Source: Desulfomonile tiedjei
GTDB taxonomy: Bacteria > Desulfobacterota > Desulfomonilia > Desulfomonilales > Desulfomonilaceae
Assembly (NCBI GenBank): GCA_016212935.1
Contig: JACRDE010000184.1
Span: forward strand, 1-41,287
Reading direction: 5' to 3'
DNA: 41,287 bases
A program made the position numbers and the translations under genes. Below are positions 1 to 41,287 of this stretch, in pieces; within the stretch, counting starts at the first letter, position 1, and the number at the start of each line of letters is the position of its first letter. Below the pieces are notes generated by a model that was given only the letters and a program-made list of their open reading frames with translations, was not told the DNA's origin and did no database searches.

Positions 1-288
1 CTGATGCCTGATCGGGTCCAGAAGAGCCGGAACGTCAATCCCGTTCGGGCACCGTGCACCGCATGTGTGACAAGTCAGGCAGAGCCACAGGCTCTTGGAA
101 TCCAATATGCGGTCAACGTTTCCCAGCACGGCGAGCCGCACTAGTTGATGAGGAAGCAGATCCATCTCCGCTGCCATGGGGCATCCAGCGGAACACTTGC
201 CACACTGGTAACATTGATTAATCACCGAGGCCAAATCCGCGATAGGTCCAGATAGGCGGACAGAGCCCTGATTAAAGGCTTGCTGCAT
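1..288 (-). CDS. HdrC-like 4Fe-4S electron-transfer subunit (3' end cut by window edge)
   Basis: The 96 visible codons encode the N-terminal part of a heterodisulfide-reductase subunit C-type protein. Two ferredoxin motifs are visible, CYQCGKCSAGCP near residue 27 and CLTCHTCGARCP near residue 72, each followed by the Pro and hydrophobic pattern of HdrC/GlpC-type proteins. Such subunits pass electrons between HdrA and a CCG-domain HdrB or other partner in the cytoplasm. The ATG at 288 is preceded by AGGAG (295-299) six bases upstream; another ATG at 293 is out of frame. The gene lies 112 bases after the HdrA stop on the same strand, so the two are probably co-transcribed. The C-terminus lies outside the window, so the presence of HdrB-like CCG domains cannot be judged. 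Confidence 0.88.
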   Translation of the reverse strand, partial: MQQAFNQGSVRLSGPIADLASVINQCYQCGKCSAGCPMAAEMDLLPHQLVRLAVLGNVDRILDSKSLWLCLTCHTCGARCPNGIDVPALLDPIRHQ

Positions 289-400
289 TTCATTCTCCTG
301 TTTACAGGCTCATGCTGAGTAGCAATCCCCTCAATTTTCTAACAGGAGGCAAGCAAGCCGCCGGCCTCCCGAGAATCGTCAATACTGATTGCGAGAAATC

Positions 401-3400
401 CTATGAAGCGCTTTCCAAGAGAGCGTCGATTTCTTGGAACACTTGATCATCCCTGAAGTGCTGGAGCTCGATGGCCTTTGCGGGACAAACAGAGGAACAG
501 ATGCCACATCCCTGACACAATGCCGGAACGATTTCAGCAACGTGCTCCTCGGTGATACGCGGTGCCCCATAGGGGCAAAGTCTCACGCATGTCAAACAAA
601 CAGCGCACTTGGAACCGTCAACTTTGGAGATAACTCCAGGGAAGGTCATTTCATCTTTGCTCAGGATGATGGCCGCCCTCTGGGCAGCGGCTGTGGCCTG
701 TGCAATTGACTCGTCTATTGGCTTGGGGTAGTGGGCAAGGCCCGCGAGGAACACACCCTCAGTGGTGAAGTCCACCGGGCGGAGTTTCATATGGGCTTCC
801 ACAAAGTACCCGTTGGAGTTGACTGTCACCTTGAACAATTGACCGAGTTGGCGAGTGCTCTCGCCGGGGTCCACCGCTGCGGCCAACGTCAAAAGATCCG
901 CCGTAATGCTGATGTTTTCGTCCAGCACAGGATCGCGGACCACCACCTTCACCTTGTCGCCCGCGGCTTCCACTGTGGGCTTTGTTTCAGGGTCGAACCG
1001 CACGAATACCGTTCCACCCTTGCGGGAATCAGCGTAGTATTTCTCCAACAACCCGTAGGTCCTGAGGTCACGATAGAGAATGTAGGTTTTAGCGTCGGGA
1101 TTGATCTCTTTGAGTCTTTCGGACAGGCGTACCGACCCGGCGCAGCAGATCTTCGAGCACCATGGTCGCTCGTCGCAGCGGGACCCTACGCATTGGATGA
1201 AGACGGCGCTCTTGACATTTTTCAGCGTGGGATCTCCGGCTATGATTCGCTCTTCCAGCGTATGCTGAGTAACAACGGCCGGGTGTTCCCCGTACAGGTA
1301 TTCCTTGGGCTTGGATTCCACTGCGCCAGTAGCGATGAGAGCTGCACCGAATTCCAAATCCTGGGAGCTGCCGTTGAAGGACACCTTGCCTTTGAAATGC
1401 CCGACATGACCCGTAAGATCACCAAAAGACGCGCCCTTGAACACCTGAACCTTTGGGTGGGCTTCCACCTTCGAAATCAAATCGGTAACGAACGGCCTAA
1501 CGGGTTCGCCGTGAATGGTCTTCTCAATGGAAAGAGCGTTTCCGCCTAACTTATCGGATTTTTCAACAAGGTAGACGTCGAATCCTTGATCGCCCAGGTT
1601 CAACGCGGAAGTCATTCCAGCAACGCCTCCACCGAGAACCAGTGCGTTGGGGCAGACTTCCATCTTGCCTTTTTCCAGAGGAGCAAGCAGCTGCGCCCTG
1701 GCAACGGCCATTCTAGCTAAATCCATGGCCTTCAGGGTGGCTTCTTCCTTGTGTGAGGCATGGACCCAGGAACACTGATCCCGAATGTTCGTCATGGTGA
1801 AAAGGTACGGGTTCAACCCTGACTTTTCCATGGTCAACTGGAACATGGGCTCGTGGGTTCTGGGGCTGCATGCTGCCACAACCAGACGATTGAGGCGATT
1901 TTCTTCAATTATCTTGAGGAACGCCTCCTGGGTATCTTGAGAGCATGTGAAGAGTCTCTCCTCGGCTATTACCACATTGGGCAGCGTTCTTACGTGCTCA
2001 ACCACCCTGGGCACATCAACAGTGTTGGCGATGTTAATGCCGCAACGGCAAATAAAAACCCCTATTCTAGGCTCCTCCTCGGAAATGTCTCTCTGCGGAG
2101 GAAATTGAATCTTCGTTGTCATGGTATTTCTGGCAGTTGCCAAAAGCTTGGAAGAAGCGCCCGCTGCTGCGGATGCTTCCATGACCGTTTGAGGAATATC
2201 CTTGGGCCCCTGGAGCATGCCGGCAACGAAAACACCGGGCCTTGTGCTGCTCACGGGCTCAAAGGAGGTGGTCGCGCAGAACTTGGACTCGTTGAGCTCC
2301 ACTCCCAGCTTCTCGGCCATGGCTCTGGACTCTTCCGAGGTCCTGAGACCCACAGCCAGAACCACCATGTCGAAGGTTTCTGTTGAGAGCTTCTGGCTCT
2401 CGTCCAAATATGTGATACCAAGATTGTGAGTGATCGGGTCTTCAACAACCCTGCTGATCATGGAATGAATGAAACGGACTCCGCCTTCGTTCTTGGCTCG
2501 TTCGTAGTACGCGTCGAAGTCCTTTCCGTAAGCCCGGATGTCCATGTAAAAGATAGTGGGTTCTATGTTTGAGTCGTGCTCTTTGGCGATTACTGCTTCC
2601 TTTATGGAAGCCATGCAGCAGATCGAGCTGCAATGGGGCATACCCTTTTGTGCGTCTCTGGAACCCACGCACTGAATCCAGGCGACCTTCTTGGGGTGTT
2701 TGTCGTCGGAGGGTCTTTTCACCTCGCCAGCGTTGGGGCCGGAAGCTGACAACATGCGCTCGAATTCCATATTAGTGAGCACGTTGGGCGCTGTTCCGTA
2801 CGAAAACTCTCCCCGGATCTTGTCCGGATTGATCATCTCGTAACCGGTTGAGAGGATGATCGTTCCCACCTTGACGGTGAGCAGTTCGTCATCCATGGTG
2901 TGATCCACAGCCTCGGCGGGGCAGGCTTTTACGCACTCCATACATTCCGAGCAGACTCCGCAGTTGAGGCAACGGTTGGCCTCTCTGACTGCTTCATTCT
3001 CCGCAAAAGCCAACTCAACCTCAGAGAATCCCTTCCGCTCCGCGGGCGACAGTTCGGCACTCTTGGCTCTGGCTTCCGGCCTGATATTGGGAATAGGCGG
3101 ATATTCGGGATTGTCCGTGCCCGTCCAGGGCCGGCCCTCATACATGTCTTCGCCTTTTATCTGACGAGATATTGATTCGGCTGCTTGTTTCCCCGCGGCC
3201 ACTGCTTCCACGACTGTTGCCGGGCCTGTGCCCGCGTCGCCGCCTGAAAACACGCCAGGTATTGAAGTCGCGTACGAGATGGGATCGACAGCAATAGTGT
3301 TTCTTCGAGTGCGCTCAAGATCCTGGATGCCGTCCCAAAGGGCAGGGTCAATGATCTGGCCGATAGCGGGAATTATGGTATCAACGTCAACCACGAATTC

Positions 3401-4828
3401 CGAGCCTTGAATTGGGACAGGGCGCCTGCGGCCGGAATCGTCCGGCGGACCCAGTTCCATTTTTATGCATTTCAGTCCGCTGACATTTCCGTTGCTGGAG
3501 ACAACTTCGACTGGAGCAGTTAGGAACTGGATTTTTACGCCCTCTTCGATAGCCGCATCCACTTCCGCCATGAAAGCTGGCATTTCCTGTCTGGAACGCC
3601 GATAGAGTATATGGACGTCAGCCCCCAATCGGCTGAGTATCCTGGCAGCGTCTATGGCAACGTTTCCACCACCGATGACCGCTGCTTTCTTTACACCGTT
3701 GGCCGGTTTGCCCAAAGCCGCGTCCCGAAGGAAATCAACTCCCTGAATCACTCCTTGGGTATTTTCTCCGGGGATGGCTAGACTCGCGCCCTTCTGACAC
3801 CCTACTGCCAGATAAATCGCCTTGTAGCCCTGATCCTTGAGATCCTGGACGGAGAAGTCTTTGCCCAGAGCGGTATTTGTTTTTGCCTCAACACCGAGGC
3901 TAAGGATATGCTGAATTTCTTTTTCCAGGACGTCCCTGGGAAGCCTGTATTCGGGAATCCCAACTCTAAGCCAGCCTCCTAGGACGGGCCCGGCTTCGAA
4001 AATTGTTACCTTGTATCCTTCCAGAGCCAGATAATAAGCAGCGGAAAGACCGGCAGGCCCTGAACCGACGATGGCCACCTTTTCTTCACGAGGAGTGATT
4101 TCAGGCAAAGTCAGGGACGAATAATCAATCTGGTCGGCTGCAAATCTCTTCAATTTGCAGATGGAAACAGGTTGGTCTTTCTCGGCCCTGCGGCATACGG
4201 TCTCGCAGGGATGAGGACAGACCCGGCCCAAAACCCCGGGAAGAGGAAGTTGCTTATAAATTAGCTCAACGGCTTGCTTGTATTTTCCCTGAGTGATCAG
4301 CTGAACATAGCCCTGAACGTTAATATGGGCAGGGCATGTCATGACGCAGGGAGCGCGGTCTGCCTTGTCAATAACGAACGTCTGAGGAATAGTTTGGGGA
4401 AAGAGCCTATAAGTCGCGGATCTTTTGCTGAGATCCTCATCAAACTTGTTAGGCAGGTGAACCGGGCACACGCTCGCGCAATCGCCGCATGCCTTGCATC
4501 GGTCTTTTCTGATGTATCTGGATTTCTGCCGGATTGTGACCGTGAAATTGCCTTCTTGCCCCTGGACGTCTGCCAGTTCGCTGTAAGAAAGGAGCTCTAT
4601 ATTTGGGTTCTGTCCCACTGTAACCAGCTTCGGCGAGAAGATGCACGTGGAGCAATCATTGGTGGGGAAAGTCTTATCGAGTTGGGCCATTCGGCCGCCG
4701 ATTCCCGTCTGATTCTCAACCAGATATACCTTGTAACCTGATTCGGCGAGGTCTAATGAGGCCTGAACTCCGGCAATTCCGCCTCCGACGACGAGGGCGG
4801 CGCCTACCACGTCCTTCGGTTGGGCCAT
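401..4828 (-). CDS. HdrA-type flavin/iron-sulfur oxidoreductase with inserted GltD-like module and a second HdrA module
   Basis: This 1475-residue cytoplasmic protein is likely an electron-transfer or electron-bifurcating HdrA homologue. Order of parts: FAD motif VVGGGIAGVQASLDLAESG (13-31) and a Cys 59/62 pair; ferredoxin motif CKACGDCASVCP (111-122); an inserted GltD/NfnB-like module (about 160-610) with CVMTCPAHIN, a second Cys cluster (204-212), FAD motif VAIVGSGPAGLSAAYYLALE (251-270), NAD(P)H motif AAVIGGGNVAIDAARILSRL (382-401) and GVFSGGDAGTGPATVVEAV; then CLNCGVCSECMECVKACP (620-637); the rest of HdrA with WIQCVGSR and CSSICC; a second HdrA half with FICRCG (926), a new FAD motif (1063), QCVGSR and CSKICC; and two C-terminal ferredoxin motifs from 1408 and 1438. 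The start at 4828 has GGAAGGTG upstream; a longer in-frame reading to 4909 lacks HdrA-like residues. A typical HdrA is about 650 residues, so this is a tandem fusion. The electron donor and acceptor are not visible. Confidence 0.92.
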   Translation of the reverse strand: MAQPKDVVGAALVVGGGIAGVQASLDLAESGYKVYLVENQTGIGGRMAQLDKTFPTNDCSTCIFSPKLVTVGQNPNIELLSYSELADVQGQEGNFTVTIRQKSRYIRKDRCKACGDCASVCPVHLPNKFDEDLSKRSATYRLFPQTIPQTFVIDKADRAPCVMTCPAHINVQGYVQLITQGKYKQAVELIYKQLPLPGVLGRVCPHPCETVCRRAEKDQPVSICKLKRFAADQIDYSSLTLPEITPREEKVAIVGSGPAGLSAAYYLALEGYKVTIFEAGPVLGGWLRVGIPEYRLPRDVLEKEIQHILSLGVEAKTNTALGKDFSVQDLKDQGYKAIYLAVGCQKGASLAIPGENTQGVIQGVDFLRDAALGKPANGVKKAAVIGGGNVAIDAARILSRLGADVHILYRRSRQEMPAFMAEVDAAIEEGVKIQFLTAPVEVVSSNGNVSGLKCIKMELGPPDDSGRRRPVPIQGSEFVVDVDTIIPAIGQIIDPALWDGIQDLERTRRNTIAVDPISYATSIPGVFSGGDAGTGPATVVEAVAAGKQAAESISRQIKGEDMYEGRPWTGTDNPEYPPIPNIRPEARAKSAELSPAERKGFSEVELAFAENEAVREANRCLNCGVCSECMECVKACPAEAVDHTMDDELLTVKVGTIILSTGYEMINPDKIRGEFSYGTAPNVLTNMEFERMLSASGPNAGEVKRPSDDKHPKKVAWIQCVGSRDAQKGMPHCSSICCMASIKEAVIAKEHDSNIEPTIFYMDIRAYGKDFDAYYERAKNEGGVRFIHSMISRVVEDPITHNLGITYLDESQKLSTETFDMVVLAVGLRTSEESRAMAEKLGVELNESKFCATTSFEPVSSTRPGVFVAGMLQGPKDIPQTVMEASAAAGASSKLLATARNTMTTKIQFPPQRDISEEEPRIGVFICRCGINIANTVDVPRVVEHVRTLPNVVIAEERLFTCSQDTQEAFLKIIEENRLNRLVVAACSPRTHEPMFQLTMEKSGLNPYLFTMTNIRDQCSWVHASHKEEATLKAMDLARMAVARAQLLAPLEKGKMEVCPNALVLGGGVAGMTSALNLGDQGFDVYLVEKSDKLGGNALSIEKTIHGEPVRPFVTDLISKVEAHPKVQVFKGASFGDLTGHVGHFKGKVSFNGSSQDLEFGAALIATGAVESKPKEYLYGEHPAVVTQHTLEERIIAGDPTLKNVKSAVFIQCVGSRCDERPWCSKICCAGSVRLSERLKEINPDAKTYILYRDLRTYGLLEKYYADSRKGGTVFVRFDPETKPTVEAAGDKVKVVVRDPVLDENISITADLLTLAAAVDPGESTRQLGQLFKVTVNSNGYFVEAHMKLRPVDFTTEGVFLAGLAHYPKPIDESIAQATAAAQRAAIILSKDEMTFPGVISKVDGSKCAVCLTCVRLCPYGAPRITEEHVAEIVPALCQGCGICSSVCPAKAIELQHFRDDQVFQEIDALLESAS

Positions 4829-4945
4829 AGGAGATTCACCTTCCGAGAGATTTTTTTTGAGTGCGATGGAATGTCTTCTATACTTAGCAGTTGCAGCACT
4901 GTCTGTCAATAATTGCGGCGTCGCAATCGGTGACGAAAGCGGGGC

Positions 4946-6292
4946 TCAATTTCCGTCTGTCCCTATTTGTAGAGAGATGCGTTTTCGAATTTCGCTGAGG
5001 AATTGCTCGTCAACTTCAGGATCGGCCGCAGAGAGCAACGTGCAGTTTTGAAACAAAGGTTCTTTGTCGATGGGATACCTGCTGCGAGCAAGTGACTCTC
5101 GCCACATGGCGGTGCCTGGGATCGGAGAGAATTCGGCTAGCTTAGGGTGTGCTCCCGCTGCAAGCACGGCTTCTACGTCGGCTTCAATCATTTCCCTGGA
5201 CTGCCCTGGTAGACCCACCAGAAGGTAGGTCCCGATTTGTTTCCTGGAAAAGCCCGCATCTTTGAGATGCTCAACAGCGGAAAAAAAACCCCGAAAAGCG
5301 GTTTTTCCACCCGTCCGAGCGTGGAATTCATCAGACAAACTTTCCAGCCCGATGCGAATCGTCTCAAAACCCCCTCTTTTCATAGCCAGAGCAGTGGCGC
5401 GGTCGATAGCGGATGCGTGCAACCCATTTGGTGCATGGATGCGTATTCCCGGCAGCCGTTCGGCTATGTTATCGAGAATCGGGATCGCCTGTTCCTGTGA
5501 GTGCACAAGGAACGCGTCATCATAAAGTGCTACGTCTTTGATACCGTATTGCACGCAAGCTCTTTCAATTTCCTGAATCACTTCCTCAGGATCTCGCGTG
5601 ACGAAGCTCGGCGCCAGAATGCGGGAAGCGCAATAAGCGCACTTGAAAGGGCACCCGCGGGAAGTAATCAGGGGCAAGAACCGCACCTTGCGCATCAAAT
5701 CAAGTGCAGGGGAAAATTCAAGCGTATTCGCCTGTTCGTCTGCAGCAGAAGCTATTCCGGTCCAGTGAAACAGAAGCTCTGAAAGTCCAGCCTCGCCAGG
5801 CCCCGGCAGAACATCATCCGCTCCAGCGCTGATTCGGGCATGGTCGGGAAGGAGCGAGGCGTAGATGCCGCCCAGCAAGATCGGTACGCGGGGATAAGCT
5901 TCCCGCAGAAGCTGTACAGTTTCCCTCACGCCCGGATACCAGTAGGTCATGAGACTCGTCACAAGAATTAATGCCGGCCGCGGAATGGACTCCAGGTCCT
6001 TTGTCAGTATCTCAGGGGCTATGCCATACCGGCAGTAGGTCCTTCGGATTCCTTGCAGACATTCAGGGCGTGGTATAGGACTTCTGTGGAATCGGCCGTG
6101 CGCGTGCGATCGAACCTTGATTCGCGGCATTTCGGGGTGATCCGGATCCACACAGTCGAGCAAACGTGGTTCCCAACCAAGCTTTCTCAGCCTGGACGCC
6201 AACACCAGCAGACCCATCGGTCTCGCCCACAGATCGTACGCTGCGAAATCATGTATCCAGGGATTTACAAGGAGAATTTGGGGCCGTTTCAT
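4946..6292 (-). CDS. B12-binding-domain radical SAM protein
   Basis: A 448-residue protein with an N-terminal cobalamin-binding-like Rossmann domain (starts MKRPQILLVNPW; GLLVLASRLRKLGW; later ILLGGIYASLLPDHA) followed by a radical SAM core with TSRGCPFKCAYCAS, the CxxxCxxC ligands of the SAM-binding 4Fe-4S cluster. GLESLSDEFHARTGGKT and GTYLLVGLPGQ are typical of the SAM barrel. The substrate cannot be told: this class includes methyltransferases and ring-forming enzymes. An upstream TTG at 6370 is in frame but has no ribosome site, whereas ATG 6292 begins exactly at the family-like sequence and has a weak AGGA upstream. The HdrA gene follows after 117 bases on the same strand, so they may share a transcript. 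It is divergent from ybaB. Confidence 0.85.
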   Translation of the reverse strand: MKRPQILLVNPWIHDFAAYDLWARPMGLLVLASRLRKLGWEPRLLDCVDPDHPEMPRIKVRSHAHGRFHRSPIPRPECLQGIRRTYCRYGIAPEILTKDLESIPRPALILVTSLMTYWYPGVRETVQLLREAYPRVPILLGGIYASLLPDHARISAGADDVLPGPGEAGLSELLFHWTGIASAADEQANTLEFSPALDLMRKVRFLPLITSRGCPFKCAYCASRILAPSFVTRDPEEVIQEIERACVQYGIKDVALYDDAFLVHSQEQAIPILDNIAERLPGIRIHAPNGLHASAIDRATALAMKRGGFETIRIGLESLSDEFHARTGGKTAFRGFFSAVEHLKDAGFSRKQIGTYLLVGLPGQSREMIEADVEAVLAAGAHPKLAEFSPIPGTAMWRESLARSRYPIDKEPLFQNCTLLSAADPEVDEQFLSEIRKRISLQIGTDGN

Positions 6293-6510
6293 GTTAGTTT
6301 GTGTCCTGCACGTGTGCCTTGGTAGTGTGTAACGAAAAATGCCAACAATCAAGGCAACAGACCCTTTCAAGGAGGAAAAGAACCGGAACCGATTGGAGGG
6401 TGTATATTATTCGCAGGAGGCGTTGAGAAATTTTTGTTCGCCCGCCCTAAGTCCGGACTCCCGGCTAGGGCTGTCACTTGACTCGAAACGAAAAAAAGGA
6501 GGTTCATGAC

Positions 6511-6822
6511 GTGTTCGGGATGAAGGACTTGATTCAGCAAGCGCAAGGCTTGCAAACGAAACTCGCGGACATTCAGGAACAGCTCGCGGGAAAAATCGTG
6601 GTGGGCCGCGCGGGCGGAGACATGGTGACTGTCGAGGCTAACGGCGCCCAGGAAATAATGTCAGTGAGAATTGAAAAAGAGCTTCTGGACGCGAACGAGG
6701 TTGAGTTTCTTCAAGATCTCATCGTCGCTGCAACAAATGACGCCCTGCGAAAAAGCAGGGATCTCATGGCTCAGGAAATGTCAAAACTCACAGGAGGCCT
6801 GCGGATTCCCGGCCTTACCTAG
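6511..6822 (+). CDS. ybaB: YbaB/EbfC family nucleoid-associated protein
   Basis: A 103-residue DNA-binding protein of the YbaB/EbfC family, a small dimeric nucleoid protein usually encoded just before recR. Recognised from the start MFGMKDLIQQAQGLQ, the central GDMVTVEANGAQEIMSVRI and the C-terminal helix ending MSKLTGGLRIPG. The start chosen is GTG 6511: AGGAGG at 6497-6502 lies eight bases upstream, and the extra 11 codons back to an ATG at 6478 are not family-like. RecR begins 27 bases downstream, so this is the usual ybaB-recR operon. No dnaX gene precedes it here, unlike in many bacteria. Confidence 0.93.
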   Translation: MFGMKDLIQQAQGLQTKLADIQEQLAGKIVVGRAGGDMVTVEANGAQEIMSVRIEKELLDANEVEFLQDLIVAATNDALRKSRDLMAQEMSKLTGGLRIPGLT

Positions 6823-6849
6823 ATTTATGACTCAGAAGCGGGGTTAGTA

Positions 6850-7440
6850 TTGGTCGGTCCTCTAGAAGAACTGATAAACGCGCTCAAGAGGCTCCCTGGA
6901 GTCGGCGAGAAGACTGCCACCCGTTACGCGTTTTACGTAATGAACGCGAATGAAGAAGAGATACAGGAACTCGTCCGTACCATAGGAGAGGTGAAGCAAA
7001 AACTTCGGCTCTGTTCGCGATGTTTTCATCTCACGGACGTGGACCCGTGCGAGATCTGCTCTAACACGAAACGCGACGCAAGCCGTATGTGCGTCATCGA
7101 AACCCCGATGGATCTAATTGCCATCGAGAAAGCCGGCCATTTCAAGGGCGTGTACCACGTGTTGCACGGTGTGCTTTCTCCGCTGGACGCTATTGGTCCT
7201 TCAGATATTCGCCTTTCGGAGCTTTTGGATCGCGTCCGGAATGAAGACACGCAGGAGGTGATACTGGCTCTCAATCCCACTGTTGAGGGTGAATCCACGG
7301 CCGCGTACATAGGGGATCGCCTCAAAGGGCACAATGTGGTTGTGTCACGCATAGCATACGGAATCCCTGTGGGTGGCTCGTTGGAGTATTCCGACCCCTT
7401 GACGCTCTCGCGCGCCTTGGAAAATCGAAAGAAAATCTGA
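6850..7440 (+). CDS. recR: Recombination protein RecR
   Basis: RecR, 196 residues (normal length), acts with RecO and RecF to load RecA at gaps. Visible parts: N-terminal helix-hairpin-helix with LPGVGEKTATRYAFY (15-29), a zinc site at Cys55, Cys58, Cys67 and Cys70 (CSRCFHLTDVDPCEIC), and a Toprim domain with CVIETPMDLIAIEKAG and ALNPTVEGESTAAYI. The start is a TTG at 6850; no ATG or GTG fits the family N-terminus. It follows ybaB by 27 bases. Its TGA at 7438-7440 directly abuts the stop codon of the convergent permease gene, so there is no space between them for a dedicated terminator. Confidence 0.96.
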   Translation: MVGPLEELINALKRLPGVGEKTATRYAFYVMNANEEEIQELVRTIGEVKQKLRLCSRCFHLTDVDPCEICSNTKRDASRMCVIETPMDLIAIEKAGHFKGVYHVLHGVLSPLDAIGPSDIRLSELLDRVRNEDTQEVILALNPTVEGESTAAYIGDRLKGHNVVVSRIAYGIPVGGSLEYSDPLTLSRALENRKKI

Positions 7441-8607
7441 TCAGCTCTCCCGCAAAGCATCGACGATCTTGAGGCGGGAGGCTCTCCAAGCGGGCAGCAT
7501 GCCGCCAAGCAAACCCATTGCCAACGCGAACCCCAAGGTGTAGCAAGCGATTGTCGGAGTGAGTCTGAAACCGAAGGCCAACTCCGAAAAAGTCTCCCAA
7601 TTCATCGTGGATATGGTTAGGAGCTGAAGAATTGAGCTGCAACCCATTCCCACAAGCCCGCCCAACAAACCCAGCAACAACGATTCTGCCAGAAAAGCGC
7701 CGAGAATACTGATCCGGCTGAATCCCAAGGCCCTCAGAGTGCCGATTTCTCTAAAGCGATTGGCAACGGCCGAATACATCGTCACCATGGCCCCGAGAAT
7801 TGCGCCTATGCTGAAAAAAGTGGTTATGGCAATGCCCAGGATTCGAATGAATTTGGACATAACTTCAGACTGTTCCTTGTAGAAGTCGATTTCCCGCTTC
7901 ACCTGGACTGCCAGCCTGGGGTCGTGTTCAAGCCGGTGTTTGAAATCCCCAAACGCTTGGCGGCCGGGAACTCGAGCAATCAAACAGGAATAGGAGTCCC
8001 TCCGAAACGCCTGCATCAATTGGTCAACGTCAGCCCAAACCTCAGAGTTGAACGCTGTGCGGCCTGCGTCGAAAATTCCGACCACCACCCAGTCGGACAT
8101 GGCAAAACGCAGTGTTCCATCTAAAGATCCGCCTTTCATAGTATCCGCTATATTCTTGCCGGCTATGATCTCTCTGGAACCGGGGCGAATCATGCGGCCG
8201 GCAATCAATTTCACCTGAGGCCTCAGTTCCATGGAATGCTGGCCCACACCGCGTACTATTACGTTAGTCGGCTTGTTCGTGTCTCTCTTCGGGAGGGTCA
8301 CCAGAACAAGCGATTCCTTGGACGCAATAGGCTCGCCAAGGTTGTTTTGAACTACTTCCGGTTGAACTTCTATCAATGCCGCTGATTTACGCTCAATTTG
8401 ACTAGCAACCTCAGTATCGGCTGCCGCCCTGAGGGTGATTGCGTTTTCCGGAGATCCTGTCTCCACCAGGGTCTGCTCCAAACCCTCGGCAAGCATTAGA
8501 ACTGCTGCAAATACGAAGGTCACCAGGGCCATCCCTCCAGCCGTCAGGGTGGTTGTCAACTTCCGAGTCCAAAGGTTTCGCAAACTATAACTCAAGGGGA
8601 TAGGCAT
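7441..8607 (-). CDS. ABC transporter permease, MacB/FtsX-like
   Basis: A 388-residue inner-membrane protein with MacB/FtsX topology. An N-terminal membrane segment (about 18-42) is followed by a roughly 200-residue periplasmic domain (MacB_PCD-like, with VIVRGVG and GREIIAGKNIA-type features). Three membrane segments follow (about 255-285, 305-330, 350-375), including the conserved FREIGTLRALGFSRISILGA, and the protein ends PAWRASRLKIVDALRES. Such permeases move lipoproteins, peptides or drugs, or transmit mechanical signals, together with an ABC ATPase and often a membrane-fusion protein. Neither partner gene is in the window. It follows lipB by 20 bases (AGGTAGG upstream of ATG 8607), so it is probably co-transcribed with it. 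The substrate is unknown. Confidence 0.88.
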   Translation of the reverse strand: MPIPLSYSLRNLWTRKLTTTLTAGGMALVTFVFAAVLMLAEGLEQTLVETGSPENAITLRAAADTEVASQIERKSAALIEVQPEVVQNNLGEPIASKESLVLVTLPKRDTNKPTNVIVRGVGQHSMELRPQVKLIAGRMIRPGSREIIAGKNIADTMKGGSLDGTLRFAMSDWVVVGIFDAGRTAFNSEVWADVDQLMQAFRRDSYSCLIARVPGRQAFGDFKHRLEHDPRLAVQVKREIDFYKEQSEVMSKFIRILGIAITTFFSIGAILGAMVTMYSAVANRFREIGTLRALGFSRISILGAFLAESLLLGLLGGLVGMGCSSILQLLTISTMNWETFSELAFGFRLTPTIACYTLGFALAMGLLGGMLPAWRASRLKIVDALRES

Positions 8608-8627
8608 GCTACCGACCTACCTGGCTA

Positions 8628-9293
8628 TCATGAAATAACCTGTTCAAGCGAACCCGGTTCAAGCTCCACTCGAAATTCATCCGCAAAGGACTTCGCTATG
8701 GCCGCCTTTGCGTCTTCCCGTGCGATTCGGCGTGGCACAAGATCGTTGAGACTCACCATTCGGGCTTCGGGCATACCGCAGGATACAATAAATTCGGATG
8801 GATTCGCCTGAAGCTCCACATTGACGCTGAATCCGTGGTATGCGATACGTCTACTAATTCTGATTCCAATTGAGGCTATCTTGTCTTTTGGTGCCGTCCA
8901 GACGCCAATCTTACCCTCTTGCCTGAACCCTGTGACGTCGAAAACACCCAGAGCACTAATGATCGTTTCTTCGAGTCTGCGAACGTACGCCCTCACCGTG
9001 ATGCCCAGTGATCTCAGATCCACAATCGGGTAGCAAATCACTTGACCCGGTCCGTGATATGTTGCTTCTCCTCCGCGATCAACGGAAAAGAGACCTATTC
9101 CGGCCTCTCTGAGGCGTTCTTCGGGAACCAGCAGGTCTGACCGTTTGCCCCGGATTCCGAGCGTGACAGTTGGAGGATGCTCGAGGACCAGTAGAACGTC
9201 CGGGCCGCCTGAAGCGACTTTTCTTTCGAGGATAGTTTTTTGAACTACTATAGCCCGGCCGTATTCGATTAATGGCAGGTCGATAAGCAACAT
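8628..9293 (-). CDS. lipB: Octanoyl-[acyl carrier protein]:protein N-octanoyltransferase LipB
   Basis: LipB, 221 residues, moves the octanoyl group from acyl carrier protein to lipoyl domains, the first step of endogenous lipoate synthesis. The family signature DRGGEATYHGPGQVICYPIV is at 72-91. The catalytic Lys is in KIASIGIRISRRIAYHG (Lys138), and the nucleophilic Cys is in SCGMPEA (Cys172). ATG 9293 gives the expected N-terminus (MLLIDLPLIEYG). No lipA lies nearby; the next gene on the strand is an ABC permease 20 bases downstream. The 600 bases upstream hold only repeats, so its promoter must lie within or beside them. Confidence 0.96.
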   Translation of the reverse strand: MLLIDLPLIEYGRAIVVQKTILERKVASGGPDVLLVLEHPPTVTLGIRGKRSDLLVPEERLREAGIGLFSVDRGGEATYHGPGQVICYPIVDLRSLGITVRAYVRRLEETIISALGVFDVTGFRQEGKIGVWTAPKDKIASIGIRISRRIAYHGFSVNVELQANPSEFIVSCGMPEARMVSLNDLVPRRIAREDAKAAIAKSFADEFRVELEPGSLEQVIS

Positions 9294-9497
9294 GCACGGT
9301 ATTTTCGGGTAAATGAAGATTAATCTCCAGGATTCTTTGCTGGGAGCGCAGAAATTTTCGGTATTTTCTCAGGGCCCTTTGTTTGCCCAGGTCAAATAGG
9401 ATGGGTTTGCTCGGAGGCAAAAGAAGGACCGGCATCCGAAACTGTCTCAAAATCCCCCAAACCTGGAGAAGCGTGCCACTAGAGTCGTGAAAGTGCT

Positions 9498-9547
9498 GGT
9501 TCCCAGACTCCGCCTGGGAACCTATACCTTCCGGGCTCTGCCCGGAA
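9498..9547. repeat. Tandem REP-like hairpins
   Basis: Hairpin 1 has perfect 9-bp arms, GGTTCCCAG (9498-9506) and CTGGGAACC (9514-9522), with a 7-base loop. Hairpin 2 has perfect 8-bp arms, TTCCGGGC (9529-9536) and GCCCGGAA (9540-9547), with a 3-base loop. A reverse-oriented partner of hairpin 1 (GCCTGGGAAC) follows at 9581-9590. This is the look of repetitive extragenic palindromes, and it may also act as a transcription barrier upstream of lipB. Confidence 0.65.
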
Positions 9548-9597
9548 ATAGCATTATTTCAGCATGATACTGGAGGCAGAGCCTGGGAACGAGGCAA

Positions 9598-9806
9598 GAT
9601 GAAACTGTCTCAGAATTCAAGCGACACGGTGAATCGTGCAGCGAAGTCCCAGCGCTGAAGCACCGGGCTATATTAAATCGCCACAATGGGGCTCAGATGG
9701 CTGGCGTCCCGGAGGGACGCGAGACAGTAGACCGGTAATTTATTGCCGGGAGGAGAAGCGCGTGCCATGATTTCGTCGCGCAAACCATTATTAAGACAGT
9801 TTCATC
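9598..9806. repeat. 209-bp element bounded by inverted GATGAAACTGTCT repeats
   Basis: GATGAAACTGTCT at 9598-9610 is repeated in inverse orientation at 9794-9806 (AGACAGTTTCATC), a perfect 13-bp pair. Inside are a hairpin GCGTCCC-GGA-GGGACGC (around 9705-9721) and a near-perfect palindrome CCGGTAATTTATTGCCGG (around 9733-9750). The layout fits a small non-autonomous mobile or REP-type composite element without coding capacity. No target duplication was seen. Confidence 0.45.
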
Positions 9807-9893
9807 CTGCCTGTCCATGCCGGACGACCAGATGCCGGTTCTACTGCTGTCCTGATTATTGATAGTCTGCTGCTCCCGCCCGTAACGGAATGC

Positions 9894-11078
9894 TTACACC
9901 TTTTCAACTATCAAAGCGGCTCCCATTCCCCCTCCTACGCACAGGGTGGCCAGGCCCCGCTTGACGTCATCCCGTTTTTTCATTTCATGAATCAACGTTG
10001 TAAAGATGCGCGCTCCCGAGGCCCCGATAGGATGACCTAGAGCCACAGCTCCTCCGTTCACGTTGACTTTCTTTGAATCAAACCCAAGATCGGCTGCCAC
10101 TGCGAGAGTTTGTGCGGCAAAAGCCTCATTGGCCTCGATCAGGTCTATGTCGTTCAGCGTGAGCCCGGCTTTCTCGAGGGCTTTGCGTGTGGCCGGCACC
10201 GGACCGATCCCCATGATCTTTGGGTCCACGCCCGCCGACGCGTACGACACCACTTTAACCATAGGCTTGAGACCCAGTTCTTTTGCCTTTTCCGCGGACA
10301 TGACCAGGATCGCCGCTGCGCCATCGTTTATTCCGGATGCGTTGCCCGCGGTAACGGTCCCGTCCTTCTTGAAAGCCGGCTTCAGCTTAGAGACAGCTTC
10401 TATTGTCGTACCGAGACGCGGATGTTCGTCTGTGTCGAATACCTTTGGATCCCCTCTCCGCTGGGGAATGACCACAGGCACGATCTCATCCTTGAAGCGA
10501 CCATCCTTGATGGCCTTTTCAGCCAGCTGTTGGCTCAAGACGCTGAATTGATCCTGCTGATCGCGGGTGATCGAGTACTTCTCCGACACGTTCTCGGCCG
10601 TGATGCCCATATGATAATTGTTGAATATCTCCCAGAGTCCGTCATGGATCATGACGTCCACCATGACGTCGTCGTTCATGCGTGCCCCCCAACGGGCTTT
10701 TGTGAGCGCGTACGGAGCGGCCGACATATTCTCGGTGCCGCCGGCTATGACTACGTCCGCATCTCCTGCTTTAATTACTTGAGCAGCGAGTGAAACGGCT
10801 CTGAGGCCGGATGCGCAAACCTTGTTTATGGTCAGTGCGGGGACTTCCTGCGGAATACCTGATCTGATCACCACCTGTCGAGCCACGTTTTGCCCTTGAG
10901 CGGCCTGAAGCACGCAGCCGAAGATTAGTTCCTCCACTTGCGAAGGATCGATGCCCGTCCTTTTGATTAGTTCTTTTACTACGATGCTTCCCAGCTCCAC
11001 AGCGGGAACTCCGGTGAGGCTTCCTCCAAAAGACCCCACAGGCGTACGCACCGCGTCGATAATAACCACTTCCTTCAT
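9894..11078 (-). CDS. Acetyl-CoA C-acetyltransferase (thiolase)
   Basis: A 394-residue biosynthetic-type thiolase that joins two acetyl-CoA into acetoacetyl-CoA or cleaves it reversibly. Active-site residues are all visible: nucleophile Cys88 in [11 protein letters not shown], His349 in [17 protein letters not shown], and Cys380 in [23 protein letters not shown] is also present. ATG 11078 has AGGAGG seven bases upstream. Length and motifs match AtoB/PhaA/ThlA equally well, so no symbol is given. In a syntroph or sulfate reducer it could serve butyrate or fatty-acid oxidation, or polyhydroxyalkanoate synthesis; no other beta-oxidation gene is in the window. It follows the TAXI protein gene by about 104 bases on the same strand. 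Confidence 0.95.
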
Positions 11079-11182
11079 AAGAAAACCTCCTGACTTTGTG
11101 TCTTATTGCCGCTTCGGCCAGCCGCCGGCCGAACAGAGCGATCCAGTATCGAGGGATTATTCCGGACTATATAGGCTCTTTA

Positions 11183-12235
11183 TCAGTGGATCAAGTGCTC
11201 AGGTATTTTGATCTTCCGCTCCTTATAATAGCGTAGAGCTCCTTTGTGAAGCGGAACGTTCAGCTTCTCCAGCGCCTTTTCCAGAGATATGCTCTTACAC
11301 GCAGGGTGGACTCGAATCAGGTAATCGAGATTCTCGTAAAGACTCTTTGTGAGGGCGTAAACAACATCCGGGTTTAATGAAGATGTCACCGCAAGCATGT
11401 TGGTATGTCCCAACGTGTTAACCGGTTTTTCCTGTCCTGAATACGAACCGGCAGGAATGGTGACCCGGAACACGTTCTTCCAGCCTTCCTCTCGCACCGA
11501 CTCCATTTGACCTTCAGAAATCTCGAGAAAACCAAGAAGGGACTTTCCCTCGTTGAACAGCTGGGCTACAAGTGGAATCGGCACGCCGCCTGTAAAATCT
11601 ATACCATCAACAAGGCCCTTTCTTAGTGCTTCTGCTGCGGCCAGATTACTCATGGGGCGGAGCCTCGGTTTCGGCCTGCTTCCCTTCAATGACCTGAGGA
11701 GTAATTCAGTGACAAATCTGTTCCCACTGTCCGGCAAACCAGTGGCAAGTGATAAGCCGTCCAAGTCCTGAAGAGCGCCGGTCGATATTTTGTCAGACCT
11801 TATCAGCAGGTGCAGAACGTCCGGCCACAGCGCCGTTATGCTTCTCAACTCCGGCACTGGCTGACCTCTGAAGAGACCGGTACCTGTCACAGCCATGGAA
11901 CAGAAGAGATCCTCGACCAGAATAAGATCGGCATCAGCTATCCGAATTGCTTCGATATTCTCCATGGAGCCCTCGGACATTGCCGCTGAAACCCTTATGC
12001 CCGCTTCCCGGAGTCTAGTGGTCCACAGCGATGCCATCCCGAGTCCTACGTGATAGTACGTTCCTCCGGGCATCCCGGTAGCGATGAGGATCGAAATCCT
12101 GGCTGGATCCCTGGTTTGACTGAAAGACTCAGAAAGAAAACAGCTGAGGAGACAAATGATTACAAGAAAAACGATCAGCCGTTTATTTCTTCCCGCGCTT
12201 TTCTTTGGAGGGCAAATTTCAGGTACGCATGTCAT
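11183..12235 (-). CDS. TAXI family TRAP-type solute-binding protein
   Basis: A 350-residue exported binding protein. After a basic stretch (KKSAGRNKR) comes a hydrophobic signal or anchor segment (LIVFLVIICLLSCFL), then the TAXI-type start of the mature domain, ISILIATGMPGGTYYHVGLGM, where the motif GGTYYHVG is diagnostic. Further family features are SEGSMENIEAIRIADADLILVEDL and the C-terminal half with PVNTLGHTNMLAV and ALTKSLYENLDYL. These proteins feed carboxylates or amino acids to a TRAP membrane unit, but no TRAP permease gene is adjacent, so it is an orphan. ATG 12235 (AGGA just upstream) is preferred over ATG 12250 and TTG 12289, which have no ribosome site. The ligand is unknown. Confidence 0.85.
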   Translation of the reverse strand: MTCVPEICPPKKSAGRNKRLIVFLVIICLLSCFLSESFSQTRDPARISILIATGMPGGTYYHVGLGMASLWTTRLREAGIRVSAAMSEGSMENIEAIRIADADLILVEDLFCSMAVTGTGLFRGQPVPELRSITALWPDVLHLLIRSDKISTGALQDLDGLSLATGLPDSGNRFVTELLLRSLKGSRPKPRLRPMSNLAAAEALRKGLVDGIDFTGGVPIPLVAQLFNEGKSLLGFLEISEGQMESVREEGWKNVFRVTIPAGSYSGQEKPVNTLGHTNMLAVTSSLNPDVVYALTKSLYENLDYLIRVHPACKSISLEKALEKLNVPLHKGALRYYKERKIKIPEHLIH

Positions 12236-12563
12236 GTTTCCTGGGCCCATTTGCAGGAAAAAGGCGTCAACACACAATTCAGAATGCAAGACATACGCGG
12301 CTCATTTTCCGAATAGTCATTCTGGGATATGGCCAACCGGAACAGCACGGTCCCGTGATTACCGAAGCGGCCGTGAACGGCCTATCTAAGTTTATTTTCC
12401 CACATATAATCGACGGCAAAGTATAGACTTGACGAGGCCCCTTAGCAATGGAATCTTTTCGCCGGGGGGGGGGCAGTTCTCTGGTAGGACGCCTTCTAGA
12501 TAACCGAGAACGATTAATGCCAGCTGTAGGTGTTGTAGCCGAAAGACTGAAAGAGGTGTTCGT
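12236..12563. other. Divergent intergenic region with a 10-G tract
   Basis: This stretch separates two divergent genes and holds the promoters of both. The outstanding feature is an uninterrupted run of ten G at 12464-12473, 90 bases before the CAP-domain gene. Open frames across it carry no family features. No clear -35/-10 pair was found. Confidence 0.5.
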
Positions 12564-13178
12564 ATGATGGGTAACATAAACCCATGCGCCCCACAAGGGT
12601 GCGCAAGGACTTTAGCTAGTACTTGTCGCTCCGGATTGGTGTGGGGAGTGGCGTTGTTCTTATTTGGTGCCCTTGTGGGGAGTTCATGCTCAGTAGAAGG
12701 GAAGGTTGTTGAGCGGAAAAAAGACTCGAAAAGTTTCTTGACTCAGTCGCAAATCTCTCAAATGGAGACAAGTATCCTTCGTCTCACCAATGAGGAACGC
12801 GTGCGAAACGGCCTCCAGCGGGTAGAATCAAGTGATGCGTTGGCCTATATTGCTAAGAAGCAAAGCCGGCATATGTGCGACTCGCAAGTTCTAGCTCACG
12901 AGAACGAAGCCTTCCCTGATGGTTGGAGAAAGTTGATTCAGCGATTGAAAGCAATAAATGTCAGGTCAGGCGCAGAAAACATTGCCCTGCGGACAGTGGA
13001 GGCAAACCAGGACGCCTGGTCCAGAGAAATAGTCAAAGGATGGATGAAAAGCGCCTCTCACAGAAGGAATATCCTTGAGCCCAAGCATAGATACATCGGC
13101 ATCGGGGTAGTTCCATGCGAAAGCAGGATAGCATATGCTACCCAAACATTTTCCTCAGATCTAGGGACTGCGCCTTGA
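12564..13178 (+). CDS. Exported CAP (SCP/PR-1) domain protein
   Basis: A 204-residue secreted or lipid-anchored protein. A hydrophobic segment (GLVWGVALFLFGALVGSSC, about 28-46) ends in a Cys that could be a lipoprotein site, although GSSC is not an ideal lipobox. The CAP domain follows at about 70-195: LRLTNEERVRNGLQRV, AYIAKKQSRHMCDSQVLAHE, GAENIAL, and WMKSASHRRNILEPKHRYIG with the conserved S-HR-NIL pattern. Bacterial CAP proteins (YkwD-like) sit at the cell surface; their activity is mostly unknown. The conserved His and Glu positions (HE near 95, AEN near 140, SHR near 172) are present. GAGGTG lies seven to eight bases before ATG 12564. A poly-G tract lies 90 bases upstream. Confidence 0.85.
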   Translation: MMGNINPCAPQGCARTLASTCRSGLVWGVALFLFGALVGSSCSVEGKVVERKKDSKSFLTQSQISQMETSILRLTNEERVRNGLQRVESSDALAYIAKKQSRHMCDSQVLAHENEAFPDGWRKLIQRLKAINVRSGAENIALRTVEANQDAWSREIVKGWMKSASHRRNILEPKHRYIGIGVVPCESRIAYATQTFSSDLGTAP

Positions 13179-13205
13179 TATCCTACAGAAATCGGGAGTA
13201 TGATA

Positions 13206-13261
13206 CGCAAAGAAGGGCCACCCGGAGACTGTCGCCTAGACGGTGGTGGCCGACCTTTGCG
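13206..13261. terminator. Long imperfect stem-loop between CAP protein and lipoprotein genes
   Basis: The arms CGCAAAG (13206-13212) and CTTTGCG (13255-13261) enclose GGCCACC (13216-13222) and GGTGGCC (13245-13251), with an inner six-pair stem around a GCCTA loop. Together they make a stem of about 20 pairs over 56 bases. There is no T-run after it on either strand, so it is not a textbook Rho-independent terminator. It could be a processing or stability element between two plus-strand genes. Confidence 0.45.
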
Positions 13262-13289
13262 AGTAAAATAGCGGGTTAAGGATATTCTC

Positions 13290-13562
13290 ATGTATCTCAA
13301 GCTATTACGGCTTGGATTCATTATTATGGCCTTGGCGTTTTTTGCGAGCTGTTCGAGCACGGCGCCTCATAAGAAAACTCCGTTGGATGGGACCAAGATT
13401 ACCGAAGAAGATATTACGGAGGGAAAATCGTCACAAACAAGGCCTGAGGAACAGGCGCCATCGAGCATGAACGTGCCTCCCGCTCCGCCGGTGGAAGGGA
13501 TGCCCCCGGTTGTGGACCCCGGCAGTAGACCCCCAAGGAAGTTCATATGGAGAGATCGGTAG
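13290..13562 (+). CDS. Small proline-rich lipoprotein, function unknown
   Basis: A 90-residue protein with a short lipoprotein signal peptide (MYLKLLRLGFIIMALAFFAS, then Cys21 in FFASCSS). The mature part is charged and then proline-rich (SSMNVPPAPPVEGMPPVV), ending PPRKFIWRDR; no domain was recognised. AAGGA lies seven bases before the ATG. It follows the CAP protein gene by 111 bases, with a stem-loop between them. It probably sits on a membrane facing the periplasm. Expression is likely but the function is unknown. Confidence 0.65.
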   Translation: MYLKLLRLGFIIMALAFFASCSSTAPHKKTPLDGTKITEEDITEGKSSQTRPEEQAPSSMNVPPAPPVEGMPPVVDPGSRPPRKFIWRDR

Positions 13563-13795
13563 GGGCGAGATAAAGGTAGCCAGCACAGAATGAAAATTTC
13601 GCTTCCCGGGAACCCTGGACAGGGTTGAATGTCTACAATAAAGATTTTTGTGTACTATTGAAGCTTATCACGGGGTATGAAAAATTGATGTTATTGTCGA
13701 GGATTAGTAGCGGGGACAGTATACGTAAGATTCCGTCGGGAATTTCGATTAGTACCATTACAACTTGATAATAGGACGGAGCGTAGTCCCTAACA
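13563..13795. other. Intergenic, no clear feature
   Basis: These 233 AT-richer bases should contain the MFS transporter promoter. I saw no convincing promoter, operator or repeat in them. Confidence 0.3.
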
Positions 13796-14986
13796 ATGCC
13801 AACTTTGCTAATGAACAGTCAATTTCTGCTTCTGGCCGCCACCAACCTGTGCCTGTTCCTGGTTGTGTCCACGTGGAGTTTTCTTCCCATTGTGATTGTG
13901 GATTTGGGTGGAAACAGCATAGACGTTGGGCTGGTGATGGGGTCCATCGGGGTCACCTCGTTGGCATCGTTACCCCTTATCGCCCCGTTGATGGACACAT
14001 ATGGGAGGAAGCGCTTTGTAGTCGGGGGCATTCTGCTTATTGGCCTTACTAATGCTGGATTCCTTCTCTTCGATACCTATTCTCCGCTGATGATTCTAGT
14101 GCGTTTGGTGCAGGGGATGGCTTTCGCTGCCTGCTTTAACGGATGCGCCACTTCTATTGTGGATATTGTGCCGCCTGATAAGAGGGCTCAGGGAATAGGG
14201 CTATTCGGAATCTCCGGATCGGTGGCTGTTTCCATTGGGCCTTATTTAGGAGAGAAATTCCTGCTGACATGGGGACAAACGGCGTATTTCCTGTTGCTGA
14301 TCGGATTCGGTCTGATAGGTTTTCTCACCGCGTTAGCGGTTCGAGAATCGGAGAGGCAGGGAAGCGGCAGGAGAATGCAAGGCTTCTTCCTTACCGCCTT
14401 CAGGGACAGACATCTCTTCATGATGGTTCTTGCAGCGATGTTCGGATCAGGATTCGCAGCAATGAACACCTTTTTCCCTCTGCTCGCCAGGACTCTTGGA
14501 ATTGAGGCCGGGATGTTCTTCGTCTTTTACGGAATTAGCCTTCTGGCAGTGAGGATATTTGTGGGACAATTGGTAGACCGCGTAAATCGAGAGAAGCTTT
14601 TATTGGCCTGTCTCATCGGGTTTGGTGTCATGCTTGTCTCCACGTCTCAGTTGAGGGTCGCCTATGAGACGATATTTCTTGGAAGCCTCTTCGGAATTCT
14701 TCAGGGATTATCTTATCCGTCAATGATGGCCAGGATGGTGGACCGGGCAAGCGACCACAACAGAGCGGTGGTGGTTTCTTTGTTTACAGGATCGTTTGGG
14801 GTGGGGATAAACGTATCGGTGTTGGCTTGGGGACTCATCGCTGATTCCAGTGGTCTTCCTTTCATGTTCTTGCTCGGGGGGGGCGTGATGTTCGTCAGCG
14901 CAGCCATTGTATTCGGCAGCTACATTGCCGGCAAACATGAGCCGTCCCTGCAAAAACAGGTCGCCTTGGAGACCGAACCGGATTAG
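13796..14986 (+). CDS. Major facilitator superfamily transporter
   Basis: A 396-residue inner-membrane transporter with about 12 hydrophobic segments. The MFS motif A-like loop between segments 2 and 3 is PLMDTYGRKRFVVGG, and a second-half copy is GQLVDRVNREKLLLA. The central charged loop is at about 190-205 (RESERQGSGRRMQGFF). The overall form resembles drug or metabolite exporters of the 12-TM DHA type; the substrate cannot be told. The start is uncertain: ATG 13796 has only GGACGGAG 15 bases upstream, and ATG 13811 has nothing better. A run of eight G lies near the 3' end (14876-14883, coding Gly-Gly-Gly). Confidence 0.88.
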   Translation: MPTLLMNSQFLLLAATNLCLFLVVSTWSFLPIVIVDLGGNSIDVGLVMGSIGVTSLASLPLIAPLMDTYGRKRFVVGGILLIGLTNAGFLLFDTYSPLMILVRLVQGMAFAACFNGCATSIVDIVPPDKRAQGIGLFGISGSVAVSIGPYLGEKFLLTWGQTAYFLLLIGFGLIGFLTALAVRESERQGSGRRMQGFFLTAFRDRHLFMMVLAAMFGSGFAAMNTFFPLLARTLGIEAGMFFVFYGISLLAVRIFVGQLVDRVNREKLLLACLIGFGVMLVSTSQLRVAYETIFLGSLFGILQGLSYPSMMARMVDRASDHNRAVVVSLFTGSFGVGINVSVLAWGLIADSSGLPFMFLLGGGVMFVSAAIVFGSYIAGKHEPSLQKQVALETEPD

Positions 14987-15464
14987 CCTGCCGGATTGTT
15001 TTGTTCAGGCAAAGAGGCCATCGTGGAAGGCCAGTAAAGTAGACACAAGAGCGACCCTTTCCACCCTTCAGTCGCCAATTTCGCGAAACACAATTACGGC
15101 GTTCAGCAAAGACAAGAATCCGCAGTCGGGCGGTCTGGGAAATTTCCTGGGGAGCTTTCCTCCGGTGGCAGGTCATGCTTGGTTGGGATGGCGTTCTATC
15201 AGCCGTCCTGCGTGCGCTTCAGTAGTAACATGACTTGCGAGAAAGAACCAGTTGACGATTTTTCAATTAAGTACAATCACACTACCCAACGTCACCCGGG
15301 GAAAGCCGAAGTCAAGAATTGACTGAAATGACTGGATTCCAGCGTCTGCTGGAATGACGGTAAGGGCTACGGCATACGGCCAGGTGGTACAAGCAAGACA
15401 TTTGGATGAGCAGGAAGCCATCTGCCGTACAGGGCGCCCTTGAACACGCCTTTGATACCACTTT
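14987..15464. other. Gene-free stretch with a REP hairpin
   Basis: No gene is supported. The minus-strand open frame at 15263-15472 contains the translation of a REP hairpin (VIPADAGIQ), a frequent artefact. The only clear structure is the hairpin at 15336-15355, listed separately. Confidence 0.5.
15336..15355. repeat. REP-type hairpin
   Basis: Perfect 8-bp arms ATTCCAGC (15336-15343) and GCTGGAAT (15348-15355), followed by GACGG. This is the common 'GGATTCC...GGAATGACG' extragenic palindrome of proteobacteria. A degenerate relative is at 24088-24107. Confidence 0.7.
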
Positions 15465-15669
15465 GCTTTCAAATATCTAAAATCGGGGAGGCACTTCTTA
15501 TAAGAAGTTGCTCCCCGAACCCCGCCTCAAGAACTTTTAGCACTCGCCGGAACCCCAAATTTTCTTTCAGGAAATGGGGATTCCGGCAAATGATAGAAGT
15601 TTCTGGGAGGGGGGGTTAGCGGGAAACTCTTTACTAAAGAGGGTCCCCCAAGCCTGCTTCTTTGAAAGC
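15465..15669. mobile_element. 205-bp MITE-like element, copy A (empty site)
   Basis: The ends are the perfect 9-bp inverted repeats GCTTTCAAA (15465-15473) and TTTGAAAGC (15661-15669). The interior folds into three hairpins: an 18-bp-arm stem TCGGGGAG...CTCCCCGA with CTTCTTATAAGAAG at its apex; a GCCGGAA...TTCCGGC stem (15546-15587) whose 27-base tip is 15553-15579; and a GGGGG...CCCCC stem containing CTCTTTA-C-TAAAGAG. It has no coding capacity. Copy B (24180-24501) matches it closely apart from a 117-bp insert at the apex of the first hairpin and an inverted tip in the second. Family membership is seen directly; mobility is inferred. Confidence 0.7.
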
Positions 15670-15950
15670 ACATTCCCATGAGAGGCTTACAGGAATATGC
15701 CCCAGCTTTGCCGGGGGGCGATTATGCGGTTTGGCAAAAGTTTTGTCCGTTGCAAGACCGATTCCTGTTAACACGTTAGTACGTTACCTGCAAAATGAAT
15801 AAGACCTACATTGTTAGTATGATGAAACTTTTTTGCCGGAACGGTCCGGAAAACCGGCTTTTTTTAAAAAGCGGGTTTTCCGGGTATCTTCGGTCATGAA
15901 TTTTGGCATTTGCTATAACAGGCCGGGCCTCCTTACTAGGATAAAGCTTA
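15670..15950. other. Intergenic, one long palindrome
   Basis: No gene is supported. The 38-base palindrome at 15846-15883 is the only marked structure. Confidence 0.4.
15846..15883. terminator. 38-base palindrome, possible bidirectional terminator
   Basis: CCGGAAAACC (15846-15855) pairs with GGTTTTCCGG (15874-15883). Within it, GCTTTTT (15857-15863) pairs with AAAAAGC (15866-15872), with one G-G mismatch. That is 17 of 18 pairs over a 2-base centre. The internal T/A runs could allow termination in both directions, but no T-run follows the stem. Confidence 0.45.
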
Positions 15951-16148
15951 GTGGTTCTGGCCGTTAAGATGCCATCGACAACCTCTATCCACATCACAGT
16001 TGCGACATTACATGGTTCTAGCGCGGAAGAGGGCAGAAAGTATGCTTTGATGCCTGTTTCCGTCGGCGGCTTATTGATATGCAATTCGTCCCGGGTCTGT
16101 CGACAAGGGGTGGAGGAAGATCTCGCCGACAAAGGGCGATTCACCTGA
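15951..16148 (+). CDS. Possible small protein, unknown
   Basis: A 65-codon frame starting at GTG 15951 (or ATG 15969). A weak AGGA lies about nine bases before the GTG. The peptide has a compact middle (KYALMPVSVGGLLICNSS) and a charged end (GVEEDLADKGRFT), but no family, signal or membrane segment is recognisable. The minus-strand frame across the same DNA is equally long, so this may not be a gene. Confidence 0.2.
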   Translation: MVLAVKMPSTTSIHITVATLHGSSAEEGRKYALMPVSVGGLLICNSSRVCRQGVEEDLADKGRFT

Positions 16149-16233
16149 AGACTGACAAAGCCTAAAGCAGTGGCGGGGTGGCGAGTAGGGCCGGCTTCAT
16201 ACCGCTGGTACGAAGTTGCAGTTGCGCCAGAAC

Positions 16234-16267
16234 GCGAAGAAGCCGGACAACAGGTCCGGCTTCTCGC
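16234..16267 (-). terminator. Hairpin after the 16298-16696 gene
   Basis: GAAGCCGGAC (16239-16248) and GTCCGGCTTC (16254-16263) form perfect 10-bp arms around AACAG, extended by GCGA/TCGC with one bulge. It lies 31 bases past the stop of the minus-strand gene, the right place for a terminator, though its T-run is poor. Confidence 0.6.
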
Positions 16268-16297
16268 ACTAAATCCAAAAACAGTCCGTTGAGTCGC

Positions 16298-16696
16298 TTA
16301 CCAGCCTTTAGGCGGCACGTAAGCGTTAACCGGGGTGCAGGGCACCGCTGCGGTAACATAAGCGGGCTCGCCAAGTTCCACTTTGCAGCAGCCGTCGCCA
16401 GCTCTCAGCTGACCGGTGAAAAGCGGAGTGGCAACCAGACCCAACGCCCTGAAGGGGACGCTCAAAGCGGCATGAATAACACCAGGAACCAGAGGCGGCT
16501 CACAAGCAGGAGCTACCGGTCCTCTCAGGGTATATTCATCAGCGCCAGGACCTACTAAGCAGGCAGCGCCGCCGCAGAAAACTTCATTGGGAATACCAGG
16601 CACAGGCCACTTACTAACGGTGTAACCCCAGGACATCCCTGCGCCCATAGCCATGATCGCCAGGATTCCAAGAATTACAGCGGTTTTCTTTACCAT
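16298..16696 (-). CDS. Secreted Cys/Pro/Gly-rich small protein, paralogue 1
   Basis: A 132-residue exported protein. The signal peptide MVKKTAVILGILAIMAMGAG ends near SWG. The mature part has seven Cys (CGGAAC, ACEPP, GDGCCKVE, VPCTP) and many Pro and Ala, with no known domain. ATG 16696 has GGAGG eight bases upstream. The 23 bases at 16692-16714, spanning ribosome site and start, are identical to those of the second paralogue at 17401-17423. A hairpin terminator follows. An upstream TTGACA (complement of 16807-16812) could be a -35 element, but the -10 spacing is poor. Likely periplasmic or surface. Function unknown. Confidence 0.75.
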   Translation of the reverse strand: MVKKTAVILGILAIMAMGAGMSWGYTVSKWPVPGIPNEVFCGGAACLVGPGADEYTLRGPVAPACEPPLVPGVIHAALSVPFRALGLVATPLFTGQLRAGDGCCKVELGEPAYVTAAVPCTPVNAYVPPKGW

Positions 16697-16869
16697 ACCC
16701 TCATCCTCCTTTCATTCAAGAGCTTCCAGTCTCATACCGGAATAATCGTATATTCTCTTTAACTTAAACAGGTTATTGCGTTATACTTAACTGAAAAACG
16801 TACTGTTGTCAAGCACTTTTTCGGTTAACGCTACCCTGCTGCAAATCCCTTCCGGGAAGGTTTCGAGGA

Positions 16870-16899
16870 CAAGGACCGGCAAGCTAAAACCGGTCCTTG
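16870..16899 (-). terminator. Hairpin after the 16941-17405 gene
   Basis: CAAGGACCGG (16870-16879) and CCGGTCCTTG (16890-16899) form perfect 10-bp arms with a 10-base loop, 41 bases past the minus-strand stop codon. Terminator-like, without a long T-run. Confidence 0.6.
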
Positions 16900-16940
16900 C
16901 TTGTGTTCACACATGCGCTGCGTCTAAGAGTCTCTCCGGT

Positions 16941-17405
16941 TTACCAAAGAGCTCCAAACATGACGGTCGGCGCGCCGAGTGCCATAGGAACTGCTGCAAT
17001 AACCGAAGGGACAGGACCGAAACAGGGTCCACATGGGCCGCCGCCGCCGCCGAAGCCATTGAAGCAACCATATACGCTGTCCGCATGATTAAAGAGCAAA
17101 TCAAACGGCATGCCAAGAAGATTGGCTATCGAAGTGATCATGCCGGGGCTCATGGACGTCTTGTCCGTTCCGCAGGCTGCCATGGGGCCAGGAGCAGGAC
17201 ACGGTCCTACGATCTTGCACTGCCAAGTCTTGACTATTGTCTTTGCTACCGGATAGGGGGGGCAGTCGACCGGGAGAAATAACGGCGGGCAAGGTCCGCA
17301 ATCACTACCAGCACCTGGGAAACCATAGCCCAAGTACGCGGACGCACTTCCAGCCGTCAGCAACATTGATAAAATACCGAGAACAACCAAAGTCCTCTTA
17401 ACCAT
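16941..17405 (-). CDS. Secreted Cys/Pro/Gly-rich small protein, paralogue 2
   Basis: A 154-residue exported protein with signal peptide MVKRTLVVLGILSMLLTAGS, probably cleaved after ASA. The mature chain is rich in Cys, Pro and Gly: SDCGPCPPLFLPVDCPPYP, WQCKIVGPCPAPGP, and YGCFNGFGGGGGPCGPCFGP. Ten Cys suggest disulfides or metal binding. It shares the leader pattern MVK-T-V-LGIL and an identical ribosome-site block with the gene at 16298-16696, so the two arose by duplication, although the mature parts are only loosely alike. Each has its own terminator-like hairpin, so they are separate units in tandem. Function unknown. Confidence 0.75.
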   Translation of the reverse strand: MVKRTLVVLGILSMLLTAGSASAYLGYGFPGAGSDCGPCPPLFLPVDCPPYPVAKTIVKTWQCKIVGPCPAPGPMAACGTDKTSMSPGMITSIANLLGMPFDLLFNHADSVYGCFNGFGGGGGPCGPCFGPVPSVIAAVPMALGAPTVMFGALW

Positions 17406-17502
17406 ACCCTCATCCTCCTTTCACTAATCCTTTTCAAAGGAAGCTTAAATACCAGAATTTGGATTGCCTCCAAAAAAATATTTTCCTCAGGATTGATTAA
17501 AG

Positions 17503-17531
17503 TTTATTGCAGAAATAAACCCTGCTGTCAA
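17503..17531 (-). promoter_or_regulatory. Sigma70-type promoter for the 16941-17405 gene
   Basis: On the minus strand TTGACA (17526-17531) is followed after 17 bases by AATAAA (17503-17508). The -35 is perfect and the -10 matches four of six. It lies about 98 bases before the start codon. Confidence 0.4.
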
Positions 17532-17943
17532 CCCTTTTTTTGTTTGCCTACGCGGGCTGCCGGTAATCCGACTTTCATCCCACGAATCGTCGTTAGGTTA
17601 GCAATCTTAAAAATATGTTGTCAAGATAAAATCTTTCGGTCCATCAATTAGGGCAGGGCCAATTCATTAGAAGGACGTGAAGTATGCCGCTAGAATTCTT
17701 TTCCGATCGGCCCCGACGGTCGGCGCGCTTTTCGCTGCGGAGCGAGAATGTCCGGGGCTGGTGGCACCTCGCAAGCAGCCGTCAATTGTTGTATGCTGAA
17801 AGGGGATTGACTCGAAGGTCAGAGAAAGCTAAAGATTTAGTGGAAAAAGGGCGCTGTATTTCGAGCCTTCGTTTCCCATAGTGAAAATGCTGAAAAAACT
17901 GTTGCGTTTAAAGCTGTTCAGGAAAAAAGAGGAGAGACGTTTC
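17532..17943. other. Intergenic before the MoxR gene
   Basis: A 65-codon plus-strand frame (17684-17881) has a possible AGGA before its ATG but an arginine/serine-rich sequence with no family features; I do not call it. TTGACT near 17807 with TAAAGA 17 bases on could be a weak promoter for the ATPase gene. Nothing else is visible. Confidence 0.35.
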
Positions 17944-18795
17944 ATGCATGATCAGTCCAATGAGAGTGTTTTTTCAGGCGCGTCAAAATACGTCCTGGAT
18001 GAAGAGCTGGCCAAGATAGTCAATATATCTATAGCCTTGGAAATGCCTTTGTTGCTCAAGGGAGAGCCGGGGACAGGCAAGACAATGTTGGCTCACGCTA
18101 TCGCGGAGAGTTTGAAAATGCCTCTCCTGATTCTGAATGTGAAATCGAGCCTCAAGCTTATTGATGCACTATACCAGTACGATACCCTTACAAGATTGAA
18201 CGACAGCCGATTCGGGGACTCGAAGAGGGACGTCAGCAACATCGAAGAGTACATAAGAATGGGCAAAATTGGTCAGTCCTTCGTCACGGATACCAAGGTG
18301 GTACTACTTATCGACGAAATCGACAAGGCTGACACCGATTTCCAGGACGACATGCTGGACGTGTTGGATCAAATGGAATTTGACATCATGGAAATCGACA
18401 AGACCACGAAGGCTAGAAACAGACCGGTCATCATAATCACGTCCAATGCAAAAAAGGACCTTTCAGACCCCTTTCTGGGAAGGTGCACTTTTCACCATAT
18501 AGCCTTCCCGGAACCGGACATGATGAGACAAATCGTACGGGTCCATTTCCAGGATCTCGATAAAGACCTAATGGATGTTTGCATAAAAGTATTCTACAAG
18601 CTTCGGGAATTCCAGGGTATTGAAAAGAAACCGGCAACTCGAGAACTACTCAACTGGGTCAGGGCTCTCATGCAAGACCCTGATTTCAGGTCCAAGGACC
18701 TTATGCTGGGAAAAATTCCTTTCTTGGGGATACTCTTCAAGAAAAGCTCCGATTATCAGCACGCTGTACAACAAAGCCGCCGCCTGCGCGGTTGA
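17944..18795 (+). CDS. MoxR-type AAA+ ATPase
   Basis: A 283-residue cytoplasmic AAA+ ATPase of the MoxR group, which remodels or loads metal centres and complexes together with VWA proteins. Walker A is GEPGTGKT, Walker B is VVLLIDEIDKAD, sensor 1 is IIITSNAKKDLSDPFLGRC, and an Arg-containing C-terminal lid follows. ATG 17944 is preferred because GAGGAG lies nine bases upstream. In-frame starts at 17881 (GTG) and 17887 (ATG) would add a basic LKKLLRLKLFRKKEERR leader without a ribosome site. The VWA-protein gene starts 20 bases after its stop, giving the classic MoxR-VWA pair. Its client is not clear from the surroundings. Confidence 0.9.
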   Translation: MHDQSNESVFSGASKYVLDEELAKIVNISIALEMPLLLKGEPGTGKTMLAHAIAESLKMPLLILNVKSSLKLIDALYQYDTLTRLNDSRFGDSKRDVSNIEEYIRMGKIGQSFVTDTKVVLLIDEIDKADTDFQDDMLDVLDQMEFDIMEIDKTTKARNRPVIIITSNAKKDLSDPFLGRCTFHHIAFPEPDMMRQIVRVHFQDLDKDLMDVCIKVFYKLREFQGIEKKPATRELLNWVRALMQDPDFRSKDLMLGKIPFLGILFKKSSDYQHAVQQSRRLRG

Positions 18796-18814
18796 TCTGT
18801 GAGCCGGTGAAAGC

Positions 18815-20008
18815 ATGTTCGTAAATTTTTTTTATACCCTGAGAGAATCCGGGGTTCCTGTGTCCCCCACATCGTTTCTTCGCCTACAAAAGGCTTTGGG
18901 AGGCGGGCTGGTCACGTCCCTGAACGACTTTTACACGGCGGCCCGGACCATTCTGGTCAAGAGCGAGAGATACTTCGATATTTACGACAGGGTCTTCGCT
19001 CATCATTTTCATGGCGCGGAACTGCCGGATTTCAGGGGCGTAGACCTGGATACCGCTGCGAGGGAGCTACTCGATGAATGGCTCAAGAACCCGGACGCAT
19101 TGGCGGAAGCCCTGGGAATAAGTCGCGAAAAGCTTCAGACTATGTCTCCGGAGGAACTTATAAAATATTTCATGGATCGGCTCAAGGAGCAAAACGAAGC
19201 CCATCACGGAGGCAGTCGCTGGATAGGCACAGGAGGAACGTCGCCTGTTGGGCACTCCGGTTTTCATCCGGGGGGCATGCGAGTCGGTGGCCGCTCAATG
19301 GGAAAATCCGCGATTAAGGTGGCGCTTGACAGAAGATACAAGGATTACTCTATGGAGGGACCGCTTACCGAAGCCCAGATGGGCGAGGCGCTGAAGCGAC
19401 TGAGAAAGATGGTTCCGGTAGGGCCCAAGGATAGAGTAAACGTAGAGGATACCATTCGAGCAACCACCAAGAACGCGGGGGAAATCGAAATCGTATTTGA
19501 ACGAAGTCTGCGCGACAGATTGAAAGTCATCCTTATGATAGACAACGGAGGCTGGTCCATGGACCCTTATGTGGATGTGGTCCAGACCTTGTTCAATTAC
19601 GCTCGATCACAGTTCAAGGATGTTAAGACATTCTACTATCACAATACGATTTACGATTTCGTATGGGAAGACCCCCCCAGGAGGTACAAGCCGCAAAAAG
19701 TAGAAGACTTGGCGTCTCGTGATCCGGAGACCAGATTGATTATAGTCGGCGATGCCAGCATGGCTCCCTACGAACTGATGGCCACAGACGGCTCAATTCA
19801 TATAGAAGAGCGTAGTGGACTGCCCAGCATAGACAGACTTCACCTTCTGACCAAATTGTTTCATCGCTCAGTCTGGCTTAACCCCACACCGTCGCGCCTA
19901 TGGCCGATGACGCGCACGATAGGAATTGTTGCCAACATCTTTCAAATGTTCGAACTGACCCTGGAAGGACTGGACAATGCCGTGACATTCCTGATGCGGC
20001 GAAATTGA
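18815..20008 (+). CDS. VWA domain protein, CoxE-like
   Basis: A 397-residue cytoplasmic protein paired with the MoxR ATPase upstream. The N-terminal region is helical (MFVNFFYTLRESGVPVSPTS, typical of CoxE-like VWA proteins). A Gly/His-rich linker lies around 130-165 (HHGGSRWIGTGGTSPVGHSG). The C-terminal VWA domain is at about 230-390: LKVILMIDNGGWSM stands where the metal-binding DxSxS motif belongs, so the first Ser is Gly; FYYHNTIYDFVW and LIIVGDASMAPYEL provide later positions. The changed motif may weaken metal binding. Such pairs mature Mo/Cu or other metalloenzymes or act as chaperones; no client enzyme is adjacent. Confidence 0.85.
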   Translation: MFVNFFYTLRESGVPVSPTSFLRLQKALGGGLVTSLNDFYTAARTILVKSERYFDIYDRVFAHHFHGAELPDFRGVDLDTAARELLDEWLKNPDALAEALGISREKLQTMSPEELIKYFMDRLKEQNEAHHGGSRWIGTGGTSPVGHSGFHPGGMRVGGRSMGKSAIKVALDRRYKDYSMEGPLTEAQMGEALKRLRKMVPVGPKDRVNVEDTIRATTKNAGEIEIVFERSLRDRLKVILMIDNGGWSMDPYVDVVQTLFNYARSQFKDVKTFYYHNTIYDFVWEDPPRRYKPQKVEDLASRDPETRLIIVGDASMAPYELMATDGSIHIEERSGLPSIDRLHLLTKLFHRSVWLNPTPSRLWPMTRTIGIVANIFQMFELTLEGLDNAVTFLMRRN

Positions 20009-20152
20009 TACACCCGGAACGGTCGAACACGGTGCAGCGGCAATAAAGCCCAGAGGTTGCCTGTCCTTGATCTTGTCGGCTCTTTGGTATAGTTACCCTT
20101 CTGCGGCGCACTACAGGCGCGCTGCCATAATCAGAGCAGGCGGTATAGGGCC

Positions 20153-22285
20153 TTGGCCTCTAAGCCCAAAAAAGTCCTTGGCGCGATTGTAACTGTATTG
20201 AAAATCCTGGCGGTGCTTCTGGCGGTATACCTGCTTATCACCGTGATTGCTGTGGTATGGGCATTTGAGGCAAAGCTCAATCGTTGGCCGGTGTTTGTGT
20301 ACACAGCGCCTTTCACCCTGCGGGTGGGAGACGATATCTTTCACGTTAAGCTCACGGAACGACTCTCACGGTTGGGGTATTCTAAGGCCTCGTCCGCGGT
20401 CCCTGAAGGCGGTCAATGGAGTGAAACAGGGACCGCTGTGAACATTAGCCTGAATTACTCTCCTTTCAGAAGCCGCGGAATAATAAGCGGACCGGTAAGC
20501 GTCAATCTCGACTGGAACCGCGTGAGCTCCATCCGCCTCATGAGATCCCTGGAAGATGTTAACACCCTAGTCTTAGAACCAGAATTGTTGACAATACTGC
20601 CGGCATCAGGTGGAGTCCCTGAATTTTGCAGACCGGTTCCACTGGAAAAGATCCCGCCCTTGCTTGTGGACGCCATCATTCTGACTGAGGACACGCGGTT
20701 TTTTTCACATCAGGGTATAGATCTAATGTCAATGGGGCAGGCCTTCATGACCAACGTGAAGGCTGGGCGATACGTTCATGGGGCAAGCACAATTCCGCAG
20801 CAGCTCATCCGCATGACCCTCCTTAACCCTGAAAAGACAATGCTGCGAAAGGTGAATGAGATTCTGCTCGCAGTGGCTGCTGATGCGATATACAGCAAAA
20901 AGACATTATTGCTGGCATACTTGAACCGGGTTTACTTCGGTCAATGGGGGCATTACCCGGTAAGAGGAGTCGCAGAGGCTGCAAGGTGCTTTTTCGGCAA
21001 AGACCTGATGGAATTGGATTCGGCAGAATGCGCGCTTATGGCAGCGACCATAAGAGCGCCCAACGTGATAAATCCTCTCAAACACCCTGAAAGAGCCAAG
21101 AGCAGGCGGAACATGATACTTGGCCTGCTTTTCAAGGCCGGGAGAATTTCCCGCGATGACTATGAAGAGGCTGTAAACGCCCAGCTCAACACGAGAAGGC
21201 CGAACGCCAGCTACGTTAAGGCCCCCGCCTTTGTCGATCTCGTGAAGGAGTATCTGCCCAAGGATTTGCCTGACGCCGGCGGGGCGCGACAGGACGTGCT
21301 GACCTCGCTGGATCCTGTACTTCAAAACGAGTCGGATCATGTCCTGAAAGGCTTCGGGGACGCTGGGAGTGTGGCTCACCTGTTGATAGCCAATCCAGAG
21401 ACGGGGAATCTGAAAGCATTTATCGCTGCAAGTACCCAAAAATGGGCAGGAAATAGTTCAACGGCCGACACCTTCTTGCCTTTGATAATGATACCCGCGC
21501 TGATTCCGGAGAAGGTGGATCAAGCCAAGTACACTCTAACCTCTCAAGTCTTCGTCTCTCCGCAATCCGGGCCTCTGACTTTCAGAGAGGCTTACCGCAA
21601 AGAGCGTCAAGCATTGTTTCAGAAGCTCTCGGAGACTCTCGGGAACGAGAAGATTGTCCCTGTCCTGAAAGAGTTTGGGATCCAGACGCGGATCGAGGGG
21701 GACAAATTGGCTCTCGAATCAATGAGCCCTACGGAAGTGGCTCAAGTCTACTCCCTGATGGCTACGCTGGGAAGCGCAGGAGTTATTGGGCCAGGTATCA
21801 AGATTGTGGGAGACGCCACCTCGGAAAAGGAAGAACTCAGAATTCGGATTCCCACGAACCCGGCAGTTGTCTTCCTCGTGAATCACGCAATGAAGGGGAT
21901 AGAAATTGCCGAATTCAAAGGTGGCGATAGGGAAAAAAGTCGCGCTAAACCCTCGCGGTTTCGCTCTCGGGACAATGAGGGAGTTTGGGAAGTGGCCTAC
22001 AATAGTAATTCATTGATACTGTTGAGGATGCCGGGAGGCCAGGCCAGCGAGAATAAAATCAAGAAAGCTATCGATAAGTTGCTCGAGGAGAGTCTCACGG
22101 AGGAAGGCCAGACGCAGCCTCCGGATGGAATAGTCTTCAGAAACATCTGTGTGGAATCCGGGCTGCGCGCCACGTCCATTTGTCCGAAGGTGATTCGGGA
22201 GCCATTCCTCAAAGGGACTCAACCCTCTGAATGGTGCCCTCATCGCCACGAATCAGGCTCCTTGAAATCTGCAGTACGACAGTAA
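20153..22285 (+). CDS. Class A penicillin-binding protein with intact glycosyltransferase and degenerate transpeptidase domain
   Basis: A 710-residue inner-membrane protein. One membrane anchor lies at about 15-38. The GT51 peptidoglycan glycosyltransferase domain (about 150-340) is intact: EDTRFFSHQGID, GASTIPQQLIRMTLL, KKTLLLAYLNRVYFGQ, GVAEAARCFFGKDLMELDSA. In the transpeptidase-type domain (about 385-640) the three catalytic motifs are lost. The SxxK site (normally GSTFKP) reads ADTFLP near residue 440, no SxN is present in the following helix, and the KTG site reads AKPSRFR. The usual C-terminal tail is kept (CVESGLRATSICP; GTQPSEWCPHRH). It should polymerise glycan strands but not cross-link them. 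The start is TTG 20153, as no ATG precedes the anchor. Confidence 0.9.
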   Translation: MASKPKKVLGAIVTVLKILAVLLAVYLLITVIAVVWAFEAKLNRWPVFVYTAPFTLRVGDDIFHVKLTERLSRLGYSKASSAVPEGGQWSETGTAVNISLNYSPFRSRGIISGPVSVNLDWNRVSSIRLMRSLEDVNTLVLEPELLTILPASGGVPEFCRPVPLEKIPPLLVDAIILTEDTRFFSHQGIDLMSMGQAFMTNVKAGRYVHGASTIPQQLIRMTLLNPEKTMLRKVNEILLAVAADAIYSKKTLLLAYLNRVYFGQWGHYPVRGVAEAARCFFGKDLMELDSAECALMAATIRAPNVINPLKHPERAKSRRNMILGLLFKAGRISRDDYEEAVNAQLNTRRPNASYVKAPAFVDLVKEYLPKDLPDAGGARQDVLTSLDPVLQNESDHVLKGFGDAGSVAHLLIANPETGNLKAFIAASTQKWAGNSSTADTFLPLIMIPALIPEKVDQAKYTLTSQVFVSPQSGPLTFREAYRKERQALFQKLSETLGNEKIVPVLKEFGIQTRIEGDKLALESMSPTEVAQVYSLMATLGSAGVIGPGIKIVGDATSEKEELRIRIPTNPAVVFLVNHAMKGIEIAEFKGGDREKSRAKPSRFRSRDNEGVWEVAYNSNSLILLRMPGGQASENKIKKAIDKLLEESLTEEGQTQPPDGIVFRNICVESGLRATSICPKVIREPFLKGTQPSEWCPHRHESGSLKSAVRQ

Positions 22286-22359
22286 ACAAGTGCCCAATTA
22301 GCGCTCCGTAGATGACTGGATCACGCACGTCACAAAACAAACAAATAAAGGAGGTATTC

Positions 22360-23001
22360 ATGGACGCATTTGTTCAGGCTCACAGAAACATCATCATAGA
22401 CACCACACTGGATTCTCTGAAAAAGCACGGTTTTGAAGCACGCTTTTTCCCGTCCAGGGAAGAAGCGGCAGCGTACATCATGGAAATCGCTCTGGACTGT
22501 AATACGGTGGGAATCGCTGGGACTCACACGGCTAGGGCCCTAGGAGTAGTGCCCATGCTGGAAAAGGCCGGGAAAAAGGTTTTCGATCACTGGAAGCTCA
22601 AACCCGGAACCCCCGAGGAACTTGAGTGCCGCAAGAGCCAGATGCTTTCGGACTTGTTCTTGGCCTCGGCCAACGCGATCACAATGACCGGCGAAATAGT
22701 CAACAGAGACGGATGTGGCAATAGAATCAATTCCATGACTTTCGGTCCCGGAAAGGTGGTGCTGGTTGTGGGCAGAAACAAAATAGTGCCCGATTTGGAT
22801 GCAGCCATAGCGCGCATCGAGGAGGTAGCTGCCCCCATACGGGCCATGAGCCTTAGCAGGAAAACCCCTTGCGTGCAAACCGGCTACTGTATGGATTGTG
22901 ATTCTCCAGAGAGAATTTGCAGGGTGACCAGCATAATTCACCGTCAACCCATGCTTACAAAAATAACGGTAATCATATTAGACGAAGAACTGGGGTACTA
23001 G
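22360..23001 (+). CDS. LUD-domain protein (LutC/DUF162-like)
   Basis: A 213-residue cytoplasmic protein of the LUD family, which includes the lactate-utilization proteins LutB and LutC. Visible features: AAAYIMEIALDCNTVGIAGT, then SDLFLASANAITMTGEIVNRDGCGNRIN (family core, given in part), and GPGKVVLVVGRNKIVPDLDAA. A C-terminal Cys cluster CVQTGYCMDCDSPERICR could bind a metal or an Fe-S cluster. ATG 22360 has AAGGAGG five bases upstream; the in-frame ATG at 22312 does not. The next gene begins two bases after the stop, so the two are translated together. The exact substrate is unknown. Confidence 0.85.
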   Translation: MDAFVQAHRNIIIDTTLDSLKKHGFEARFFPSREEAAAYIMEIALDCNTVGIAGTHTARALGVVPMLEKAGKKVFDHWKLKPGTPEELECRKSQMLSDLFLASANAITMTGEIVNRDGCGNRINSMTFGPGKVVLVVGRNKIVPDLDAAIARIEEVAAPIRAMSLSRKTPCVQTGYCMDCDSPERICRVTSIIHRQPMLTKITVIILDEELGY

Positions 23002-23003
23002 GC

Positions 23004-24014
23004 ATGGAATTGATGGTCACCGCTCCCAATAGAATTGACCTCGCGGGGGGCACCACGGACCTGTATCCTCTATATATATTTATGGAGGGTGGATATACGG
23101 TAAACGTGGCGATCAGCATAAGAAGTCGAGTTATTTTCAGGGAACATGTCGGAATAGGAATCAAAATATTTTCAGAGGACCTCGGGACGTCAACAGAGGC
23201 TTCCGATCCGAAGGACCTTTCAACTGACGGCCCTTTAGGGTTGATCGGGAGAGCAGTAAAGACATTCCCTCCATTAACGGCGACCGAGATCCTCACGCAC
23301 AATGAGGCTCCTGCAGGTTCTGGCCTCGGTGCGTCCAGCGCTTTGCTTGTAGCGTTGATCAAGGGCCTTTTGAGGCTGCGGTCCGAGGAAGAGCCCCAGA
23401 GGGAACTCATCTCTCTTGCCGTGAACACAGAGACTTCGGTAATCGGAGTCCCTGCAGGCAGCCAGGATCACATTGCCGCCCTGTTTGGCGGTATTTCCGT
23501 CTTACGTTTTGACAACCGGAGCTTCCAGAGACGGGCAATTCCGGAGGGAACGGATTGGATCGAAAGACTGGAAGACATGCTTGTGCTCTCTTACACAGGC
23601 GAGGGCAGGTTCTCCGGCATGAACAACTGGGAAGTGACCAAGAACTTCATAGATAACGTGGGTGACACAAGGGAGAAACTCCTGGCCATCAGAGATGTGG
23701 CCAGAGAAACTGGCCGGGTCTTGATGGCAGGAGACCTGGGCAAGATTCCGGCGCTGGTCCAAAAGGAGTGGGACATCCGAAGAACACTCGCTCCAGGGAT
23801 CAGCACCCCGCGTATAGACTCTATAATGGCTGCAACCTCCGCTGCTGGAGCCCAGGCGAATAAAATCTGTGGGGCAGGCGGTGGAGGGTGCATGGTCACG
23901 ATCTGTCCCCCACGGCAGAGAAGCGCTGTAGAAACAGCTATTGCCGAGGCGGGGGGAAGGGTGATCCCGTTTCGAATAGATACGCACGGAACAGTGGTAA
24001 GCGAGTTAATCTGA
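23004..24014 (+). CDS. GHMP family sugar kinase (HddA-like)
   Basis: A 336-residue small-molecule kinase. Motif 1 is APNRIDLAGGTTDLYPLY, the ATP-binding motif 2 is EAPAGSGLGASSALLVALIK, and motif 3 is KICGAGGGGCMVTI near the C-terminus. These match the GHMP group closest to D-glycero-D-manno-heptose 7-phosphate kinases and related sugar kinases, but the substrate is not fixed by the sequence. ATG 23004 gives the family N-terminus; the frame is open further upstream inside the LUD gene, where it has no family features. It lies two bases after the LUD gene, an arrangement that suggests coupled translation and a shared pathway. No heptose pathway genes are nearby. Confidence 0.85.
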   Translation: MELMVTAPNRIDLAGGTTDLYPLYIFMEGGYTVNVAISIRSRVIFREHVGIGIKIFSEDLGTSTEASDPKDLSTDGPLGLIGRAVKTFPPLTATEILTHNEAPAGSGLGASSALLVALIKGLLRLRSEEEPQRELISLAVNTETSVIGVPAGSQDHIAALFGGISVLRFDNRSFQRRAIPEGTDWIERLEDMLVLSYTGEGRFSGMNNWEVTKNFIDNVGDTREKLLAIRDVARETGRVLMAGDLGKIPALVQKEWDIRRTLAPGISTPRIDSIMAATSAAGAQANKICGAGGGGCMVTICPPRQRSAVETAIAEAGGRVIPFRIDTHGTVVSELI

Positions 24015-24087
24015 GAACTAGTCTAGCAACCGGAAGTCGGACGGAGACTTCGAGGACCTATGTACTTTCGCAGACAAGCTTTTGCGG

Positions 24088-24107
24088 ATTCTCGCTTGCG
24101 CGGGAAT
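24088..24107. repeat. Degenerate REP hairpin
   Basis: ATTCTCGC (24088-24095) pairs with GCGGGAAT (24100-24107) through one G-T pair. It resembles the REP at 15336-15355. Confidence 0.5.
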
Positions 24108-24179
24108 AGAGCTTTGCAACTTAGGATTGCGATACTGCTAAAGACAAACGGGAGTAGGACCGGTATCTTATGTCATTTC

Positions 24180-24501
24180 GCTTTCAAATATTTAAAATCG
24201 GGGAGGCACTTCTTATTAATAACGTTCGATTTCTTGTTTTCTCGAGAAGAAGTTGGATTGCGATCGATGTAACTTACTGCTTCTATGAGAGACATCGGAC
24301 GAAGTTTGGTTGCGGCCGCAGGCCGCGTCCTGTAAGAAGTTCCTCCCCGAACCCCGCCTCAAGAACTTTTAGCACTCGCCGGAACCCCCATTTCCTGAAA
24401 GGAAATTTGGGGATTCCGGCAAATGATAGAAGTTTCTGGAAGGGGGGTTGGAGGAGAACTCTCTACAAAGAGGGTCCCCCCAATCTTACCTCTTTGAATG
24501 C
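24180..24501. mobile_element. MITE-like element, copy B, with nested insert
   Basis: The ends are GCTTTCAAA (24180-24188) and TTTGAATGC (24493-24501). Total length is 322 bp, which equals copy A (205) plus the 117-bp insert at 24216-24332. Outside the insert it closely matches copy A, including the string from CCGAACCCCGCCTCAAGAAC to ACTCGCCGGAA. The hairpin tip at 24386-24412 is inverted relative to copy A. Confidence 0.7.
24216..24332. mobile_element. 117-bp insert at the hairpin apex
   Basis: It lies between CTTCTTA and TAAGAAG, which abut directly in copy A. The available 117 bases plus flanks to 24334 are identical to 41169-41287. It contains GCGGCC-GCA-GGCCGC near its right end and TTCTCGAGAA in the middle. 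Read on the minus strand it is stop-free for all 39 codons (…KLRPMSLIEAVSYIDRNPT…). No terminal inverted repeat or target duplication is evident. Confidence 0.6.
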
Positions 24502-24518
24502 GGACTGTTATTAAAGAG

Positions 24519-27119
24519 TTAGCGATCGGGGATGGATTCCAGGGAGCGCGCCAGCACTTCCCGCGGGCGGCTGGTGCCGTCTGATGGGCCGATAATCCCT
24601 TCGGCTTCCATAGCCTCTATGATGCGCGCCGCGCGGTTGTAACCTATCCTCATGTGCCGTTGAATGAGAGATATCGACGCGTGTCCGAGCCGCGTGACAA
24701 GCTGGACCGCTTCGTCATACTTCTCGTCATCTATGAGTTCGCTTGAAGCACCGGACGATTCCTCATTCGCGACGTGCGCACTGATTTCCTTTAGATAAAC
24801 AGGGGGACGCTGCGCCTTTATGGAATCCACAATCCTGCGGATCTCCTTCTCCGAGAGAAATGCTCCATGCAGCCTGGTCAGCTTGGCGGCGCCGGGGGGG
24901 AGGAAAAGCATATCGCCAATTCCCAGGAGGTTTTCGGCTCCGACAGTGTCAAGAATCGTTCGGGAGTCCGGCTTCGCGGAGACCTGAAAAGAAAGCCTGG
25001 CAGGGAAATTCGCCTTGATCACGCCTGTGATTACGTCAACAGAGGGCCTCTGGGTAGCCAGAATCAAGTGAATTCCCGAGGCCCTGGCCATCTGAGCCAG
25101 CCTGGCGATTGAAATCTCGATGTCTTTGGCCGCTACCATCATAAGCTCGGCGAGCTCGTCCACGATTATTATTATGAAAGGAAGCTTGCGCGGGGCTGAA
25201 CCATCAGGCTCTGCGAGCAATTCCCCGGACTTCACCTTTTCGTTATAACTTTCAATGTTTTTGGAACCAGACTTGCTCAAGAGCTCGTAACGGCGTTCCA
25301 TCTCTCTTATGGCCCAACTCAGCACTTTGGGTACTTTTTCCGCTTCTGTGACCACAGGGTGAAGCAGATGGGGCACATCCTGATAGTAAGAAAGCTCCAG
25401 CCGCTTTGGATCGACCATGATGAACTTCAGATCGTCAGGATGGCATGACATGAGCCACGAACAGATCAGGCAATTCAGACCCACTGATTTACCGGTCCCC
25501 GTGGCTCCGGCGATGAGCAGGTGCGGCATGCGAGCGAGACTTGTGGCAAAGGGCTCTCCATCGATACCCTTTCCGAGTGCCACCTTCAGTGCAGCCTGAG
25601 AGTCCATGAAAGCGGGGGACTCTATTATTTCCCTGAAATAAACTATCTCCCTGTTCAGGTTCGGAACTTCTATGCCTACGGTGTCCTTCCCTGGTATGGG
25701 TGCGACAATGCGTGTAGACCCGGACTTGAGCGCCATGGCGAGATCGTCAGCCATGTTGAGGACCCGACGCAGGGGAATTCCTGGCTCAAGCGAAAGCTCG
25801 TACATTGTGATCACAGGGCCGGGATGTATCTCTACCACCTGGCCGCGCACTCCGAGATTCGCCAACTTCTGCTCAAGTACCGCCGCATTTTCTTCCAGGA
25901 GCTTTTCGTCAATGGACCGCGTAGATGTGGGAGGTCTGTCCAGAAGGTCCAGAGATGGTAGCACATAATCATCGGGAGATTCTATGTTCGGTGCGCCGGC
26001 CGGTTGCGCAATGTCTTCATCTGCTCTTCTGGTGACTTTGATCGGTCTTGGCGGATCGGCGCAGTCCTTTTCTTCATCGCACACGGGAGCTGGTTTGGCC
26101 AGAGGAGAGGCCTTGACCTGTCCAGGTGACAGTTCGGACAGATAGTCTTCTATGGCCTTTTCCATCTCCTTCTGAGTGACACCGCTCCGGCGTTCGTTTG
26201 GGGCGACCGGTTTCCATATGACCGGCTTACGGCGATTCTTTTCACTTTCCGCTCCGGTATCGGCGATCGAGCACTGTCCGGTCCCGGCGTCTTCATCGCA
26301 CGACTCCTTGGCGACCATGGGTTTCAGAGGGATCTGTTCCCATGAATGCGCTGGCAAGACTTCCCTTGGGAAGCTCAGGCCTTCGGGCTTTTCGATGGAC
26401 ACGGCAATCGGCTTTTCGATCCTGGAAATCCCGACCGGCGTCTTAACCAAGCGTCTGCTGGCTCTGAGAGTCTTGAAATGTTCACAGATGCTGTCGGTAG
26501 CCTCCATAGCAACCCCAAATGCCCGTCCCAGGCCCGGCCGGACCAATCGAGCCATGCTTTTGGGCGAGACATTGAGAAAATGCAGAACACACAGAATAAC
26601 GAGCGTCAGAGCAAGCAAAATTTCGCCGCCGCTCCCAAGAAATTTGTAAAAAGAACTATGAAGAAAGCTGCCCAACGCCCCCGCCGGATGCTCGGTTGGA
26701 AATTTCAGGAAAGCTCCCACGCGGAAACGATCCAACAGACATGACAAGCCCGAAAGCAGGAGGAGCGTAGAAAGGAAATCAGCCCATGTGAACCTTGCTC
26801 CGTGAGACCGGAAAAGTCCAATGGACCAAAACACGAGCCCGGCAGGCACAATGAACGCGCACATCCCCAATATTTGGACCAGCGCATCGGCAACGTGCGA
26901 TCCCAGCAATCCGCACAGGTTAGCGGCCTTGGGTCTGGCAGTCGCGACATTGAAGGATGGGTCGCGTGGGTCGTACGAAACCAGGCACAAGAGGAGAAAG
27001 ACTGCGGCTGCAAAGACAATGACAGCGAAGCAATCGCGCTTGTGCGAACTCAAGGGAGATTGAGGAGTCTCTGGGATCATTTTCAAAAGATCTTGCTTTT
27101 CCGTGCTCTTCCTTGCCAT
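24519..27119 (-). CDS. ftsK: DNA translocase FtsK
   Basis: FtsK/SpoIIIE, 866 residues, pumps DNA at the division septum and helps resolve chromosome dimers. Four hydrophobic segments lie in the first 190 residues (such as FAVIVFAAAVFLLLCLVSY), followed by a variable linker (about 210-400). The motor has Walker A AGATGTGKSVGLNCL (near 536), Walker B FIIIIVDELAELMM (near 648) and ILATQRPSVDVITG. The C-terminal gamma winged helix (about 800-866) reads ISLIQRHMRIGYNRAARIIE and ends SRPREVLARS. ATG 27119 begins MARKSTEKQ and has no strong ribosome site. It is monocistronic: a repeat region follows it and a promoter precedes it. Confidence 0.96.
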   Translation of the reverse strand: MARKSTEKQDLLKMIPETPQSPLSSHKRDCFAVIVFAAAVFLLLCLVSYDPRDPSFNVATARPKAANLCGLLGSHVADALVQILGMCAFIVPAGLVFWSIGLFRSHGARFTWADFLSTLLLLSGLSCLLDRFRVGAFLKFPTEHPAGALGSFLHSSFYKFLGSGGEILLALTLVILCVLHFLNVSPKSMARLVRPGLGRAFGVAMEATDSICEHFKTLRASRRLVKTPVGISRIEKPIAVSIEKPEGLSFPREVLPAHSWEQIPLKPMVAKESCDEDAGTGQCSIADTGAESEKNRRKPVIWKPVAPNERRSGVTQKEMEKAIEDYLSELSPGQVKASPLAKPAPVCDEEKDCADPPRPIKVTRRADEDIAQPAGAPNIESPDDYVLPSLDLLDRPPTSTRSIDEKLLEENAAVLEQKLANLGVRGQVVEIHPGPVITMYELSLEPGIPLRRVLNMADDLAMALKSGSTRIVAPIPGKDTVGIEVPNLNREIVYFREIIESPAFMDSQAALKVALGKGIDGEPFATSLARMPHLLIAGATGTGKSVGLNCLICSWLMSCHPDDLKFIMVDPKRLELSYYQDVPHLLHPVVTEAEKVPKVLSWAIREMERRYELLSKSGSKNIESYNEKVKSGELLAEPDGSAPRKLPFIIIIVDELAELMMVAAKDIEISIARLAQMARASGIHLILATQRPSVDVITGVIKANFPARLSFQVSAKPDSRTILDTVGAENLLGIGDMLFLPPGAAKLTRLHGAFLSEKEIRRIVDSIKAQRPPVYLKEISAHVANEESSGASSELIDDEKYDEAVQLVTRLGHASISLIQRHMRIGYNRAARIIEAMEAEGIIGPSDGTSRPREVLARSLESIPDR

Positions 27120-27205
27120 AAATAAAAACTTACGCCTTTTCTGGAGTGTTGTACGCCAATCTGGACGTTAGCCAAAATAGTACTGACAGTGGCGTGTTGT
27201 TCGTA

Positions 27206-27235
27206 ATGATAACATACCACTTTAGCTATTTTCAA
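27206..27235 (-). promoter_or_regulatory. Sigma70-like promoter for ftsK
   Basis: On the minus strand TTGAAA (27230-27235), an 18-base spacer and TATCAT (27206-27211). It lies about 87 bases before ATG 27119. Confidence 0.35.
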
Positions 27236-27335
27236 TAACAATCGGGCTTAAAAAGCTAATTCAAGCGGTATTGAAAGCGATGGTCGCTCATGGCCGAGTC
27301 TTTGCCTGGTTCTCCGGACGCACCGACGCCAGACC

Positions 27336-27773
27336 CTATTCTCGACCAGGTTGTTTCTTGGGTTCTGGAATTATGATCTCGTTCCTGACCCAAACGGCCT
27401 CAGTATACTTGCTGAGTTTTCGTCTCAACTCGCTGTCGCCGAGTTCCTTTGTGTAGAGTAAATCATCAGGGTGAGCCCTGTTCCAGTTTCGACCGGATTC
27501 TCTCAATTCCTGACGGATCTTTTCCTTGAATCCCGCCATGGGACGGAATTCAAGGTTGTAGATAACATAACCGCTTTTTTCGCGGCATATGTAGTAAGTT
27601 TTACCGCCGTCTATCTTGATCGAAACGAGCTTACCTGTGGTGGGCACCTTGGTGTACACGTTTTCGTAACGAACAGCGCGATAATCGTTAAGAGAGTTCT
27701 CGGCTATACCGAATTCCTCTGCATGGGCGGGGATCGCGATAAGCAGCAGTAAGAACGCCAGCATCCTTCTCAT
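27336..27773 (-). CDS. Small exported protein, unknown
   Basis: A 145-residue protein with a signal peptide (MRRMLAFLLLLIAIPAHA, cleavage likely after AHA). The mature part is a charged single domain with SIKIDGGKTYYICREKSGYV and WVRNEIIIPEPKK near the end; no family was recognised. ATG 27773 has GAGG seven bases upstream and starts right at the signal peptide, so the longer in-frame reading to 27791 is rejected. Probably periplasmic. It lies between ftsK and a HAD-like gene on the same strand, 48 bases after the latter. Confidence 0.7.
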   Translation of the reverse strand: MRRMLAFLLLLIAIPAHAEEFGIAENSLNDYRAVRYENVYTKVPTTGKLVSIKIDGGKTYYICREKSGYVIYNLEFRPMAGFKEKIRQELRESGRNWNRAHPDDLLYTKELGDSELRRKLSKYTEAVWVRNEIIIPEPKKQPGRE

Positions 27774-27821
27774 TGGTCCCTCTACATACATGATTTCGAC
27801 TATTCACTCCTGATCTGAGTT

Positions 27822-28577
27822 TTACAGATCAAGCACGTCTTCTATCAAATTGGTCAGATCCATGAAATTCGCTTCCATTTCCATTTCAGGATCTCTTCTC
27901 TCGCCTGAACCGTAGCTGAGACCGAAGCGCTTGTTGATCTTGATCTCTCTCGTGCAGCAGTATTCCGCCAGGGATGCCTTGGTCATGCTGCTTATGAGAA
28001 ACGCGCCAATCGAGGCCCCCCACTTGAAATGTGGCCCATCACCCCCGCTGTCTCCCATTACGATCACTTTTTTTGGGGAAATGCCTAGTTCTCGCATGAC
28101 AGCTTCAGTGTTCCTGCCTTTGTCGTCTATCTCCAGTACCCGATGGGTATAGCTTGTGTCGTCGTTCTCGCGGAGAAAGCTTATGAACGGATTTGCAGCC
28201 ACGACAGGAACTCGAGGCAAGAGATCCTTGGCAATCGCGCGCTGGAAATAGCCTTGGGTCCCGGTGGTGTTTATCATGAATAGAATCCCCCGCGCCAAGC
28301 ACCACTCGATCAGTTCCGGGACTCCGCAGTAAGTGCTGAATGAAGCATCCAGGTAGGCGTCCATCTCCTCTCGGGTCAGGCCCCCGGGTAAGAACCCGTT
28401 TATGGATTCGACGGCGTCCTTCAAAGTGATGACATTGCCTGTGTATTGTCTAAAGATGCGCCCCAGCTCTTCACTGTGTTGCGGATAGTTAAAAGAAATG
28501 GGATCGAACGGGCCGTTGGGTGAAAGACATTCGCTCCAGTCCGATGAAAACAATGCTCGGAATTCTTTTCTGGGCAT
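27822..28577 (-). CDS. HAD-like hydrolase with altered motif I
   Basis: A 251-residue cytoplasmic protein with a HAD-type layout. Motif I is FSSDWSECLS, with Asp14 but Ser instead of the second Asp two residues later. Motif II is FMINTTGTQG. Motif III may be the Lys of SPKKVIVMG, and motif IV is MGDSGGDGPHFKWGA. A cap-like insert lies between about 30 and 90. Phosphatases usually need the second Asp, so phosphatase activity is uncertain; HAD enzymes with another residue there can have other chemistry. ATG 28577 is six bases after GGGAG. It is divergent from the APS kinase fusion gene, with 99 bases between the two starts. Confidence 0.75.
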   Translation of the reverse strand: MPRKEFRALFSSDWSECLSPNGPFDPISFNYPQHSEELGRIFRQYTGNVITLKDAVESINGFLPGGLTREEMDAYLDASFSTYCGVPELIEWCLARGILFMINTTGTQGYFQRAIAKDLLPRVPVVAANPFISFLRENDDTSYTHRVLEIDDKGRNTEAVMRELGISPKKVIVMGDSGGDGPHFKWGASIGAFLISSMTKASLAEYCCTREIKINKRFGLSYGSGERRDPEMEMEANFMDLTNLIEDVLDL

Positions 28578-28676
28578 CAAATACTCCCTTCTGGTTCAAC
28601 ATTCGGGCACCGACCTCAGCCGAATCGCATTTCCATGATATAGTAACCGAACAGTGTAGAGAAAGGGCTGAAATGG

Positions 28677-30788
28677 ATGCAAGTCCCAGTAGGAAAAGTT
28701 ATATGGTTCACGGGCCTTTCCGGTTCCGGAAAATCCACGCTTGCAGTAATGCTGAAGGAAGAACTAGAGAGAAAATGCCTCGCAGTGGCGCTTCTGGACG
28801 GCGATATTTTGAGGCAGGGATTGAACAGGGATCTGGGTTTTTCCGGGATTGACAGGGCAGAAAACATAAGGCGGGCAGCCGAGGTTGCGAAAATTCTGTC
28901 GGATTCGGATTACTTGGTAATCTGCGCGTTTATAACGCCGTTCCACAGCATTCGCAAGGCCGTACGAGGCCTGTTCGTCAACGATGAGTACGTGGAGGTT
29001 TTTCTGGATTGCCCTCTCGAAATATGCGAACAGCGCGATCCCAAAGGCTTGTACTCCCAGGCACGGAAGGGAGAAGTCCCCGAATTCACGGGTGTGTCTT
29101 CGCCATTCGAACTGCCGGAAAGCCCGGACCTGATAATCCCCACCAGCAGTCTGTCGTGCCAAGAATCCCTGGACCGGATAATCGAATACCTGGAAAGGCG
29201 GTTTCCTGAGGCCCGACCGAATCACCCCAGAATTCCCTGCGCATTGCGCCGCAGTAGGCCGAAAATGGCTATCATAGGTCTCGATTCAGCTCCACCATCG
29301 ATGGTTTTCGGCAGATACGATCTGCCTAATCTCAGGACTCTGATGGAACATGGCCGATGGGGGAAGCTGCGTTCTACTGATCCACCTATTACGGTTCCTG
29401 CCTGGACGACTATGACCACCGGGAGAGATCCGGGGGAACTGGGTCTTTACGGTTTCCGAAACAGGTTAAGTCATGATTATGACCACCTCAGCACAGTGAA
29501 CCGGACCCATGTCACCGTTCCCAGAGTGTGGGACTATCTCGAAAATGCGGGCAATTACACGATCACGCTGGGTGTACCGCAAACATATCCCCCGAGGCCG
29601 CACAACGGAGTCACCGTTGCAGATTTTCTGGCACCGGACGTTCGTTCCGGAATCACCTATCCTCCTGAATTGGCGGCAGAACTTGACCGAATGGCCGACG
29701 GACCGTACATGCTCGACGTCAAAGATTTCAGGAGCGGTGACAAAAAACAATTGCTCGACGATATTTATGCGATGGTGAACCGTCGCTTCAAGGTCGCGGA
29801 AGAACTGATCAAAAGAAGACGATGGGACTTTTTCATGATGGTGGAGATAGGTCTGGACAGGATGCACCACGCTTTCTGGGGCCACTGCACCCCTGGCCAC
29901 AAAGATTACGTGCCCGGAAATCCATTTGAGCACGCCCTGTCGGATTTCTACAAGTACCTCGATCACTGCGTGGGAAGACTACTAATGTTTCTTGATGACG
30001 ACACTACGGTAATGGTGATCTCGGATCACGGAGTAAAGAGCGCTACCGGCGGTTTTTGTATCAATGAGTGGTTGATACGCAACGAATGGCTGAACCTTTT
30101 GGAATATCCCGAGTCCGAGGTTCCTCTGACCCCCGACATGGTGGACTGGTCCCGCACAAAGGCGTGGAGCGAAGGCGGCTATTACGCGAGAGTCTTCATG
30201 AATGTCAAAGGAAGGGAGCCTCAGGGGATTATAGAACCCGATCAATATGAATCGTGTCGAAACAGACTCAGTGAGACCCTGAGTGATTTTCATGACGACT
30301 CCGGGGCTTCTATTCGAAATGTGGTGCTCAAGCCTGGCGAAATCTACCGTGACTGCCGGAATGTTCCGCCGGACCTGATGGTGTATTTCGATGATCTGGC
30401 CTTGCGTTCTATAGGGACCGTGGGAAGCGGGAGCATTGTCAGGAATGGGAACACCCGCGGCATGGACTCAGCGAACCACGACTATTACGGCATATATATC
30501 CAAACCCGACTGTCGGATCTGCGCCGCGGGATAACAAGAGACACGCTAACTGAAAACATATCGTGTCTGGACATCACCCCCACGATTCTTGACGAATTCG
30601 GGCTGGCAGTTCCTGAGGGCTTGGGAGGGAAAGCCATCAAACGAGAAGGAATATACCTAGACAGAACTCGGAAAAGCCAAGCTTCGGAAGGCGCCGGAGA
30701 AAGGGAGCGTACGTACCGCCACGCCGGATTCACTTCCGAAGAAGAAGCAGTTGTCGTGCAACGCCTCAAGGACCTCGGATACCTCTAG
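28677..30788 (+). CDS. APS kinase fused to a type I phosphodiesterase/nucleotide pyrophosphatase domain
   Basis: A 703-residue two-domain protein. Residues 1-185 are an adenylylsulfate kinase (CysC-like): P-loop GLSGSGKST, LLDGDILRQGLNRDLGFS, DRAENIRRAAEVAK, FLDCPLEICEQRDPKGLY and GEVPEFTGVSSPFELP. Residues about 195-680 are an alkaline-phosphatase-superfamily hydrolase: metal ligand Asp in IIGLDSAPP, nucleophile Thr in VPAWTTMTTGRDPGE, EIGLDRMHHAFW, and ISDHGVKSATGGF. The kinase makes PAPS from APS; the hydrolase part normally cleaves phosphodiester or pyrophosphate bonds. Together they suggest modification or turnover of a sulfated or nucleotide-linked compound. No ATP sulfurylase gene adjoins. 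ATG 28677 fits the kinase N-terminus; the ribosome site is weak. Confidence 0.88.
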   Translation: MQVPVGKVIWFTGLSGSGKSTLAVMLKEELERKCLAVALLDGDILRQGLNRDLGFSGIDRAENIRRAAEVAKILSDSDYLVICAFITPFHSIRKAVRGLFVNDEYVEVFLDCPLEICEQRDPKGLYSQARKGEVPEFTGVSSPFELPESPDLIIPTSSLSCQESLDRIIEYLERRFPEARPNHPRIPCALRRSRPKMAIIGLDSAPPSMVFGRYDLPNLRTLMEHGRWGKLRSTDPPITVPAWTTMTTGRDPGELGLYGFRNRLSHDYDHLSTVNRTHVTVPRVWDYLENAGNYTITLGVPQTYPPRPHNGVTVADFLAPDVRSGITYPPELAAELDRMADGPYMLDVKDFRSGDKKQLLDDIYAMVNRRFKVAEELIKRRRWDFFMMVEIGLDRMHHAFWGHCTPGHKDYVPGNPFEHALSDFYKYLDHCVGRLLMFLDDDTTVMVISDHGVKSATGGFCINEWLIRNEWLNLLEYPESEVPLTPDMVDWSRTKAWSEGGYYARVFMNVKGREPQGIIEPDQYESCRNRLSETLSDFHDDSGASIRNVVLKPGEIYRDCRNVPPDLMVYFDDLALRSIGTVGSGSIVRNGNTRGMDSANHDYYGIYIQTRLSDLRRGITRDTLTENISCLDITPTILDEFGLAVPEGLGGKAIKREGIYLDRTRKSQASEGAGERERTYRHAGFTSEEEAVVVQRLKDLGYL

Positions 30789-30822
30789 ACCGGCGCCGAG
30801 GTCCAGCTGGAATATGGTTTCG

Positions 30823-31047
30823 CTATTTCTTTTTTTTCGGGCACTTCACGGCCTTTTCTTTATCAGCGTCGGCCTTTGAGTCAAACGGACCAGCAATTGT
30901 CGTAGGTGTCTTGTCTTTTGCCTGGATAACCTTGCAGACGCCGTTTTTATCCTTTGTGACGTAATACTTCTTCTCGGCCGCGAAACCCAAGGACGAAACC
31001 AGCAAAAACGTGATTGTAATCAGTAATAAAACAGCTTTTTTCAACAT
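30823..31047 (-). CDS. Small exported basic protein, unknown
   Basis: A 74-residue protein with signal peptide MLKKAVLLLITITFLLVSSL, probably cleaved after GFA. The mature part is about 50 residues, highly charged (KYYVTKDKNGVCKVIQAKDK) with two Cys, and ends PKKKK. GGAGGTGA lies eight bases before ATG 31047. It is convergent with the APS kinase fusion, 34 bases apart. Similar small periplasmic proteins with a KYYVxxDxxGxCxV pattern occur in proteobacteria; no function is known to me. Confidence 0.7.
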   Translation of the reverse strand: MLKKAVLLLITITFLLVSSLGFAAEKKYYVTKDKNGVCKVIQAKDKTPTTIAGPFDSKADADKEKAVKCPKKKK

Positions 31048-31134
31048 GGGCTCTCACCTCCCGCACATATTCAAATTTAGCTTTGATTATCACGAAAATA
31101 TTTCGAGCGCAAGCTATACAAATACACCTGTCCG

Positions 31135-32118
31135 CTAGTAGCTGTTTCCGTATCTACCTGAACAAGACGAGCTATCCATGCCCCATACCGCGCGGCGTAA
31201 AGGCTCAAGCGATGAAGCAGGCTCAGATGATGCAAGACGGTACTCTTCGCCTTGTCGGTCAATGATTCCTTGGGCCAGTAATTCTTCCAGGTGAAGGTCT
31301 ATCATTCTGCCCTCAAAAAATCGGAAAAGCTCCGGTCCATGAAGATGTCGGCGATAGACCGGCGCCGCGTCCACAAGGGCCGACCTGCTGATTCCGTGAG
31401 AAACGAGTTCAATGATTTTCCGCCGTCGCTTGTCTATGACGCTGGTATAGTCTTGCAAGGCCTGTTCGATCCCTTCACCTATTGGATGCAGATGGCTTGA
31501 GGCCACCAACTTGGGGTCCAGACCGCGAATAATGTCGATGGAGCGCTTGAATTCAGACAGGTTGGATTCCAGGTTTCCGTACCAGGGGCCGAAGCTGGTG
31601 AAATCAATGTCAAAGCTCAGGAGGATTCTGTTTTCAGGCTCGAAGAAGCAGTAGTGATCGCTGGTGTGTCCAGGAGCATGAATGGCTTTCAATTTGAGGT
31701 GACCAAAGTCGAAAATATGACCGTCCGAGAAAAAGTTGGTGGCCGGGTGGTCGACAAATCCCATAACTTGACGGATCCAGCCCCGCCAATGGTCGGCCAA
31801 GGGACCTGGTCCGAAGAACCTGTGGGATAGCGGCAGCAGCCTGCCGTGGGATTCGGTGCCTTCCTTCGGAGCATAAAGCGGGACGTCCGGAAAGAGCCAA
31901 TTCCCCGAAGAATGGTCTGGATGGCCATGCGAATTGATGACCAGGTCGACTGAAAAGGACTCTCTGATTTCTTTCAGGATTTCAAATCCGCATCCTGAGT
32001 CAATCAGGGCACATAATCGGTCCTGAACCAGAAACGAATGCGCACATGGAAATCTGCCCGCGTTTTGTCCAGTCACAAGGTACAGATTTTCATTCAATTT
32101 CAGTAATTCTAAGGACAT
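31135..32118 (-). CDS. Metallo-beta-lactamase-fold hydrolase
   Basis: A 327-residue cytoplasmic hydrolase of the MBL superfamily (glyoxalase II/ribonuclease Z-like fold). The metal site SHGHPDHSSGNW gives HxHxDH; further ligands are HAPGHTSDHYCF, FDIDFTSFGPW (the bridging Asp) and SSHLHPIGEG (last His). A C-terminal helical extension of about 90 residues looks like the winged-helix end of LACTB2-type proteins. The substrate is unknown. It lies 116 bases after the Fe-S protein gene on the same strand and may form a unit with marR. Other frames over its 3' end are shadows. Confidence 0.88.
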   Translation of the reverse strand: MSLELLKLNENLYLVTGQNAGRFPCAHSFLVQDRLCALIDSGCGFEILKEIRESFSVDLVINSHGHPDHSSGNWLFPDVPLYAPKEGTESHGRLLPLSHRFFGPGPLADHWRGWIRQVMGFVDHPATNFFSDGHIFDFGHLKLKAIHAPGHTSDHYCFFEPENRILLSFDIDFTSFGPWYGNLESNLSEFKRSIDIIRGLDPKLVASSHLHPIGEGIEQALQDYTSVIDKRRRKIIELVSHGISRSALVDAAPVYRRHLHGPELFRFFEGRMIDLHLEELLAQGIIDRQGEEYRLASSEPASSLEPLRRAVWGMDSSSCSGRYGNSY

Positions 32119-32234
32119 TTTTTCCCTCGACCACGAATATTGCTCATGGGCTGCCAGCCCTATTTATACCCTGGCCTCGAGCTAATTATTCGCAGGAGCG
32201 TCAGAAGCCGTTGGAAAAGGTTTTGCCATTGCCG

Positions 32235-33332
32235 TTATCTGACTTTGGAGAGATCGCGACCTCTCTCAATGAGGTAACGGCGGCCTATGTCGCCCATTGT
32301 CCGGGGGTACTCCTGGTCTGCTTCTCGGCGCTTCAGACTCAGGCTACCTGTGGGGCATTTGTGTGCACAAACGCCGCAACCGAGACATTTTTCGGGATCG
32401 AAGGCCAAAACCTCTTCTACCAGCTTAATGGCATCCATGGGGCAGCGCTCAGCACAAAGGCCACATGCCTGACATGTGTCACGGTTGATCTCTAATATAT
32501 AATTCGACGGCTGGTGACCTCTGGTGGACGATGGTACAACCTTGAGAGGTTCAAGAAAAACGCAGCAACACGGACAACAGTTGCAGATCGTGTCCATGTC
32601 GGAAGTCGTGTTGGAAATTCCGTGAATCAGGCCGGCATCCGCTGCAGCTTCCAGTATTTCCAGGGTCTGCTCCCTGAGAATTTTCGTGCCCATCTCATTC
32701 TGAACGATGTACTCGGCAAGGGACCCGAAATGCAGGCAATTCCGGCTCTCGTGCTTGCATGAGATCGAATCCGGATCCACGTTCTTGCGGTGCCGGCAGG
32801 CGCAGGTAGTGACCGCAAAGGAACTCTGCTTATCGACGAATTGGAGCACGTCCTCGTAAGGCATCACTTGCCGCGTGTCTTTTATGGTGGCCGCAATGGG
32901 GATGGTCCTAAGGCCCTTGGTGGGGTAACTGCGGAAATCGACGCCGAGGTGATCTGAGAAATACCGGTTGAGAAGCGGTGAGATCTGTACATCCCATTTG
33001 TTGGCCTCGCCCTTCCAGCCGGGCATTCGATAAAAGAAAAACACGGGATCGGTAAAAGAGTAACGGACGGCGGTTCTGCCTTCCACCCTATAGATGAACC
33101 CTTTACGGATCATTGCTTCCATCATTTTTGAGAGCTTATCGGGAGCAATGCCGTATCCTTGAGAAAGCTGTTCGAGAGTGGCAGGCCAGTGGGGGAACCT
33201 TGACAGAAACCAGGCCTCTTCCTGAGTAAACCTCATCTTTATGAGAGGCATAAGCTCTTCCGCATCCGGCAAACCGAATATCCAGTTTCGGATGTGATCT
33301 ACAAGGTCATCGTAAGCCTTTTCGCCAAGCAT
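32235..33332 (-). CDS. 4Fe-4S ferredoxin-domain protein with Cys-rich middle
   Basis: A 365-residue cytoplasmic protein. The N-terminal half (about 1-110) contains a winged-helix-like segment (LEQLSQGYGIAPDKLSKMME...KGFIYRVEG). The middle has a Cys group (CACRHRKN...SCKHESRNCLHFG) and a dense CNCCPCCC cluster near residue 270. The C-terminal third has two ferredoxin motifs, CQACGLCAERCPMDAIKL and CLGCGVCAHKCPTGSL. ATG 33332 is eight bases after GGGAGG, which decides the start against ATG 33365. The gene lies 64 bases after marR and before an MBL-fold gene, so it is probably regulated by MarR. It is likely a redox adaptor; partners are unknown. Confidence 0.82.
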   Translation of the reverse strand: MLGEKAYDDLVDHIRNWIFGLPDAEELMPLIKMRFTQEEAWFLSRFPHWPATLEQLSQGYGIAPDKLSKMMEAMIRKGFIYRVEGRTAVRYSFTDPVFFFYRMPGWKGEANKWDVQISPLLNRYFSDHLGVDFRSYPTKGLRTIPIAATIKDTRQVMPYEDVLQFVDKQSSFAVTTCACRHRKNVDPDSISCKHESRNCLHFGSLAEYIVQNEMGTKILREQTLEILEAAADAGLIHGISNTTSDMDTICNCCPCCCVFLEPLKVVPSSTRGHQPSNYILEINRDTCQACGLCAERCPMDAIKLVEEVLAFDPEKCLGCGVCAHKCPTGSLSLKRREADQEYPRTMGDIGRRYLIERGRDLSKVR

Positions 33333-33396
33333 CGCACTTGCCTCCCTTGCGAAGTTATCTTGCATGCTAAGTAAATCCGCAAAAAAAAGCCGGCCT

Positions 33397-33807
33397 TTAG
33401 CGCAGGTCCTTCAGAAGACGTTTCAGGAGCAATCTTTCCTCAATGGACAACTCTCGAAGTATTTCCTCATTGGCTTCTTCTCTTTCCCTTGCAAGATCCG
33501 GTTGGAAGCCCTTAGCTCTATCGGATAGGTAAATCCGGAGCATCCGTTTGTCTTCGGTATCCGTTTGCTTGACTATCCATCCCTTTTCCGACATCCGGTC
33601 CAGCACCCCTGAAAGGGTCGCACTGTCCAGGACGAGTTTGTTCCCGAGGTCACCCGCTGACTGGCCTTCTTCGTATCTGAGGGCTTCGAGCACAAGGTTT
33701 TGAACTGGCGTCAAGCCGTACGCGGCCAGACGTTTCTTCACATTGGCGTGAGCCTTCTGGTAGGCTTTCGCAAGTAAGAATGCTATGCAGTCGTTGTAAT
33801 CAGTCAC
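33397..33807 (-). CDS. MarR family transcriptional regulator
   Basis: A 136-residue dimeric winged-helix repressor. The DNA-binding part is LTPVQNLVLEALRYEEG...SAGDLGNKLVLDSATLSGVLDRMSEKGWI, followed by the wing VKQTDTEDKRMLRIYLSD and a C-terminal dimer helix (given in parts). The start is GTG 33807; no other start fits the family. An inverted repeat TAGTT-N8-AACTA overlaps the likely -10, and the -10 ends only nine bases before the GTG, so the mRNA may be almost leaderless. It precedes the Fe-S protein and MBL-fold genes on the same strand and probably controls them and itself. The effector is unknown. Confidence 0.9.
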   Translation of the reverse strand: MTDYNDCIAFLLAKAYQKAHANVKKRLAAYGLTPVQNLVLEALRYEEGQSAGDLGNKLVLDSATLSGVLDRMSEKGWIVKQTDTEDKRMLRIYLSDRAKGFQPDLAREREEANEEILRELSIEERLLLKRLLKDLR

Positions 33808-33813
33808 GGTAAT

Positions 33814-33845
33814 TAGTTTGTATGCTAACTAGTCGATCAAGTCAA
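33814..33845 (-). promoter_or_regulatory. Promoter and MarR operator
   Basis: On the minus strand TTGACT (33840-33845), a 17-base spacer and TACAAA (33817-33822). The inverted repeat TAGTT (33814-33818) and AACTA (33827-33831), separated by eight bases, covers the -10 and the end of the spacer. This is the size and place expected for autorepression by MarR. Confidence 0.55.
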
Positions 33846-33968
33846 GAAAGTTTTTGACTCAACCTACCATTAGGAACGGGAAGAAGGCACACACGCATTG
33901 AAATTGCCGGCGGGAATGCACGCCGAGAGACGCCAGCCAAGTTTTGCCGAAGTATTGCCTGCGGGTCC

Positions 33969-34439
33969 TCAGAATGGAATATCATCCTCGGGTGGAGGCG
34001 GGTAATAATCGTCACTTTTTTTCCCTGCGGGTGCTGCAGGACGGGCCGACGGGGGCGCTTGCCTCCTGGGCGGTTCTTGGGTTCCACGATTCTGGGATTG
34101 GCTTCCTCCTCCCAGCATTATCATATCATTGGCGATAATCTCAACGGTAGTGCGCTTGTTTCCGTCTTGATCTTCCCATTCGCGGGTTTGGATTCGGCCC
34201 TCTATGAAAACCTGCTTGCCTTTGCTGAGGTATTCGCCACAGACTTCTCCTAGTCGGCCCCAAGCGACTACCCTGTGCCACTCGGTTTTGTCTTGATCAT
34301 TTCCGCTCTGGTCTTTCCACTGAAGCGACGTGGCCACAGTGAACGTTGCCACTGCCTTGCCTGCAGCGGTGTATCTGAGTTCCGGGTCCCTGCCCAGATG
34401 TCCGAGCAGCAAAACCTTATTCAAAGATCTCTGGGCCAT
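33969..34439 (-). CDS. ssb: Single-stranded DNA-binding protein
   Basis: SSB, 156 residues, binds single-stranded DNA as a tetramer during replication and repair. The OB-fold is at about 1-110: [69 protein letters not shown] Pro/Ala/Gly linker follows, and the acidic tip PEDDIPF, which docks other repair proteins, is intact. ATG 34439 has AGGAGG seven bases upstream. It is monocistronic here and is not next to rpsF/rpsR. Confidence 0.96.
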
Positions 34440-34680
34440 GAATCGCCTCCTGAAGCTGTCTCAGCTTGATAAAACAGTGCAGCATAGCACCCGACAGGCT
34501 ATCCTCGTCGAAAAGGAGGCGGGTTGTCAAGGACGAAGCCGCGGTGTGGGAGACCTTTCGAAAAGCTTGGAGGTTTGGGCGACTTCATGCCAATATCAAA
34601 TAGGTCCGGTCGGGGAGCTGCAGCGAGAGCACACGCATTATATCCACAGGAGATAGTGCCCTGATACATGGGAGGACACC
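34440..34680. other. Divergent intergenic region ssb / HTH regulator
   Basis: These 241 bases should contain the promoters of ssb (minus) and the regulator (plus). I saw no clear boxes, operator or repeat in them. Confidence 0.3.
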
Positions 34681-34974
34681 CTGACCATACGAAAAAGAAT
34701 AGCCCAAATGCTGAGAGAGGACGATTGCACCGCACGTGACATATCCAGAGCGCTCGGCATTCGTGAAAAAGAGGTTTACGAGCATCTCCCTCACGTGGAA
34801 CGATCTTTCGGCAACGGCTCGAGCGTGATTTCCAGGCCCGCTCAATGTCTGCACTGCGGTTTTGTTTTCAAAAAACGCACGAGGTTCACGTCGCCCGGCA
34901 AGTGCCCTGTGTGTCGTTCGGAGGCTATAAGTCCTCCTGTGTACGGAATCAAGGAAGGTTCTGAAAAAAGTTAG
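34681..34974 (+). CDS. HTH/zinc-ribbon predicted transcriptional regulator
   Basis: A 97-residue protein (88 if started at ATG 34708). The N-terminal half is a winged helix (LREDDCTARDISRALGIREK, then EVYEHLPHVERSF). The C-terminal half is a zinc ribbon with two CxxC pairs, CLHCGF and CPVCRSE. It resembles the COG3357-like archaeal/bacterial regulators with HTH and Zn ribbon. Reading from CTG 34681 adds TIRKRIAQ, which completes helix 1 and puts GGAGG (34671-34675) five bases upstream. ATG 34708 has no ribosome site. The target is unknown; the neighbours are ssb (divergent) and serine acetyltransferase. Confidence 0.75.
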   Translation: MTIRKRIAQMLREDDCTARDISRALGIREKEVYEHLPHVERSFGNGSSVISRPAQCLHCGFVFKKRTRFTSPGKCPVCRSEAISPPVYGIKEGSEKS

Positions 34975-35136
34975 ATACATCGAGAAGCAAGTATGAATGT
35001 CTTCAGGAAATTCTGGGTTATGGCAGTCTTTGATCAATATGGCGGGAAATTGCTGTTTCCACTTCAAGGCCCCGGTGTTAATATATAATTGATGGAGAGC
35101 AGATCCAAACTTCAACGCTCTGGAGTGGAAACAACA

Positions 35137-36117
35137 ATGTCCGACAGCACACATCCAGCATTGCACGAAAATATCTGCGAGTATAAGGAAGACTTGCTTG
35201 TACCAATCCAAGAAGATCGGCTCAGATCAGTAGTTGTCGAAATGGCACGTTCCTGCTGGGAAGAGGCCACCATAGACCATGTTGGAGCCGCGCTTATTCC
35301 GTCAAAGGACGAAATTATCAAAATTCTCGAGATATTGCAGGATGTACTGTTCCCAGGATACTTCGGGAGGCAGGAACTGGACCACTCCACGCTGGATTAC
35401 CACCTCGGGCATGAAGTAGTCATGCTTTTCGAACTGCTCTCTGCTCAAATGTCCAAGAGCATCCGCCATGAATGCCGCCGAACCGATAGCCTCTGCGTGC
35501 AGTGCGTGAATATGGGAAGAGAAGAAGGACTGATATTCCTAGAAAAGTTGCCCAACCTCAGGAGAATCCTCGCCAGAGACGTGAGGGCCCATTATGACGG
35601 AGATCCGGCTGCAAAGAGCCTGGACGAAATAGTGTTCTCATACCCCGGCCTGCACGCGATTTTTGTTTACAGGGTGGCCCACGAGTTGTTCCTGCGGAAC
35701 ATCCCTCTCATGCCCAGGATCATGACCGAACACGCTCATTCCCGCACGGGTATCGATATCCATCCTGGGGCCAGAATAGGTTCGGACTTCTTTATAGACC
35801 ACGGCACCGGAGTAGTTATAGGGGAAACGACGGACATCGGAAATCGTGTTCGCATCTACCAGGGGGTGACTCTGGGGGCCCTGTCCGTACCGAGAGGCTC
35901 AGAGGGCGGTGACACCCTTCGGGGAAAAAAGCGACACCCCACAATAGAAGACGATGTCACAATCTACGCTCAGGCTACCATACTTGGTGGTAAAACGGTG
36001 ATAGGCGCCCGCTGCGTGATAGGGGGCAACGTGTGGCTCACGTCATCGGTTCCCCCTGACACCACAGTCTTGATTGAGACCCCGAGACACGTGTTCAAGG
36101 GCGAGCGTTACGAGTGA
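35137..36117 (+). CDS. cysE: Serine O-acetyltransferase (EpsC/CysE type)
   Basis: A 326-residue cytoplasmic enzyme that makes O-acetylserine, the precursor of cysteine. The N-terminal helical domain (about 1-190) includes YPGLHAIFVYRVAHELF. The left-handed beta-helix (about 205-320) has the catalytic His in the GIDIHPGARIGSDFFIDHGTG segment, followed by VVIGETTDIGNRVRIYQGVT and GGKTVIGARCVIGGNVWLT. The length (more than 300) and the RTDSLCVQCVNM insert resemble the long EpsC-like form. ATG 35137 has GGAGTGG eight bases upstream; ATG 35092 has none. The sulfide-using partner gene cysK is not in the window. Confidence 0.93.
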   Translation: MSDSTHPALHENICEYKEDLLVPIQEDRLRSVVVEMARSCWEEATIDHVGAALIPSKDEIIKILEILQDVLFPGYFGRQELDHSTLDYHLGHEVVMLFELLSAQMSKSIRHECRRTDSLCVQCVNMGREEGLIFLEKLPNLRRILARDVRAHYDGDPAAKSLDEIVFSYPGLHAIFVYRVAHELFLRNIPLMPRIMTEHAHSRTGIDIHPGARIGSDFFIDHGTGVVIGETTDIGNRVRIYQGVTLGALSVPRGSEGGDTLRGKKRHPTIEDDVTIYAQATILGGKTVIGARCVIGGNVWLTSSVPPDTTVLIETPRHVFKGERYE

Positions 36118-36306
36118 TTCGTAGTGGAAAACCATTGGTACCCTTGTGTACAATAGGCGCGTGATTTGAAAATGCGTAAACAGATGTTCAAAAAAAATGG
36201 CTTTTGTATTTTCAAAAACTTGAACGAAAAGTACGTTTTTGCTACAATCGTCGCGCAATAGCAATAATGAGTCGGATTTTATTCATATTTCCGGAGAGAG
36301 CAAAAA
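36118..36306. other. ilvC leader with overlapping inverted repeats
   Basis: TGAAAAT (36167-36173) pairs with ATTTTCA (36208-36214), and GTTCAA (36186-36191) pairs with TTGAAC (36220-36225). The two pairings interlock. The second right arm is also the likely -35 of ilvC. This is a possible operator or attenuator, without a recognised riboswitch or leader peptide. Confidence 0.4.
36220..36248 (+). promoter_or_regulatory. Sigma70 promoter for ilvC
   Basis: TTGAAC (36220-36225), a 17-base spacer and TACAAT (36243-36248). The predicted transcription start is near 36255, about 52 bases before the TTG start codon. Confidence 0.5.
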
Positions 36307-37314
36307 TTGGCACAAATATTCTACGACCGGGACGTTGACCCGACGGCCCTGGAAAGCAAAACTGTTGCCGTCATAGGTTACGGCAGTCAGGGGCACGCGC
36401 ATGCCCTGAATCTAAGTGATTCCGGCATAAAGGTTATAGTTGGACTCCACAAGGGAAGCAAACGGTGGACTAAGGTAATCGAGGACGGCCTCCAGGTGAT
36501 GGAAGTGGATCAGGCCACGCAAGCTGCGGACGTGATCATGATACTGGTGCCCGACGAGATACAGGCGGCCCTTTACCGAGACAAGATACAACCTGCGCTG
36601 ACCACAGGCAAAGCCCTGGCGTTTGCCCATGGTTTCAACATCCATTTCGGACAAATTGAGGCACCGCAGGATGCTGATGTCTTCATGGTCGCCCCGAAAG
36701 GGCCGGGGCATCTGGTTCGCCGCGTCTACAAGAACGGCTTCGGAGTGCCCGCTCTGCTGGCAGTTTACAGAGAGGCGAGCGGCAAATGCCGCCAGATAGG
36801 TCTTGCCTACGCCCGCGCGCTGGGAGCCACGCGCGCAGGGGTGCTGGAAACCACCTTCGCGGAAGAGACCGAGACCGACCTGTTCGGCGAACAGGCAGTC
36901 CTGTGCGGTGGAGTTACTGCCCTCGTTCAGGCGGGATTCGAGACCCTCGTGGAGGCTGGCTATCAGCCTGAGATCGCTTATTTTGAATGCCTGCACGAAC
37001 TGAAACTGATAGTCGACCTGATATACGAAGGCGGCATCGGGCGTATGCGATATTCCGTGAGTAACACCGCGGAGTTCGGGGACCTGACTCGCGGGCCAAG
37101 GATAGTCGATGAACGGACCCGCGCTGAAATGAGAAAAATTCTCGAAGAGATCCGTTCAGGACAATTCGCTCGGGAATGGATCCTCGAAAACGCTGCGGGC
37201 CGACCTGTCTTCAAGGCTTTGGAAAGAATGGGCGCCGAGCATCCTGTGGAAACCGTAGGAGCGCGCTTGCGGTCTATGATGAGCTGGATTTCAGCGCCGC
37301 TGGAAGAGAAATGA
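36307..37314 (+). CDS. ilvC: Ketol-acid reductoisomerase
   Basis: IlvC, 335 residues (the short class I length), converts acetolactate or acetohydroxybutyrate to the dihydroxy acids of valine and isoleucine synthesis, using Mg and NAD(P)H. The nucleotide-binding motif is [15 protein letters not shown]; the cofactor loop is [15 protein letters not shown], with Ser and Arg suited to NADPH. The knotted C-terminal domain has metal ligands in [18 protein letters not shown] and [18 protein letters not shown]. The start is TTG 36307; GGAGAG lies upstream. ilvB and ilvN are absent from this window; it sits alone with its own promoter. Confidence 0.96.
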
Positions 37315-37632
37315 GCGCTGATGATATTTGATGTTTTGGGCCAAGAAGGCCATTATGTACATTGATGGTTGACGGCGCTGACTTGGCAGACTGAGTAAAT
37401 GTTGTGGGTTTGACAATCAACGACTCTCAGTAACGAAGAATGAGTTCGTGGCATAATGAAAGCGCAGTGGCGGAAGGACACCATCCTCTGCTACCGAACT
37501 GCGTGATCAGCGTGGTTTCGCCCAGGGACAGCGCCATCTTCAAGGCTTTGGTCGTTTGAGTATGCGGTCCTCGGAGGATCCCATAATTTATCTGCGGTCG
37601 GGAACAAAGATTTAGAAAGGACATCGCACCAG
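37315..37632. other. Intergenic, no clear feature
   Basis: These 318 bases include a small GGCC-AAGAA-GGCC hairpin just after ilvC that could aid termination, and a lone TTGACA near 37411 without a matching -10. Nothing else was seen. Confidence 0.3.
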
Positions 37633-38853
37633 ATGATCAAAAACATTCGCATTAGAAATTTCAAGAACTTCCGGGAAGCTGAATTTGATGTCAGGTCCTT
37701 GAATATATTCATAGGGCCCAACGGCACCGGAAAATCAAATCTTGGAAATTTCCTTTTAATGTTGAGTTTTTTGTCTTCGGGTCCTTTCAGTAGCGCTTTC
37801 GGCCCCGGCCCGTTCACTTTCCGCCAAACATTGAGCAGGAGAGAAAAAGCAGATGCCAGTCCCCAGGATCTGGACTTGCATTTCGAGATTACCCTGGAGG
37901 TGGAAAGCATAAACTACATATACACCTTAGCTTTCACGGAGATTCGTCGAAACGAGTACCTCATCAAAGAAGAAACGCTCCAGGAGGTCCAAGGGGAAAT
38001 CCTTTTCACCATCGGCGATGTCAAAGCGCGAGAATCAAAGATGGCCCAGATGAGAAAAGGCCATGCGTGGAACGACGCCGAAAAAAGGATTCGCTCTGTT
38101 GCCCAGTACCTCTCGAAAATCAAGAGGTATAGGTTCGTTCCGGACTTGATAAAAAAGCCCTCGGCTGTCCAGGATTCCTATCTGCTGGATCATACCGGCG
38201 AGAACCTGGCCGCGGTGATAAATTACCTTGAAAGAAACCACCCGGAGAATTTCTACAGGACCGTTCAAGAAGTCAGACGAAGCGTGCCCGGAATTAGAAG
38301 AATATTCACACCGCATCTCGGTGACCCCCACCAAGTAGGCATAGGAGTGGAAGAAGAAACCAAATCCGGGTATTTTGTTGGGCCCCAGCTCTCCGACGGC
38401 TTTCTGGTTTTCCTCGCTCTGTGTACACTTTTCAACTTGCCCGACCAGCCTCGTATCTTCTTCATTGAAGAGCCCGAAACCTACCTCAACCCCAACAGGC
38501 TACGCGTGCTGTACGGTCTGATGCACAGGTTCGCAGCAGCCAATCCCGGCAAACAGGTCCTTATGAGCTCCCATTCACCCTATTTCATTGACTGGTCAGA
38601 TGAGATTCCGGAAGAATTGACTCTCATGAACGACAGAGACGGGTGGGTTGAGTTTCGCAATCTAAAGGGAGTGACGGATCTTAGGTCCTTTCTGGAAGAA
38701 GACACATGGGGCCAAGACTGGGTCGCAAAATTCTTTAGAGCCGACTACGCCGACGAGCCGTTGCCTGACATCAAAGAAGAATACAGAGAAAACGACGCAG
38801 CGTACTATTCGGCCTGGGACAGAGAAAACGACGAGCAACAAGCCGAATACTAG
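37633..38853 (+). CDS. AAA/OLD/RecF-like ATPase
   Basis: A 406-residue SMC-related ATPase. It starts with the ABC-type N-terminus MIKNIRIRNFKNFREAEFD; Walker A is GPNGTGKSN; the signature-like LSDGFLVFLALCTLF precedes Walker B IFFIEEPETYLNP; and a switch His lies in LMSSHSPYF. The middle (about 90-240) is a helical insert. The layout matches the COG4637/OLD-like family of predicted ATPases with a single polypeptide, rather than a full OLD nuclease: no Toprim domain follows. It may take part in DNA repair or phage defence. It is alone; no nuclease or toxin partner is adjacent. The C-terminus is acidic. Confidence 0.85.
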   Translation: MIKNIRIRNFKNFREAEFDVRSLNIFIGPNGTGKSNLGNFLLMLSFLSSGPFSSAFGPGPFTFRQTLSRREKADASPQDLDLHFEITLEVESINYIYTLAFTEIRRNEYLIKEETLQEVQGEILFTIGDVKARESKMAQMRKGHAWNDAEKRIRSVAQYLSKIKRYRFVPDLIKKPSAVQDSYLLDHTGENLAAVINYLERNHPENFYRTVQEVRRSVPGIRRIFTPHLGDPHQVGIGVEEETKSGYFVGPQLSDGFLVFLALCTLFNLPDQPRIFFIEEPETYLNPNRLRVLYGLMHRFAAANPGKQVLMSSHSPYFIDWSDEIPEELTLMNDRDGWVEFRNLKGVTDLRSFLEEDTWGQDWVAKFFRADYADEPLPDIKEEYRENDAAYYSAWDRENDEQQAEY

Positions 38854-39079
38854 GCGTCTGTTTCTTCGCCGGCCTTGAAATTCCGAAGAAGATGTACTAA
38901 AGCGGTCTTCGCTAGACAGTACATGTCAAAAGATCTCTCTTTCTCCTAAATCCCCATTGTCTGAAATATTCTCTAGATTGGAGAGGGTTCAAAATAGCTG
39001 TCACTCGGAAGCTGTGACGCTCAACGGTTCCCTCGAGTTTTTCCTCTTCCACCCAATGCCCCGCCCATTCATATCGGCC

Positions 39080-39133
39080 CGCTTTCAATCGGACAATACG
39101 AATCCACCTCCCTATCTTACCTCTTTGAATGCG
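39080..39133. mobile_element. 54-bp deletion derivative of the MITE-like element (copy D)
   Basis: The left end CGCTTTCAA (39080-39088) and right end TTTGAATGCG (39124-39133) are the terminal repeats of the family. The 20 bases ending there (from ATCTTACC) equal the right end of copy B. The middle, including all hairpins, is missing. Confidence 0.5.
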
Positions 39134-39290
39134 CAGTATGAGGTCTTTTTGGATTCGGTTTATCGAGTGATGAATGGCAAACTAGGCACGACAGAGGAAA
39201 ATAACGTCTGAAGTGTGTTGTCCAAGCAAAAAAGATAAAGTGTTAATTAATGATTACGATCAAACATACTGAGATTGATGAAAAATTCAC

Positions 39291-39318
39291 TTGCATTTAC
39301 CAGATTCTGTGATATGAC
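39291..39318 (+). promoter_or_regulatory. Sigma70-like promoter for the coiled-coil protein
   Basis: TTGCAT (39291-39296), a 16-base spacer and TATGAC (39313-39318), about 57 bases before ATG 39376. Confidence 0.35.
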
Positions 39319-39375
39319 TCCTCTCCAATGATGGAGACCCGCCGGTCCCAAACAAATGGAAAGAGGAGTGAAAAC

Positions 39376-39819
39376 ATGAAGAAAACCTCAATTTTGATGA
39401 TTCTTTCGATCTTGCTCGCTGCACTGTGCGCCAACTCGTATGCCGAAGATCTTTCGGGTCAAATCGGCTCGCTGGAGCAGAAGGCTGACCGTATCCAGTC
39501 CCAGATCAACCTGGACAAGCAGCAAACCGATGCGCAGGTAGATCAGCAGGTCAAGGCTATCACCGGTTCCGTCGACAGTTTAGTGAACCAGAGAGTTCAG
39601 TTGGACGCGCATATCGCCAAATTGGAAGCCCAGATGTCGGATATCAAGAAAAATGCTCAGGCTAACCTCTCCCGACAGATGAGCCAGTACGACCAGGATC
39701 TGGGCAATGTGAAGCAGCAAATCTCGAGTCTAGTCGCTAAACAGACAGCTGCAAAAAAAGCGGCTGAAGCTCCCCAGCCCGCAGCGCAACAGGCTCCCGC
39801 TCCCGAAGCCGGGAAGTAG
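39376..39819 (+). CDS. Exported coiled-coil protein
   Basis: A 147-residue periplasmic protein. The signal peptide MKKTSILMILSILLAALCAN ends at SYA. The mature part is one long predicted coiled coil rich in Gln, Lys and Asp (LEQKADRIQSQINLDKQQTD, then VNQRVQLDAHIAKLEAQMSD and LGNVKQQISSLVAKQ). A flexible Ala/Pro tail follows (APQPAAQQAPAPEAGK). GAGGAG lies seven bases before ATG 39376, so the longer in-frame reading to 39328 is rejected. No Lpp-type C-terminal Lys is present for peptidoglycan linkage. Function unknown. Confidence 0.75.
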   Translation: MKKTSILMILSILLAALCANSYAEDLSGQIGSLEQKADRIQSQINLDKQQTDAQVDQQVKAITGSVDSLVNQRVQLDAHIAKLEAQMSDIKKNAQANLSRQMSQYDQDLGNVKQQISSLVAKQTAAKKAAEAPQPAAQQAPAPEAGK

Positions 39820-39893
39820 GATTTTCGCTGACAGGCTCCCGTCTGCGAGCGATATTTCTGCAATTGGTCGGATGTGGGCCGACGGGCATCAAG

Positions 39894-39959
39894 TCCCAGA
39901 GACACAGAGGCAACGAGGAGAAGTCTCGTCTTCTATTCTGAGCCTGTGTGTCCCTGGGA
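39894..39959. repeat. 66-base imperfect stem-loop
   Basis: The 18-base arms at 39894-39911 (TCCCAGAGACACAGAGGC) and 39942-39959 match in 16 positions. It lies 75 bases after the coiled-coil gene. It could be a terminator or a REP-like unit; no T-run follows it. Confidence 0.45.
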
Positions 39960-40103
39960 TAGAATCCCGATCCTGGTCACCGCCATAAGATGAAGTATAA
40001 GATGAAAATACAAGCATAGTTCCGCTTTATAATTGCAGTTTTTGTTGTAATCTGTTACGATATACTCATATGGATCTAGTGGCTGCCTGCAACTGGAGTT
40101 GGT

Positions 40104-41021
40104 ATGGATCTCAGATTCACATCGCTTGCCTTGATTCTATTGCCCTTTATAGTGTCGTGCTCTTCTTCGATAGGATTAACCAAGAAAGCACCTGACCTAG
40201 AGCAAAAAGGTGAGCCTAAACTTCAAGTTGCACAGTACAATTTTCCTGCAGTTCCACCTGAGCAGGATGGCGCATTTCACATAGTGGGCCCGGGAGATAC
40301 GCTTCGACATGTATGTGGGGTCTACGGGTTGGATGTGGAAAAGGTGGCGCGTATAAACAGGCTTCTGCCTCCTTACACCCTGAAGGAGGGGGAGAGCATT
40401 TTTCTTCCGGCTCAGGCCCTTTTGGCCGAATGCCAGGACAAAGGTACTTCCAGCGGTCGGCAAACTGAGGTACTGACAGAAAAAACGGCTAAGAAAACAG
40501 TGGCCAGAGCCATTATAGGTAAGAAGGACCCACTGGTCCCGGAATTGGCTTTTCCTGTGCCTGGAGGAGTTCTGACTTCTCCCTTTGGATATCGATGGGG
40601 TAGGCTACACAAAGGGCTTGATATTGCGGCCCCAATCGGAAAACCGGTCCTTGCCTGCGCGGATGGGCGGGTGATCTTCACGGGTAGCCAGAAGAAATTT
40701 CGGCGCTATGGCAACACAGTTCTAATTGATCATGGCCGCGGCGCTTACACCTATTACGCTCACTTAAGCGAAATTGCCGTCAAGAGGAACCGGCAAGTGC
40801 GGAAAGGACAGAAAATCGGGCTAGTGGGGAACACTGGAAGATCTACCGGTCCTCACCTCCATCTGGAAGTCCGGGTTGCCAATAAGATGTACAATCCTCT
40901 AGCTTACCTCTCCCCGAGAGATCTAGCGGGAACCATGATCGCCAAACGTTTTTCAGAACCCCCGATGGGACCGGTCCGTGCCGGATGGCAGATACCTGAC
41001 CTGCTCGCGGACAGCCATTGA
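40104..41021 (+). CDS. LysM/M23 family lipoprotein (NlpD/EnvC-like)
   Basis: A 305-residue envelope lipoprotein. The lipoprotein signal is FTSLALILLPFIVSCSS, with Cys at 19. A LysM domain for peptidoglycan binding is at about 57-105 (HIVGPGDTLRHVCGVYGLDV...INRLLPPYTLKEGESIFLP, in parts). The M23 peptidase domain is at about 160-275 (SPFGYRWGRLHKGLDIAAPI; IDHGRGAYTYYAHL; GNTGRSTGPHLHLEVRV). The metal ligands HxxxD and HLH are all present, so it may be an active endopeptidase, unlike EnvC/NlpD activators, which have lost them. ATG 40104 is six bases after GGAG; TATACT (40061-40066) may be its -10. It probably acts in septal wall splitting. Confidence 0.92.
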   Translation: MDLRFTSLALILLPFIVSCSSSIGLTKKAPDLEQKGEPKLQVAQYNFPAVPPEQDGAFHIVGPGDTLRHVCGVYGLDVEKVARINRLLPPYTLKEGESIFLPAQALLAECQDKGTSSGRQTEVLTEKTAKKTVARAIIGKKDPLVPELAFPVPGGVLTSPFGYRWGRLHKGLDIAAPIGKPVLACADGRVIFTGSQKKFRRYGNTVLIDHGRGAYTYYAHLSEIAVKRNRQVRKGQKIGLVGNTGRSTGPHLHLEVRVANKMYNPLAYLSPRDLAGTMIAKRFSEPPMGPVRAGWQIPDLLADSH

Positions 41022-41287
41022 GCTAAGCACGCCGTACCTTTCCGCCCTTCGTCATCCTGGAATTGCCCGGTTCGTGAAGATGTCTTCCGAGCAGTCTTGA
41101 CTACCTCCGGAGCAATGTTCTTATACGAATTCGCAATCAAAGAAGCAAAATCGGAGAAACCCTTCTTATTAATAACGTTCGATTTCTTGTTTTCTCGAGA
41201 AGAAGTTGGATTGCGATCGATGTAACTTACTGCTTCTATGAGAGACATCGGACGAAGTTTGGTTGCGGCCGCAGGCCGCGTCCTGTA
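41022..41287. other. Intergenic tail and truncated repeat copy
   Basis: After the M23 gene there is no supported gene. The minus-strand frame 40904-41248 starts inside the 117-bp insert and overlaps the M23 gene, so it is not called. Copy C of the MITE-like element starts at 41132 and runs off the window. Confidence 0.5.
41132..41287. mobile_element. MITE-like element, copy C (cut by window edge), with the nested insert
   Basis: 41132-41168 aligns without gaps to 24179-24215 of copy B with 27 of 37 identities (CGCAATCAAA for CGCTTTCAAA). From 41169 to the window end, all 119 bases equal 24216-24334. So the same insert sits at the same point of a diverged host. Confidence 0.65.

Follow-up and report, generated by a model that had tools for sequence, protein, structure and literature searches.

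The window, as we call the whole stretch of 41,287 nucleotides of Desulfomonile tiedjei DNA analysed here (contig JACRDE010000184.1), carries at 401..4828 of the minus strand a gene of the hdrL type, encoding an HdrA1(GltD)-HdrA2 fusion of 1,475 amino acids. The reading frame is open over 401..4909 (minus), with the natural ATG at 4828 and the stop codon at 401-403. The fusion had been recognized in a preliminary description of this DNA, in which the strand was not given. An HdrC-like partner following the fusion was also claimed there and could be located. The 5' part of hdrC (1..288, minus) begins with an ATG at 288 and comprises 96 codons of a frame that runs without a stop to position 1, where the contig begins and the gene is cut. 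Directly upstream of hdrL a radical-SAM-like gene was found, as judged by its sequence (4946..6370, minus); members of its family (cluster c10) also precede HdrL at six loci of the bacterial family to which the window belongs.

HdrA models of Pfam and NCBIfam matched both ends of the protein, and models of GltD or NADPH-dependent glutamate synthase matched the middle. In a phmmer search against solved structures, residues 36-155 and 626-843 aligned with residues 171-290 and 293-510 of the methanogen HdrA 5odc_A. The approximately 469 residues between both segments (156-624) were unmatched by this HdrA, and residues 158-560, extending up to 633, matched chains of the GltD/NfnB type. From the position of the joints 155/626 on the 5odc_A HdrA it follows that the GltD insert splits the inserted ferredoxin domain between its motif 1 (C111-C121) and its motif 2 (C626-C636), both of the form CxxCxxCxxxC. 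Hence, a GltD/NfnB-like module does lie between two ferredoxin motifs of a first HdrA, as described before, with 469 instead of about 450 residues. The second HdrA half, also claimed before, is fused behind the first one: residues 918-1096 and 1297-1471 aligned with residues 2-180 and 473-650 of 5odc_A.

The first part of HdrA-1 (residues 1-155; 4364..4828, minus) contains the FAD Rossmann motif, C59/C62, of which C62 corresponds to Cys197 of 5odc_A in the alignment, and C111, C114, C117 and C121, the first cluster motif of the inserted ferredoxin. It is followed by the GltD/NfnB-like insert (156-624; 2957..4363, minus) with two [4Fe-4S] sites and sites for FAD and NADP(H). The second part of HdrA-1 (625-905; 2114..2956, minus) comprises the second ferredoxin motif (C626, C629, C632, C636), the cluster of the TrxR domain (C720/C733/C737/C738) and the residues E690 and K743. 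In HdrA-2 (906-1475; 404..2113, minus) an N-terminal cluster domain (C927, C929, C962, C987), the cluster of the FAD/TrxR domain (C1213/C1224/C1228/C1229) and a C-terminal ferredoxin with eight Cys within 1408-1448 were identified. Neither an inserted ferredoxin nor an equivalent of Cys197 was detected in HdrA-2 by the alignment to 5odc_A and the comparison of 58 sequences. The two halves are complementary: HdrA-1 has the Cys197 equivalent and no N-terminal domain, and HdrA-2 has the N-terminal domain and no Cys197 equivalent. For archaeal double HdrAs such complementarity was read as an intramolecular heterodimer by Chadwick et al. (PMC9012536). These archaeal proteins (type II HdrA, HdrA3-4) share two HdrA units per chain, a complementary N-terminal domain and Cys197 with the window protein, but they contain no GltD module, and their reported order is reversed, as the window protein has Cys197 in the first and the N-terminal domain in the second half.

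Among solved structures the insert is closest to the GltD modules of StnC, of the large subunit of NfnABC and of NfnB, each with two [4Fe-4S] clusters, FAD and an NADP(H) site. In structural alignments identities of approximately 41-47% to NfnABC, StnC and NfnB chains were found over 390-480 residues. The RCLNC segment is located at the C-terminal end of the insert, likewise in 9bov, StnC and 9n5u, whereas it is N-terminal in NfnB. Thus, the insert represents a circular permutation of the NfnB arrangement. In these proteins the GltD module stands alone or is joined to other domains, NuoG-like ones in the case of StnC, whereas that of the window protein is fused to HdrA.

Structure prediction supports that both the HdrA and the GltD folds are intact. 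The AlphaFold model of residues 1-1055 (pLDDT 88.8, pTM 0.82), calculated like the second one as a protein chain without cofactors, superposed with its HdrA core across the insertion on 8rwn_A (Z 53.8, 424 residues, 1.2 A). For the insert of the same model superpositions were obtained with NfnABC 9bov_A (Z 51.4, 473 residues, 1.6 A) and with NfnL 5jca_L in its NADP-bound form (Z 40.5, 400 residues, 1.5 A). For residues 905-1475 (pLDDT 89.0) the whole HdrA without the inserted ferredoxin was matched (8rvu_A, Z 43.6, 549 residues, 2.4 A). A blocked GltD-like flavin site had been named beforehand as the result that would speak against a functional module; no sign of a destroyed site was seen in the predicted fold.

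The order HdrA1-GltD-HdrA1-HdrA2 was found in a single reading frame in the window protein and in 57 further full-length relatives. Orthologues of equal length with 75-88% identity occur across the bacterial family of the window, and a chance fusion, a frameshift or a chimera was rejected for this reason. Together with cluster cysteines that are invariant or nearly so, they make chance or an assembly artefact very unlikely. At least 582 relatives were found in GTDB contigs, and the best 80 loci among them are mostly full-length copies in a single frame. These best 80 include full-length copies from about ten bacterial phyla, i.e. Thermodesulfobacteriota, Bacillota, Chloroflexota, Acidobacteriota, Planctomycetota, Delongbacteria, Cloacimonadota, Armatimonadota, Spirochaetota, Lentisphaerota and others.

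In the preliminary description a domain order that is common in relatives and already characterized was named as a result that would count against the proposal. As regards novelty this applies, since the order proved to be common in relatives, previously described (PMC9430772; PMC2702500 for HdrL) and partly characterized. For Moorella thermoacetica an HdrA was reported in 2022 in which an extra ferredoxin and a TrxR domain are interrupted by GltD and followed by a second HdrA lacking the inserted ferredoxin (PMC9430772). This subunit of MetVF-HdrABC-MvhD (162.8 kDa, about 1,487 amino acids) has the same domain order as the window protein and likewise three FADs and a single NAD(P)H site (PMC9430772). 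It lies beside MvhD and MetVF and is reported to be NADH-oxidizing, whereas NADP(H) is predicted for the window protein. The name HdrL was introduced in 2009 for HdrA/glutamate synthase fusions of the sulfate reducer Desulfobacterium autotrophicum HRM2, for which electron uptake from NADH was proposed (PMC2702500). The D. autotrophicum HdrL is linked to MvhD, with two of the three being selenoproteins, and resembles the window protein by the description as a fusion, the exact domain order aside. In archaeal type III HdrA (PMC12054007) and ANME-1 HdrA9-11 (PMC9012536) a GltD/NfnB-like insert also interrupts the inserted ferredoxin. These proteins, however, are single HdrAs without the second half that the window protein has, and GxGxxG is reported for them in place of the GGGNVA of the HdrL family. 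The layout is therefore not new: it was described in Moorella, HdrL was named earlier and copies are widespread. Our additions are modest and comprise a YRR clade unlike the Moorella-type copies, a StnC-type lysine along with invariant bifurcation residues in HdrA-1, and the apparent exchange of GltD modules.

With one exception (C114 in one sequence), the expected cluster cysteines are conserved throughout the 58 full-length sequences. The motifs C111/C114/C117/C121 and C626/C629/C632/C636 provide the ligands for two clusters. Seven cysteines (C161/C165/C204/C208/C212/C620/C623) are ligands of the GltD clusters, and the eighth ligand is probably not a cysteine but K227. The earlier expectation of three flavins and several 4Fe-4S clusters agrees with the conserved ligands, which support three FAD and nine [4Fe-4S] sites; for Moorella HdrA eight clusters were predicted (PMC9430772).

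In the window protein the NAD(P) Rossmann fold carries Y409-R410-R411 (3596..3604, minus) behind its second strand. The equivalent motif of Thermotoga maritima NfnB (Y310/R311/R312) binds the 2'-phosphate of NADP, and in the GltD-like DsrL-2 of Desulfurella YRR accompanies strict use of NADP(H), with direct kinetic support (PMC7596348). RR was found in 38 of the 58 sequences, and 19 have LE or IE. Among the latter is Moorella stamsii with LE; the HdrA of its relative M. thermoacetica was reported as NADH-oxidizing (PMC9430772, PMC8760232). Hence, a linkage to NADP(H) is predicted from YRR, and the window protein probably represents a shift from NADH to NADPH compared with the Moorella type. 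An input of NAD(P)H into a single chain, as suggested before, is consistent with motif and fold; NADPH and NADH had been left undivided, and YRR favours NADP(H). A rule from archaea, by which GxGxxG or GxGxxA tells NAD from NADP (PMC12054007), was also considered. It was set aside in view of the kinetic support for YRR and of A391 (in GGGNVA), which is invariant in the 58 sequences, even in M. stamsii, although M. thermoacetica HdrA reportedly uses NADH.

Regarding bifurcation, E690 and K743 correspond in the alignment to E356/K409, the pair that marks the bifurcating HdrA flavin, and both are present in the first TrxR domain of all 58 sequences. In the second TrxR domain E1192 is present. The position of the lysine (K1246 in M. 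thermoacetica HdrA, for which the E/K pair is reported in this domain as well) is occupied by R1234 in the window clade, so that the flavin of HdrA-2 may be inert. Lysine was found there in 38 of the 58 sequences and is thus no defining trait of the wider HdrL type. In the GltD module K227 aligns with K170 of StnC, where P. furiosus NfnL has Glu. The NfnB-type Glu is absent from the window protein, and among the 58 sequences position 227 is K in 50, H in six, E in one and R in one. The GltD FAD of StnC serves as an input flavin and does not bifurcate, despite the conserved R239 (PMC10482914). By analogy, the StnC-type lysine suggests the same role for the GltD FAD of the window protein, and bifurcation would be placed at HdrA-1.

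Considering residues and models together, we think that HdrL probably forms the core of a soluble complex similar to HdrABC, in which it would react with NADP(H), bifurcate electrons (or confurcate them in the opposite direction) and work with HdrC and HdrB. The start of hdrC (Fer4) is present in the window, and HdrB with two CCG motifs was found in relatives; the hdrB belonging to the window would lie past the contig end. The electron route, its direction, the specificity for NADP(H) and the identity of the acceptors are inferred. The GltD FAD would accept a hydride from NADPH. Electrons would then pass one at a time from the pair of GltD [4Fe-4S] clusters via the clusters of the split inserted ferredoxin to the HdrA-1 FAD, the putative bifurcating flavin marked by E690/K743. 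One branch may lead over the HdrA-2 clusters, HdrC and the two non-cubane clusters of HdrB to a disulfide-type acceptor. For the low-potential branch the exit would be a ferredoxin domain, most likely that at the C-terminus. HdrA is usually a homodimer, and HdrA-2 would take the place of its second protomer. The earlier idea of NAD(P)H feeding HdrA-type bifurcation within one polypeptide is well supported by sequence and structure prediction as far as anatomy and concept are concerned, and it agrees with the NADH oxidation reported for the Moorella homologue (PMC9430772, PMC8760232), while bifurcation itself stays putative. Two points from the literature weigh against it: in the Moorella complex NADH was not coupled to methylene-THF (PMC8760232, PMC13040438), and in the model for archaeal type III the GltD insert is proposed to bar ferredoxin from the inserted ferredoxin (PMC12054007).

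HdrL could also be a simple wire from NADP(H) to HdrBC (or MvhD) or back that does not bifurcate, the HdrA flavins being relays or structural remnants. With the HdrA of S. ovata, which has one bifurcation signature, neither NAD(P)+ nor ferredoxin was co-reduced (PMC9430772), and the canonical Lys is absent from HdrA-2 of the window protein. We nevertheless consider it unlikely, because E690/K743 are invariant in 58 of 58 sequences and the ferredoxin cluster ligands are likewise conserved. It is more doubtful still that the GltD FAD itself bifurcates as in NfnB, which would result in a chain with two bifurcation sites. R295, corresponding to R201 of NfnB by alignment, is invariant in the 58 sequences, and such a site was proposed for ANME-1 HdrA9-11 by Chadwick et al. 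(PMC9012536). However, the equivalent Arg does not bring about bifurcation in StnC, K227 is as in StnC and not Glu as in P. furiosus NfnL, and the structures closest to the insert are chains of the Stn/NfnABC type.

Very improbable, finally, is that the window HdrL is part of a Moorella-like MetVF-HdrABC-MvhD methylene-THF reductase with MetVF encoded elsewhere. Many relatives do carry an MvhD-sized gene, MetV (PF12225) and a MetF-sized gene beside HdrL, and MetV genes are present elsewhere in the window genome. In other phyla HdrL was found either in this neighbourhood or beside HdrC, HdrB and FlxA-like flavoproteins. The window contig stops inside hdrC, but in the nearest relatives (L118, L120 and L145) HdrL is followed by hdrC and then hdrB, without metV, metF or mvhD beside it, and the window protein is of the YRR type whereas that of M. 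stamsii is of the LE type. A role as BamE of a class II benzoyl-CoA reductase was rejected, as matches to the AOR family (BamB-type) in six genomes include none at hdrL loci; one AOR-family gene adjoins a different HdrA (G001, 2.30 Mb).

Presence and absence of GltD on the tree of the HdrA parts require at least seven changes, which indicates that the GltD cassette comes and goes. Furthermore, similar HdrL proteins appear to have swapped their GltD modules in place. For two proteins from Desulfarculaceae MAGs (L039:2552-7039 and L055:2-4477) the HdrA halves are 81% and 80% identical and the GltD modules 48%, one being RR and the other LE. The HdrA tree joins them with a support of 100; the GltD tree rejects the joining (p-AU 0.00225). 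In a GltD tree that has HdrL copies missed by the length filter among its rows labelled 'other', the insert may have had one origin or several. This pair was picked after inspection and MAG chimerism is possible; several further pairs with similar HdrA and divergent GltD show a comparable pattern. As a tentative proposal, HdrL may serve as a platform whose nicotinamide cassette is exchangeable, with GltD replaced within closely related HdrA-HdrA scaffolds by one of the NADH type with LE or the NADPH type with YRR. The version of the Desulfomonile family would then be a strictly NADP(H)-dependent bifurcating HdrABC, separate from methylene-THF reduction.

HdrL bears on electron exchange between the nicotinamide pool and the HdrA complexes of those bacteria that lack coenzymes M and B, and on the second acceptor used by the Moorella complex (PMC8760232, PMC13040438). 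No new kind of system is revealed by the window HdrL. As a well-conserved form it leads to a clear prediction, the use of NADPH and not of NADH, and its compact hdrL-hdrC-hdrB operon is open to expression and assay.

Several related genes were observed in addition. The window genome has a second full-length HdrL with 62% identity (L002, G000:C272:4420-8853), without adjacent hdrC or hdrB ORFs. In the genome of the same genus hdrC behind hdrL is frameshifted (L118:7278-7914); in that genome an intact hdrCB copy with 96.8% identity adjoins a double HdrA (L119:2351-3816). The L120 cluster (G004) shows the order HdrL, HdrC, HdrB, a double HdrA of 1,010 amino acids that lacks GltD, an HdrD-like protein and fragments of HdrA, along with two FlpD/MvhD genes, each containing an in-frame TGA. 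Such genes with one in-frame TGA near HdrA clusters, recognized by the FlpD profile PF02662 as a proxy for MvhD, were located at L119:7007-7375 and 11963-12331 and at L120:7000-7368 and 2039-2407; they probably encode selenoproteins. A single-HdrA protein with GltD insert, similar to type III, is encoded at L122:7864-11211 (G000:C434). Genes for a molybdopterin oxidoreductase-like and an HdrB-like protein precede it, and FlpD comes next. In the N-terminal cluster motif of this HdrA (GVYICHUGINIG) an in-frame TGA suggests selenocysteine.

What the first reader, a model, noticed from the sequence alone, without database searches (positions are those of the whole stretch)
24216..24332. 117-bp insert placed exactly at the apex of a hairpin, identical in two diverged hosts
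In copy A the arms CTTCTTA and TAAGAAG abut. In copy B a 117-bp sequence separates them, and the length difference between A (205) and B (322) is exactly 117. Copy C at 41132 has the same insert at the same spot: 119 of 119 bases identical, although its host arm is only 27/37 identical. This suggests a young, site-specific small element that recognises the tip of an 18-bp-arm hairpin. It has no terminal inverted repeats and no target duplication. The insert is 39 codons and stop-free on the minus strand, recalling in-frame palindromic elements. The alternative is loss of the loop from A.
Basis: partly seen in the sequence, partly recalled or inferred. Interest (0 to 1): 0.68.

Follow-up and report, generated by a model that had tools for sequence, protein, structure and literature searches.

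The report
Small element inserted at hairpin tips
A 117-base DNA segment, present about 42 times in a Desulfomonile-like genome, always sits at the exact tip of hairpin-forming repeats of several different sequence types, which suggests a tiny mobile element that picks its target by hairpin tip, although the enzyme that moves it was not found.

Summary
The insert is real and not a one-off. The window is contig C31 of a 5.6-Mb draft genome, apparently Desulfomonile-like. X (24215-24331, 117 bp) occurs at least 42 times there, 95-100% identical. Every copy with a visible junction sits, in one orientation, between CTTCTT and G at a hairpin apex. The hosts are MITEs with TNA target duplications: about 90 or 222 bp empty, 207 or 339 bp filled. 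At least three host arm types exist both filled and empty. X differs 2-3% within and between types, while arms differ 33-57% between types; filled state does not follow arm similarity. X has therefore spread among pre-existing hairpins; a lone deletion in copy A is ruled out. Another genus (G002) has a relative with the same ends, a different middle and the same hairpin-tip position. Copy C's identity is partly an assembly effect: the contig ends 126 bp (k-1) into the repeat. X has no terminal inverted repeats, no target duplication, and stem-loops near both ends, as in IS200/IS605-derived PATEs. No linked Y1 or IS110 gene was found, so the engine is inferred. Closest precedents: Haloquadratum PATEs and SMR-A elements, and insertion sequences that target REP palindromes. 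New variant of a known kind.

The parts
24215..24331 (+). Insert X, 117 bp, 5'-ATTAATAACG...GGCCGCGTCCT-3'; no terminal inverted repeats, no target duplication
   Evidence: boundary from type C hosts, where empty CTTCTT^GAAAGAAG and filled CTTCTT[X]GAAAGAAG share the G
24209..24214 (+). CTTCTT, 5' side of the insertion point (hairpin apex)
24332..24339 (+). GTAAGAAG, 3' side of the insertion point
24198..24214 (+). 5' arm of host hairpin 1 in copy B
   Evidence: inverted repeat 24198-24215 / 24333-24350
24333..24350 (+). 3' arm of host hairpin 1 in copy B
24171..24510 (+). Filled host MITE (copy B), 340 bp, flanked by TTA (24168-24170 and 24511-24513)
   Evidence: size class of about 339 bp = 222 + 117
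15456..15678 (+). Empty host MITE (copy A), 223 bp, flanked by TGA (15453-15455 and 15679-15681), apex CTTCTTATAAGAAG at 15494-15507
41124..41287 (+). Left part of a filled host MITE with type B arms (copy C), cut by the contig end; X at 41168-41284
24222..24301 (+). Large stem-loop of X (CGTTCGAT ... ATCGGACG, approximate limits) in the predicted single-strand fold
   Evidence: z -3.1 (DNA), -3.5 (RNA)
24308..24330 (+). GC-rich stem-loop at the right end of X (GGTTGCGGCCGCAGGCCGCGTCC)
   Evidence: shared with X' in G002

Best explanation
X is a non-autonomous mobile element that inserts, without target duplication, between the T and G of the tip of host hairpins (CTTCTT^G), and so lives inside other small repeats (MITEs). 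Shown by sequence: exact and repeated insertion point, one orientation, presence in at least three host arm types in this genome and in other arm sequences in G002, conserved ends with an exchangeable middle, and lower divergence than the hosts. Inferred: it is moved in trans by an enzyme that works on single-stranded or hairpin DNA, most likely an IS200/IS605-type (HUH, Y1) transposase, which needs no terminal inverted repeats, makes no target duplication, reads stem-loops near both ends and inserts 3' of a short motif; the host hairpin, extruded as a cruciform or exposed on the lagging strand, would present that motif at its unpaired tip. Rough split: mobile and tip-targeted about 0.7; Y1-type engine about 0.4.
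For: At least 42 copies, none seen outside an apex, all partial ones cut only by contig ends. Three host types with matching empty and filled forms at the same base: A/B CTTCTT^GTAAGAAG, C CTTCTT^GAAAGAAG. X divergence 2.2-3.0% within and 2.6-2.8% between types, arms 33-57% between types; single-base variants of X shared across types. X less diverged than its own host's right part in 36 of 36 pairs, no positive correlation. Filled state not clustered by arm similarity (47.7 of 79 against 43.7 expected, p 0.20). MITE size classes 90/207 and 222/339 bp. In G002 a relative (left 43 nt 81%, right 35 nt 91%) with unrelated middle sits at CTTCTT^GCAAGAAG and CCTTTTT^GAAAAAAGG, with empty CTTCTTGCAAGAAG present. 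X folds better than shuffles. PATEs are defined by the same anatomy, including a longer 5' than 3' distance to the palindrome (PMC3119063).
Against: No autonomous partner: Y1 hits in G000 are three fragments, none next to X, and there is none in G002, though both genomes are incomplete and multi-copy genes are easily lost from such assemblies. The two end stem-loops differ in sequence, unlike those of most PATEs. No strain pair was available to see X present and absent at one and the same locus. The fixed orientation could also come from few insertions followed by copying of filled MITEs. Some G002 copies have no recognisable left arm.
Confidence: 0.55

Rival explanations
1. Gene conversion or other homologous recombination between MITE copies spreads X from filled to empty hosts; no transposase acts on X.
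For: The MITEs are numerous and similar, and chimeric hosts exist, such as type B left arm with type A right arm (L191, L052, L172). Explains the low divergence of X and its fixed orientation without a transposase.
Against: Between types A, B and C only about 6 + 6-8 bp next to X are alike, and type-specific bases start immediately outside (for example GAAAGAAG in type C). Does not explain how X' came to sit in the differently built CCTTTTT^GAAAAAAGG hairpin in G002.
Confidence: 0.2
2. X is moved by another recombinase: an IS110-type bridge-RNA enzyme, or a DDE enzyme of the IS1397 (IS3) kind that targets palindromes.
For: IS3, IS110, IS4, IS256 and IS5 family elements with REP palindromes as targets are documented (PMC1525189); IS110 elements lack classical ends (from memory).
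Against: No IS110 Transposase_20 gene in G000 or G002, although 21 are found in G001 by the same search. DDE enzymes normally leave target duplications and use inverted ends; neither is present.
Confidence: 0.12
3. X is an ancient integral part of the MITE, kept by selection (for example as a structured RNA), and empty copies arose by repeated precise loss.
For: X or X' and the apex occur together in two genera; X folds into two stem-loops.
Against: About 146 empty apexes against about 42 filled; X and X' share only their ends, so the middle is not constrained across genera; X is equally similar across types whose arms differ by a third or more; no Rfam match in the window.
Confidence: 0.08

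Closest known systems
PATEs, palindrome-associated transposable elements of Haloquadratum (IS605-derived; PMC3119063)
   Same: Short, no transposase, no terminal inverted repeats, no target duplication, stem-loops near both ends, longer distance at the 5' end; some families over 90% identical
   Different: X's two stem-loops differ in sequence; no related IS605-type transposon found; X is confined to hairpin tips of other elements
SMR-A, small mobile repeats of Haloquadratum (PMC3119063)
   Same: About 110 bp, up to 54 copies, no target duplication, insert within palindromes of other small mobile elements; mobiliser unknown
   Different: SMR-A have prominent terminal inverted repeats, X has none; archaeal; different hosts (PATEs and IS605-type transposons)
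REP-targeting insertion sequences (IS1397, ISKpn1, IS621, ISPpu9, ISPpu10, ISPsy8; PMC1525189)
   Same: Insert at one point within palindromic repeats
   Different: They are complete insertion sequences with their own transposase; ISPsy8 makes a 3-bp duplication
GTAG/CGTC-tagged REPs and RAYTs (PMC3733652)
   Same: Stem-loop repeats possibly moved by Y1 enzymes; X' in G002 contains a GTAG-tagged stem-loop
   Different: X is 117 bp with two unlike stem-loops; the CGTC at its right stem-loop lies on the 3' side, not as an unpaired 5' tag

Membership tests
PATE (IS200/IS605-derived, non-autonomous) | No terminal inverted repeats, no target duplication, too short to code | tested here: met
PATE (IS200/IS605-derived, non-autonomous) | Palindromes close to both ends | tested here: met
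   predicted fold of X; right stem-loop conserved in X'; the left one is less certain
PATE (IS200/IS605-derived, non-autonomous) | Ends related to an IS605-type transposon with a Y1 gene | tested here: not met
   and BLAST of X against the Y1 loci: no related ends; genomes incomplete. Hence not filed as a PATE
SMR-A | About 110 bp, multi-copy, inserts within palindromes of other elements | tested here: met
SMR-A | Prominent terminal inverted repeats | tested here: not met
   X begins ATTAATAACG and ends GGCCGCGTCCT
IS110-type (bridge RNA) derivative | IS110 recombinase in the genome | tested here: not met
   none in G000 and G002, 21 in G001; genomes 86% and 82% complete
MITE (the host element) | Terminal inverted repeats and target duplication | tested here: met
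   TNA 3-bp duplication in 29 of 54 against 10.9 expected (largest of 1000 shuffles 20)
In-frame palindromic element (Rickettsia RPE type) | Lies in frame inside coding genes | tested here: not met
   only 3 of 22 inside any ORF of at least 120 aa; both strands open in one frame
Self-moving or trans-moved element | Gain of X at one locus between strains | not testable with these tools
   one genome per species held

The most novel reading that the evidence does not exclude
A hyperparasitic element that selects DNA hairpin tips as such: a single-strand transposition system whose target is the unpaired apex of extruded cruciforms (TT^G), largely independent of the stem sequence, using MITE hairpins as safe harbours.
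Probability: 0.3. Interest if true: 0.65.

Novelty: new variant of a known kind. Interest (0 to 1): 0.5.

Why it matters
If X recognises hairpin tips, its about 42 filled and about 146 empty sites in one genome form a natural record of where hairpins are exposed as single strands in the cell, and a natural experiment on structure-guided rather than sequence-guided target choice. It would also show, in bacteria, the nesting of one small mobile repeat in the palindrome of another that was described as enigmatic in Haloquadratum (SMR-A).

Tried and rejected
Lone deletion in copy A: rejected (about 146 empty apexes). In-frame palindromic or coding element: rejected. Known RNA family: no Rfam match at gathering score in the window. 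IS110 engine: no gene. CGTC-tagged REP membership: considered because of GGCCGCGTC at the right end; tag on the wrong side. Wide search with the right stem-loop: three hits belong to the G002 relative (records titled Desulfomonile tiedjei isolate SulCav); the others (Planctomycetes, Acidobacteria, Kiritimatiellae) carry only the short stem-loop in other surroundings, no X. Plasmids, phages, viral contigs: no match. Other held genomes of the class and phylum: only G000 and G002. Sites with a base other than G or A after CTTCTT turned out to be variant loops or rearranged ends, not an autonomous element.

Full report
What is there. The window is the whole of contig 31 of a draft genome of 5.6 Mb in 647 contigs, 86% complete. 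G001 is of the same genus, G002 of the same family. G002's contigs agree in length (7605, 7839, 42453) with records titled Desulfomonile tiedjei isolate SulCav. I infer that the window belongs to a Desulfomonile-like bacterium; G001, with 6.5 Mb in 2 contigs, is probably the D. tiedjei type strain (from memory).

Copy A at 15456-15678 and copy B at 24171-24510 are two members of one MITE family. B contains 117 extra bases (X) between hairpin arms that abut in A. Copy C at 41124-41287 is only the left part of a third member; the contig ends in it. B and C share 126 bases exactly, beginning at CTTCTT where their arms part. Other contigs also end 126 bases into the repeat (C118, C481). That is the pattern expected from an assembly with k = 127 (inference), so the perfect identity of B and C carries little information, and the age argument must rest on other copies.

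Other copies. The genome has at least 42 copies of X, 95-100% identical (40 scored, two more). Every partial copy is cut by a contig end, none inside a contig. All copies with a visible junction sit at CTTCTT^G or a one-base variant of it. Host arms fall into at least three types: A (GGGGAGGCA-CTTCTT), B (GGAGAAACC-CTTCTT) and C (GGGGAGGAC-CTTCTT and variants), each present filled and empty. There are 146 palindromic apexes within one mismatch of CTTCTTATAAGAAG, most reading CTTCTTGTAAGAAG, plus many type C apexes CTTCTTGAAAGAAG. In type C the bases after the insertion point are GAAAG in both empty and filled hosts, which fixes the insertion point between T and G. X is therefore 24215-24331. 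X always has the same orientation relative to the host's left and right arms.

The host. The MITE begins TAC..., ends ...GTA and is flanked by a TNA duplication (29 of 54 against 10.9 expected). Its main size classes are about 90 and 222 bp empty and about 207 and 339 bp filled, so X adds 117 in both. The long form contains three hairpins; X was found only in the first. A TNA duplication resembles that of some IS5-family elements (from memory, not tested).

Which came first. X differs by 2.2% (within B), 3.0% (within A) and 2.7% (between A and B), while the left arms differ by 9%, 17% and 33%. Variants of X are shared across host types (positions 83, 87, 110). In long hosts X is less diverged than the host's right part in all 36 pairs, with no positive correlation. 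Filled and empty hosts are not clustered by arm similarity. X has therefore moved among existing hosts rather than descended with them; independent loss alone would leave X as diverged as its arms.

A relative in another genus. G002 has several copies of X', whose left end (81% over 43 nt) and right end (91% over 35 nt) match X, while the middle is unrelated and includes a GTAG-tagged stem-loop and an ACCACCAAGGCGCCAAG repeat. L103 and L148 sit at CTTCTT^GCAAGAAG in hairpins whose empty form is present (L210, L211); L154 sits in a hairpin with other arms (CCTTTTT^GAAAAAAGG). Conserved ends around an exchangeable middle are typical of transposable elements. Some G002 copies are decayed and their left arm is not recognisable (L101, L166), so strict confinement to apexes is shown for G000, not for G002.

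Mechanism. X has no terminal inverted repeats and no target duplication, and its single strand is predicted to fold into two stem-loops, one reaching almost to the right end. This is the anatomy of the IS605-derived elements called PATEs (PMC3119063). An enzyme acting on single strands would naturally meet its motif at the unpaired tip of a hairpin. The engine was not found: three Y1 fragments in G000, none in G002, no similarity of their surroundings to X, and no IS110 gene in either. I therefore hold insertion at the tip as likely and the Y1 engine as a lead. Gene conversion among MITEs is the main rival.

Known kinds. Haloquadratum SMR-A elements (about 110 bp, up to 54 copies, no duplication, inserting in palindromes of PATEs) are the closest precedent in behaviour, with an unknown mobiliser; they have terminal inverted repeats, X has none. 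Insertion sequences that target REP palindromes are a second precedent. X fits none of these families fully and is best called a new variant of a known kind.

Noticed in passing
window 24171-24510, 15456-15678; genome-wide: A large MITE family with TNA duplications, 90 and 222 bp forms, probably over 140 copies in one genome; arm types A, B and C and chimeras between them. Its parent transposase was not sought.
   Followed up: partly
L100, L183, L184, L233 (G000 C532, C133, C145, C321): Another palindromic repeat (CATAGGCGCTAACTT ... AAGTTAGCGCCTATG, or parts of it) sits inside some of the same MITEs, so nesting of small repeats is not rare in this genome.
   Followed up: no
L145, L150, L156 (G004, G006): Related genomes carry near-perfect GC-rich hairpins such as CCGGGGAGGCCCCTTTTTGCAAAAAGGGGCCTCCCCGG, some followed by ACCCCTCCACCAA, alike in layout to the host hairpin here, without X.
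   Followed up: no
L110 (G000 C364 near 10799-10996): A RAYT-like Y1 gene with an in-frame TAG, flanked by inverted GGCAGGCTGGAAAGCCTGCC-type repeats, looks like a decayed REP-transposase unit.
   Followed up: no
L199 (G000 C438:9865-9912): A decayed right end of an X-like element followed by a right arm, with no left end: perhaps an old relic, which would mean that X-like elements were in this lineage before the recent spread.
   Followed up: partly
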